DNA of 64,000 bases, from NCBI GenBank assembly GCA_008802785.1, contig VUYT01000009.1:434001-498000 (forward strand), in the 5' to 3' direction. Origin of the DNA: Symmetrospora coprosmae. Its lineage: Eukaryota; Basidiomycota; Cystobasidiomycetes; Symmetrosporaceae. A program made the translations under genes and the position numbers. The number at the start of each line of letters is the position of its first letter. Positions within the stretch are counted from its first letter, which is position 1. Positions 1 to 64,000 of this stretch are shown piece after piece. The notes beneath the pieces were generated by a model. It ran no database searches. It was not told the origin of the DNA and was given only the letters and a program-made list of their open reading frames with translations.

Positions 1-1
1 A

Positions 2-3000
2 TACATCCCGAACTTGACGGCCGTGCCCTTCGAGATCTCCAAGTCGTATGCGGAGCTTGTCTTTGGGCAGACCGAGTCGCCGCGCCTCAAGAAGGTGCTC
101 GATGGATGGGAGAAGGACAACTGGGCTGCAGAGAGCAGCAGGAGCAAGCTAGGATACATTATCCTCGTCGAGCTCCTCGCGTACCAGTTCGCCTCACCTG
201 TGCGCTGGATCGAGACGCAGGACAAGCTCTTTGCCGACTTCCAGTTCGAGCGGCTTATCGAGCTTGGACCTGGCCCGACCCTCACGGGAATGGCGCAGCG
301 CACGCTCAAGGCAAAGTACCAGACCAACGACGACTCGACTTCGGTTAAGCGCGACATCTATTGCGTCGCCAAGAACCAGGCCGACATCTACTACATCCGC
401 GAGGACGCGCCCGAGGCAGAAGCTGCGCCCGAGCCTGCCGCTTCTGCGGCTCCTGCTGCTGCTGCTGCGGCTCCGGCGCCTGTCGCTGCTGCCGCTCCTG
501 CACCAGCCGCCGCGTCTGCTGGCCCAGCCGCTTCTGTCCCCGATGAGCCGCTCAAGGCTACCGACACCCTGCGCGTCATCATTGCTCAGAAGCTCAAGAA
601 GTCTATCGGCGAGATCTCGCTGCAGAAGAACATCAAGGACATGGTTGGCGGAAAGTCCACGCTGCAGAATGAGATTCTCGGAGACCTGCAGGCCGAGTTC
701 AGCTCCGCCCCAGAGAAGGGAGAGGAGCTGCCGCTCGATGAGCTGGGTGCTGCGCTGAACGTTGGGTATCCCGGCACACTCGGCAAGCACACCAACGGCC
801 TCGTCTCGCGTCTGGTTGGAAGCAAGCTTCCCGGAGGCTTCGGTATTTCTGCCGTCAAGGCACACCTTGGCAAGCAGTGGGGTCTTGGCCCCGGTCGCAC
901 CGACGGTGCCCTACTTGTCGGTCTCACCATGGAGCCGCCCAAGCGACTTGGTGCCGAAGCAGATGCGAAGGCATGGCTGGACTCGGTCGCACAGGCGTAC
1001 GCACAGCAGGCAGGCATCTCGCTCTCCGCTGGCGCTGCTGCCGGCGGAGGCGGCGGAGGTGGCGGCGGCGCTGTCGTCGACTCCGAGGCGCTCAACAAGC
1101 TCCAGGCGCAGCAGGACGAGTTTGTCTCGCAGCAGGTTGACGTCCTGCTCCGCTACCTCAAGCGCGACGGTCGCGAGGGCTACCGCCTCGCTGACGCCCA
1201 GAAGGTCGATGCAGAGGCACTGCAGGGTCAGCTCGATGCCATCAGCCGCGAGCACGGCGAGGCATACATCAACGGCATCCAGCCCGCCTTTGAGCCACTC
1301 AAGGCAAGGCACTTCAACTCGGCCTACAACTGGGTCAGGCAGGATGCTCTGCACATGTTTTACGACATGATCTTTGGACGCCTCACCACCGTCGACCGCG
1401 AGGTCACCAGGCGCTGCCTCATCATCATGAACAGGGCTGACCGGCCTTTCGTGAGTCATAGCTCGATCAGGTCCATCTCGCTTCACAAGATGCTGACCAT
1501 CTCATATCGCCCATGTCGTCCAGATCGAGTACATGACCTACGTTCTCGCAAAGGTCGATGCTGACAAGGGACCCACCTACAAGCTCGCCAAGGAGTTCGG
1601 CCTCCAGCTTCTCGAGAACTGCAAGGAAGTTGTCGGCACTGCTCCTCTCTACAAGGATGGTAAGTGGCGCTATTGCTTGCCCTGATGTCCGCGAGAATGG
1701 TTGACCAGGCTAACATCGCTGTTGGTGCCGCTCTCAGTCACCTTCCCCACTGCGCCCAGCACGACCATCACCGCGAAGGGAGACATTGTCTACCAGGAGA
1801 TCAGCCGCAAGGGTGTCTCACGTCTCGAGAAATACGTTGCCGAGATGGCAGCAGGCAGCTCCAGTCAACCCTCGGTCAACCTCGACAAGGTTCACGACAC
1901 CATCTCGAATCTCTACCGCCTTGTCAAGTCTCAGCCTCAGGTGTCGAAGCAGCACATGGCGGCCATCAAGTCGCTTTACGGCGAGGTCGTCAAGAGCATG
2001 GGCAAGAAGACAAGCACCGACATGCCAACCGGCCGGTCCCCTGCTCGTGCTCGACGATCGTCCAACCAGTTCCTTCGACCCGTCAACGTCCCGGAACCGA
2101 CTGCTGTGCCCGAGGACAAGATGCCTCTGCTCCACCTCAAGAGGAAGGTCGGGCATGAGTTCCAGTACTCGAGCAAGCTCACCTCGCTGTACCTCGACAT
2201 CCTCAAGGAGATTGCCACATCTGGAACCACTTTTGAGCACAAGAACGCCCTCCTCACCGGTGTGGGCAAGGCCTCCATTGGTGTTGAGATTGTCAAGGGC
2301 CTTCTGAGTGGCGGAGCGCGCGTCGTCATCACCACCTCGCGCTACTCTCGAGAGACCGTCGAGTACTACCAGGGCATCTACCAGGAGTGCGGATCGCGCG
2401 GGTCAAGCCTCACTGTCGTCCCCTTCAACGGCGGGTCTAAGCAGGACATCGACGCTCTCGTCGAGTACATTTACTCGACCGACCCGAACAACGGCCTCGA
2501 TATGGATCTCGATTTCATCCTGCCCTTCGCTGCCATCCCGGAGAATGGCCGCGAGATTGACGGCATCGACGACAAGTCCGAGCTCGCGCACCGAGTCATG
2601 TTGACCAACTTGCTGCGCCTCCTCGGCGCCGTCAAGGCCAAGAAAGCGTCTCGCCGCTTCATCACGCGACCCACGCAGGTCATCCTGCCTCTGTCGCCCA
2701 ACCACGGTCTGTTTGGTAATGACGGTCTCTACTCCGAGTCCAAGATCGCGCTCGAGACCCTCTTCAACCGATGGGGTTCCGAGTCTTGGGGACAGTACCT
2801 CTGTATCGCCGGTGCCGTCATCGGATGGACGTGAGTGTCGACGCACTTGCATCATTTCCATACTAATTGTCACTGACGCCCCTTCTCCTGCCCTTGCAGC
2901 CGAGGAACCGGACTCATGTCTGCTACGAACGTCGTTGCTGCCGGTGTCGAAGAGCTCGGATGCCGCACCTTCTCTGCCAAGGAGATGGCCTTCAATATTC

Positions 3001-6000
3001 TCGGTCTCATGCACCCGCTTATGTTTGACGTTACGCAGGTCGAGCCTGTTTGGGCCGACTTCAACGGAGGCATGAGCGCCATTGCCGACCTCCACATCCT
3101 CAACGCCAAGATCCGAGACGACATCAACAAGACCGCCAGCACGCGCCGCGCCATCGCCATGGACAACTCTGCCGATTTCAAGGTCACGTCCGGCAGCGAG
3201 GCCGAGGCGGTTCAGCAGAAGGTCAACATCGCTCCTCGAGCCAACTTCACCCTGCCGTTCCCCAAGCTGCCCGAGAACTTTGACTCGGACGCCGATCTCA
3301 CCAAGCTGCGTGGTCTCATTGACCTCGACAAGGTCATTGTCGTCACCGGATATGCCGAGGTCGGACCGTTTGGCTCGTCCAGGACGCGATGGGAGATGGA
3401 GGCGAAGGGGGAGTTCAGCATCGAGGGTCTCCTCGAGCTCGCCTTCACTCTCGGTCTCATCAAGCACTTCAATGGACGGCTCAAGTCTGGCCAGACGTAT
3501 GTCGGCTGGGTTGATGCCAAGTCCGAGGAGCCCGTTGACGACAAGGATGTCCGCGGCAAGTACGAGAAGCACATCCTGGCCCACACTGGTGTCCGACTCA
3601 TCGAGCCCGAGCTTTTCCGAGGCTACGACCCGAAGCGCAAGGGTTTCACCCAGGAAATCGAGATTCAGCACGACCTCGAGCCGATCGAGACCAACCCAGC
3701 CGACGCCGAGAAGTTCAGGCTCGAGCACGGCAACAAGGTCGACGTCTGGGCCGACGGCGACCGCTGCTTTGTTAAGTTCAAGAAGGGCGCCAAGCTCCTC
3801 GTTCCCAAGGCTATCCGATTCGACCGGCTCGTCGCTGGCCAGATTCCGACTGGATGGGACGCCCGTGTCTTTGGCATTCCCGACGACATTGTCTCGCAGA
3901 CCGACAGGACTGCCCTTTGGGCGCTTGTCTGTGTTGCCGAGGGTCTCATGGCTTCTGGTATCACCGACCCGTACGAGCTCTACAAGTACGTCCACCCGTC
4001 CGAGGTCGGAACGGCCATTGGATCCGGTATGGGCGGCATGGAGTCGCTGTCCAAGATGTTCAGGGACCGCCGAGAAGAGAAGGACATCCAGAAGGATATT
4101 CTCCAGGAGACGTTCATCAACACGGTCGCTGGATGGGTCAACCTGCTCCTCGTCTCGTCGAACGGACCCGTCAAGATCCCAGTCGGTGCCTGCGCCACTG
4201 CGCTGCAGTCCGTCGAGATTGCCTGCGATACCATCCTCAGTGGCAAGGCCAAGGTCATGTTCGCCGGCGGTTTCGATGACTTCTCTGAGGAGGGCTCGTA
4301 CGAGTTCGCCAACATGAAGGCGACCAGCAACACCGAGACCGAGTTTGCATCTGGCCGAGAGCCCAATGAGATGTCGAGGCCTACCACGTCGACCCGAGCT
4401 GGCTTCATGGAGTCGCAGGGATGTGGTGTCCAGGTGCTCATGTCGGCAAAGACTGCCCTCGAGATGGGTGCTACCATCTGTGCGTTCTCTCGCCCTGGTC
4501 CTGTATTGCCTACGCATGCTGACATCTTCCACTTGCTCCACAGACGGTATCGTCGGGTACACCAACACTGCCACGGACAAGGCTGGACGGTCCATTCCGG
4601 CGCCCGGTCGAGGTATCCTCAGCACTGCCAGGCAGCTCACGTCCAAGTACCCGTCAAAGAACATCGAGCTCTCGTACAGGAAGCGGCAGCTTGAGTTCCG
4701 CCGGCGCCAGATCTCCGAGTGGCTCGACAACGAAATCAGCCTGCTCAAGGATGAGTGCACCGATGGCGATCAGGAGCACTATGCCGACCGCCTCGACTGC
4801 ATCAAGAAGGAAGCAAAGAGGCAGGAGAGCGATGCCCTCGCTACCTTTGGCATGCTCGAGGGTGCCGACCCGAACATTGCACCGCTCCGAAAGGCGCTCG
4901 CAGTCTGGGGTCTTACGATTGATGACATCGGAGTCGCTTCGGTGAGTGCTATCCGGCACTCTGCCAGCACAGAACTCTGTTCACTGACGTCACTCTCGCT
5001 GTCAGTTCCACGGAACGTCCACCAAGGCCAACGACAAGAACGAGTCCAACGCCTTCAACACGCAGTTTGAGCACCTCGGCCGGACCAAGGGCAACGCGTG
5101 CCCGGTCATTGCGCAGAAGTGGCTCACGGGACATCCCAAGGGTGGTGCTGCAGCGTGGATGATGAACGGCATGATCCAGACGATCCAGGCCTCGCTCATC
5201 CCGGGCAACCGCAATGCCGACAACATCTCGCCCGAGATGCAGGCCTTCGAATACCTCGTCTACCCATCGCGGTCCATCCAGACGGACGGCATCAAGGCTG
5301 GTCTGCTCAAGTCGTTCGGCTTCGGACAGGTCGGAGGCGAGGCGCTCGTCATCCACCCGTCGCACCTCCTCGCTGCCCTCGATCCGGCACAGTACGCTTC
5401 GTACAAGGAGCACAACGCTGCGCGGTTCGACGCGTCGTACCGCAAGTACAACGACATGTTTGTGCAGAGGAACCTCATCATCCTCAAGGAGGCGCCGCCC
5501 TACACGCCCGAGCTCGAGCGCGATGTGCTCCTGAACCCGCTCGCGCGCGCCAGCAAGGACGCCAAGGGCTCGTACTCGTTCAGCCCGGACATGCCTGTGG
5601 CCGGCAGCAGCGTGCACGCGCTCGCTGCGGCAAAGATGGCCGCTACGGTGGAGGGCGTGCACGGTGTCGGCACGGACGTGGAGCTCATCTCGTCCATTCC
5701 CATGGACAACCAGACGTATCTCGAGCGGAACTTTACCAAGGGCGAGCTGGACTACGCCCACTCGGCGCCCGACCCGCAGGCTTCGCTTGCTGGACGATGG
5801 GCGGCAAAGGAGGCCGTGTTCAAGTCGCTCAAGGTCGCTGGACGAGGCGGAGCCGCGCCCATGAAGGAGATTGAGATCATCTCGAGCGAGAAGGGACCGT
5901 CAGTCAAGCTGCACGGCGAGGCGGAGAAGGCGGCGAATGAGGCCGGAATCAGCGGCTTTGAGCTCAGCTTGTCGCACGCCGACGGCGTTGCGCTTGCTGT

Positions 6001-6019
6001 TGCCCTGGCCAAGAAGTAG
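2..6019 (+). CDS. FAS2: Fused fungal fatty acid synthase (beta C-terminus plus whole alpha), 5' partial
   Basis: Cytosolic type I fatty acid synthase, making long-chain acyl-CoA from acetyl- and malonyl-CoA with NADPH. The frame is already open at base 2. It starts with the tail of the beta subunit (YIPNLTAVPFEISKSY) and continues through a short linker into the alpha N-terminus (LLAYQFASPVRWIETQ), so the two chains are fused. Order along alpha: Ala/Pro linker; acyl carrier with the phosphopantetheine serine in GGKST (near 655); ketoreductase with GWTRGTG across the third intron; ketosynthase with catalytic Cys in GACATALQS (codon at 4191) and His in FHGTSTKANDKNE and GHPKGG; C-terminal phosphopantetheinyl transferase (GVGTDVELIS, WAAKEAVFKSL). 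Introns: 1451-1523, 1660-1737, 2831-2899, 4480-4543, 4942-5005. Only one acyl carrier is seen. Stop TAG at 6017-6019. The true start lies outside the window. Confidence 0.97.
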
Positions 6020-6138
6020 GTGCGGAGATTAGACGAAGACGCTCGTTGTGCGCAGAATAGTAACGAATGACGGGCAACGAAGACAATGCGATTCAATTGA
6101 CGAGCCTATTGCTACATGGGGCTTCTAGCTTCCGGAGC

Positions 6139-6603
6139 TTAGAGGTTCTTGGGAGGGATGCCAGACTCAGCGGGCTCAGCGCCGTGGGCCTGTGAGGGTG
6201 TCAGCTTGTCTCGGGGAAGTGCAGAGCCGCGCCAGACTCACATGCTCGGACTCCTTGATCTTTGCGGTCTCTGCCTGCAGCTCCTCAGGGCCCTTTGGGT
6301 TCTTCTGTGCCTTCACTTTCGCCTCCGACTCGCTCGCGATGGTCTCATTCCATCCCGGCGTGCCCTGGTCGCTCTTCTCGCCCTTCATGGCCTTCTCCTT
6401 CTCCTTCTGGATCGTCTTTGCGTCGCCGTCGTGCACTGCAGCGAGAAGATCATGGCTGTCCGTCAGCAGTTGGGCCACAGCCATATGCACTCCGGGTCAA
6501 GCCATCGCGCACTGTGCGAGTTGCTCGCGTGTCGGACGGGCCCAGCTGCGGCGAGCTGCGGGGAAGCCCTGATTGAGCGGAGGGAGGAGCGGAGTGCGAG
6601 CAT
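6139..6603 (-). CDS. Small mitochondrial protein with PGWNE/SEA motif, function unknown
   Basis: Three exons (6603-6513, 6435-6242, 6189-6139) joined in phase give 111 residues. The first about 28 residues (MLALRSSLRSIRASPQLAAA, then GPVRHAS) are rich in Arg, Ser and Ala with no acidic residue, a typical mitochondrial presequence. The mature part is charged and probably helical, with TPGWNETIASESEAKVKA, a motif I associate with small conserved fungal proteins of unknown role. It ends GIPPKNL. The gene is tail to tail with FAS, 119 bases apart. The first intron (77 bases) decides the start: only the donor at 6512 keeps the frame. I do not know the function. Confidence 0.72.
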
Positions 6604-6763
6604 GTCGGAAGATGTGCGATGAGGACTCGATTGGGTGTCTGATATGGCAATATACGGAGAAGCGGTGGTGAGGCAGGAGGGAGAGATGCCCTGCTCTCCA
6701 CCTCTGCACCCTGCGGATCATCAGAGCGATCGACAAGCTGCCGGCTAAGCCGGAGATGTCGTC

Positions 6764-7645
6764 ATGCTCAAGCTCACCCAGGACAGGACCACAAAACGCG
6801 CCTCTACGGCCATGACATCCATCGAGAAGACTGCGTCAAATGTGATCATCAAGCCAATGACCGCGGGCGATGTGCCAGAGCTCGCTGAGGTCCTGACTGA
6901 GAGCTTCGCGAGGGACCCCGGGACGTCCTTCGGTGAGACTGACACAACCAGTACTCAGATTGCACTCGCACTGATTCTGACACTCCGCGCAGTCTTCGTT
7001 TACCCTCCCAAAGGCACTCCCGCTCGTGAAAAGGCTGTCGCAAAGAGCGTGCCTCGGCGCATAGCCATGCTCAACCGCCAGCTTTGCAACCCGGGCTCCT
7101 ACGTTCTCTCCGCCATCGTCGACGGCCGGATAGCGGGCTTCAGCATGTGGAGCGCGCCCATAGAACAAGATCCATCAACGAGACGCTTTGTGCCACTCCA
7201 TTTACGTGTCTGGGGCAAGCTGTACAAGCTGTACGACCGGATCATCGGAGTACTCTACCCGTCCTTCCTGCGGCGCATCCTCGACCCTCTCAGAGCAGAG
7301 CAGTTGCGGAGACGAAGCGTCATGGTGCGCGAAGATGGAAAAGTCGAAGAGGCGGTCCTGCCAGAGCAGATCAAGCGAGACGGTTACTGGACATTGAATG
7401 CGCTGGGAGTGTCAGAAGAGTTGGGGCGAAGAGGGATCGGCTCAAAGCTGCTGCAGTGGGGTATAGAACAGGCGGACAATTCAGGACATGCAGTCATGCT
7501 TGCTGCGAGTGAGGACGGGGCAAAGCTCTATGCGAGGCATGGCTTCAAGATGCTTTTGCAGACGGCGCTCCTGCGGGACGAAGCAGATGCGGGGACGGAA
7601 GGGATATGGCAGGGCTACATGTTGCGCGAGGCGCGTGCGCAGTGA
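6764..7645 (+). CDS. GNAT-family N-acetyltransferase
   Basis: Predicted acetyl-CoA-dependent N-acetyltransferase, substrate unknown. The N-terminal strand-helix VIIKPMTAGDVPELAEVLTE is followed by a central region with VDGRIAGFSMWSAP, and the acetyl-CoA loop is seen as LGRRGIGSKLLQWGIEQAD, then MLAASEDGAKLYARHGFKML. A 60-base stretch at 6933-6992 has a GTGAG donor, a CTGAC branch-like site and a CAG acceptor. It is probably an intron, giving 273 residues, although it is in frame and free of stops. The start could be 6764 or 6812 (both ATG); the second fits the domain boundary better. No signal peptide or membrane segment is seen. Confidence 0.82.
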   Translation: MLKLTQDRTTKRASTAMTSIEKTASNVIIKPMTAGDVPELAEVLTESFARDPGTSFGETDTTSTQIALALILTLRAVFVYPPKGTPAREKAVAKSVPRRIAMLNRQLCNPGSYVLSAIVDGRIAGFSMWSAPIEQDPSTRRFVPLHLRVWGKLYKLYDRIIGVLYPSFLRRILDPLRAEQLRRRSVMVREDGKVEEAVLPEQIKRDGYWTLNALGVSEELGRRGIGSKLLQWGIEQADNSGHAVMLAASEDGAKLYARHGFKMLLQTALLRDEADAGTEGIWQGYMLREARAQ

Positions 7646-7958
7646 GGGCTGCACAGTGAGTGCACGCCAGCTGTGCCGTAAAGTACGCCGCGAAACAAAG
7701 GGGCACGCCGTCCGCCACATGCCTTTCTTTGACGCCTTCCGCAGCCTGGTCGACCGGTTCACTGCCTTCTGCCAGACCCGAGGAGCTGCCAGACGGGCTG
7801 AATACGGGCGACGGGAACGGCACGACATGACTTTGCGACTGCCTGGTGCTGCTGAACGGGGGTTGCACTAACGGGCGTCGGGCTGACCGACGAGGGCCGG
7901 CAAGCCTGAGCTCTGGGACTACTGACTTGCGACATCTACACGAGGAGGCAGCGACAGG
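7646..7958. other. Intergenic, nothing recognised
   Basis: About 310 bases between the GNAT gene and secreted protein A. No coding or RNA signal was recognised; it presumably holds the promoter of the downstream gene. Confidence 0.5.
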
Positions 7959-9040
7959 ATGGCCTCGCATCTTCGGCGACGCAGACTTGCCGCTCGAGCG
8001 GGCAGCGCAGCCACGTTCGTTCTGGTCGTGGTCGCGTGCGTTACGAGCGTTGCGGCGACGGGAGACGGGTCCAGCTTTCTGCACGGTCTTGAAGCGCGAC
8101 AAGCGGGCGCCGCTGTGCAAATCACCTCGGATCTGTGGGCGAAGTGCAGGCAACCAGTTCCATGCGCAGAAAACCAGAATATCACAGCAAAGTACGACGT
8201 GGTGCGTTGCTACCCTCGCGAGTCCCTTGGACTCCAGCTGACGCGGTTTGCCACCTCGCAGGACGCCTGCGTAGCCGTTGCAAAGCGGTGGGGGACAGAC
8301 GAGTCCGAGGACGTTGCTTCATACGAGGCCATCGGTCCGTACACTGCCAACAACGTTACGAACTGCCAAGTCTTTGTGTGAGTCTCGGTATTCATCAAGT
8401 ATATGAAGCGTTACTCAAGAGGGCCACCTCCCGCAGCTCCAATCTGGGCGCTCCAAGCATCACCTTCAGCCGAAAAGATATGGCCGCCGCTATCGAGCGA
8501 CTGAGCGCACAGTGTGTCCAAGAGTCTGCCGCCCATAACTCGGTCATCTGCGACATGGACTACAACGGCGGCAGTGTACATCTCGAGGTCCTGCCTCTCG
8601 GCGAGCAAGACATGATTGCGCCTGTGACCGGTACAGGCAGCGCAGCGGGAGCCGGAGCAGACACAGCAGCAGCAGCAGCGACAGACAGTACTGGCTCTAC
8701 TACCGATTCAGGCTCGAAGTCCCCGACAAGCACAGATAGTCTCGGCGCACAGACTGGCGCAGGCCTGTCCGACGGCGCTTCTTCTGCCACGGATCCGGCG
8801 TCCTTGACAACCAGTACTTCCTCAGCCACAGAGACGACGCCTGACAGTAGCAGCGGAGCCAGCACACCTTCTTCGGATAGCGCATCTGGTGCAAGCGAGA
8901 CAGCTGGCACTGGCACTACGGACACGAATGACCTCGGTACGACAGGTAGTACCAGAAGACGCGCGAGAGCCCTCGAGACGTCTCGAGTCTATCCTACTGT
9001 TCGACCGCGGAGAATCGCTCTTCCATCTTGGACACTTTGA
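7959..9040 (+). CDS. Secreted cysteine-containing protein with Ser/Thr-rich tail (paralogue A)
   Basis: Starts with an Arg-rich n-region and a strong hydrophobic signal segment (SAATFVLVVVACVTSVAA). The globular part has cysteines in KCRQPVPC, RCYPRES, DACVAVAK, NCQVF, QCVQES and VICDMD, ending GGSVHLEVLPL. A long Thr/Ser/Gly/Ala tail follows, as in cell-wall or O-mannosylated proteins. The intron at 8378-8436 lies just after NCQVF (phase 2), the same place as in the neighbour at 9429-10239, whose core aligns along its length. The last 33 residues as read are Arg-rich and odd for a wall protein; a further intron starting near 8937 could give another C-terminus, so the 3' end is uncertain. I do not recognise the family. 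Confidence 0.7.
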
Positions 9041-9428
9041 AGCTGCTGGACTATCGATGATCATTCACCAGCTGGGAATGCCAACCTTTCCTACTGACCT
9101 GTCGATAGTTCCGATACCTACTCATTTTGCTGTGCAAATCTTGGCTTCCTGTCGGGCTCTGCTGTCTCGGGACTGTCGTGCTGTCGGCTGACGTTCTTGC
9201 GTGCCAGCTAACACGGGTCCGGCTTGAAAGCGGGCTGAAACCCTTTCAGCTACTTCAGACCAGCCGGAAGCCAGCCATACGGCACCTCCCTTTGTCGATG
9301 ATCTTAACAAGCTGCGCAATGTGAAGTTGCACTTAGCGAGGTGCTGCCGACCAGCTTGCATCCATACTGCCTCGCCCGCACCTATCTAGCTCTTGAAACC
9401 ACTGTCATTCCGTCCGCAAGTCAGTAAA
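9041..9428. other. Gap between secreted paralogues
   Basis: 388 bases between the secreted paralogues. It may hold a last exon of paralogue A (a hydrophobic stretch is readable around 9127-9200) and the promoter of paralogue B. Neither can be settled from sequence alone. Confidence 0.4.
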
Positions 9429-10239
9429 ATGCTCAGTGACCATCTATTCGCTATCGGACTCGTGGCTCTCTGTGGTAGTGCCGGTGCGTGACAGGCTTGG
9501 TCAGCATCGCGCCGCAGAAAGCTGAATCGCAGTGGCACAGGCGCCTCCATGATACGCCGCCCGAGTCTCACTGGTCGAGACGTCCCTGTCCGCAAGCTCG
9601 AAGCAAAAGATTGGGAAAAGTGCGTCAGGGACGTGCCCTGCGTGAGTCACTCATATAAAGCCAGCCGCCTCGCTTCCGCTGACATGCGCCGGCGCTAGGT
9701 CGCCCGCTCAGCTTCAGAGGGCAAGTACAATCCCGTACGTACCGTATGACCCGCAACTCGAGCATGTCCATGCAGCTCTGACGTACTCAAGCTGCACTTC
9801 AGGAGGGCTGCGAACTCACCCTAAACGCGTGGGATTCCAACGTCATGGAACTCTTAGACGCCGGAGCTGCAATGGGTCCATACGATGATTGGAAGAATCC
9901 GGGGACCAACTGCGAGATCTGGCTGTGAGTTCGCGCAAACTTGTGGTCGTGCAGCTGAACTTACAATGTAACGCTCGGCATCCCAGGACTAATCATGCCA
10001 CGGACAAGCGCCTCGAGTACGATCGCGCGGACCTGATGTCTGCCGTGAAGCGCGTGGTCGAGCGATGCACGGACAGCGATCTGGTCGCGATCGAATGCGA
10101 TCTGGTCGACGACGACGATAACGCGAGAAACAACGTTCGACTCGAGGTCTTCGCCAGGAACCAGGACGCTGCAGCGACACAGTCGGAGGATGGCTCTAGT
10201 CTGAGCTCTATTGCTCCGACGGCCAGCACGAGGCGCTAG
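9429..10239 (+). CDS. Small secreted cysteine-containing protein (paralogue B)
   Basis: Predicted 192 residues in five exons (9429-9487, 9533-9641, 9699-9734, 9803-9924, 9987-10239). A short signal peptide (MLSDHLFAIGLVALCGSA) precedes a core that aligns with paralogue A: EKCVRDVPC with KCRQPVPC, GKYNPEGC with AKYDVVRC, GPYDDW...NCEIWL with GPYTAN...NCQVFV, LMSAVKRVVERC with MAAAIERLSAQC, and NVRLEVF with SVHLEVL. The Ser/Thr-rich tail of A is absent here. The first intron is short (45 bases, weak donor GTGACA) and is the least certain join; the other three are clear. The gene meets NADPH oxidase A tail to tail, 156 bases apart. Function unknown. Confidence 0.66.
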
Positions 10240-10395
10240 ATGGGCACAGGCGGAGGCACCTGTGGACTGGTCTGTCAAGGCCTGCCATGCCGGTGCTGGC
10301 CGCTACTGCGGTGCAATTGCCGGTGCATGTGCGTAACATCTGAAATGCAGCGGCAATCGCTCGTGTACTTGGCTAGTATCTGGCATGCCTACCTC

Positions 10396-13135
10396 TCAAC
10401 CGAAAACCTCGATCTGCATGATGAAGCTCATCTCGTAGCCCTCCCTCCTCGCACGCTTTGTGAGCTGTCCGCAAATGTCCGCCAACTGCTTCGATATAAC
10501 GGGCGGACCGCATGCAAAGACCCCAATCCTGCCTTGCCATCCTTGTGCCTTCATGTCGTCGTAGAACTCCGTCAGAATGGCTTCAAAGTCGGGTCGACCA
10601 AAGTGCGAAGCTGTTCGTAGGCCAGTCAGAGCCGAGTAGGGGTATGCCGAGGTGTGGTACGCGTCGAGAAGATATCGGAATACGTGGATGGAGAGCTCCT
10701 TCCTGGAAGATGCAAAGAGCTTGGTCATCCGCAACGTGCTGCGGGGCTCACGCACAGAGCCGCTTACTTACTTCTTCTTTTGCGTTATATGAGCATGGAT
10801 GTTTAGCGTCAGATGCTTGCCGAGGTCGGCCTCTGCCAATATACTAGCCCGGTTTAGCAAATCGGAAAACCATCTGTGCGAGACAGAGAGTTCAGAAGCG
10901 ATACTGTTGAGGCAATAGAGCGGATGTGCCCGTACAGGAGGTCCGTCTTCTCCCGGACCACCCAGCGGAAGTCGACCCGGGGTATTCCGCGGCTGCCTGA
11001 ATGACTGGCGGGCATTGCTGCGGCTTTCGGACCCGCAACCTCGATAGCATCATTCAGTGTCGATGCCGTACTGGAAGGTTTCCGGCCAGGACGCCCATCC
11101 CCCTGCAGTGCCTGCGCCTTGATGAGCGTGGCAGCGTCATCGAGAGTTGAGGACGATCCAATTGTCGAAGTCCGAGCGATGAGGTGCATCGGCGCAGGTT
11201 GCGCGACAGGGTGCCGCACGGTGCGCTTCCGCAGCTTGAAGCAACTCGCGCGCGTAAGTTGCCATGGATCGCCCTTGGCCTTGTAGTTTTCCTCCAGGTC
11301 AGTCAGAATGGCAGCAAATGGCGTAACGCCGCTGGTAGAATGGAGGGCGTCAGTAGATATGAACCGGGACGAAGACAAACAGCAAGATACGTACATCCCG
11401 GCGCCAATGATGATGGCTTTATCGTACGACCAGAAACGCTGGGCAGGAGCCCCGAACGGTCCGTCTATTCCCACCTTAATGCCTGCGAAATCCTGCTCGC
11501 CGCTCGCTCGCTGGCTCTGTGCCTTGACCGCTAGCTCGTGCAGCTTCGATGTCCAATCACCGTCGGCTTTGATGTGAACTTGCAGGCGCGGGCCTATGCA
11601 AGCCGAGATGGTAAAGGGATGCCACTCGAAGCGAGAGATAGCTGGGACTTGCACTAGAATCTATCCATCGCATCGGAGAGGTATGAGAGTAAGTCTGATA
11701 GGTCCGTGCAGTGAAGCGCCGGCTCACATATTGTCCGGCCTGCGCCCCCCACTTCTTCCCTTCCGGTCTATCGACAGTGATGACCACAGTTCCGTCGTCA
11801 AGAGCTTCCAGGCGAGCAGGATGTGAAAGAAAGGAGCGCGCGACCCGGGTCGCCCGTTCTGCCAACACCAGGAGCACAGGGAAGACAAGCCAGTAGCCGA
11901 GCATGGGGTACTGCACTGGAAGGAGGGAGAGGTCAGCAGAGATCGTTCGCTTGCTGCGACGTTCAGGGCGCCACTCTACTTACAGGTGGCGCGGACTCCA
12001 TGAGCTGCGAGAACAGCAAACATCGGGTACATGAGGAGATGAGCAAGCTGGAAGAGTTCGTAGTGCTTCCTACGGAACTTGCTCGAGCCTGTCAGGCCAA
12101 TGATATAGAGACAGCACAGTGCTGTCAGGCCGGTCCATCCAGGTAGCGACTGGCTGCGCATGTCGAATGGAGGATGGTCAGAAATTACGACGGTCAAAGA
12201 GAGCGGGACGTTCTGAGCTCACACGTAGCCAAGGTACGTCCTAGGTGCTGGTGCTACGCCCCAAAGCATGGCCACTGCATCCTGTCTGTCGGCAAGACTG
12301 CCATCGACAAACGTCCCAGCAAGATGGCCAATGGCGTGCAATGTGGCGAAGAAGGTGGTGACGATGGCCATCAGAATGTGAAAACGCTGGCTGTAGTCCC
12401 AGTTGATGAATCGAGAGACCGTGTAGGATCGCCGGCAGAAAGTAGCAAACCATCGCGACATGGAGAGGATCAGGAAGAAGAGTGTCGGGTAAAGCACCTG
12501 GGAGATTGAGCAGAACAAACTGGCGTCAGGTAAGGACTAGCCGCTACGATGGCTGCCAACGGTGGACTCACCCCTGTTGCCAGCTTGGCTACTACGGGAC
12601 CCCATCCAAGGGCAGCGCGACCAACTGTCCAGTTCAGGTACTTGTAGAATTGCCACGTCCCGAATGCCAGTTGGAGGGCCACCACGAAGGCGATGAAAGC
12701 GACTTCTGGGCCTTTGACGCACCACCAAGACCACCATCTCCGTCGATAGGAGAGCTTCTGCTCGTACTCTCCTGCTGCAGCCTGTCCATCGTCGCTGTCC
12801 TGATGCTGCGAGGGGACGTTCCAGCTCCTGACAAGGAGGATGAATTCCTCCAGCGTGACAGAGTCACCATGGCCCGCAGTCAGGGTGCGCAGGAAGACGT
12901 GGAGGTCAGACAGTCTGCCATCGTTTGCCTTGCCTTGCCTCGCCTCGCTCCGGTCTGGGTGGTTGAGGTTGTGCTTCGAAGGTCGAGGCGAAAGTTCATT
13001 GTGAACCTGTTCGAGCTTTCGTTCAAGCGCGCTCAAAAGCAGGCGTTCCTTCTCGGGGTCCATCTGCAGCTCCGCCCAGAACTCGCGTATTTCGTCATCG
13101 CTCAGTTGTTGCCTGGTCCGCGCTCTCGAGGGCAT
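10396..13135 (-). CDS. EF-hand-type NADPH oxidase A (degenerate EF-hand)
   Basis: Membrane flavocytochrome of the Nox/ferric reductase superfamily, passing electrons from NADPH via FAD and two hemes across the membrane to make superoxide. Eight exons (13135-12572, 12497-12223, 12153-11984, 11915-11728, 11660-11395, 11331-10936, 10873-10772, 10702-10396) give 755 residues. Heme histidines sit in FHILMAIVTTFFATLHAIGH and QLAHLLMYPMFAVLAAHG with Nox spacing. FAD motif: HPFTIS. NADPH motifs: GAGIGVTPFAAIL, FGRPDFEAIL and FACGPP. The N-terminus aligns with the EF-hand region of copy B, but the loop reads QMDPEKERLLLSA and has lost the calcium ligands. The start at 13135 is chosen by alignment with B; an upstream in-frame ATG at 13240 also exists. 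Confidence 0.9.
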
Positions 13136-13584
13136 CGTCACGGTGGTGTCCAGCAGGAAGCCGGATTCACTGGATGCGCGAACGAGTAGAGCAGAGCATC
13201 GTCTCTCATAATGAGCACGGATTAGTACCAGTGTGCGCAATGTGCGGGACGATTGGGACCGCTCGAGTATGCCTTAATTGCCCATCACGGCCCAGGCCTG
13301 GCTGCGACTTTGACCTGTGTGCTTGATCGAGCGGGAGCAGTCTCGAACGACGAATCAGCAGCATCTGGGTCGACCTTTCAGCATCATACTGTATGCGGAC
13401 AGGGTCTGCCAAAGTCAGCCTATCTGTCACGGCAACGGGCTGTCGGGTCATTCGAGTGTCCCAGAACCGCAACCGAACCGCAACCTTCGAAAAAGAGCAC
13501 ACCGATGTCGACGCCACCAGCTACGTAGCTTGTATGCTGAGCATATTCTATGCGTATGCGTCCAACACCAGCCTTTGCTCTAGA
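13136..13584. other. Spacer between NADPH oxidase copies
   Basis: 449 bases separating the tandem oxidase genes: 3' region of copy B and promoter of copy A. No coding or repeat signal was recognised. Confidence 0.5.
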
Positions 13585-16316
13585 CTAGTTGAACACTTCT
13601 ATTTGCATGATGAAACGCATCCCATAGCCTTCGCTCCTGGCGCGTTGCGTCAGCTGCTCGCAGATATCGGCAAGCTGCTCCGAGATGACGGGCGGGCCGC
13701 ATGCAAAGACGCCGATCCGCCCTTGCCATCCTTGCGCCTTCATGTCCTCGAAGAACTCGGACAGGATACGCTCAAAGTCGGGTCGACCAAAGTGCGACGA
13801 TGCGCGTAGGCCAGTGAGAGCCGAGTATGGATACTCCGGCGTGCGGTACGAGTCGAGCAGATAACGGAAGACGTGCTCTGAGATGTCCTTCCTGGGTAAC
13901 GTTACGAAAGTGGGGCGGATCAGCAATCTCCCCATGACTGTGGCGAGCTGGAACGACAATGCCTGAAACAACAGTGCGACTCACCTCTTCTGCGTGACGT
14001 GCGCGTGTATGTTAAGCGTGAGGTGCTCGCCAGCATCCGAGTCAGCCATCCTGCTGGCTCGGTTCAAAAGGTCCGAAAACCATCTGCGTGGCGTGGAAAA
14101 GCTCAGCGAACACCCCATGACATAACATACACGGAATACGCTCACAAAAGGTCCGTCTTATCTCTTACAGACCAGTGGAAGTCAACCCTGGGAACTTGGT
14201 AGCTTCCTGGTCGGCTGCGGCGCATGTCCTGCAGGCATTTCTTGTGTCTGACTTTCCTCTCTTCGCCAACAGTCCGCTCAGAATCGGTATTCGAGTTCTC
14301 GCGGACGGGCGTGCTGCCGCCGCGCGCAGGCGGAGGCGCAAGACCGCCAGCATTGCGCGAGGTTGACGGTGTAAGACCGGGTGTGGAATCGTTGGGCTGG
14401 CGTGTGCGTGTGCGTGTACGCTTGCCGAAACTGCGGGTGCGAGTAAGCTTCCAAGGATCGCCTTGCGCTTTGTAGTTTTCTTCTAGGTCCGTGAGAATGG
14501 CAGAGAAGGGCGTGACTCCGCTGGAAGAGCTCGAGTGTCAGTAGGTGAGGATCCCACAACCCATGACGACAGCGGAAAGACCCACATTCCGGCACCGACG
14601 ATGATTGCCTTGTCGTAGGTGTAGAAGCGCTGTGCAGGCGCTCCGAAGGGTCCATCGATGCCGACCTTGATGCGCACAAAGTCCTCCTCCCCGTTTGCGC
14701 TCTCCTTCTTTGACTTGGTGGCGAGCTCATGCAGCTGGGAGGTCCAGTTGCCATCTGCCTTGATGTGCACTTGCAGACGCGAGCCAATGCAAGCAGAGAT
14801 AGTGAAGGGGTGCCACTGGAAGCGCGAGATGCCCGGGACTTGCACGAAGACCTGCGAGTGGCGGATTAAGATGCATCAGTCGGGTCCATTCGATGCTGAC
14901 TCGCTGATATCAGGCACACTCACATACTGTCCTGCATGAGCCTTCCACTTCGTGCCCTCCGGCTTTTCTGCAGTGATGACTACCGTGCCATCGTCGAGAG
15001 CCTCGAGACGAGCAGGGTGGTGCACGAAGAAGGTGCGGAAGGCACGGGTCGACCTTTCGGCAAGTACGAGTAGAACGGGAAAGACGAGCCAGTAGCCAAG
15101 CATGGGGAATTGCACTGAACGGGCGAGTCAGCATGCTGTGGCCGTACAGCGGACCCGATAGCTCAGCACTCACGGATGGCGCGCACACCGTGTGCGGCCA
15201 ACACGCCGAACATGGGGTACATGAGGAGATGTGCCAGCTGGAAGATTTCGTAGCTCTTCTTTCTGACCCAGGGAGAGCTGGTAGCGCCGATAACGTAGAA
15301 GCAGCTCAGGGCGGTGAGGCCAGTCCATCCGGGCAGTGTGCGTCTGTGCATTCGGCAGTGAACGATATGTCAGCGCCGTAGTCCTTGTTCGAGGGTCTGA
15401 AGCTGGCTACCCACACATAGTCCCCATACGACATAGGCGTCGCGTCTCCTCCGAGAAGCAGAGCCACCGCGCCCTGCCGTTCGGGCCGGCTGCCATCGAG
15501 AAAGGTACCAGTGAGATGCCCAATGGCGTGCAGGGTCGCAAAGAAGGTAGCGATGATGGCCATCTTGATGTGGAAGGACTGGCTGTAGTCCCAGTTGATG
15601 AAGCGGCTGACGATGTACGACTTGCGGCAGAACGTGGCGAACCAGCGCGACATGGACAGAATCATGAAGAAGAGGGTCGGGTAGAGGACCTTATGACGGA
15701 GGAGAGAGGGACTCGTTAGAACGTCTTCTCTTGCCTCTTTCTGTCATACCCGAGAACCCACCCCAGCAGACATCTTGGCAACCACCGGACCCCAGCCCAT
15801 AGCATTGCGAACCTCGGTGTATGTGAGGTACTTGACGAACTGCCAGATACCGAACGCGAGCTGGAGGGCGACAACGAAGGCCAGGAAGGCAACCTCTGGC
15901 CCTCTGACGGACCACCACGCGCGCAGCTTTCGGCGCCGCGAGATTGTCTTCTGGTAGTCGACGGCATCCTGCTTCTCGTCCTTGCCATCCTGGTTCTGCG
16001 AGGGAATATTCCAGCTCTTGACGAGGCGGACGAACTCTCCCTTGTCCATCGTCTCGCCGCATCCTGTCATGAGCCCGCACAGAAAGTCGTGCAGGTCCGA
16101 GCTGTGGCGGTCCTCGGGCTTCTCCGACTTTGGCGTCTTGCGGTCCGGGTGGTTCAGGTTGTGCTTCATGGGTTTAGGTGAGAGCTCCTCGTGCACCTTT
16201 TCCAGTCGCTTCTCGAGCTCTCCGAGCGTGATGGCGCCGTCATCGTTGTGGTCCAGCGCATCCCAGAACTTCTGGATCTCGTCGTCCGTCAGCGGCTGGA
16301 AGGGCAGGGGGGCCAT
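13585..16316 (-). CDS. EF-hand-containing NADPH oxidase B
   Basis: Tandem paralogue of the oxidase at 10396-13135. Eight exons (16316-15762, 15689-15415, 15343-15174, 15114-14924, 14851-14586, 14520-14146, 14083-13985, 13891-13585) give 745 residues, with all seven introns at matching positions in the two copies. The N-terminus holds a canonical 12-residue EF loop, DHNDDGAITLGE, and a second degenerate EF-hand around TGCGETMDKGEF, so calcium control is likely (Nox5, RBOH and fungal NoxC types are calcium-regulated). Heme pairs: FHIKMAIIATFFATLHAIGH and QLAHLLMYPMFGVLAAHG. FAD motif: HPFTIS. NADPH motifs: GVTPF and FACGPP. The ATG at 16316 directly precedes the EF region. Confidence 0.92.
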
Positions 16317-16556
16317 AGCGAGGCAATGTGCGGACTGGTTGGAGCAGAGCAGAGCTGTGGACGTTCATCGCCCAAGCTGCATTGCTGCATCTCAGAAATC
16401 TCGCTCTCTTCAAGCTCCGTTGCGCGGATAGCCAAGGATCCTTGGGGTCAGTCCAAGCGCACGTGGCGCGGAATCGCTGATGTCATCCTGACAGCTTGCA
16501 GGATAAGAGCGACAATGGCACTATCGGAGACGTGAAGTGCTAAGAGCCCTATAATG

Positions 16557-17977
16557 TTACACCCTCCTCAACAACTTTGTCACTATCCCCGCGGCCTCCC
16601 TCGAACCCTTCTCGCACTCCTCGACCCGCTTCAGTATCGCTTCGAGCTTTTCAGTGTCCTTGAGTGTCTTCCAGTGCTGGACGGCAACGGCCAGTGCAGC
16701 TTCCTGCAGCTCTTTGTGGGTGTAGCACGTTTCAGAGAAGAGCTCGTCAAGAACAATGCCGGCAGTAAGCTGCGAAGCAAAGTCGGCGAGCGCGACCTTC
16801 TTGAGCGAGTCGAGGAGGAGATGGTCCGCCAGGCGGTAGACCGATTTGGGCGATGCGAAGCCTCCCTCGTTCTTCGTGTCGCCTCCCGAAGTTTTTATTG
16901 CGGACCTCAGATGCGCAAAGCGGATCTGGCCGGTGACGAGGACGTCCAGCACGGCCTTGTATGTCGTTCTGGGCGTATCGCGGATGACCTGGTAGCGAAT
17001 CGGGGAGGGAGGCTCGCCAGCTCTGCTCCTGTTGCCGCTAGCACTGCCGGATGCCCCGGGCCCCTGCTCGTCATCCGAGTCCGAGAGATCCATTGTCGCA
17101 GACCGTTTCTTGTCGTTGCGCGCCTCGGTGAGGATGCCGCCGAGCTGCTTCTGCATGGCCTCTCGCGCTTCCTCCGGGAGATCCAGGAACTGCGTGCTCT
17201 CCTGCATGCCTGCGGTGTCGAATGTGCTCCTCCAGACAGGTGATACGGCCATGAGGGCCGCTGTATAGGCCCAGAGATACGGGTTGGCCGAGGTGTCTCC
17301 CGGGAAGATGAAGCACACGTCGTTCTGCGTGTAGAACTCGGCTGAATGGGGACGACGTGCTCCGCCGGGAATGAGGACATTGTGAGTCTGCAATGGGGCT
17401 AGAAAGCGAGGTTGACACGTATCCAGCATCAACGTTGATTACTCTGTGTGAGCGGTAACCCCTGTCGTTCGCAATCAAGATCGCTCGTCCCTCACCACGA
17501 GCGTTGACATTCCGCCGCAGAGTGACATGGAAGGTGTAATACGACTCGCGAGGCTTGTATGCGAGGTGGGACTTGGCCCTGATGGCGAAAGGTCTGGTCA
17601 TTTGGCAGAACTCGCGTCCCCGCGCCTCGTAGATTGAGGTGAGTTTGCCAGCGGCGCAGTGATTGATCGTGCACCCCTTGTCGGACCTGTGTCGACACAA
17701 CTTGACGCTGTGGACAGACGTGGTCACCTTCTCGCGCGAGGAGAGGTGGGAGGCTTCTATGCGTAGATCGCCCGCGGCAACCGAGAATGAGACGTGCAGC
17801 TGTTTTAAATGAAAATGGGATTTCGCCAGGGCCGTCTGTCGAGGTGTCATCCACTGTGCAGGTCTCCCTCCGAAATTGGCCGTAATCTCCCTCGGGATCA
17901 TAGTTTTCGAGCGTCTCTGAGCAGAGATAGTGGAAGAAGGTGATGTTCTTGTTCTTCGTTGCTGATGATGCCGCCAT
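16557..17977 (-). CDS. BTB/POZ-like domain protein
   Basis: Three exons (17977-17855, 17799-17443, 17387-16557; introns of 55 bases) give 436 residues. The N-terminal half is a beta-rich MATH-like region (LHVSFSVAAGDLRIE, YYTFHVTLRR). The C-terminal half resembles fungal BTB proteins: DVCFIFPG, LWAYTAALMAVSPVWRSTF, then VLDVLVTGQIRF and YRLADHLLLDSLKKVALADF. An acidic, probably disordered insert (DLSDSDDEQGPG) splits the BTB. Such proteins often act as CUL3 adaptors, but that is family inference only. It shares a 146-base promoter with SEC16. The first exon join is supported by phase only. Confidence 0.68.
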
Positions 17978-18123
17978 GGATGGCTCGCAGCTCTCGGGAT
18001 GGACGCCTTGTCCTCTTTCACCTTTGTCTTCCAGACGACGTCTCCGAATATTGCACCAGATTGCGCAGAGTGGTGTGCGTCGGCACTGCAGAAGAAGGAA
18101 GGAGATAGGCGTCTTGGGAAGAG

Positions 18124-21100
18124 ATGTCGCTGCCGTGGGAGCAGACAGATGGAGATGGTGATGGAGCGGGACAGAGTCAGGGCAGCGCGACCGGCAACTC
18201 CGAGACGGCTGCAGCCACGTCGACGGCGGCGAAGGATGCAACATCGGGGACAGCACGCAGGACAAAGGCCATGTCGATAGGCAATGCAGCGTCCCTCTTT
18301 GGCGGTGGAGGTGGTGCGCCCAGTCCCGGCGACGAGACTGGGGCAGGCGAGCCCGACCTCTTTGGGGCTGCGATACGGCCCACGCCAAAGCAGCAGGCAT
18401 CAGCGACGTCGACACCATTCGCGAGCATTGGAGAGGGCGATGAGGGGGAGGAGAGCAGCGAGGATGCTGCGAACCTGTTCGGGGACAGTGCAGGAGATGC
18501 TGCAGATGCGCTCTTTGGCGGGCAGTCTGCTGAGCCCGTCGTGGACTGGCTCGGAGGTGCAGGTGCGGGTGCGGGACAGCAGCACGATAATGGATATGGA
18601 TACGCCAATCAGGATCCTGTTGCTGCTCAGCAGCAGTACTACCAGCAGGACTACCCTTCGACGCAGCCTGCGCAAGGCTACGCCGCCCAGGATCCGTACC
18701 AGCAACAGGTGCAGGCACCTCAGAACGGCACCAGCTCGTCGCAATACGCCTACTATGACCAGTCGCAGTATGGTGCTCATCCACAGCAGAGCGGCATGTA
18801 CTACGATCCGGCCTCGCAGCAGGCCTATCAGCAGACGCTCCAGGCCCAGGCGCATCAGCAGTACGACCCGAGCACCGGCTACTACCCAACGCAGGTGTAC
18901 GACCATCAGCCGCAGCAGTACCCACAAACCGCGTACCAGACGGGATACGAGCCCGTCATGCAGGGGTATCAGCAGCCAGCCCAGCAAGAGGCCCAGTCGC
19001 AGCCGCAACAGCAGGGGTACGGCTACTCTGGCGGCCTCGCTGCGCCCCAGCAGAACCAAGTGCCCTACTCCGCGCCCGCTGCATCTGCGTACGGCGACCA
19101 GATGGCCCGCTCGCAGTCTGCCACGCAGAAGCCTGCGTACGCCAGCAGCTACGCCGAATCTTACGACCCGTACGCTCCGACCGCGGGGACTGCCTACTCA
19201 AACGCGCAGAAACCGCCCGCCGCTCCGTCCACAGCGTCCACGCTCACGCCCAGCACGGCAAAGGCGAAAGTGCCAGCACTGAACCGCTCAGCATCCTCCT
19301 TCTTTGCGGAACTCCCGCCGATGCCGATGAAGTCCCGCCCAGGATCCGCAATGGCCGCCGCACGCAGCTCGCAAAGTCCAGGCGTACCGCCCATCCCGTC
19401 GCCCTTTGGCACATCGCCGCAGCAGCAGCTACAGCAGCAGCAGGCCGGCCCATCGCGCGCCACGCCTCCGCCGCCCGCAAAGAGCCGGACCCCTGCACCT
19501 CCACCCACCACTGCCAATGCGGGCGGACACAGACCGGGGTCGGCAGCCTCCATCAACCGCCCAGGATCACGCACGGCCAACAGGCAGAACTCCTACGCCT
19601 CTGGCGGACGAGCGTCGATCGACTCTCAGTCAGCGCAGTATGCAGCATACGGTGCGCCTCAGGAGCAGCAGTATGGAGGGTCTCAGAGCGCAAGACAGTC
19701 GCTCGACGGCGGGTATAGCAGGTCGCAGGTCGCCTCGCCGCCTCCAAACCGCATGGCCGGCGTGCAGCAGGTGGGATTGGGGAGGCAGAGCATAGACTCT
19801 GCGTATGCGCCACAGGCGTATCAGCAGCAGAATCAGCCGCCATACGGTGCTCAGTCAGCATCGCAGGACACGTACGGGCAGACGCAAGCGCCGTATCAGC
19901 AGCCTGCTGGGCAGAGCTATAGCTATCAACCGGCGCCGCAGCAGTATCAGCAGCAGGACCAGGGAGCGCCATATCAGCAAGCGCCGCAGCGGAGTCTGTC
20001 ACCTTCGATCCAGGCTCCACCCTTCGCTCGACCACTCAGTGCGCAGAGGAGTTCGCCAGCATCGCGTACCGATCTGGGACCCTCTGCTACGCAGCCCGCC
20101 TCTACGGACATGTCCGCCTCGTCTGTCACCATTACTCCTGGCAACGTGAATGTACACTCAGAGAGGCAGCCAGACCCGCATGTGAGGGGGTACGTGCCCA
20201 GCCAGGCAGAGCAGCACGACCCCGAAGGCGGAGATGTCCTCCCGCAGATCAAGCAGGAGGAAGCGGCAGACGACGCACTCGACAGCTTGACGACCTCGCT
20301 GCAGAACTACCGGATCTCGTCTGCGGCGGCAGATTCAACCGCCGAGACTCACAGCAGCCCCTCGATCGCACAACACCACGAGGAAGTAGATGTCGTGCCG
20401 GTGCATTCGGAGCTGCCGGACGATCACACTGCATCCACGACCGGCGAGCCGTTCGAGCGCGCCATCACGCTCGACGCGTACATGCCGTCGCAAGCTGCCG
20501 CCGAAGCGCCTCAGACCGGCATGCTCGCGTCATCGGCAGTCCCGACGCTGTCCGTGTCGGCGGCTAGTCCGCTCAGCTCTTTCGATGATAGGCCGCCGTC
20601 CTTCTCTGCGGATTCGGAAGGCGGACCTGCTACTCCTCTGGAAGAGCGAGAAGCAGAGGCAGAGCTGCAGCAAGCGGAATGGGAAGTCGAGCACGAGGGG
20701 CAAATAACCGACGGAGACTACAACGCACCGCGTGCGCCATATCAACAGAACGATGATCCATACGCATGTATGTCAACCGCGATTGAGCCGGATGTCCGAG
20801 CTGTGCTGATGCTATTGTCTGCTCTACAGCCGCTTACGACCCTTACGGCCCCGCAGTACAGCCGCAGCAGGCGCAGTCTATCTATGCCGACCCAACGCAA
20901 GGTCAATCTTCCTTCCACTCTGCAGCTTACGACCCGTATGCGACACCTTCCTCGCAGGATGCTGCCAACAACTATGCTCAGCAGGCGCCGCATGCGCCAG
21001 AAGGTCCTTATGGCCCAGCTGCCACCGCCTACGACCCATATGGCCAGCCAGAGTCCGCAGATCAGTACGCATCGTACACTCAGAATGAACAGCAGTCGCA

Positions 21101-24100
21101 GCAGTCTGTCGGCGAGCCCGTGTATGATCCCTATGGGCCGTCATCGAATCAGCAGGCCTACGGCTACGGGACGCACGAGACACCTGCGCCGCCATCTCAC
21201 CCGTACGACCCACACGCTGCTCCAGCACATACCCTCGATCGGCAGTTCACCGCATCGCCGGTTGCTCACACGTCGAACGGATACGCATCCTCGTCGACGT
21301 CCGCCACTTCCGATTCCCGAAATCAGCGCCCGCCCGTTCCAGTCGCCAGCTTTGGCTTCAATGGCCGCCTCGTCACCTTCTTCCCTTCCGCAAGTCAGTC
21401 CTCGTATAGCACGCCGGCTGCGTCATACGGGCTGCCGTACGGCGACAACGGCGCCTCGTCATCATCGGGCTATACAGCTACGATTCGCAAGGTGGCCGAC
21501 CTGCTTCCCATCGATGCCGCCGCGCTCGAAGCCTTCCCAGGCCCCTTGTTCATGGACAGCACAGCTACGACGGCAGCGGGCAAGACCAAGAAGAAGAAGG
21601 AGGTTGTCGCCTGGCTCGATGCCCGAATCGAGGACGCAGAAAAAGAGGGCGGCTTCATGGGTGTCACTGCATCACCTGGGCACCAGGATCCTCGGAAGCG
21701 CGCCGCAGAGGAGAAAAGCATCCTGCTCAAGCTCGTCAAGCTCCTGCTCGAGAATGACGGCAAGCTGTTCGGGACGGCAAAGCTCGACGAGGCGGTCAGG
21801 GCCATCCTCGTGCCCACTTCGTCGGCCTTCTCGTCGGCTCAGCTCCCCACAGGCGCCGATTTGCGCAAAGATTCGTTCGTCTCGACTTCGGGCAGCGGCG
21901 GGAGCAGCGCGGTCACGGCTTCCGCACAACCTGCCCATCTCGACGCTATTCAGGCTTGCTTGTTGCGCGGAGACAAGCGGGAGGCAGTCCGCTACGCTCT
22001 CGACAACAAGCTCTGGGCGCACGCGCTCGTCGTCTCTGCAGGCGTGGACAGGGAGCTCCAGGCGTCCGTGACGAAGGAGTTCATTCAGGCCGAACTTGCG
22101 GGGCAAGCGGAGGGCGCCGGGAAAGGAAGGGAGCCGCTGAAAGTGGCATATAGCTTGCTGTCCGGAGCTGGCGCATCAGCAAGTGAGTCTTTCTCTTGTC
22201 GATGGATCATTGGCAACTCACCTCGCTGACCGCATCATCACTTGCAGTCCAAGAATTCGTCCCCACCCGTTCGCTCATGCAGCCCGCCAACTCACGAGCC
22301 AGCTTGTCTACGACGTCGAGTCCATACGCGCCTGTCTCGCGCTCATCGACCCCGCTTCCCAGCATCGAGCAGCCCACAGACATTTCGCCTGCCGTCCTGG
22401 CGAAGTGGCGCGAGACTGCCGCCATCATCATTGCCAATCGGGCTCCAGGAGACTCCCTAGCTCTTACGTCCCTTGGAGATACACTTGCTGCCAACGGGTG
22501 GCTCAAAGCAGCGCATGCCTGGTGAGACTCGTCTTGCATGCAGTCGCTTCCGCTTGTGCTGAACGCTCTTTCTCTCTGCAGCTATCTGCTGTCACCGCAG
22601 AGTGCCGTTCTTGGAGGACCCGGATTGCCTGGTGTTCGCTACAGCTTGCTTGGCAGCCCCAGCGCGCTGCAACATCCACCTGCAGCAAGAGACACGGACG
22701 CTGTCTTCCTCACAGAGATTGTCGAGTTCGCCACGTCGTGCGTGCCAGCTGTCAAAGGGCAAGAGGCATACATCGGTCTCCCGCATCTTCAGGCATACCG
22801 AGTCACCCGAGCCATGGAGCTCTCCGACATTGGCTTGCACGCAAAGGCGCAGAAGTGGGTCCCTTGCTTTATTACCGGCCGGCAAGCTACGTGCTGATCG
22901 ACGATCGCTTTAGATACTGTGATGCCGTTGGCGCCACACTCAAGTTGGCAACCAAGGCCTCGCCATTCTACCATCCCGCGCTCCTCGCACAAGTCAAGGA
23001 GCTCTCAGACCGCCTCTCTTTGGTCTCTTTCCGAGACAAGTCTGGCTCTTGGATCTCACGCAAGGTACAACGCCCGACACTCGACAATGTCTGGTCGACT
23101 CTTGAAGGGCGAATCTCCAAGTTTGTCACGGGCGAAGTCGAGGAGGATCCAGCTGTCACTGCACGCAAGAAGGCCAAGCAGGATGCAGCCAAGGGCGTCG
23201 CTGGTCCGTTTGCGCACTACAGCTCCATCACGCCTACCGGACCAGACAGCCTGTCGCGGCAGGCGTCGTCGACCGACCTCAACATGCGGGCGACCCCGCC
23301 TCCGCAGCAGCAGCCTACCTCGGTCCCGAACACGGTCACGCGCAGGGACACTGCGAAGCAGACACATCACCGCCGGTCATCGAGCTATGGCTATGGTCCA
23401 TATGGAGCAGACCCTTACCCTCCCTATGTCAACGCCATGCCAGATACGGCAGAGGAAAGCGAGCAGCCGGCAGAGACACCAGGTCACACAACGCGGCACT
23501 CCTACGACGCTGGCGCTGCTTCCAGCGAGCCCCAGTACGGGTACGTCACACCACAGAACGACACGGGGTGGTGGGGCGCCAGCAACGGCAGCGGACAGCA
23601 GGAGTCGCCGTACGGTGGAGGCTCTGCGGGCTACGGCAGCCAGCCGCCCATCTTCTCTCCAGTGGCAGAGGGCTACGGCCAAGCGGACAACCAGGGCTTG
23701 ATGTCGCCAATGAACTTCAACACGTCGCCGATGAATTCGTACGACCCGGCACGGAACGGGACTGGATCGTCGAATCTTGCGTCAGCGCAGCCGATCACCG
23801 AAGAAGAAGAAGATGATGACGAGCTCGGTCTTGGGAACGCTAGCAGTGCACGGCGGGCAAAGGAGAAGGAGCAAGAGAGGCTATCGGCCTCGGAGCCTGC
23901 TTCGGCATCAGCAAAGCAGGCCGATTCGGCAAAGGCGGACGCGAAGCCAGAGCAAAGTGAGCTTGGTGCTATACGTGCTTGCTAGTCGAGACTGTGCTGG
24001 TACTAACGACCGGCGTCTGCAGCTGTGCGACCGGCTGCATCCAGTTCATGGCTTGGGCGCATCTTCAAGCGGGACGGCGGCTCGCCGCAACCGGCTGGTC

Positions 24101-24646
24101 CTATCAAAGCCAAGCTGGGCGAGGAGACGTCCTTCGTGTACGATCCCGTTGAGAAGCGATGGGTCAATAAGAAGGTTGACTTTTTGCGTCTGTTGGTAAT
24201 GCTGGATCACAAGCTGATCTCTGGGTATATCGCAGGCCGGCTCGGACACGCCTCCTCCAGCAGCGGTCGTGCCGCCACCGCGAGCACAGACAGCATCTCC
24301 CACCACGGCTTCGCGAGGCAGCTTTGGCTTTGCCTCCACGCCGGGCTCGGCCACACCGCCCGCGCCATCGACACTTCGCGCTTCGACTGCCTCTCCACCT
24401 CTCCGAGCGCAAGCGCCTCCAGCGCCCCACTCAGGCGCAGCCACGCCTATTCCGCCAGCAGCAGGTGGCGCTACACCTCCTCCACCCCGCGTGCCGGCGT
24501 CCGCACCATCGACAGTCTCGTCGAGGGCAGGCGAGCTACCCCCGCCCAGACGGCCAGCGGCTGGCGGTGCTGCAGGCAGCAGGAAGAACATTCGCTCGAG
24601 ATACGTTGACGTATTTGCGCAAGAACAGCAGCAGCAGCAGAAATGA
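18124..24646 (+). CDS. SEC16: COPII coat assembly protein Sec16
   Basis: Scaffold that organises ER exit sites and binds COPII coat proteins. Seven exons (18124-20767, 20830-22182, 22248-22521, 22582-22854, 22914-23956, 24023-24174, 24236-24646) give 2049 residues. The first roughly 1000 residues are low-complexity and rich in Gln, Tyr, Pro and Ser, with repeated YDPY motifs. The conserved central domain follows: FGFNGRLVTFFP, then CLLRGDKREAVRYALDNKLW, AHALVVS, EFVPTRS and AHACYLLSPQS, the alpha-solenoid (ACE1) that binds Sec13. The C-terminal Sec16 signature is FVYDPVEKRWVNKK then AGSDTPPP, ending NIRSRYVDVF. The sixth intron uses a weak donor (GTTGAC at 24175), supported by the conserved WVNKKAG join. 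Confidence 0.95.
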
Positions 24647-24945
24647 AATGGCTTGGTATATGGGCATGGGCAAGGTTGTATCATCATAATGTGCATAGCT
24701 GAAGCGACGGGAGAGGTATGTAAGCTTGAAGCCTGTCAGCCTTGTAGGCGCAGTAATGAAGGTGATGCAGCATCCCGGCAAGCAGACGTTTGGCTCGTCC
24801 TCCTCGGCTTTCGTGAGTCGAGTAATTCCTGCCCGCCCGAATTGAAAGCGATGGAGCGGAAGAAGCCGGGGTGGACACCATTCCCATCATCTAACTGGGG
24901 TCCGCGTATCCGCCACAGTCATGAATCCATCGTTACATAGTCGTG

Positions 24946-26158
24946 TTAGAGAGCCAAAACTCCCTTCGTGCTTGGTACATCATTCCGACCCGTCAGCGTG
25001 ATAGCTTCCCGGAGTGCAAGGGCAAGCGCCTTGAATGCCGACTCGGCCCTGTGATTGTATGGCGCGAAGCAGTCTCAGCCACGGGCGTGTGACTTCGAGA
25101 GGGTCTCCCCGGCTGGCCTACCGGTGGTGGTCGTTCTCGCCGCGGAGGCAGTCGACGTGGAGCGTGATGCCCGCTTCTTGCGCGAAAGACTGGAAGACGT
25201 GCGGGATCATCTCACAAGAGAGATCTCCGATTTTCTCGCGTCTCTGTGTGAGTTGCGGTCGTCAGTATTGAGCAGTGCCTGTTTGGTATGGGCGAGCCAG
25301 GCCCACCAAGCCGAGTTCCGCGACACAGTATGGGCGCGAAGAGATGTCGACGACTGCTCTGCTCAGGGCCTGCGAAGATGGACTGGCGGGCGTGAGTCTC
25401 TGTGCATATCTCCTTCTATGTAGCTAGTTGCACGCAGCCCACCTCGTCTAGCGGAGCATGGCCTGTCCCGTACCGCTTGATGCCTTTCCGCTCGCCGAGG
25501 GCCTGCTTGAAGGCTGTTTGCCGGGCAGGGGAGCTCGACGGATTAGCCGTCGCTCCAGCAGTAGATACAAGGATGCGATGAGATGTGGCTGCACGCACCA
25601 GCTCCGAGCGCCAGAGCGCAGTCTTCGGCCGAGTGGTGGTCGTCGATCCAGAGGTCTCCCTTGCAGTGCAGCTCGAGGGACATGCCTGTGAGGCGCCGCA
25701 AGGCAGCTAAGCTTAGCGTAGCTCGCGGACGCATGTCAAGGTGTCGCGCAAGCAGGCTCACCTCCGTGCTTTGCGAGCGCCGTGAGCATCTGCGAGTTGC
25801 GTAGTGACCCCAGTCACGGTCAGCCCAGCTGCTCGACGACGACGACGATGGCACACGGCTTCGTCAGAGCACGACCTGACTGACGTGGTCGAGGAACCCA
25901 ATGCCAGACGAGACCTTGATGACCTGCGGGGACTGCGCAGTCACATCGAGACCAAGTGTGACGCTGATCTCGGTCTCCCTGCCCGTGCCGTGCCGTGCCG
26001 TGCCAGTCCATGCCATTGCACCCAATCTTCAGCTGACGAGTGAGGACTCCTCTCGTCCGTCTAAGTGCAGCTCACGACGTCTTGCGGCCCACAGTGGCCG
26101 TGCGCACTGCGGGAGCGGAGCTGGATCCTGATGCGTTCTCTGACGATGAGCCGTTCAT
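24946..26158 (-). CDS. HIS3: Imidazoleglycerol-phosphate dehydratase
   Basis: Histidine biosynthesis enzyme that dehydrates imidazole glycerol phosphate to imidazole acetol phosphate, using manganese. Eight exons (26158-26076, 25978-25885, 25789-25762, 25685-25599, 25513-25443, 25369-25307, 25243-25122, 25048-24946) give 216 residues, the usual length. Signatures in order: [97 protein letters not shown] and [10 protein letters not shown]. Metal ligands are the His/Glu residues of DHHSAED and NDHHRAES. Exon 3 is only 28 bases. The first intron holds a CGTGC repeat. Every exon is too short to stand out as a long open frame, so the gene is easy to miss. Confidence 0.96.
25984..26004. repeat. CGTGC pentanucleotide microsatellite in HIS3 intron 1
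   Basis: About four tandem copies of CGTGC inside the first HIS3 intron (25979-26075). Confidence 0.8.
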
Positions 26159-26566
26159 GGTGATGATGATGCGATAACAAAGTTGCTATGAGACTCAGAC
26201 GTCCGTCACTCTGCCCAACCCGGGTGTCCTGCTGTCCGTCGCCACCGGATCCATCAATGCAGCGGATCATATCATATGTGTATCGTATTGCATTGCATCG
26301 CATCGCATCGCATCCTCTCTGTCCAGTCCAGTCATCACACTGCATCGATATCGCCTACCGCCTAGCTATTTGCGTCGAGGTATCCAAGGTCAGTCGTCAC
26401 CGCGGAGAGCGGCAGCAGGCGGGGCGGAGATCCCTGCGCGCGCAGGAGCAGACCGACAAAGTTTCAACAGACCGGACGGCGCGCGCGTTCCTCTCACCTC
26501 TTGCCTCCCTTCCACGATATTATCAGAGGCTGTGAGCAGCCACTAATTGCAGGATCGCCGAGAACG
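26159..26566. promoter_or_regulatory. Divergent promoter of HIS3 and sucrose-type transporter
   Basis: 408 bases between two divergent starts. It holds AGACTCA at 26191-26197, one base off the Gcn4 consensus TGACTCA and about 35 bases upstream of the HIS3 ATG, and a GCATT/GCATC pentanucleotide tract at 26288-26315. Confidence 0.5.
26288..26315. repeat. GCATT/GCATC pentanucleotide tract
   Basis: Tandem GCATT then GCATC units ahead of the transporter gene. A very similar tract lies at 29976-30006, just ahead of the next transporter gene. Confidence 0.8.
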
Positions 26567-29290
26567 ATGGCCGACAGCGCCAATGCCGGGAGGTACCAGT
26601 CCCTCTCGCAGCTCCAGTCGCCCGGGCGGCCCATCGCCCCGCGCCAGGTATCGACGAGGCAGCTCGACCGGGAGCGACAGGCGAGCGAGGGCAACGCCAA
26701 CGCACCTGCTGCTGGAGGCATGAAGAAGTATCCCCAGCGCCCGGGAAAGATGGGCCACCTGGTCCGCATGGCCAGCGACGTCCTCCTCATCCCAGCCAGG
26801 ACAACGTCGTACCACGAGCCAAAGTACGAGCGGCTCAGGACAAAGAGCCGCGACTATGGCGCAATGCGCACAGCGTCCGACGGCGACGTCTCGGCTACAG
26901 GCGGTGGTGGTGGTGTTCAGGCGGCAGACACGTCCGCCATCGCCGATGACGACGACGAGGATCCCGCCGCAGTGGCTGCGCGAGCGAGGGCGCTTGCTGT
27001 CCAGAAGAGCAATGGCAACGGCGACGGAGAGGAAGAGTACGACGATGACGAGGACATCTGGGGTCATGCAAGGCTCATCCTCCTCACTCTTGGACTTGCC
27101 GGCGCCCAACTGACCTGGACCATCGAGCTGGGGTGGGTCCTTGCTCCCATCTCGCTCTGCCAGACTGTCCTGCAACCTCCCCGCTGATTATCGCCCGCCC
27201 GCAGATACGGAACGCCGTACCTGCTCTCACTCGGCCTGAGCAAGGAGCTCACCTCCCTCGTCTGGCTCGCGGGACCCCTGTCCGGTTTTATCGTTCAACC
27301 CCTCATCGGCGCCCTCTCGGACAACTCGTCAAGCAAGTACAGGCGACGCCGCTGGGTCGTCTACGCGACCATCCTCATCACAATCTCGACGCTGGTCCTC
27401 GGCTTTGCGCACGAGCTCGCTACCTGGCTCGTCGACGTCTTTGCACGCGGAGAGGGCGACTGGGACCCGAGCCGCAAGAGCGATGTGAGCGGGGCATGTC
27501 TGATGACACGGCACTCCGGAGCTAGCTTTCACCACTGACGCGCCATGGGTGCACAGATCCGCCTCACCGCCATCGGCCTCGCCGTCGCGGCCTTCTACGT
27601 CCTTGATTTTTCGCTCAACGGGATCCAGGCGGCGCTCCGCGCGCTCGTGCTCGACCTCGTCCCCTCGGAGCAGCAGACGGTCGCCAACGCGTACCTCGCC
27701 CGCATGACCAACATCGGCAACATTGTCGGGTACGGCTTTGGGTACGCCAACCTCGCCGGTTGGAGTGCGCTCCGCTGGGTCGGCGGAGGCCAGTTCAGGA
27801 AGCTCTGCATTGTCGCCGTCATTGTGCTGCTCGTCAGCGTCACCCTCACGTGCGCGACGAACCACGAGGAGAAGCTCGCAAAGAGGAAAAGGAACAAGTC
27901 GTGGGTCCCACCGAGTTTTTGCACGGTAAAGCTGCGGAGTCCAGCCCTGACGTCTGCGTTCGGGCCGTCACTCACAGCCTCAAGGCTACATTCGTCAACA
28001 TCTGGAACGCAGCAAAGGACCTACCTATTCCCATCCGCCGCATCTGCTACGTCCAGCTCTTTGCATGGTCCGGCTACTTCCCGTGAGTGTTCGCTTGCCC
28101 TCGAATGCTGCACACCTGCTGATGGTGCGCCCCCTTCCGCGTGCACACACACACAGAGTCATGTTCTACAGCACGACCTGGGTTGGCGTGCGCTACCTGC
28201 TGCAGTACCCAGACAACCCGCCCACGGACGACGAGGCTACCCGGGCAGGCTCGTTCTCGCTGCTCCTGCAGGCCATCATCGCCGTGCTGGCCTCGATCTT
28301 CCTGCCCGTATTCCAGGCGATCGGCGCGAGCGACTGGCTGCTCGACAAGCCGCCCACGACGTTTTGGAACGCGTGCAGGACGTACCTCTCGTGGTGGACG
28401 GCACGCAACATCTGGACGGGATCGCACGCCTTCTTTGTCGTCGTCATGGCGGCAACGTTCTGGGCAAAGACGAGGGAGGAGGCCACCGCCATTGTTGCGC
28501 TGCTTGGCATTCCTTGGGCCATTACGTGCTGGGTGCGTCGCTTGTTGGCTGTGCAAGGCTATGCAGGCTCGAGCGCGACTGACGGCTATCTGTGTGGGCA
28601 GGTCCCCTTTGCCATCCTCATGGAGTTCATCCGCGAGATGGAGGCCGGAGCCGAGCTCAACGCCGACGAGATTGTGTCTGCGTCTGCAGTGACGCTGCGG
28701 CAGGAGGAGGCGCTCGCCGAGACGGATGGAGCCGAGTCGTTCCTGTCGGTCCCTGGCGGGCGGGGTGGCAAGAAGTCGCGCAGCAACAGCCGGCGAAGCT
28801 CGACGCGCTCGAGCAAATCTGCCCGGCTGCGCGCGCAAAAGGCGCTCGCGGAGAGCAGGCCGCTCCTTGAGGGAGAGGAGCAGGAACAGCCACAAGCGGT
28901 GGGAGGGACCATCCTCGGCATCCACAACCTTGCCATTGTCTCGCCCCAGTTCTTTGTGGGTGTTGCGCCCATCTGCTCGCTCTGCTTCTGTGCACCTACG
29001 TGAAGGAGCTGACTGTGCCGCCGTATACGCGGGTTGCTGTCCTGCAGACGGCCATGATCGCCGCGGCCATCTTCAAGCTGTCCGAGCTCGCGTCGCAAAA
29101 GGGCCTCAAGACGCCCTCGCACGGCATTGAATCTGGCGCCGACGTCGTCTGGGTCCTCCGGTTCGGCGGGCTCATGACGGTCATTGCTTTCTTCGTGTCG
29201 CGATACGTCCCCGCCCCGCCGAGTGAGCAGACGTACGTCACGTATCTGAAGGAGGCCAACATTGCCGCGTACACGGAGGAGGATGAGTAA
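26567..29290 (+). CDS. Sucrose-type GPH/SLC45 family transporter
   Basis: Twelve-helix proton-coupled sugar transporter of the sucrose transporter type (Sut1/SLC45), at the plasma or vacuolar membrane. Seven exons (26567-27132, 27205-27484, 27557-27900, 27978-28082, 28157-28532, 28602-28955, 29048-29290) give 755 residues. A long hydrophilic N-terminus of about 170 residues with acidic runs precedes helix 1 (LGLAGAQLTWTIELGYGTPY). Family signatures: LGLSKELTSLVWLAGPLSG, QPLIGALSDNSSSKYRRRR, DLVPSEQQTVANAY, FAWSGYFPVMFYSTTWVG, GIPWAITCWVPFA and GIHNLAIVSPQFF. The cytosolic loop after VPFAILMEF is unusually long and Ser/Arg-rich. Substrate is inferred from family only. Confidence 0.9.
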
Positions 29291-29834
29291 TGGCATGTCT
29301 CGCCATGCCATTCATTGCCTGCGAGCAAAGGGCGTTGCGGCATGGCGGCTGCCGGATCGAGAGACCGAGCGCGCCCGCCGGCCTGGTCCCTCCTCTTGCG
29401 ATACAGTACACGATCTCTCGCCTCACACGCCCTCAGTATCCGTTCACTTCATCCATCCAGCAGACCCAGACTCAACCCGACTTCAAGTCTCCAATATACT
29501 GTCACCTTCTCCAGTCAGTCAGACCATCATCCCCCTGCCTGTCGCGCCTACCCGTAATGTCCTCTTCTAGACCGGTCGTTCACCTTTGTCATTACGACAC
29601 AATGGACGAAGATCGTCAGCCAGCCCCCTTCGTGAGTGAGGGCTCCCTTGTGTACACGCTAGCACTGCATACATGCGACGAGTGAAAACGGACAGCCATC
29701 CTAGAGCCCGCTCTAACGTTCTCGTTGGGAAAGACGCGACTCCGTCCGGGATGGTGCACGCGTCTGAGTCGCCTTTCGCGCGCGATACCTTAGCGGGAGA
29801 GCTGGTGCAGCAGTGCAACGTCGGTAGTCCCATC

Positions 29835-29867
29835 CATGCCATGCCATGCCATGCCATGCCATGCCAT
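29835..29867. repeat. ATGCC pentanucleotide microsatellite
   Basis: About six tandem ATGCC units in the spacer between the two transporter genes. Confidence 0.85.
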
Positions 29868-29975
29868 TGTCCGGTACCGCTGCTCTGTGGCCATCCTATA
29901 TGTGCACCATCATGTGACTGATCCGACACGAACCAGGTTTTCCTTGCTCCGTCCCATCCCATCCTCTCGTCTCAA

Positions 29976-30006
29976 TCGCATCGCATTGCATTGCATCGCA
30001 TCGCAG
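29976..30006. repeat. GCATC/GCATT pentanucleotide tract
   Basis: Tandem GCATC/GCATT units immediately upstream of the vacuolar transporter start, like the tract at 26288-26315. Confidence 0.8.
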
Positions 30007-30031
30007 TTCGCATTGCAAGAGCTCGAAGGAT

Positions 30032-32892
30032 ATGAGCTCTCCATCGCAATTGCTGCGGCCCGACGTGGGACAGCGCACCCAGTCTTCGGCCAGCGGGACC
30101 TCGCCTCCTGGAGGTGCCAGTGGAGGGATACCCAATATCCCACTCCCAGCGTCGTCGAGCAGGCGAGGGAGCCACAGCCACAGCGCAGGCGAAGAGTCGT
30201 CGTCGAGGAGGCCAACGCCGAGCCCGCACCCGTCCTCGTCGAATGTGAACGACGGGCTGGAGCTCACGGACGAGCAAAAGGCCGCCATTGTAGGCAGGCA
30301 CCTCGTGGGCAGGCAGGGTCAGCGGAGGGCGAGCAGGAAGGCCAGCAACGTCAATGCGGGTGGTGCTGGGGCAAGCAGTGCAGTCGCCGGAGGCAGCACA
30401 TCCATAGGCAAAGAGGAGGATGAGGAGGAGGAGGCCGTCGCGTCGGATGAAGGGGGTAGCGCAGCCGGCGACGACGACGACGACGGCGACGACGAAGATG
30501 CGAGGCGCGTCAAGCACATGCAAGAGAGCACGGACGAGTTTCCGGTGAGTGGGGCGGCCCGAGTTCTCCAAGCACCCTGAAGCTCATGCCGTACCTCCTT
30601 CCCATGCACAGATGCCCTTTGGCCTGCAAGGCGGCGACGTCACCCACGAGCTGTACAAGTGGCAGCGCAACGCCCTTGCACAGCAGTCGAGCGCGGCACT
30701 CAAGCGCTCAAAGTCCACCGGTGCCCTCTCGTCCGTCACGGCGACACCCGGGCAGAACGACGAGGCCGCGGCGGAAGAAGGAACAGCAGGCGACGAGAGC
30801 GCCGTGGCAGGAACATCAGCTGCAGTCGCCGGCGAAGGCAACGACAGCTTCCTCGACCCAAACGACCCTACCCTGGACTACAAGCAGATCAGGACACCCG
30901 GAGGGTTCCGGCGCAATTTCATTGCAAGACATGGCGGTTCGGCGCCCGGCACGTCCGGGCAAAACAGCGGGACGAGTACGCCGGCTGGTCAGGGCAGGTC
31001 CAGAGCTGGCTCCATGGCCATGAATGGTGGTGCCGCTCCAGCCAGACCGGGCATGCCGCGTGCGACTTCATCGTGAGCACTCCTTGCATATTTCCATGTG
31101 CACACAGGCCTCTGCTAACTACGACACGGACATGACTCCCCACAGATTCATCGAGTTCCTCTCGCTGTACGGACACTATGCGGGAGAGACGCTTGAGGAA
31201 ATTGAGGAGGGCGACGACGAGGAGGAGGACGAGGAGGAGGCACTGCGCGCCGCCGAGCGGGGCATCCCGACGGGAACCCCAGCCTCGCGCAATGTGAATG
31301 AGCGGACGCCGCTGCTCAAGCGCACCGACACGCGAGCGCGGATTGCGCGCACGCGGCTCGCAAACAAAGGGCAGCGCGGCGAGGCGACCGTCACGCAAGC
31401 CGTCATGATGCTTCTGAAGTCGTTTGTCGGGACGGGCGTGCTCTTCCTCGGCCGCGCCTTCGCCAACGGAGGGATGCTCTTCAGCACCATCGTCATGCTC
31501 AGCATTGCCATGATCAGCTTGTACAGCTTCCTCCTCCTCGTAGAGTGCCGCCTCGTCGTGCCCGGCTCGTTCGGCGACATGGGCGGCGTCCTCTACGGGC
31601 CCTGGCTGCGCATTGCCATCCTCACGAGCATCACCCTGTCTCAGGTGGGTCTATGCACACGCGCGACACCTGACCTGCATCTCTGTCTTTGAGCTGATAT
31701 CCGGGATATCACGGTCCCGCACAGATCGGCTTCGTTGCAGCCTACACAATCTTTGTCGCCGAGAACCTCGTCGCATTCACGCTGGCCGTCTCCAACTGCC
31801 GCATCTACATACCCGTAGCAGCCATGATTTTCGCGCAAATCGTCTTCTACCTCCCGCTCGCCATGTTCCGCAACATTCAGAAGCTCAGTGGGACGGCCCT
31901 GATCGCCGACGCCTTCATCCTCATTGGCATCGTGTACATCTTTTCGCTCGAGACCATCAAGATTACAAGGGATGGCTTTGGCCCCGGAATTGTGGCATTC
32001 AACAGCAAGAGCTTCTCCCTGCTTGTCGGGTGCGCGATGTTCAGGAGTGGACACATTCGAGCAGTGCTGACGGCAGCTTATCTTCCTGCAGAACTGCCGT
32101 CTTCGCATTCGAGGGGGTTGGCCTTGTCATTCCTATCACCGAGGCCATGAAGGAGCCCGAAAAATTCCCTCGTGTCCTTACTGGATGCATGATTGGCGTG
32201 GCGCTGCTATTTGGTGGAGCAGGGTGGGTCCTGGTCTGCGCGTATTCCTCCTTCGTATGGGAATAACAGGCTGATCTCACCTTCCCGCATCTGTCCTGCA
32301 GCGCACTCGGGTACGCAGCGTTCGGCAAAGACATCCAGACGGTGGTGCTCGTCAACTTGCCCCAAGAAGACCGCTTCGTCAACGTTGTGCAGCTGCTGTA
32401 CAGCATCGCCATAATGCTCTCCACGCCGCTACAGCTCTTCCCCGCGATGCGCATCATGGAGCAGGGGATCTTCAGCGAGAAGAGCGGCAAGTACTCGAAC
32501 CGCGTCAAGTGGCAGAAGAACCTGTTCCGCAGCGCGACCGTCGTAGGGTGCGCTCTCGTCAGCTGGGCAGGCGCCAGTTCGCTCGAGGTCACGGTCGCCA
32601 TTGTCGGCAGCACGGCCTGCGTCCCGCTCTGCTTCATCTACCCGCCGCTCCTGTGGTACAAGGCCTGCGCAAAGACGTGGAGACAGAGAGCCATCGCCGT
32701 CGCGCTCATCACTTTTGGCGCACTCACGATGGTCTTCACTAGCGTGCAGACGGTGGGTCCCCACCGCTACAGCTCTCGACATGTACTGCTCAACTGACGC
32801 CCTGTGTCCTGCATCTCGCGCAGATCAAGGGCATCATGAAGGGTGACAGCAGCCCACAGCCGAACTTTGGCAAGTGTCCAACTCCAGCATAG
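30032..32892 (+). CDS. Vacuolar amino-acid transporter, AVT3/AVT4 type
   Basis: AAAP-family amino-acid transporter, expected to export amino acids from the vacuole. Seven exons (30032-30544, 30612-31072, 31146-31644, 31725-32029, 32092-32223, 32302-32752, 32824-32892) give 809 residues. The first about 450 residues are hydrophilic, rich in Ser, Asp and Glu, with conserved-looking MPFGLQGGDVTHELYKWQ and IRTPGGFRRNFI segments, as in fungal Avt3/4. The transporter domain begins ATVTQAVMMLLKSFVGTGVL and continues with ENLVAFTLAVSNC, FAFEGVGLVIPITEAMKEP, LGYAAFGKDIQTVVLVNLP, STPLQLFPAMRIME and GSTACVPLCFIYPPLL. About eleven membrane segments are readable. The ATG at 30032 opens the exon. Confidence 0.92.
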
Positions 32893-33325
32893 ACTGTTGT
32901 GTACTGTAGATGGAATGCTTGCGATAAATCGGCACACCCACCTGCATCTTGACGCTCTGCTTGCCTCGCTAATCTGGCAAGGTGGCGGATAGAGCTTCGT
33001 GACAGCGCTTGAGCAGCCCGTGCAATCAGGGAGCCTGCGGGGACCCTTAGGTATCTGTGCGAGGCTGTCTCTCATCAGGAGCATACCGTGCGGTACACAA
33101 TGCCTTTCCCATTTCTGTTGCGTTACTTCTCGGGGTACCCTCAGCGGCCAAAATGACCATCCAAAGGGAAATAGACGTGCGCGCTAGCATTCCGTCAATC
33201 ACCTGCTTACAGGTGGCTACGGGTCGCCCTGACAGTTCGCTTCCATCACTTTGCGCCTGCGTATCTCTCGCTCCTTGCGCGTTCAGGTCGAGCCCAACGT
33301 CTATACCATATCAGGATTTCGAGAC
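32893..33325. other. Intergenic, nothing recognised
   Basis: 433 bases between the amino-acid transporter and the EFM4-like gene on the same strand: terminator of one and promoter of the other. No feature was recognised. Confidence 0.5.
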
Positions 33326-34338
33326 ATGTCCGCCGAAGCCCTTCCCGCATCCTCAAGGCTCGGAACGAAAGAGCAGTCAGCGAGCGCCTCCCTCTTTGCG
33401 CTCATTCTGTGCGCCCATCATAGTAAGGATCGTAGCGCTGATGCTGCGATACCATCTCCCTCCCGTGCATCCTCTCAGCTGGGACTCCGTCTACGAGCGT
33501 GAGGTGACGACCTTTAAGGACATTGGCGACGAGGGCGAAGTATGGTGCGCAGATGCAAGGGCCTCCGCATCGCAGGAATCGCGTTGCTGATGACGCACGC
33601 GCACATGGTCAGGTTCGGCGAGGAGTCTGCTGAAGAGATGGTCGAATGGGTCATTGACCACTTTGGCGTGTCGACGAGCGAGAGCGCCACGTCGCCGACC
33701 ATTCTGGACGTCGGATGCGGGAATGCGCACCTGCTGCTGCTGCTTGCTGAGGCGGTGCGCGCCGCTAGTCCGTGCCTTCTTCCAGGACCGTTGCTGAGGG
33801 TCTTTCCCCCACGCCCCCTGTGTCTCAGGGCTATCCTACATCGCTTCTAACGGGCGTAGACTACTCGCCAGCCTCTATAGAACTCTGCGAGGAAATTTGC
33901 AGATCACACGAAGTGACGGGCGCAACGTTCGAGGTCTTTGACATCATCACTGGCTCGATGCCTGCGACTCGGAGATGGGACCTCGTCACCGACAAGGGGG
34001 TGCGCCAGAGCATTTAGCTCACCAGCATTTTGACATCATTGACGCTTCCGACTCGCACGCAGACCTTCGACGCCATCGCGCTATCACCGGACGACACCGG
34101 CTCGGAAACGGGAGGGGTGCACCCATCGACCCTCTACCCTGCGCGAGTCGCAGCTCTCCTCAGCGCCAAAGGCGTCTTTCTAATCACGTCGTGCAATTTC
34201 ACAAAGGAGGAGCTGGTAAAGCGCTTCTGTACGCAAGAGACCGGACTGCGGTATCTGGACGAGGTACCACGGCAGACGTACGAGTTCGGCGGGGCAAAGG
34301 GGCAGACAATAGTCACGGTCGCATTCACAAGGCAATGA
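33326..34338 (+). CDS. EFM4: Elongation-factor lysine methyltransferase, EFM4/See1 type
   Basis: SAM-dependent seven-beta-strand methyltransferase; the yeast member methylates a lysine on eEF1A. Five exons (33326-33375, 33479-33544, 33613-33754, 33829-33999, 34063-34338) give 234 residues, the family length. Signatures: SRLGTKEHWDSVYEREV at the N-terminus, then GEVWFGEESAEEMVEW; SAM motif I, ILDVGCGNAHLLLLLAEA; post-I LTGVDYSPASIEL; and WDLVTDKGTFDAIALS. Two introns fall inside family signatures (KEH/WDS and EVW/FGE), which fixes the joins. The ATG at 33326 gives the expected short N-terminus. The gene ends tail to tail with the NOM1-like gene, 74 bases apart. Confidence 0.92.
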
Positions 34339-34412
34339 CACTGCCGTGCAATCTAGTGCGTTGCCGGCAGCCCGGAGATGCTTCGCACTGCGTAAGAGGC
34401 GCTCACAGCAGC

Positions 34413-37402
34413 CTACAAGCCAAAGTCGCCGCCAGTTCCGACCATCTCCAAGACTGCCTCCTTTGCCCACTGCACCACCTCGCTCTTGCTGCATTCCTTT
34501 CGCATCTCGCGGCTGTTGTCGAGAAACCACGCGACGCCCTGCGCCAAGCCCCTGTTGCTCGTCGCCAGCTGCATGAAGATCGTCTCCAATGGAGCAGAGT
34601 CCCGTTCCGATGCGGACGCCAAAGAAGCCGGCACGACGAGAAGAGGCGATGCTGTCTGCGTCGAGAGGAAGAGCGAGGCGAGGAGGTGCGACAGGAAGCT
34701 TCGCGATGCGGGAAGCAGCGAGTGGAATGAGAGAGGCTGGGGTGGTACGTGCATTCAGCACGGACACCCAGCTGGGCAGGCAGCGTAACAGCAGACTGAC
34801 CTTGAGAATAGTCAAGCCAAGCCCGGCCTTTGCGCACCACCACGCGTACGCTTTCGCAATGTTCCTATTCTTCTTCTCGTCCGGCGGGCCGGTACCCGCG
34901 GCAGCGCTCTTGACCATCTCGGCTCCGCCGACATCGCTCTCGCCCAGTGCCCTGAAGTGGTCCCACAGGGCATACTGCAGTGTGATCTGGTACGAGTGCG
35001 TCGCCTGCGTCGAGCTGCTCGTAAGTAGGCGTGCGAGTATGAGCGTGTAGAACGGATTGTATGCCTTTTCGCTGCCGAGGCAGTGCAGGATGACACGGAC
35101 GACCTCGCGCTGCTGCACTTCGGTCAGATTAAGGCTGAGCAGGCGGTCGACTGCGTCAACGTAGTCCTGTGCATCGTCGACAAGGCGAGGTCAGAAGTAA
35201 CTAAGGCTGACGGCCAGTGACGAGCGAGACACCTACCTCGCTGCTCATGATGGCCACGAAAATCTTGCGGCGAATGTCCGTGTTCATGCCTTGCTTCTTG
35301 GCGAGGCGGAGGAGCATGGCTTCTTTCGAAGTCGCCGATGCCGCATCGCCGACCTTCAGTTGGCGAGACTGCGAGTTGATGTCCCGGAACTCTGCCTGCT
35401 TGTCCACGAGAGGATTTCCCGACCATGCAGCGCCAACAAGCCACCATTTGCCCTTTGTCGACGCAGAGCGGAGATCCTGCAGCGAGATGCGGAGGGGCTC
35501 GTTCGGAGCTGTGCGCCATGAGTAGCACAGGTCAGCTAGGTTTGCAAGCCTGCATGGTTCGGACGGCACGCACCCGAGCTCTTCTTGGCTAGATTTGTGA
35601 TGAAACGCTTCAAGTTGGCCTCGGCATCTGCCGCGACCCCTGTAGCCGGCTTCATCTTGTTATTGCGGAGATTTGTGAGGGTCTCAATCATGAATCGCGT
35701 GCGGGAGCTATAAGTACGTGGAAAATATCGTTCAGCACGCGGCCAAATCCAGGTCAGAGCTGTCCGACCCACCTCTGGCTCTTTGCGTCGATACCACTCT
35801 GCTGCCCCTGGACCAGCTGGATGATCTGCTTGAGCGCGGTAGGATCGTCGTGCCGGAGCTGCGTCCCTGATACTGCAAGCAGACAGGCGGGTCAGCCGGT
35901 CACGCAGGTGTCTCATAGTATGTATGGATATTGCCCACCTTTCAGAATCCTGAGGAGCGCCTCCACATCGGCCTCTTTCAAGCCATTGCTGATGAACTCC
36001 TTGACGAGGTCAAAGACGAGTCCCGCAGCAATGACCTGCAGGTTGTACATCTCTGCCAGGAACACAACCAGGTTCAAGCGCTTCTTGTCTGCGTTCTCCC
36101 GGCCCGTCTCGGTCTCGGCGTCTAGATCGCGAATGACACGGTCTACGAGCGTCGCGGCGAGCTCTTTCCCGCCTGACGCGGCCATGCCGCCGACGATGCC
36201 CGTGCTCAGCAATTTCGCAAGACCGGCGAGGACGACCACCTGCGTCTCCCCGATTCCTTCGCCAGATGCCGACACAATCTCGATGATGAGCGAGACGAGG
36301 AGCGCGTTGATTGACGCGCGATTATGCGCTAGGTAGATCGAGTGCAGCGAGGTCGGGTCTGTGGGGTGTAGGATGAGAGTGGGGAAGGACGTAGGCGAGA
36401 GTCGATTGAGGAGACCGAGAAGCTGCCGCCGGAGACGGGGGTCGTGGACTGGTTCGGCAGGTGCGGATGCCGGCGAGGCGGAAGCTGCGGCCGCGGCGGC
36501 TGCTTCTGCTTCTTGCTGGCGACGCAACGCAGGCGGGATGTAGCGCGTCGCAAGCGCTGAGGCTGTGGAGTCGCCGACGACTGCCTCTTCATGTGCAGGG
36601 CTCTCGCCCGATGCCTTTTGCTGCGCTGCCTGTTCCTCGTCGGCGATTCCTCCCCACTCGCCATCGTCTTCATCCTCCGTATGGAAGTCGGACAGCTCGG
36701 CTTCCGACATGATCTTCTCGTCATCCTCATTCCCACTACCGTCGTTCTCCACCATGTCAATGTCCTCTTCTGCCATTTCGTCATCGTCGTCTTCTTCTGC
36801 TGAATCCAAGCCGTCTTGCTCGCTGCCGGATTCCCCTTCGCCAAACAGGTCCTCATCCAGCTGATCCAGGTCGTCCAGGAGATCTGCAGTGCGTCAAGGA
36901 ACCTCGCATAAGCCGCGGCATTGCCTTTGTGCGCGACCGGCCAGCACTCACCGTCCAGGCCGTCCTCCTGCATCTCCTTGCTCTTGCCCGCGCCGAGCTT
37001 GTACTCGAGCCAGGCAATTTCTGCATCCTCCTCCTCCTCCTTTGCGGATCTCACTCCAGACGGGTTCGCAGCTGCTCTGCCTTTGCCCTTTGCGCCACGC
37101 GACGACGATGTCGACGGGTCAGCTTTTTCGAGGAGTCGCTGGAGGGGTGTCCGGTGGTCGGGCGCGACCTTTGTGCGCTGGGACGTCGACGCGAGGCCTT
37201 CGGCATTGTTGCCATCCTTGTTCGAGCTGCCCTTCTTGCGCTTCCTTGCTGCTGTTGCTGCTGGATTGCTCTCCTGGGTGCTGCTCGACGGTCGCGGCGC
37301 CTCTTTTGCCACTGGCTGCTGCTGCTCGACTGCTGCTGCCCGCTGCTTCCCTTTTCCCTTGATGTCGACGAGGGAAGGCTGCTTCGATGGCAATGAATGC
37401 GA

Positions 37403-37435
<33 letters not shown>

Positions 37436-37642
37436 CTGCCTGTCATCCCTCCTGCGCTGCTTCCTCCCCAGCACACTCGTCGACGCGGCCCCTCCTGCTC
37501 TGCTGGATGCAGGCGCGTCGAGCTTGCCGAGCGAGACGAGCTCATCTTTGAGACTTGATGGCAACAGGGTCGTCTTGCGGACATGATATGGCACAGAGGA
37601 CTGCCCGCGTCCACCTCGGCCGCCGTTCTGGTGTCGTGGCAT
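34413..37642 (-). CDS. SGD1: Ribosome biogenesis factor NOM1/SGD1 (MIF4G and MA3 domains)
   Basis: Nucleolar protein needed for small-subunit rRNA processing. Seven exons (37642-36952, 36883-35939, 35872-35773, 35707-35574, 35508-35237, 35166-34801, 34736-34413) give 943 residues. The N-terminus is basic with a run of ten glutamines near 37410-37430, then acidic stretches (LLDDLDQLDEDLFGEGE). The MIF4G part starts RYIPPALRRQ and LRRQLLGLLNRLSPTSFPTL and continues EMYNLQVIAAGLVFDLVKEF. The MA3 part has TDIRRKIFVAIMSSEDYVDA and QQREVVRVILHCLGSEKAYN, PFYTLILARLL. All intron phases agree. The order acidic region, MIF4G, MA3 is diagnostic of Nom1/Sgd1. Confidence 0.93.
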
Positions 37643-37837
37643 GATGTTACTGATGGGGTAAAGCCGAGCGAACTACAGGGTTCGCCGACAGCGTGCACTA
37701 CTGAGGCCATCCATCCCGCCAAACTCTCGTAAATCTCGGAGTCTCTGCGCATCCATCCAACTACCATTGCACTTCAAAAGCAGTGCCAGCTTTGCTAGAT
37801 TGCTACTGCCATGTCCCCGTACCCATGCTCACTTTAT

Positions 37838-38851
37838 CTAATCCTCATCGAGCTCCAGCTTGAATCGGTCCTGCAGGCTCTCCTTGCCCATCATCACGAG
37901 CTCCTTGCGCACCGCCTCTTCTGTAACACCCGGATTGTCCTCCCTGAAGAGGTCCATCGACGTCTTGCCGCCCTGGATCCCAGCCTCCTGGTAGTGGCTG
38001 GGCCCGCTCTCAACCTCCAGAAATCCGCGCCATGCAGAGAGAACGAGCCCATGCTTCTTGAGCGTCCCTCCCAGCGTAACGATAATGCGCGCGACTTTGT
38101 TGGCGGTGAGTCCCTCGGGAAAGGAGAATTCGAGCTCTTTGATTGGCAGGGTGGAGAGCTTCTCGAGGAGAGGGCCGAAGCCGTCGGAATCCTTGCCGTA
38201 GAATTCGACATAGGGCATGTACAGGCTCTCGAGTCGAGTGTAGCCCTCGAGCGTCGCCAGCAGCATCTCGCTCAGATACGAGGGACGCTCTCCGCCCAGA
38301 GCGTAGCACATGGACGAGAGCGGTGATCCGTACGTGAGCTTCTTGGGATTGGCGAGGCGGTAGAGAGGCATGTACTCCAAGGGATGATCTCGGGCGTCGC
38401 CAGTGTCGTAATCGATGCCAAAGGCAATACTGAGCGCATCGAGATTGCCAAGGTGTCGCTCGAGCAGCGCTTGGGTCCGATGAGACAGGTTGGACCCGCC
38501 AACGTCGTTGGAGCCCAGCTTCGAGCTGGTCGGCGGTCGGAGTCCGAAGAAGCGCACAGTTCCAGGAGCGACCTTGTTCAGGCCAGACTTGCTGCTCGCC
38601 CAGAATGCGAACTTGCCGTACTTGTCGAATTCGGCGTGCGCGTAGATGCACTCGTTGGCGAGGACGGACAGACGCTTCGAAACGACAGCGACGCTCTTCC
38701 AGGTCGTGACGTTGTCGACGTGGTGCAGGACGCGGCTCAGGAGTTCGTTGGGCAGATCCAGGAGCTGGAGGGGCGCCATCTTTGCTTTGCGAGCGGTCCT
38801 GTCGCAAGACGAGCGGAGAAGGCGTTCGGTCGCGGTCAGCGAGGCGTCCAT
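37838..38851 (-). CDS. F-box domain protein
   Basis: Single-exon gene of 337 residues (313 if started at the in-frame ATG at 38779). The N-terminal F-box reads LLDLPNELLSRVLHHVDNVT, then WKSVAVVSKRLSVLANE, expected to bind Skp1 in an SCF ubiquitin ligase. The rest has leucine-rich spacing (LLERHLGNLDALSIAFG, LEGYTRLESLYMPYVEF, LSTLPIKELEFSFPEGL), consistent with degenerate leucine-rich repeats as the substrate-binding part. Nothing indicates the substrate. It lies between NOM1 and TOP3 on the same strand. Confidence 0.8.
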   Translation of the reverse strand: MDASLTATERLLRSSCDRTARKAKMAPLQLLDLPNELLSRVLHHVDNVTTWKSVAVVSKRLSVLANECIYAHAEFDKYGKFAFWASSKSGLNKVAPGTVRFFGLRPPTSSKLGSNDVGGSNLSHRTQALLERHLGNLDALSIAFGIDYDTGDARDHPLEYMPLYRLANPKKLTYGSPLSSMCYALGGERPSYLSEMLLATLEGYTRLESLYMPYVEFYGKDSDGFGPLLEKLSTLPIKELEFSFPEGLTANKVARIIVTLGGTLKKHGLVLSAWRGFLEVESGPSHYQEAGIQGGKTSMDLFREDNPGVTEEAVRKELVMMGKESLQDRFKLELDED

Positions 38852-39194
38852 GCGCGAGCCGCCTTCATTTGCACGGTGAGCGATGCTCACGACTGCCGAC
38901 GAGTCTTTGCCATCGCGTTGCTTCCTGTCGCCCTCCAGCAGATGTGTTGGGGTTGCGGAGGCAAGAGGCGAGAGCGTCTGAGGATCCTGAGGGATCAGTG
39001 GCGAACAGCTTGCGACTGCACCGCCATGCGACTTCTGAGGACTAGACAATAACGGAATGACAGACACTCTGCTACACTGATACTGCCCGTCTCTTGCTAT
39101 GCTTGTGTACCTATGCTTGAGCACGCCGCTGAATGAAGAAGCTCGAATAAAAAACGACGATGAAACGGAACGCACTGGCACTCCTCCACCGTTC
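38852..39194. other. Intergenic, nothing recognised
   Basis: 343 bases between the TOP3 stop and the F-box start, both on the minus strand; presumed F-box promoter. Confidence 0.5.
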
Positions 39195-42100
39195 TCAATC
39201 ATAGTAACTCTCATACTCGTCCATCCCGAGCAGGTCGCCCGCTTTCTTCCTCCCTCCGGTACCGGATGCCTTGCTGCCACGAGCTCGTCCACCGCGTGTT
39301 TTGCCGCCTCTGCCTCGCGTCGAGCCGCCTGACGTCTTGCCCCGCTTGCTGGGTCGACTGTTGTACCCGCCGTCGCCATTGCCGTTCGGTGCATTGGTGC
39401 AGTCCCGGCTGTAGTGGCCTGTGACACTACGCAGTCAGCCTTTGGCGCACCTGGCAAGACTGCTCGTAGACCCACCTTCCTCGCCACACTTGAAGCAGGC
39501 ACCACTTGCTCCGCCGCCGCCGTTCTGACCCTTCTGTGGACACGCATTGCTCCAGTGGTCCGATGATCCGCAGGTGAAGCACTCGCCCTTGCCACTCGCG
39601 CCTGCGCCGGCACCGTAACCGTAACCAACCCCTTGGCCGCCATTGGAGCCGTTGCCGCCTGGATTCGGACAGTCTTTGCTCCAGTGCCCCTCCTCGCCGC
39701 ACTACGAGTAATGGAAGCAAAATCAGCATGTACTGAGGTAGAGATTGCGGGGGTGCCCACCTTGTAACATCCGCCACTGGCACCTCCGCCACTTTGCTGG
39801 CCGTTGTAGCCCTGATTGCTGTTGGCAGCTGCCGCGCCGTTACCGCCCGCATTTGGGCAATCCTTGCTCCAATGTCCTTCATCGCCGCACTGGAAGAGAT
39901 GGAAGAGGATTCAGCAATGGCGTGCACGGCCTCCAGGCGAACATGTACCTTGTAGCACGCGCCACTGGCACCTCCACCACTGCCACCCTGACCGCCGTAG
40001 CCTTGGTTGGCATTACCAGCTCGGCTGGGTCCAGCGCCGCTGTTGTTCTTGTTCGGACAGTTGCTGCTCCAGTGGCCTTCTCCGCCGCACTGATCGCAGA
40101 GTGGAGGGTCAGCGGAAAGTCGACATGAACAAGCCATGCCTGGACTCACCGAGAAGCACGACACATTGGCAGCGCCGCCTCCGCTCTGCGAAGTGGGAGC
40201 GTTGGATCTGCTGTTGCCGCCGTAGCCTCCGTTGTTGACTGGCACTGCATTCTGGTCTCCCCACTCGAAGCTGTCGGTGCAGGGTAGGCTTCAGCTCGTC
40301 TCTTACCGTCAGAGTCAAGACGAGCAACGCACAACTTGCACTGCGAGGCTTTGCTGATCTTGCTGCAGATCCAGAAGGTGCGCCCCTTGTTGTCTCCTTC
40401 CTTGCCCGATATCTTGCTGACTGCGACGAGGTCGCACCGGCACCGCGGTGCCTGTTCGACAAAGGCCCCTCCGGCGACGCTTCCTGCACTGCGCCTACTC
40501 GCCATCCCACTGCCACTGCCTCCGCCGCCGTTATTGTTCTCATTCAGGTCGGCCCATTCGAAATAGCCGCATCCCTCTCCTTGCGGTTTTGGGCATGCGT
40601 GGAATTGGCGGCCTTGGTTGTCGCCTTGCTTGACAACGGTGCGAAGGATGGTGCTTTCGCCGCACCCGCAAATCTTGTCGTCTGCGATATCATGGGACGC
40701 TTGTCAGCTGGAAGTTAGGTCGCCAGGCATTCTGCAACTCCGCTGGACGCACCTTCCTCGCCAGGCGCAGGCCTTTTCTGCCCCTGGAAGCGCGGTGCAG
40801 AGGCAGGACCTCCTCCTCCGTAACCGCCATTTCCTTGCTGCGCATTGCTGCCGCTGCCATTACCGTTACCATCTGCCCAGTCGAAGAAACCGCATCCTTC
40901 ACCCTGAGGCTTGGGACAGGCGGAGAACTGGCGGTCTTTGTTCGGGCCATCTTTCCGGACGGTGCGCTGCACAGCGGGCTCGCCGCACTTGCAGAGCTTG
41001 TCTTCTGCTGGCAAAAGCAGATAGAGGGTGTCAGCGAAGGTCGAACTGCTTGAGCGTGAGGACAGACTCACCTGTTCCGTTGCCATTGTCGCGCTCAAAG
41101 CGAGGAGCGGGTGCCGCTCTCGGCGGCCTAGGAGGAGGAGGTCTCCTTCCATTGTCTCCGCCCCCTGCATTCCCTCCGCCCCGACCGCCACCTCTTCCTC
41201 GAGCAGCAGGAGCAGCCCCACGACCGCGCCCTCCCTTGCCACCGCGGCCGGCTCCGCCTCCGTGGCCCCCGGGCCCTCCGCCGCCTCCGCCAAAGTCGTC
41301 GTTGTCATCGCCAGGAGGAGGTCCGGCTCCATCGTCATACTCGTCTTCCTCGTCGCCGGGGCCATTGACGACATTCTGAGGCGCGCCTCCACCTTGTCCT
41401 TCAATGTACTCGCGGACGGACTGCACGAGGGAGAAGTGCAAGTCAGTCATGACAAAAGCATGCGGGTAAGGCGAGTCCGCTCACCCCAACAAGCGTGCCG
41501 AACTGCGCCTTCGTTTTGAGATACAGCTCGCGGTACTCCTCGACGCACTCGTTGATGACGTCCGTCTTGCTCCTCTCCCCATCGCAGATAAGGACCATGC
41601 GCTGCTCCGTCTCTGCGCGCAGGAACGGCTTGGACAGGCTCTTCTCAAACCCGATGCGGTTGTACCCCTCGACGAGGCCGATGCCCAGCGTAGACGGGAC
41701 GAGGTAGTCCCTCCCACCCTGCCGCTGGCGCATGGCGTACGAGCGGTCGATGATTGTGCTGATGTGCTGCGCGATCGTCGCGTCCGTCCCGATCCCGTTC
41801 TTGTCCATGAGCGAGACGAGGTCCGCCTCGGTGAGCAGATTCGGGCGTGTCGTCTGCCCGTCGCGCATCTCGCACACGGTCGGCATGAAGCGCTCGCCAG
41901 CTTGGAAATTCGGAATGTGCATCCCCTCCCAGCGGTCGTAGGGGAAGACGTCGAGGTAGTTGCGCTGGTGGACGATCAGGCCTGTATGGGAAGGGCCACC
42001 GACGCAGTGTCAGCAGGTGTCAGGCAGGCGGAATGAGGAAGAGACTCACCGGATGCAGTGAATGCTTCTCCGGCAATCTCAATGTCGACCTCGGTCTTTG

Positions 42101-43665
42101 CTCCCGTTGCGTTCTTGGAGCACGCAGCAAGGTAGCGCCGCGTAATGTACTCGTATACGCGCTTCTCATCTCCTTGCAAGTTGCCATTGTGCTGAACGGG
42201 GTGGATGGGCGGATGGGCTTTGTCGTTCTTCTTGCCCATCTTTGGGCGCTCGAATCCGCCGTTCTGGAGAGCTGTGGCGAACGCACCCCACTGCGTGTCC
42301 GCCGTCTGCCTGGCAATGAGTTCCAGGTGGTCGAATGCCGGGTCAAATTGGTCTGTCTCTGTGCGCGGGTACGAGCAGAGACCCTTGTGGTACAGCGACT
42401 CGGCCGCGTCGAGGATCTTCTTCGGTGGGAGGCGGAGCAGGCGAGACCCGTGCTTCTGCAGCTCGACCGTCGTGAGCGGGTATGGTTTCCTGGGTGGGCG
42501 ACAAAGGCGTGAGTGCGGTCCTTTCCCCGTTTGAGCGGCGGCACCCACCACTTGGACGTCGGCCTGGTCACGACATTCTTGACCTCTGCTTCCGGCTGCA
42601 GCACGCACTGCTCGAACAGGACGAGGACGGCCGCGTGGTCAAAGAGGCGGTTCCGCTTCCAGCTGAAGTGGACATTGAAGGCGTCTCTCTCGAGCGCGAC
42701 GTAGATCTGCCAGAAGTCCTCTGGTACGAAGTTCTGCACTTTTTGGTACTGGTCCACGACAAAGCCGAGCGTCGGGAATTGGCAGGGTCCTGTCGCTCAA
42801 GGTGTCAGCGAGGGCTATAGAAGGAGGAAGGTAAGGACACGCACCGTAGCTGACGACGCCCTCGAGGACATCACGAAAGTGGTTCTGCAGCCCAAGTGTC
42901 TGGACACGCGTGAGGGCTGCGCCTATCCGGAGGTCGAGATGGGTGCGCGCTTCGACGGCTGCAGCCTGGCGCAGGTCGAGAGCATGTGTGTTTCGTGCTG
43001 CGTGGTGTATTTGACTGTTGTTACGATGGGGGATGGTTAGCAAGAGTAGAGGCGGCAGGCGCCGGAAAGACCCACGCTGCAATGATGGCAGAGAAGCGCG
43101 CCCGGGTGACCTTGATGCGCGGATTGGCCTTTTTGCACGCGTTGGCCACCTCTGAACCAATGTGCTCCCCTTCCCTGTCGCAATCTGTCCAGATCATGAC
43201 CTCCTGCGCCCGCGCTGCCTCGTTCCGGAGGTTTCTCTCGACTGTTTGCATGTCCTGAGGCATAGGTGGAAGGGGATCAGCCTGGTCCTGCTCGCACAAT
43301 GCAGGGACAGCCCACCTCCGACACGTAAGTCATGATGGGCGCGTCGAGGAGCTGGTACGGGTCGCACGAGTGCCACTTTCTGTACTCTGCTGGGAAGTCG
43401 TTGCTCGTGAGGTGGCCGAGGACGGACGTGACGGTGAAGTCGGTGAAGGGTCCGCCATTGGCGTTCATGCGGTAGCTAAAGTCGCAGTTCTTGATGTACT
43501 TGTTGGGCGAGTTGCGCTGGGGGTGTGCGTGTGCGTTAGTCGTCGATAGCAGCGGCCAGCAGATACACACGGCTGCGCGCTCACCGTCGTGAACTGGCCG
43601 CCGGACAGGATCTGGGCAATGCTGCGGGCCACTGATGGCTTCTCAGCCACGGCGAGCACCTTCAT
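39195..43665 (-). CDS. TOP3: DNA topoisomerase III with RGG, triple GRF and CCHC zinc-finger tail
   Basis: Type IA topoisomerase that acts with RecQ helicase and Rmi1 to dissolve joined DNA molecules. Fifteen exons, first 43665-43585, last 39418-39195, give 1199 residues with every phase consistent. The Toprim domain opens VLAVAEKPSVARSIAQIL and has WTDCDREGEHIGSEV (metal-binding DxD). The catalytic tyrosine is in CSYPRTETDQFD; core motifs GPCQFPTLGFVVDQY and NGIGTDATIAQHI follow. The tail, about 550 residues, holds a Gly/Arg RGG region; three GRF fingers starting LCKCGEPAVQ, ICGCGESTIL and PRCRCDLVAV (GRF3 ends FFEWGD across intron 40271-40332); and five CCHC knuckles, among them CYKCGDEGHWSKDC, CFTCGSSDHWSNAC and CFKCGEEGHYSRDC. 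Yeast Top3 lacks such a tail. Confidence 0.95.
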
Positions 43666-44017
43666 CCTGTCACATATCCTGCTGATGCGTGTATGGGATA
43701 GTCGTGGTTGTGGTCGGGAGGAGAGCCGTAAGCGCGCCTACTCTTGGAGGAGCTGCCGTCATCTACAGTAGCGCCACCGGGATGCGCAGACGCGTCACGT
43801 CCCTGCAGCTCCTTCCGTTTCAACCAACTGGATCGCGTACCGCAGCAAGCTGCATATTCTGAACGGAAGTACACGCACAGCAACACAGTGCAGCTCGCGG
43901 CAAGAAGCAGTCGGTCATCCGCAGTCGGTCGCAGGCTGCTCTCCACCCTCTCTCGGTCGTGCCCTGTCGGATGATACCCCTGGTTCAGCGACCCGGCAGA
44001 ACGGATGACACGTCGAA
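43666..44017. promoter_or_regulatory. Divergent promoter of TOP3 and the RING/GRF gene
   Basis: 352 bases between divergent starts. It contains ACGCGT at 43790-43795, the Mlu-box core bound by the MBF cell-cycle factor in yeasts. This is a single copy and its use here is inference. Confidence 0.5.
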
Positions 44018-45516
44018 ATGGCGGCTAGCTACATCCTGCGCATCGGGCCGCTGCCTGCTGCGTACAATCTCTCGCAGATACACGATGTGAGCTTCTCATC
44101 GTGGCGTTCCTTCGGCTCGGCCTCTCGCTAAGCATGTTTCGGCCCTTCCTTCGTGCCTCAGGAGCTGCCGGTAGATGACCAGTCTAGGCAATTGTGGACA
44201 ACGGAGGACCAGAGGAGTGCAGACGGGGGAAATGGTTCTGTTCGTCTTCACCGAGCTGAGGCACGTCGAGATGGCCGAGCTCGTATTGCAGTGAGGCTCT
44301 TCCTGATGGTCTCTGCACAGGGGATACCGACTAACGAGCTGTGACGATTCAGAAACTTCACTCTTCCACCGGGGGCTGCTATATGCCAGGGTCACGCACC
44401 TCTTCCGGCGGCCATGTCACTTGCCACACTCGGAGCTGGCGACTCCGTCGAGTCGGCACAGGCAACCAGTTCTGGAGGGCAGGGAAACAAACGAGCCCGA
44501 GAAGATGACCCGCACGAGGGTAGCGGCAGACACAGTTCACCTTCTCTCCACCCCTTCCACCGTGCATCCACACTGGAGCTCGCAAGCGAGCTGTCGTGTG
44601 CGATTTGCTCGGAGGTGATGGTTACGCCGGTCAATTTACACTGCGGACATGGCTTCTGCGAATATTGCATCCTGGACTGGTTCGTTCGAGGGGTAAGTGT
44701 ACATCGGGAGTAGCTGTTCTTCGGCACCATTCTGAAGCGAAATCTGCTATCTCCAGAATCGAGAGTGCCCGATTTGTCGGAAGATACACCATGGCGAGCC
44801 GGTTAGAAGCTACATCATCGATGCGGTGATTGACAAGCATGTAAGTCTACAGGAAGAGAATGAGATTCATGCCGTCTAGACTGACAGAGAGCTTCTCCTG
44901 TGTGTTCAGCTCGAGGCTGTCTATCACGCTACGGTGGAGCGAGAGGGAGAGCAGGAGGCCAAAGCGGCACGCGCAGCGCGCAAGACACTGATGGCAGCCA
45001 GGTCCGGCAATGTCGCCGCTTCCACGAGCGATGCAGTCGGCCCCGAGCCGGATGACGCTCCCGTCCTCGCTCCTGACGCTGGCGCCCCTGCCCCGCTCGC
45101 CAATCTATTACACCCATCCGTTGTCCCCGTCGCAGCTCCCACGGCCCAGCCTGCACTCGCTCTACCTGCAACTACACGAGAGCCTGCGCGCGCTGCTGCT
45201 CCTGCCCGCAGAGCTCCGCGTTGTCGATGCGATGTTCCTGCTATAAGCAGGACTGTCATTAAAGACGGAGCCAATAAGGGCCGCCCGTTCTGGGTCTGCG
45301 GCAAGAGGAGGTGGACAGGATGCGGGTTGTAGGTCAAGTGGTTGCTCTGGTAGGCTCATCGCCCTTATCTGAAGTTACTGAACTCATGCTTGTCTCATAT
45401 ACAGTTTCGAATGGGGAGATGGCATTGCTGCGCGATTCACTACGTATACAGCCGGAAGCTCAGGAAGTTCTGGAGTTGCCACAAGGAGAGATCAGCGCAA
45501 TGTGGATTGTGAGTGA
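44018..45516 (+). CDS. RING finger protein with C-terminal GRF zinc finger
   Basis: Predicted ubiquitin E3 ligase with a nucleic-acid-binding finger. A C3HC4 RING reads CAICSEVMVTPVNLHCGHGF, then CEYCILDWFVRG and ECPICRK. A short charged helix and an Ala/Pro-rich linker follow. The C-terminal GRF finger is CRCDVPAISRTVIKDGANKG, then RPFWVCGKRRWTGCGFFEWG. Firm exons: 44175-44290, 44353-44692, 44757-44840, 44910-45328, 45405-45516 (356 residues from the ATG at 44175). An upstream exon 44018-44086 (MAASYILRIGPLPAAYNLSQ) joins in frame via an 88-base intron and would give 379; the start is therefore uncertain. The region before the RING is unrecognised. It is divergent from TOP3, whose third GRF resembles this one. 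Confidence 0.83.
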
Positions 45517-46140
45517 TGTCATCGTACCTCGAGCCGTCTGCTTTGCTGAGATGGCCGCATCCGATAACGCCATGGGTACAGTTTCCGAATGAGATTGAGC
45601 TAGGGCTGTGCGGCAAGACGCAGTAAGACAGGCGATAGGGGCAAGGCACGGCGGGTGAGGAGGTCGGGGAGCAGAGCCAATCGGAGCAAGATGAGAGGGC
45701 AGATTTCCATGCCAGGGTCTGGCATTGAGCCCAGGGCGCGGGAAGGGCGGGGCTGTCTCCATGGGGAGTAATAGCCGTAGGCACAAAACAAGACGCTCTT
45801 TTTCCATCAGACGGAAAAAGAGGGAGGAGATTTTACACTGGTGACGAGGCCGCTGCTGCGCATGACATCAAAGGGGAACAAGGGTACAGACATCAGGAAG
45901 TTGTGTTTCGATTTTCAGACAGACGTATTTGCGGCTGAGCGAGAATGGCAGATTGACGCAGCAAGCTGCGCTATTACGCTGCACTTGCCGTCAATAGTTG
46001 CGCGACGACGAGAGATAGTCAATTGACGTTGGCGTGACCTTGCCTTGGATTCTCAACGACCTATCACCGACACTAATACAGACAACAGGCACATACTGAC
46101 GACAAAGACTGATCATTAACATGCGAGGTCGTCACTTTAC
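45517..46140. other. Convergent intergenic region
   Basis: 624 bases between the stops of the RING/GRF gene (+) and the GAS2 gene (-). It holds a perfect 10-base stem hairpin at 45796-45822 and one CGCAGC-AA-GCTGCG dyad at 45957-45970 like those clustered at 51473-51949. No gene was recognised. Confidence 0.6.
45796..45822. other. Inverted repeat, possible hairpin
   Basis: CTCTTTTTCC (45796-45805) and GGAAAAAGAG (45813-45822) pair perfectly around a 7-base loop. It lies about 280 bases past the RING/GRF stop and could mark an RNA 3'-end structure, but no function is shown. Confidence 0.5.
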
Positions 46141-49100
46141 TCATAATCTCCAAGGTATAGAAGCGGACTTGCTGCGTTGCTGCTGAATCGGGATGTGCGT
46201 GTTTGCGACTGGCGGGGAGCGCGTGCTGGTCTTGACGAGCAGGGCGGTGAGGTCGATAGGAGGGACTGAAGGCGCGCCGTAAGCACCGCTGATCCGTCGA
46301 GAAGGCATGTGTCGCTTCGAATCGTGTGAGACGGCGCGAGGAGTGCCGCTCCCCTTAACGCCAGAGCCGGCGCATGCGACCGAGCCCGAGAGCACCGGAT
46401 TTCCGCTGTCCGTGCTGCGAGCGAGACTGGCTCTGAATGCCGCAGCATTCTGCCATGGCCGCGCATCATTGCTGCTCTTGCCGAGACTGTCCCTGGCGTC
46501 TTGAGGCGAGACGTGACCGCGAGCTGACTCCTGCAGAGGCGATACCTGCTGAGCAGGCGCAAAGACGGAGTCAAAATGAGTCAGCAGGAAGCTGCTCAAC
46601 TCCTGCCATCCTCCTGCGAATTGGAAAGCGTGTCAGTGCATCTCTACGTTTCCTAATCTGCTTCGCACTCACCTCCGACCCTCAGCATGACCGTCTTCGA
46701 GCGCAGAATGCGAGCATAGTAGAGGCGAGGCGGATCGCCAATGAAGTACCGCCCTACTTCATCATGGTGCGTCTCGGCGGGTGTGATGGTCACGGGCACC
46801 TGGGACACGAGATACAGTCAATCAGCTGGGGCGCCTCTAGAAAGTCATACGACATGCAGCATCTCACATTCATGCCATTGACGATCCTAGCGACAGCGAC
46901 ATCGAGCTTGCGCTTCGAGTTGGCCCGGTAGTGATTCGGCCGCTGCGCAAGGTCGAGATGCTTCTTGCTGCTGCGGCGATTTGAGCTCCGGCGCGTAGCA
47001 CTCGGCGGACTCGACTGTTCCTCATTCACAGAAGTCGCTTCCGACTTCGCTCGTCCGGCCAGAGATTGCTGCAACAATTGCGTGGGCGTTGAGATTGTCG
47101 GAGTAGGCGCGTCCCGTGACGACTTCCGAGACGTCGAGCGCGGAGCGAGAGAGTTGGATGCGCTTCGTCGCGGCGTCGGGATTGCAGGTGAGGATGGGAT
47201 GGGCAGGCGGGAGGCGAGGGAGGCGGCCGACGACGTGGACTTCGTTCTTGCGCGAGGAGAAGCTGTCACAGGGATGCGCGAGAGTGAAGAGCTGCTCGGG
47301 AGACGCGGACTCGCGAAGCTCGGCGGGCCAGCTTGCGATCCTGACGAGATATTCGAGACGGTGGACGAGCGCGATACGCTGCGAAGGCTCTGACGTTTGC
47401 GGGCGGCATTGTCGGCTGACTGGCCAGAAACTGTGCGACGCGAGTAAGTTGACAACTCGCTCGCGATGCTGCTGCTGCGCGAAATCGATCGTTGCGAGTC
47501 CGTAGGACTGTGCGGCGCGTCTTCGCGAAGCGCCAAGCTGCGCAGCTCTCGCCAGACTCCCTGAAGCTGCTGCAGGCGCTGCAAGACCCGTGGGTCGTCC
47601 TCCACAGGCCGCGCTGCCTCCTTCGTCCGCTCGACAGCACACTCTGCCGCCAGGAGAGCATCCTCCCGGACGTCGACGCCTTCCTCATTCTCCTTGTCAT
47701 CATCGACCGCGTCGAGCAGCTTGCTGATAGCAGCATCACTTTCGCTCGCCAGCGAAGCGAACTTGGCGAGCTGCGAGACTCTTCCGACGTCCACCGCCTT
47801 CTCCTCGAGTAGCTGACGAGTGGCTGCATACGCTGCCTGCTCCTCCTCGCTGCCATCACACGCGAGATCTTCGAGATGAGCATGCGCGAGCGACACCTGC
47901 CTCTGAGCTGCCTCCGCTTCTTGAGTTGTCGGCAGCCGCTGCCGCGACAGACTTGTGGGCAGCGGACGCAAGAGGCTGTCGAGGTCCAGCTCCGCGATGG
48001 CATCCCTCAAGTCGGAGACTGCAGAAACGCTGGCGAGTCCGGGCGAGCTGAGCGATAAAGGGGGAGGCACGACCGGTTCCGCAGAGGCCGTGACCGAGCG
48101 CAGCAGGGCGTCTTCGGTTGCGTAAACCTCAGGGCCAAATACGTCTTCGGACGTCGCTGTCTTTTGCCGGAGGCGTGTGCTGAGCTCCTGAATGTCCTCA
48201 TCCGATGGTGAGAAGACAATTGATGGATTTGAGGAGGACACAGTGATTCCTGCGGTGCTTTGCGTAGGCGGCCCTTCCTCCGCTCCAGTCTCCGACGGCT
48301 CCCTTTCCGCCTCGCTCTCCGTCGCTTGACGCCTGCGCTTGTCCTTCGCCTCTTCCTCATCTTCCTCTGCCCGCCTATTCGCCTCCGCTTCCCTCTCGAC
48401 GCGTTCTTCTTCCTCTTCCTCATACCTTGCCAGCTCTTCTGCTGCTGCGCGTGCTGCCCTTTCCTCTTCTTCCGCTTGCCTTTGGCTGTCTGCTTGGAAG
48501 GTCATCGTCTCCAGCTCCTCCTCCGTCCGCTTCTGCGCTTCCCGGATGCCATGCACCAGCTCATCAACAGCAGCGACTGCCACCTCACGTAGCGATTCGA
48601 GCGTGCGCTGAGCTTTCTTGGGAAGCCGCCCACTTCGAGGCACGCTGTCGAGCTCTGCTACTCGTGCACGCATTTCCGAGCTGGCGGTCGAAAGGCTCGA
48701 TAGTCGAGCTTGCCGAGTTCGCAGGTCTGCGTCAGACGCATGCGCTGACGAGACAATGGCGGCTAGCTGCTCGTGCGAGGTCGCAACCTCTCCCTGCAAG
48801 CGAACGAGTCCTTCGCGAACCTCATTGGCGCCGCGAAGCTCGACAGTCGCGGCTTTGCGCTCGGCCAGAAGGGCGGACACGCGCGTCGCGAGCGTGTTGA
48901 CGTGCGAACGCACGCTATCGTCTAAAGTGGCGAGCTCCTTTGCGAGGGATGGTGGCAGCACGTCGAGGGTGGTTTCTGACGGGCAGGCGAGGAGCGCTCT
49001 CGTGCTCAAGCCGGTACTGAAGCTGTTGCAGTCCGTTTCCAGCTCGGTCTGAGGTGCAAGGATGCTCTCGACTGATGCAAGGTGTAGGTCTGCATCCGAG

Positions 49101-51227
49101 TGCCCCGGAATTGCAATAACGATCTGTCAGTATCGTGCGGATCTCGACATTTCGGACTTAGCGAGACCAGCCCACCTTCTATCAAGACAGCGAATGCCTC
49201 TAGGCGCTCTATCAATGATAGAGCCAGCGCCTCGACAGCCTGTACTTCCGTCTTCTGCCTCTGTACGGCGACGGGGAGCTGCTCGCTCCGCCTCGTAGTC
49301 GTCTGCGCGTCTCGCGCGCCAGCCAAACTTGTGTCCAGTGCCGTCAATAGTCTCGCATCTACATGAGCGAGCTCTTCTCGAAGCTGCTGTACCTGTGCTT
49401 CGAGAACTTGCAGCCTTGACGCAGGTGCTGTAGCTGTCGATTCCTCCGAGAACGTCAAGCCTGTCGGAGACGCAGGGGACGCGTTTGAAGCTGGTCGCCA
49501 GCGACTCCTAGCGATATAGGCATTGGCAGCTGCTGTCCTGCTCACTGCAGCCTCTACCTCGTTCTCCACCGCCTTCCAGAGTGTCCACGCCCTCGCTCTG
49601 AATCCCAGCGCCTGCCGTTCCCACTCGAGCAGTGAGCGCGCCGCATTGCCAGCGCTTGCCAAGGCGAGCATGGCCTCCTGCACTTGTCTGCGCACATTAG
49701 AGTCGATGCCATACTGCTGCAGAGTCGATGCGATGCCGGCTGCGTGTGGCAGGACGTCCTGGCTGGCTTTGGCGAGTGCTGCCTCGAGGCTGCCGAGCTT
49801 CCCGGTACGATGCAGGCCGTCCCTCTCGAAGGCTGCGCTGTCGCTGAAAGAACGCAGCGAGATTGCGTCGAGAACGAGCGGCTGCACCTCCGTGCGCGCC
49901 TGACGAAGGTCGGCGAGGGCGGCGGCTGCGTCCCGGATGAAAGCCTGGGCTTCGAGGAGGGTCGTGACGGCTTGGCGATAGTGATTGACACCCGCTTGTA
50001 CCGTCAAGAGCTGCTGCTGACTCTGCTCTGCTCGATCTTGCAAAAGCTCTTGAAGCTCCGCGTTATGATGCTGCTGTTCCGGCGCACGCTCCGGATGACA
50101 CGGTAGCCGGATCTTGGCGAGAAGACCCTCAATACGCGCTTGCGCATCTTGAGCTGCGGCAGATCTGCGCTCAAAAGCGCTGGCGAGCTCGTCCGCCGGA
50201 AGCTTGAGGGTCGCCTCCCGAACGTCCCTCCCTAGCTGCTCCAAATCTGTCCGCTGCGCGTCGAGGCTGGACGCGATCTCGTCCGCCTCCTTCCATTGCT
50301 TTGCCAATGCTCGACAGAAGTCGTCGACACCGGCTACCTCTGCCTTCGTCCGAGCTTCGAGCGCATCTTGCGCGTCGAGGTACCGCTCCGGCAGCGGTTC
50401 CGGCGAGCTGTCGATGAGGGCGTCGAGCGTCTTGCCAGAAGCAGGCATGGTAGAATGCAGGAGCGTGTGTAGACGTGCTGTGAGCGCAGCTAGATCGAGG
50501 GATACGATCTCCGCGCGCATCTGCCGAGTCTGCTGCGAGCTCGGTGCTCTTGACAGCCCGACTGATCCGAGGACGCTATTGCGGAGCGGGCTGCTTTGTA
50601 GTGGGCCGGAGGAGGAAAGGTCGGCCACAGTGTCCGCATGGGGATCCGGGCGCCATCTCGCTTTATCCAGGAAGCGCGGCAGCGCGTGGTCCAGCAATGT
50701 CTTCCTGTCCTTCTCCACTTGCGCCACCTGCGCGTTCCACTTGATGCGCGTCTGGAGCAGCTTGAGCGCCTTTGAGCGCACGCGCAGTAGATGAAGGAGC
50801 TTGTCGAGCGAGAACAGGGTCGATAGGGTGATTTCTATCAAGTCCGTGTCTTCCGGACTGAGGCTCTTCTGGGACGCAGCTGGGGGAAGTCGCAACATGT
50901 CAGCCGGCTCCTAGCGGTATCTGCACGGCAGCACTCACCCTTTGCGAGTAGGCGCAGTGACCGCAGCTCTCCCTGGTCAAGCTCGTTTGTTGCCTGCTCT
51001 ATCTCCTCCATCTCCTGCCACTTGCTCTCGAGCCCGACATCGCTCCCGACGAGGACGCCGTCCAGCGACTCAAAGCTCGGCAGGACGCTCTCCTCCAGCC
51101 GCACAATCTGACTCTGTATCCAGATCTGCTTCTTGCTGAAGCGCGACAGCGAGATGACGTGCCGCTGCTCGAGGGAGTGCGTTGCGCTGCTCGACGCCTG
51201 CGACTCTGACCGGGCGTGCGCGTGCAT
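46141..51227 (-). CDS. Long coiled-coil protein with GAS2 microtubule-binding domain
   Basis: Five exons (51227-50939, 50879-49176, 49089-46868, 46799-46673, 46613-46141) give 1604 residues. About 900 residues of spectrin-like helices and coiled coil (SRFSKKQIWIQSQIVRLEES, many Leu/Glu/Arg heptads) are followed by an acidic Glu/Arg coiled coil (about 48360-48480) and a Ser/Arg/Pro-rich region. The GAS2-type domain spans three exons: HYRANSKRKLDVAVARIVNG, GRYFIGDPPRLYYARILRSK, TVMLRVGGGWQELSSFLLTH. GAS2 domains bind microtubules in animal spectraplakins. No calponin-homology actin domain is seen. One SRIP, an SxIP-type EB1-binding motif, lies in LSRIPVTASPRAR. An in-frame ATG at 51296 is an alternative start. 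Confidence 0.86.
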
Positions 51228-51963
51228 TTGGGCGCAACCGACCAGCTTCTGGCTATCTGAGCAGGAGCAATGCGAGGCCGACCGTGCAATGTCCAAGATC
51301 TAGCATGCTCGTATGAATGAATGTATTGCACGCAGTTTCATTGAAAGGTGCGGGTGAAGCAGAGGGGTCTAACAATTCGGTGGCAGCACGGTGCGTCATC
51401 TGCGGCTTGATAGATGTTCGCAAGCTTGCCACGATACAGAAAGAACGGTAGAATGCTATCACGTACGCGCACATCAACTTGCTGATGGGGTAGAAGGCTA
51501 AGAGTACTACACCGGGGCACATCAGCTTGCTGATACAGGTAGAGCCGACAGTATCGGTGAGGCTGTAGCCAGGCAGGGCGGAGCTTCCTCCTTGCAGGAA
51601 ATCGAAATGCGCTAGACTTGCTCTCACTCTGCAGCTTGCTGCAAAAGAACGTCATTCGGTCGGAGAGAGAGGAAGAGGTTTAGTAGCAGCAGGCTGCTGG
51701 GAAAGCGTGCTAAGGACATCAGGCTTGCAGCTTCCTGCGACGGAAAAGACACTGCGAGGATTTTCTTCGGTCGCAGCAAGCTGCGTTGTGATGCCGACAT
51801 CATGACCATGCTGCACAGTCTAACAGGAAGGGATCAGCAGCTTGCTGCGTCAGGAGAATGACGCTTCTTAGGTGACATTTCATTTTCGCAGCTTGCTGCA
51901 TCAGGAAAGAGATTACCGCGAGGAGAGCTAATCCACGCAGCAAGCTGCGGTAGTTGCTGCCGT
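51228..51963. promoter_or_regulatory. Upstream region of GAS2 gene with dyad cluster
   Basis: 736 bases between the RAD51D-like stop and the GAS2-protein start. Its left part probably contains the GAS2 leader; 51473-51949 holds a cluster of 14-base dyads (separate entry). Confidence 0.5.
51473..51949. repeat. Cluster of NNCAGC-WW-GCTGNN dyads
   Basis: Copies: ATCAACTTGCTGAT 51473-51486; ATCAGCTTGCTGAT 51521-51534; TGCAGCTTGCTGCA 51630-51643; a variant near 51687-51700; a variant near 51725-51738; CGCAGCAAGCTGCG 51772-51785; GCAGCTTGCTGC 51837-51848; the same at 51888-51899; CGCAGCAAGCTGCG 51936-51949. Arms pair around a TT or AA centre. Centres lie about 38-64 bases apart with one gap of 109. 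Confidence 0.85.
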
Positions 51964-53269
51964 CTATGCTACACGTAGTTGACGCCGTCCGTCTCGAGTG
52001 CTGTCCACCTGTGGGCAGACTATGAACAGCCATATCAGCTTGTGTCGACCAAAAGTAACGAGCCGACTCACCGCCCGCCTACTCCTCCAGACCTCTACGA
52101 TCCTCCGTCTCTCATCCGTGCTAGCCGGGAACGCCTCGCCCGTCCTGCCCATCCAGATCGTCCAGTCGCAGAGATACGTGAATGTCGGTCCTAGAGCAGG
52201 CTTCGTCCCTCTGAGGCTTGGAAAGACCGACAGCCCAGGTCCGCTTGGCGCCGAAGTGGTCGTGCTGTTGGTGAGGAGCGTGACGCACGGCAGGGAGCGG
52301 AGCAGGCGCATGAACGACACCATCTTTGCGTGCCCCTCGGCCGACACTGCGCTCAGGAGCGTCCGGAACACGGGTGTGACGCTGTCGATGATGATGAAGC
52401 GGAGCTGCATGGGCCGGCGCTGCGCGGGCTGCGCGTGTGCGTCCGACGACTCCTGCAGGCGCGCAAACCCGCCCGTCAGGCTCGGTGCGGCATCCTCCGC
52501 TGCACCGGCAGTCTCCGGGACGACGTCGATGCGCATCTCCTCCTTCTCCTCGTCCGCCTTCTCGTCGACCGCCTCGTCCCCTGGAAACCCTTCCTTGGCG
52601 ACCTTCTGCACAAGCCTGGTGATGCTGCCGAGCTCGAACGAGCGCGCGACAATGAGCCTGTCGAGCGGCGGGCGACTGTCTGCCATGTCGATGTTGATGC
52701 TGTCCCTTCGCTCGTTTGCCAGGGCAGAGAGCATTCTTTGCGCTCTTTCAGCGGAGAAGGTGGAGGTGGTGTCAAGCCAGAGGGCGAAGGCGTCCGGGGA
52801 GTCGAGCAGGGTGCGCAGGACGGTCTGGAGGGCCAGCTGTGCGCATGATGTCGGACTACATGTCAGCGGCAGAGTGACATGAGTCGGCCGGCAGAAGACC
52901 ACGCACAAAGGTCTTGCCGCTTCCCGTTCCGCCCGTCAGCTCGACGACATCCCCAGGCCTGAACCCTCCATCGAGCAGCGTGTCGTCCAGACGCGCGCAG
53001 CCGGTCCTTGCCCATGCATCTCGATCCTGCTGCTTGTTGTCCAGAGCAGCCAGGTACAGGGCATCGGCACTCCTCCCTTCGGACGCGAGGAACGACTGGA
53101 TCTTTGGTCGGAGGGCTTCTGCCGCTGAGGGTAAGGTCTGGCGGGCGAAGAGGAGGTCGGCGTCGGTGTGCACGCCGAGCGATGCGAGCAGAGTGAGCTG
53201 GGAGGGGAGGTGTTCTGTCTCATCCTGCTGCTGCAGGAGGAGGGGCAGCAGGACGGACAGTGCGACCAT
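51964..53269 (-). CDS. RAD51 paralogue, RAD51D-like
   Basis: Recombination mediator ATPase of the RecA/Rad51 family. Three exons (53269-52907, 52836-52072, 52008-51964) give 390 residues. The N-terminus is helical (LTLLASLGVHTDADLLFARQ). It has TGCARLDDTLLDGGFRPGDV and Walker A GGTGSGKT at the exon 1 end, joined to FLALQTVLRTLL. Walker B is FIIIDSVTPVF, and a later RecA-core segment LPCVTLLTNSTTT follows. An acidic insert (DEAVDEKADEEKEEMRID) is unusual for the family. XRCC2 and S. pombe Rdl1-type alternatives cannot be excluded. The last intron (63 bases) is in frame and stop-free. Its promoter is shared with CAF-1. Confidence 0.85.
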
Positions 53270-53541
53270 TCTGCCTGTGCCTGGTGAGGATGATGCTCAG
53301 ATTGCGGGCAGCTCGGACAGGGCGAGGATGATGATAGCATTGTGCTCTGTGTGCATGATTGTGTGCACTATGTGAAGTGCTTGCATGTGCATAGCCATAT
53401 TAGATGATGCGCTGGAGCAGAGCAGATCTAAACCCGGCAGCCATCTGTCGCCCCTCGACGCGCTCTCTCTCTCTGCTTTGCCCTCTTCTCATCTTCGCCA
53501 GGGACAGCAGATAGACGGCAGCATAGCAGAAAGTGACTGAC
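53270..53541. promoter_or_regulatory. Divergent promoter of RAD51D-like gene and CAF-1 large subunit
   Basis: 272 bases between two divergent ATGs, with a CT-rich tract (about 53455-53490) near the CAF-1 start. No ACGCGT box was seen. Confidence 0.5.
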
Positions 53542-56500
53542 ATGGTCGACGACACGTCCGAGTCCAGCCGGCGGAGCAGCTCGTCCTCGTCCTCGTCTGC
53601 GACAGGGCGGCCCAGCAAGGACGGGGAGGAGCACGCGAACGAGGTCATCCAGCTCGACGACGGCGACGGCGACAACAGCGTACAGGGTGGGCACGGCAGT
53701 ATGGAGACGGACAGAGGGGATATGCTCTGCCATCGCTCACTGTCGCCCATTCGCTGCTGCTGTCCCGCTCGTCGCCATCCGCACAATCAACGCGTTCTCC
53801 TCTCCCCGCGCCCAAACGCGTCTATCCTGTCCCCATGCATCCCCATCCCGCAGATATGACCATGGAGCTCGATGATGATGAGGAAGAAGAACAAGGCTCA
53901 GCTGCTGGCAGCAGCAGCAAGAAGCAAGCCTTGAAGGATGACGGCAGCAGCAAAGGCAAGAGCAGTACCAAAAGCAACGACAAGGCAGCAAAGAAGAAGC
54001 GGAAGAGCGGAGGTGCGCATAGACCTGGACGAGCCGTCTTCACGCGATTCAACACAGGGCTCGCACTGATGCTGACGCTTTCATCTATACTCGGACTGTA
54101 GCACAACCGAACGGCAAAGATGAAGGAGCGAGCTCGGACATCGAAGTTATCGCCGAACTGTCCTCCTCGACCGGGACGACGAGCAAGGACACCAAGAGCA
54201 AATCCGCGGGCAGCTCGGCAAAGCGACAGAAGCTGAGTGAGCTGAGCGCGTGTCGTCCGAGTCTCTACTGCGGCGTGCCTGACATCCGCGCTCTGTGCTA
54301 TGCGCACAGAAAACGGCAAGCCCGCCTCTACGTCCGGCTCCAAGGCCGGCAAGTCCAGCGAAGCTCCCGCACCCGCAAACCCCCTTGTCTCGCTCAAGAA
54401 CAACAAGCTCGTCATCAAGCAGAAGGCGTTCAACCTTGTCAATCACAACACCTTCCTCGAGAGTGGGTGTTTGCCCTGACGCTCGATGCGAGATCCAGCT
54501 GACCGGCTGCTCTAGAACGTATGGCTTGGAACGCAATGCTCGAGGAGCGCGAGGGCAGTCCGCTGTCCGAGATCCCGGAGGAGCATCACACCCTCTTCGC
54601 TATGGTCATCCAGGAGTCGTGCGTCCTAGATTTCGGCCGTGAGCAGGCAAGATCGCAGCTGACGCGGGCGGCAACGATCTGTACTTCCACAGCGAAAAAT
54701 CACCCGCCGAGCTGGCAAAGCATCTCAAGGAGGTCTTGGCGCCTGCCGCTGTTGGTGACGAGGACAGCCAGTCCGCTGTCGGTCAGTCCTGCACAAGCTG
54801 CTTTCCCGCGTCCCGAGTCAGCATCTGACTTGATCATTCACGTGTGCAGAGCTCTTGCCTCTGCCGCTCATCAAGGCTATTCTGAAGGAGCTTGCCGAGC
54901 GGACCAACTACGGCCTGCATGATCCGCCTGTCAGGCCTGACGACGAGGACGACGAGGAGGACGACGAAGACAACTTGGACGCTGAGGAGCGCGACCTCCC
55001 AAAAGAATTCGACAAGGTGCCAGCGGGCCTCAAAGCGTGGCGGTGGGAGGTCAAGAACCGCGCAAAGGTGTTTGGGAGCCTGCCTAGCGAGCTGCGCGAC
55101 AAGATTGACGCGAGGGCACAGGAGCGCGCGACAGTAAGGCCGCTTCAGCATTTCCCTCTCACTTTCTTTCTCGAGGAGGGCCGCTGACTCACCGTGCGTG
55201 CGTGGGTGACCGCCGCCAGGTCCGCGGACTGGCCAGGGAGCTCCTCGCGTCCCTCTCGAAGAAGGAGCAGCGGGACCTGCTCAGCGTCGGCACCGCGTCC
55301 TCCGAGTCCAAGGGCAAGCAGAAGGTGTCGACGAAGGACGAGGAGGACGGCAACGCCAGCACGACCAAGGCGAAGAGCAATGGGAAAGGCAAGGCAAAGC
55401 AGAAGAAGGGGGACAGTGAGCTTGAGGATGACGCTGGACAAGGGAGTGACAACAATGGGGAGGGAAGCAGCAAGGATGGCGCAGCGAAGAAGCCGGCGGC
55501 GGTGAGTTGAGTGCAGGCGTTCTCCCTCTGTCGAAGTGGACAAGCGGGCTGACTGAGCGTTCTCGATATCGCCTTGGGCCTTCCAGAAGAGGAAGAAGAA
55601 AGAAATGACGGAGGTGGAGATTGCCGAGGCCGAAGAGAAGGTGAGCTCGCACATTCATGTTCATCTCGTTCTAGGATCGACGAAGCTGACTTGGAGACCT
55701 GCGCGACACGAGTAGAAGCGGGCCAAAGAGGAGAAGGTGGGTGTCTCTCCAAGATCTCGCACTGGGCAGCAGCTGACATTGTCTGATTGCATCGTCACCC
55801 GCAGCAACGCGAGAGTGAAGCCAGAAAGGCAGAGACTGAAGCCAAAAAGGCAGCAAAAGCCATCAAGGACGCCGAGAAGAAGGCTGTCGAGGACCGCAAG
55901 GAGCAGGAAGCCAAGAAGCAGCGCGGGCTTTTTGGGAACTGGCTCGCGAAAGCGGGCACATCTCCGCCCGTCGAAAGCTCATCCTCGACGCCTGCGAGGC
56001 CCAAACTGCCTGCTTCGACGAGCTCAGGCACACTCACGCAGTCTGAGCGCAGGTCGAGCCACCAGAAGCAGGGAAGCGTGGATGTGGGCACTCCTGGGCC
56101 CGAAAGCAGCGCCCTGAGAGCCAGTCGCGGCTCAGAGGGCGTGAACGCAGACGAGGAGGAAGAGATCAGCCGCGCTCTGCCGCTTGGACAGGTCGACCCG
56201 CACGCTGGGTACAGGCGCGCCTTCAGGCCGTTCAAGCCGAGACAGGGCGTCTCGATGGCTCCTATCAATGTCTTCACACTTGAAAGGCAGCGCTGCGAGG
56301 CAAAGGGCAAAGGCAAGGGTGTCAAGACGGAGGAGCCGAGTGGCGCGACCGACGATGCGGACGAGACGATGGATGACGACACGGTCATCAGCGCCGAAGG
56401 TGAGGTCTGGTCGTGCAGATTTCTCCGCTCACGGGCCGCAGAAGCCTGACTAATCGCCACGCTCGACACTGGCAGCCTCGCTCAAAGCCTTTCTGGCGCA

Positions 56501-57754
56501 AGCTCAACGCTCCCGTATCCCAAGTGCAGCCTTCCAAGTCTCGAGCGCTACCTTCCCGACTGTTGAGGACATCATCACGCAGATCCAAGAGCACGAGCTG
56601 CGCGGCGACACGCGCGAGGCGGACCGGGTGCGACACATCCTGCGGAATCCAAGCAAGGTGCAGATGAAGCTGCTCAAATTCCACCAGGACGTCCGGCCGG
56701 GTTACTGGGGCACGTGGACGAAGCGCAGCCCGCTCTCGTCCATCTCGAAGGGGCGCAACCCGTTTGCGCAGGACTCGGACATGCTCAACTACGAGTACAA
56801 CAGCGAGGAAGAGTGGGCCGAGGACCCAGAAGACGCAGAGGATCTCGGCGAGCTGCTCAGCGAAGGCGAGGAGCCCAGCGAGGTCGACTCGGAGGACGGA
56901 GGGTGGCTTGCCGGTGACGACGAGGAGATTGAGATGGAGGAAGGGTACGAGGCGATGGATGTCGACCCTAGCGACCCGGCTGCGTCCGCTGCGACCACAA
57001 AGAAGAAGCACCTTCAACCTGGACTCCGAAAGACGGCTGCGGCCAAGCCGCTTGTCGAGATCATCAAGGGGCCGTACTTTGTTCATGGTGACAATGCCTC
57101 GGAAGACGAGCAAGACGAAGAGGCTGCTAGGGAGAAGGAGGCATTACGCAAGTACCTCGCCCCTTTCTCGATCGTCTTCCTGCGTGAGTGTGCCTCGTCA
57201 TTCTCTGGCTGTAGGCATATGTCGGCTGACATGGCAAGTGCCCGCTCGCTGCAGAACCAGGGGACGCCGGCATCGACCCCTTTCTCGCCATCGAGAAGGA
57301 GGCCTCGCCCCTGCCTGCTGCAAAAGCTGCGACTGTCAATGCCAACGACGGCGATGCATCCCAACCTGCAGCGGCTGCCGTCAACACCCTTACAGCCAAG
57401 GCCAGATCGCTCGATCCGGCTCACGTCCCTCTGTTCAACAAGACGGTGTTGGCCAGCCTGACGCGCAAGAAGCCGGACCTCATCAACGAACTGGCGGCCG
57501 CGTTTTTGGCCAATAGCATCAAAGTCACGAATGCTCTGCTTACAAGGCATGCAGACGCGTTTGTCGAGAAGAAGTCCGCCAAGAACGTCAAGGATGACCA
57601 ATGCATTTGGGAAATCCTGGCCGAGCCAAAGGCGCCCAAACCGGCAAAGACAGGCGAGACCAAGAAGGACAAGAAGATCAAGAAGGTTGCAGAGAATGAT
57701 GGAGAGAGCTCTGCACCGCCCAGCGAGATGGACGTGCCTCCTCCAGCGCAGTAG
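53542..57754 (+). CDS. RLF2: Chromatin assembly factor 1 large subunit (p150/Cac1)
   Basis: Histone H3-H4 chaperone subunit that works with PCNA at replication forks. Thirteen exons (53542-53686, 53854-54012, 54102-54236, 54310-54462, 54516-54618, 54693-54781, 54850-55133, 55220-55501, 55587-55640, 55716-55736, 55805-56399, 56476-57183, 57255-57754) give 1075 residues. An acidic, Ser-rich N-terminus is followed by a KER charged helix split over exons 9-11, including a 21-base exon (KRAKEEK) and QRESEARKAETEAKK. Next comes AFRPFKPRQGVSMAPINVF, then the CAF-1 A signature VRPGYWGTWTKRS, GRNPFAQDSDMLNYEYNSEE, EWAEDPEDAEDLGE (histone-binding acidic region) and a C-terminal winged-helix-like part. 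The first intron (167 bases) is long for this region. Confidence 0.93.
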
Positions 57755-58382
57755 CCTGCGTTCAGGGCGGGGGCGTGGGAGCCTTCGTGACAATCTTGCA
57801 AAACGCGCAGCAGTCTTCAGCCACCTCTCAGCCCATGCAAGTAACGACATCACTATCACGCTTCACGCAAGCTTTAGCTCTCACACAACAGACAGTCGTC
57901 TGTCCTTCCCTGGCGCAGTTTTTGTCCTTCCCTGCGGCAGCTTCTGGAGCGCCCTGTTGTACTATTTGACCCCGTACCTCACATCTGGCTGCCATGCCGT
58001 CTCGAGCATCTCTTGTCTGCTTCGAGCAATGCTGTGCCCTGCCATTGAACAGAGTCTTGCTTGATGCTTGATGTGCTCGCGGTTTTGCCACCAAGTCCCG
58101 GATGGCGCGGCCATGCTTCTTGTCATTGTGACCATCGCCCGTTCTGCGCCAGCGCGGACGTCGACCATCCCACTCGAGGAGGAGTACAGAACGGTCCATC
58201 CGCGTTGCTTCAGCGTGTTGCGACTCGCATCCATCGAAGGTCTCCGCCTAGCTCGGATCCGGGTCCCGCTCGTCCGACGTACCACGAGCAGGACCTCCGC
58301 CAGGACACCACCTGAGACTTTCGCTTCTTCGCGCCAAGCGCACTGTCGTATTCTAGGGAAAGAACCCGAACAATCGGGAGCG
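57755..58382. other. Intergenic with possible APN1 N-terminal extension
   Basis: 628 bases between CAF-1 and APN1, both on the plus strand. From 58068 the frame is open and in phase with APN1, with ATGs at 58068, 58071 and 58113, so a longer basic N-terminus is possible. Nothing else was recognised. Confidence 0.5.
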
Positions 58383-60909
58383 ATGGCCCCCAGGCGCACC
58401 AAAACGACGAGGTCAGACGCGGTTGCCATGGCGCCCGACGTCATCAACAAGCCGGGCGCTGATACAGATGCAGGAGACGGACATCGCAAGAAGGTCAGGA
58501 CACGAACTGTTGATAGCTCGGGATCAATCTCGTCAGACGCAACGACCGCGCGCAGGTCGCGCAAGCCTGCTGAGAGCGATGACGACAAGGAGGACGATGC
58601 TTCGCGGTCAGCCAGCACCGATCTGACGGACCTCTCCGAACTCGAATCCGACATGCGCGCAAGTGGAAGAGGCACCAAGCAGGCGTCGAAAGCGATGACG
58701 TCCGCCGGCAGAAGGAAGGGCACGAGCAAAGGAGAGGACAAGGCCAAAGACGCGAGCAGGGCTGCCCCGTCAGCGGGCACCAGTGGACGCAAGCGGAAGG
58801 CCAAGAAGGCAGATAGTGGTGAGGACAGTGCGAACGATGGAGATGTACAAGTGAGTACAAGCCAGGTACCCAAGGCCAAAAGCACGGCGAGAAAGGCCAA
58901 GACCGAGGAAGGCGCGCCTCCAAAGAAGAGAAAGCGAAGCAAGAAGGACGCAACACACCTTCCGCCGGAGGCGATCTACCCAGTCCGCGACTTCACCGGC
59001 AGAAAGTTTGTCGGCGCACACGTCTCCATTGCAGAAGGGGCGCACTACGCTCCGTACCGCGCTCTTCTACTCGGCGCAACCGCCTTTGCCCTTTTCACGA
59101 GTGCGTTCGAGCCATGATCTGTGCCGTCCAGCCTGTGATCGCTGATTCGCGGTCATCGTACAGAGGGACAGAAGCAATGGGCCGGCAAGCCCTTGACCTC
59201 AGACTCGCTCAGGCTTTTTCCGCTCCGATGCAGAGGCAAGACCGAAACGGAGCCGGATGATGACGACCAAGTAGAAATACAGGAGCTTGCAGATGGGAGG
59301 GGTTTCGATCCGCTGAAGCACGTCGTGCCGCAGTGAGTGGGGACGTCGCCAACGCCAACGCCAAGCAAGGCACCGCTTGCTCGCCAGGGGCTGACTGTCC
59401 CTGCCATATGTAGCGGCAGTTACCTGACCAATCTATGCAATCCCGACAAATCAAAGAACGAGAAGAGCTACGAGAACTTTCTGGACGAGCTAAAGGTTAG
59501 CGAGGCCTGCTCACCGCCTTATCGCTCCCATCTTCTGACGACTCAATCGGTTGCAGCGAGCCGAAGCTCTGGGCATTGGCATGTTCAACTTTCAGTGAGC
59601 CATTTAAATCCACCTGTGGGCGTCATAGAGGGCCATACTAACGCAGAGACGTCTAGTCCTGGGAGCTCGACCGGCGCCTGCACCAAGGAGTGAGCGGCTT
59701 GCTCTCTCATTCAGGCCATCTCAGATACGTAGACCCAGCGCTGACTCCTCGTCGCCTACGGCCCTTCCAGAGAGTCCTTCAAGCTCATTGCAGACGCAAT
59801 CAACCGGGCACACGCCGAGACTTCGTTCATCGTGATTCTTCTGGAAACCATGGTAGGCACGCTTCACCTTATCAAAGCACACCAGGCAGCAGGGATCTCG
59901 GCGTCGACTCACGCATGTGAACCTTCTAGGCCGGCTCCAACAATGTCGTTGGCGGCGATTTTAGAGACCTTGGCGCCATCATCGCCCTCGTCAAAGACAA
60001 AGACCGCGTTGGCGTATGCTTCGATACTTGCCACTGCTTTGCGTACGGCTACGATATGCGCACACCCGAGACGTACAAGGTTACGATGGACGCATTCGAG
60101 GAGCAAGTCGGTCTTCGGTACATTCGCGCCTTCCATGTCAACGATTCACGAGAAGGTTGTGGAGCACATCGGGATCTGCACGAGAACATCGGTGAGTGGC
60201 CCGTAAAGGCCACGCATGGCTCAGGCCGCCAAGATGGTCAGCTGAAAGGCTTTTGTGACTGCAAGGGGCGGGACAGCTCGGCCTGATGGCATTCCACCTC
60301 CTCATGCGCGATGAACGATTCGATGGCTTGCCTTTCATCCTCGAGACGCCCATGATCTCCGGCTCGCTGCGGATCGAGGCGTCTCCCAACAAGGCGGCCG
60401 ACTCGTCTGGCGCCGCCAAGCTCGAAGAGACGGATGTCGACCTGCACGACGCGGTGAACGGAACTGGTGATTCGGACGGCGCTACGCAGCTCACCTTGGG
60501 CGGCTCAACGTGGAAACTTGAGATCCAGCTGCTGCAGGAGATGGAGAAGTGCCCTGTGGGTGGGAGTACACCCCGACTTGACGCACTCGCTGCGCAGATT
60601 GCGGCCATCGCCAGCGCAAGCAGGGCTCGAGAGGCTGCTGCGGCAGCGCAGCGGAAGTTGGCGAAGCAGGCGGCTAGAGCGGCGGCCGAGCCAGCTGCTG
60701 GAGGGAGCAAGAAGCAGAAGGCAACGCCAAAGAAGAGCAAGGGCGGTAAAAGGATCAAGAAGGAGGAGAGTGAAGCTGAGGAGGACAAAGGTGATGAGCT
60801 CGCGAGCTCTTGTGGCAGTGACCATGAGAATGAGGCAGAAGAGCAGGAGCAGGACAGCGAGCCTGAGCCACCAAAAAAGAAGAAGGGCAAAGGCAATGGC
60901 AGCAACTGA
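58383..60909 (+). CDS. APN1: Apurinic/apyrimidinic endonuclease IV
   Basis: Zinc-dependent base-excision-repair nuclease cutting at abasic sites. Eight exons (58383-59100, 59164-59332, 59414-59495, 59557-59594, 59657-59689, 59771-59852, 59930-60191, 60266-60909) give 675 residues. A basic, Ser-rich N-terminus of about 200 residues carries KKRKRSKK nuclear signals. The TIM-barrel has metal ligands in FVGAHVSIAEGAHYAP, GMFNFHPGSSTG, VILLETM, VGVCFDTCHCFAYGYD, AFHVNDS, GAHRDLHENIGAGQLGL and FILETPM. The C-terminal about 130 residues are an added lysine-rich, acidic tail ending in NLS-like runs, longer than yeast Apn1. A start further upstream is possible. It is tail to tail with PRP4, 126 bases apart. 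Confidence 0.95.
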
Positions 60910-61035
60910 TCAGCAGAAGGCAGACAGAACGAGGGAGGCAGCCAAAAGGTGATGTTGTCCGGCGCGACACGACGCCATGCGGAGATGCCATGCACATGCA
61001 ATCAAAGCAGGAATAAGCAAAAGCGATGTGCCTCT

Positions 61036-63859
61036 TCAGCGAAGGAATGGATGCTGTGCGCGCGGAAGCAAAGGCGTCAGCTCGGCTTCAGTCGCGGCAT
61101 CATCGAGCGTTACACCCACATTCAGAGCCTCCTTTGGCGTCAAACGCTTGCTTGGATCAAGCTCGAGCGCCCTCTCGAGGAGATTGACAAAGTTCGACAG
61201 CAGCTTGACCTCGTCCTCCTGCATTTTCCTGACGGTCGCAAGCGGCATGAGCCTGGTCTTCATATCTGACGACGGCTTGGCAGGCATGGCAACCTTCTTG
61301 ATGGATTCCTACAGTGTGAGACAGCAAGATGCAGTCGATCAGTTATTCAGCGGGCACACGTAGCAGACTAGCAGAGGGGAACCACGCACGGCTCCCGTGG
61401 CTTTGCTTTTCTCGACGCTGACGAAATTGCTCTCCTCGAAGTGCGTCTCTCCAAACTTTGCTTTCTTGACGAGTCTGGCCGGGTATCTGCCCTTGAGCTC
61501 CTGGATGAGGAGGAGCATATGGTTGTTTGAGCGACCAGGAAAGAGAATCTTCCCCGTGTAGAGCTCGTACAGGGTGCACGCGACGGCCCACATGTCAAGG
61601 CTGCAGTCGTACGGCAGGCCGAGGATGATCTCCGGGGCGCGGTAGAAGCGCGAGACGAGGTATGGCGTGATTTCCGCCTCCGACTCGGGCGCGGCAGAGC
61701 CCAGGTCGCACACCTTCAGGACAGACTTGCTCTCGTTGACGAGGATGTTGTCCGGTTTGATGTCGGCGTGCATGAGCGCCAGCTTCTTCATCAAATTCAT
61801 GGCGAGCAAGATCTGGTGCGCGTACGCCCGCACGGCTTTCAGGTTGATCCCGACGTCCTTGCCGAAGCGCTTGACAATGTCGCGGAGGTTCATGCTGTGT
61901 GTGTGCATGTGCGTGTAAGGCAGCATGGCGCGTCGGCAAACAGACTGTACAGTCATCACGATGTCCGGCGACTCACCTCAACGACTCAAATACCAGGCAG
62001 AGATGGCCGCGGTGTTCGAACGTCCGCTCGAGCCGGATAATGTGCTTCTTGTCGCCCGGATCAGCATCCATGAGCTTCCGGAGGATGTTGGCCTCCTTCT
62101 GTCCCGCGCGGTACCTGTGCAACACACCGAGGATACATCAGCTCATCCCCGGCATTCGCGTTCGATGTGCTAATTCGCAAATGGGACGGCATGAGCACGC
62201 ACATGCTCTCCTGACTCCGGACAATCTTGATGGCCACCTCCCTCTGCTCCCCTCCAGGCGCATCTGCGTTGGTGGCGCCTGCCGAGGCGGATTCACCCGC
62301 GCTCTGCAGGTCCTTTGCGCGCACGACGTTGCTGAACATGCCCTTTCCCAGGTTCGCATGAACGTGATAGCGGCCGTTGTCGAGGAGCTCGCCGAGGATG
62401 ATGCGGTAGTAGCCTTCCGGGTCGTCAAAGTTGTCGACAATCAGCGGGGCCCCCGCCGAGCCGCCTGTGCCCGACGCAGCATCGTCCGCTGACCGGTTGA
62501 TCATCTGAAGAGGCGTAGCACATACGAATGACTGTCTCAGCTCGGTGCTCTTCATAAGTGGGCATGAGGAGAAGGAGAGGACGCACGGGGACAAATGCGA
62601 CCTTGGCCTTTGCGCCCTCCTCGAGCTCCCGCTCTAGGGCAGCCGGGTCCGTCAAGCGAGGCTTCTTCTTCTTGACGACAAACATGTCGTCTTCGTCGTC
62701 TTCTTCATCGTCTCCGCCGTTGCTCGCATCGGGCGGCAGCGCAGCAGCAGGGACGCGAATGATCTGCTCGACGGGCCGCGCACCAGCATCCGCGCCCAAA
62801 GCCGCAGCGGCAGTGGCAGTGGTGCGACTGACGTCTCTGCCCTGCTGCGCAGCGCCGAGGAAGAGGCGCTCCCGCTCGCGGCGATCGTCATTGAGCGGGT
62901 CGTCCTCGTCTGGGTCGTAGTCGGCGGCGGAGAGGCCGGCCAGGGCGTCCGCACTCGTGGATCCGGCGACGCCTGCGATTTCGGCCTGAGCAAGCGCCTG
63001 GGACTGGGCATGCGGATCGCGATCGCGACCGTGTCGCTGCCGCTGGAGCTGGAGCTGCTCGTCCTGCTCGAGGCGCGCCAGGTCCGCCGTGTCCATTGCG
63101 AGGCGGCGCTCATCCTCGTCGTCCTCCGAGTCGCTGTCTGCACCACCACCGCGGCCACCGCCGGCAGGCGGGCTGTCCCGCATGGGTGAGTCCGCGCCTG
63201 CACCTGCACCAGCACCACCGCCGTCTGCCTGGACCACCTGTGGCTGCGGCTTTTCAGGCGAGGCGGACCCAGGTCCGGACTGCACGCGCAGCTTGGCTAC
63301 GGCGCTCTGCAGGCCAGTTGCCGCGCCTGGCGTGCCAGGGCCAGACGAGACGGTGCTCGCCGCGCCACTAACAGTGTCAGTTGCACTGCCAATGCCAATG
63401 CCCGGGCCCGTGCCCGTGCCGTACATAGCGCCGGCCGAGCTCTTGGAGAGGACAGAGGGCAAGACGGGTGTCGCTGCGCGCGATGAGGCGACCGAGGTCG
63501 TGGAAGCGATTCCCGATGGCACCGCGGCACTGCCGGGGGCGCGCTCGGGCTCGGGCTGCGGGGTGGCCGAGAGGCGCTGCTGGTGCTTCGCCAGGATGGC
63601 GGCGCGCTTGCGCTTTCTCTCCTCCGCTGCGCTTTCCTTCTTTGTCGTGGCCGACGAACTGGTCGCCTCGTACAGGGCATCGTAGTCGATCTCGTCCGGT
63701 TCTGCGTTGTCGGCGGCTGTTTGTGCGCTCTTGCTTGCACCTGCACCTGCAGTTGCAAACGTGTTGGATGCGGTCGTGCGCAGAGCTGTGCGCGCGAGCG
63801 GGGTAGCTGACGCTGTCGAGGCCGATGTCGAAGGGGTGCCGGCGCGACCAGCGGGGATC
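61036..63859 (-). CDS. PRP4: PRP4-type splicing kinase, 5' partial
   Basis: Dual-specificity kinase of the Prp4/PRPF4B family, acting in spliceosome activation. Exons seen: 63859-62587, 62504-62203, 62114-61977, 61894-61390, 61308-61120, 61053-61036; the first exon lies beyond the window, since the acceptor at 63860 has no usable ATG behind it. A low-complexity N-terminus with DEIDYDALYEATS is followed by ERKRKRAAILAKHQQRL and DMFVVKKKKPRLTD. Kinase motifs: GLY loop NLGKGMFSNVVRA; lysine in VAIKIVRSQESMYRAGQ; HADIKPDNILVN catalytic loop; DLGSA in place of DFG, as in Prp4; and VSRFYRAPEIILGLPYD. The last exon is 18 bases (HPFLR), after an in-frame 66-base intron. Confidence 0.93.
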
Positions 63860-64000
63860 CTGCCAATGTGGGAAGAACAGAAATGATTGAGAGAGAAGGA
63901 TAGGGGAGGTTGGAGCAGCACGGATCAGGCGGATCGGAGGGGAGACGGAAGAAGGAAGCAGGAAGAAAGCGTCCGGTCAGCCTGCTTGTCGGTGCGAGCG

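Follow-up and report, generated by a model that had tools for sequence, protein, structure and literature searches.

A RING-GRF gene back to back with TOP3 in Symmetrospora coprosmae, a probable chimera whose GRF finger may share its origin with the third finger of TOP3

In a 64,000-nucleotide stretch of DNA (the window) from the genome of Symmetrospora coprosmae (20 Mb, 77 contigs), a gene combining a RING finger with a GRF finger stands back to back with TOP3. Judged from its sequence, this RING-GRF gene is probably a chimera (we put the probability at roughly 0.55), with a GRF finger that would share its origin with the third GRF finger of TOP3 (GRF3) through an old genomic copy. We read the gene as chimeric because intron signatures mark both of its halves. 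The RING half would derive from a family of RNF8-like RING genes, a second member of which lies on contig C11. The GRF finger would go back to a common source with GRF3, genomic DNA having been copied long ago, together with its intron, between the two genes that now lie back to back. A common origin of GRF3 and the RING-protein finger is favoured by the exact agreement of intron position and phase, the residues unique to the two fingers, their best mutual identity, the adjacency of the genes and the best trees.

The divergent gene pair

The original prediction had placed TOP3 and its RING neighbour in opposite directions 352 bases apart, and the start codons of the two gene models (43665 and 44018; Table 1) bear this out. 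TOP3 is the sole type IA topoisomerase (PF01131) gene found in the genome. Its Pfam domains are Toprim, Topoisom_bac, three GRF fingers and five CCHC stretches, the GRF fingers following the Toprim and type IA core and preceding the CCHC stretches. The same order, catalytic core, then zf-GRF, then zf-CCHC fingers, is described for fungal TOP3 outside Ascomycota in the excerpted text of PMC9369019, and because this architecture is already published, the window TOP3 is ordinary apart from its three GRF fingers. Table 3 of that paper lists five Basidiomycota, with 1, 1, 1, 2 and 2 GRF fingers (2 in Ustilago maydis) and 1–3 CCHC fingers, compared with three and five in the window TOP3; the Rozella TOP3 has three GRF fingers in the same source.

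Reading frame and splice sites secure the last four exons of the RING-GRF model. Exons one and two are uncertain: they hold no recognised domain and represent the best frame-consistent choice, alternative joins at the 5' end having failed to read through, and a model starting in the second exon is possible. The RING finger scores above the cut-offs of five Pfam RING models, and its eight C3HC4 ligands can be read in the sequence.

When the spliced proteins were scored with the Pfam GRF model (PF06839, curated cut-off 25.9 bits), the RING protein reached 45 bits and TOP3 150.2 bits over three stretches. The four window fingers have the four zinc ligands, the GRxF motif and the FFxW aromatic end, and their Cys, Arg, Phe and Trp columns are invariant, the exceptions to the motif being DR for the GR pair in GRF1 and Tyr for the first Phe in GRF2. 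In the finger of the RING protein none of the four cysteines is lost, and both the GRxF motif and the aromatic end are intact.

Table 1. Features of the TOP3 and RING-GRF gene pair, in window coordinates
Feature	Position	Strand	Description
TOP3 (type IA topoisomerase)	39195..43665	-	gene model, 15 exons, 14 GT-AG introns, 1199 aa
GRF3 of TOP3	40255..40454	-	split by intron 40271-40332
TOP3 GRF3 intron	40271..40332	-	62 nt, phase 2, inside first Phe codon of FFEWGD
GRF2 of TOP3	40545..40673	-	uninterrupted, 65.2 bits
GRF1 of TOP3	40868..40996	-	uninterrupted, 66.7 bits
Intergenic region	43666..44017	.	352 bases separating divergent start codons
RING-GRF gene	44018..45516	+	6-exon model, 379 aa
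RING-GRF exons	44018-44086, 44175-44290, 44353-44692, 44757-44840, 44910-45328, 45405-45516	+	gene model
RING finger (C3HC4) and following stretch	44567..44840	+	phase-0 intron 44693-44756 inside
Next phase-0 intron of RING-GRF	44841-44909	+	common to contig C11 paralogue, like 44693-44756
GRF finger of RING protein	45210..45420	+	C-terminal; split by intron 45329-45404
RING-GRF finger intron	45329..45404	+	76 nt, phase 2, codon as in TOP3 GRF3

The shared intron and the relatedness of the fingers

GRF3 and the RING-protein finger had been predicted to be cut by a phase-2 intron within the first Phe codon of FFEWGD, and the agreement, as read from the two gene models, is exact. The junction in GRF3 (40332-40271) reads TGC AAG TT / GTGCGT...GACAG / C TTC GAG TGG GGA GAC, and that in the RING-protein finger (45329-45404) TGC GGG TT / GTAGGT...ATACAG / T TTC GAA TGG GGA GAT. 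We infer the splicing of both introns from these sequences; if the RING-GRF intron is left in place, translation stops immediately after ...GCGL. GRF1 and GRF2 lack such an intron, as was also claimed, each lying within a single exon (41004-40753 and 40681-40333, respectively). Among the six GRF fingers found in the genome, the exact site is occupied in GRF3 and the RING-protein finger only. If introns are assumed to fall uniformly, at the density seen in each gene, the chance that two coincide exactly in one 138-nt domain is ~0.0024, or 0.007 over the three TOP3 fingers. The sequences of the two introns are unlike (122 of 1000 shuffles reach their score).

The other two fingers in this census, which is a lower bound, belong to an APE2 gene on contig C8 and to a further GRF gene on contig C11. 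The APE2 finger was missed by six-frame searches because two introns split it. The second of these, also in phase 2, interrupts the Lys codon of YFKW and lies 6 nt (two codons) downstream of the shared site, which suggests that the end of the GRF domain may be intron-prone. An APE2-like fragment was located 3.3 kb from this finger by a DNA pattern search. The C11 gene (C11:150829, a match below the cut-off that was recognised by eye) has a 444-residue open frame, and its finger, GRFFYKC...CRKFIWED, has no intron at that end. A candidate at C14:127675 was dropped, being judged a wrong frame of another open stretch.

The fingers of APE2 and NEIL3 belong by sequence to the same family as those of the window. 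A profile of the four window fingers matched NEIL3 chains at 1e-31 and 8e-29 and APE2 at 7e-8. The motif NKGRxFWxC is found in APE2 as well and is thus not exclusive to GRF3 and the RING-protein finger. The latter has four Cys and a CxC spacing like the TOP3 fingers, whereas a His and a long insert set the APE2 finger of this genome apart. The GRF profile found 2 loci among 46 stretches in viral_contigs and 1 among 51 in genome_contigs, from Methylobacterium, with none seen to be fungal in either set.

After splicing, the RING-protein finger is identical to GRF3 at 26/46 positions, to GRF1 at 24/46 and to GRF2 at 21/46; the corresponding counts are 21/44 and 23/44 for the first fingers of NEIL3, 20/44 for Methylobacterium, 17/44 for the genome's own APE2 and 17/39 for Xenopus APE2. 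GRF3 and the RING-protein finger are each other's best match, so the likeness on which the original prediction was built stands as the best mutual identity, although, given the counts for GRF1 and NEIL3, not as an exclusive one. Four residues (A, R, D and S) are unique to the two among 15 finger rows. After that partner, GRF3 is most like a phage finger (19/44), the first fingers of NEIL3 (likewise 19/44) and the C11 finger (13/30), all above GRF1 of its own protein (17/46); GRF3 is therefore derived, and its clear partner is the finger of the RING protein. Among alignment columns that sort the window's four fingers into two pairs, 4 set GRF1 and GRF2 against GRF3 and the RING-protein finger, and the other two pairings have 1 and 0.

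The best trees pair the RING-protein finger with GRF3 at bootstrap/SH-aLRT values of 73/36 in a first tree (13 fingers, those of the genome's APE2 and C11 genes not among them) and 78/98 in a second (13 of the 15 fingers, all but one from L006 and that of Methylobacterium), a weak support drawn from ~45 columns. In these trees the RING-protein finger does not fall closer to APE2 or NEIL3 than to GRF3, the placing that would have refuted the original prediction. We used AU tests at a threshold of 0.05 for eight placings of the RING-protein finger away from GRF3 (seven distinct groupings). The sole rejection was of a grouping with every APE2 and NEIL3 finger in the first tree (p 0.032). Grouping it with GRF1 and GRF2 gave p 0.137 in the first tree and 0.183 in the second, with GRF1 0.082, with the NEIL3 first fingers 0.071, and with Xenopus APE2, the genome's own APE2 or both APE2 fingers 0.062, 0.231 and 0.091, respectively. 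The four window fingers do not all fall together in the first best tree, and holding them together gave p 0.212.

Origin of the shared finger

For the RING half, a paralogue on contig C11 is identical at 51/91 residues (56%), and both introns within this 91-residue stretch are phase-0 introns that interrupt the paralogue at identical codons. The reading frame of the paralogue ends without a GRF finger; the paralogue may instead have lost one. The join between the RING and GRF parts lies inside exon 44910-45328, and the GRF edges sit inside exons in TOP3 too. The segment is not flanked by introns of like phase, as an exon-bounded transfer would be, and its sole intron is internal. Because the intron came along and the domain edges sit inside exons, a transfer as genomic DNA is suggested. 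Common origin is favoured, but the original prediction of an exon copied locally is inaccurate in its wording, since what the two genes share is an intron with a half-exon on either side.

Such an event would be old, given the unlike introns, the use of the same codon in 12 of 24 residues shared by GRF3 and the RING-protein finger, and the lack of a DNA trace beyond the finger. A recent copy was rejected, as blastn of 39000-43700 against 43700-47500 returned two matches of 18–19 nt, one of which is the finger end. A retro-copied cDNA was ruled out because the intron is present in both copies. We likewise rejected a duplication, in inverted orientation, of the 3' end of TOP3: tblastn across the window (E up to 1) gave no match to a TOP3 zinc-knuckle stretch downstream of the RING gene, and the inverted pairs found (14, of 18–31 nt and 71–83%) counted against it.

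Since the APE2 intron lies just 6 nt from the shared site, an ancestral or recurrent intron is conceivable. The intron could have been an old one of the GRF domain, kept in GRF3 and the RING-protein finger, lost in GRF1 and GRF2 and slid two codons in APE2, with no local copy and the two genes neighbours for other reasons, an account to which the far divergence of the fingers also lends itself. We consider it unlikely: the APE2 site differs, no intron stands there in GRF1, GRF2 or the C11 GRF gene, GRF3 and the RING-protein finger have their unique residues in common, and two of the four GRF genes found adjoin, which has a chance of ~0.002 if ~6,500 genes are assumed. Two independent gains at one codon in related fingers seem highly improbable, in that codon and phase coincide exactly (~0.002–0.007 by chance), even though introns are dense in both genes (14 in TOP3 and 5 in the RING gene model) and the two in question differ in length (62 vs 76 nt) and sequence.

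Compatible with the favoured common origin is a variant in which the copy ran in the reverse direction, from the RING-GRF gene to the third finger of TOP3. In the trees, the RING-protein finger is basal within the pair, its end branch being 0 compared with 0.98–1.04 for GRF3, and none of the five Basidiomycota in Table 3 of the PMC9369019 excerpt has three fingers. The branch lengths, however, are fitted equally well by a GRF3 that evolved fast after copying, the RING paralogue has no GRF finger, and, in the same excerpt, TOP3 of fungi outside Ascomycota typically carries GRF fingers, with three of them in Rozella. We regard this direction as possible but doubtful.

Predicted function and the link to TOP3

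The product of the RING-GRF gene is most likely a RING E3, predicted from its domains, that is carried to ssDNA by its GRF finger. Such RING fingers bring in an E2 enzyme. The one described here would do so while the GRF finger brings the ligase to single-stranded or branched DNA, where it would ubiquitylate a repair or replication protein. The GRF finger of Xenopus APE2 binds ssDNA (excerpt of PMC8593216), and the GRF fingers of TOP3 are taken as potential ssDNA binders (excerpt of PMC10969213).

TOP3 trapped on ssDNA is a candidate substrate, with a small probability in our estimate. We give a similarly small chance to the reading, compatible with the favoured origin, that RING-GRF is a dedicated ligase for TOP3 or for trapped TOP3-DNA complexes. 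It draws on the shared finger and the divergent arrangement of the genes; against this, a GRF finger occurs in APE2 of this genome too, and divergent neighbours are common in compact genomes. According to the excerpted text of PMC10079683, cleavage complexes of human TOP3A become ubiquitylated by a ligase other than TRIM41 that its authors want identified, which is in keeping with the reading, while proteasome inhibition left the levels of these complexes unchanged and no SUMOylation was seen, which speaks against it; SPRTN is named there as the protease. MIB1 acts on TOP3B (excerpt of PMC10657456). These published findings make a link to TOP3 worth considering and are no evidence for it, so that the Top3-ubiquitin module of the original prediction stands as a hypothesis.

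In its most specific form, which we hold to be slightly less probable again, RING-GRF would be the ligase for ssDNA-trapped TOP3, reading the same DNA through a finger of common origin, sharing a divergent promoter with TOP3 and marking the covalent complex for removal. If true, it would be the first instance of the ligase still sought for human TOP3A complexes. Because that ligase is still being sought (excerpt of PMC10079683), a fungal RING-GRF gene beside TOP3 is a concrete, deletable candidate. If the shared origin is true, the pair offers a readable case of a DNA-binding finger and its intron moving between neighbouring genes, with a ubiquitin ligase bearing TOP3's own finger as the outcome.

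We rate the RING-GRF protein as a new combination of known domains. No protein with RING and GRF fingers appeared in titles or abstract starts among the matches listed from the open-licence literature, and in viral_contigs no relative was found for either the RING-GRF protein or a 263-residue TOP3 fragment. RNF8 carries an N-terminal FHA domain; the window protein differs in having a GRF finger and in that no FHA domain was found by a Pfam scan (E up to 1, the first two exons being uncertain). Six FHA places were found in the genome, all on contigs other than that of RING-GRF. The likeness to RNF8 extends over the RING finger and the stretch that follows it, with matches of the RING region to RNF8 at 3e-13 and, among solved structures, at 9e-14 (the latter over ~73 residues, and outranked by a RING2-BMI1 chimera chain at 7e-15).

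APE2 and its partial copy

The APE2 gene on contig C8 has a GRF finger interrupted by an intron, and a partial copy lies 3.3 kb away. The two agree at 76% over 204 nt around the finger and at 83% over 235 nt beside it. The end of the finger is not readable in the copy, which looks like a decayed fragment.

Features discussed in this section (L, extracted loci in local coordinates; C8 and C11, contigs of the genome that includes the window)
Feature	Location	Strand
APE2 GRF finger and partial copy (L013, L026)	C8:235718-235744 and C8:232432-232458	minus (both)
RING paralogue without GRF	L011 5730-3420, contig C11	minus
Gene downstream of TOP3	window 37838-38860	minus
Additional GRF protein	L027 333-1664, contig C11:150 kb	minus
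GRF protein of 146 residues, viral contig	L005 5958-6398	
Tandem GRF fingers, Methylobacterium hispanicum record	L012 about 3950-4250	

Ubiquitin-pathway candidates

The open frame immediately upstream of the C11 RING paralogue contains EIIDLSSDDDDDL, which resembles a SUMO-interacting motif; if frame and paralogue form one gene, its product is possibly a SUMO-targeted ligase. The gene downstream of TOP3 has an F-box-like start, LLDLPNELLSRVLHHV, and may be another ubiquitin-pathway gene adjoining TOP3.

Further GRF fingers

The additional C11 protein has a finger reading GRFFYKC...CRKFIWED and a long, low-complexity tail. Outside the fungus, the Methylobacterium hispanicum record appears to encode tandem GRF fingers; of the 51 places where the pattern matched in genome_contigs, this locus alone was confirmed. 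The viral protein carries a good GRF finger, its best segment being 54% identical to TOP3 GRF1.
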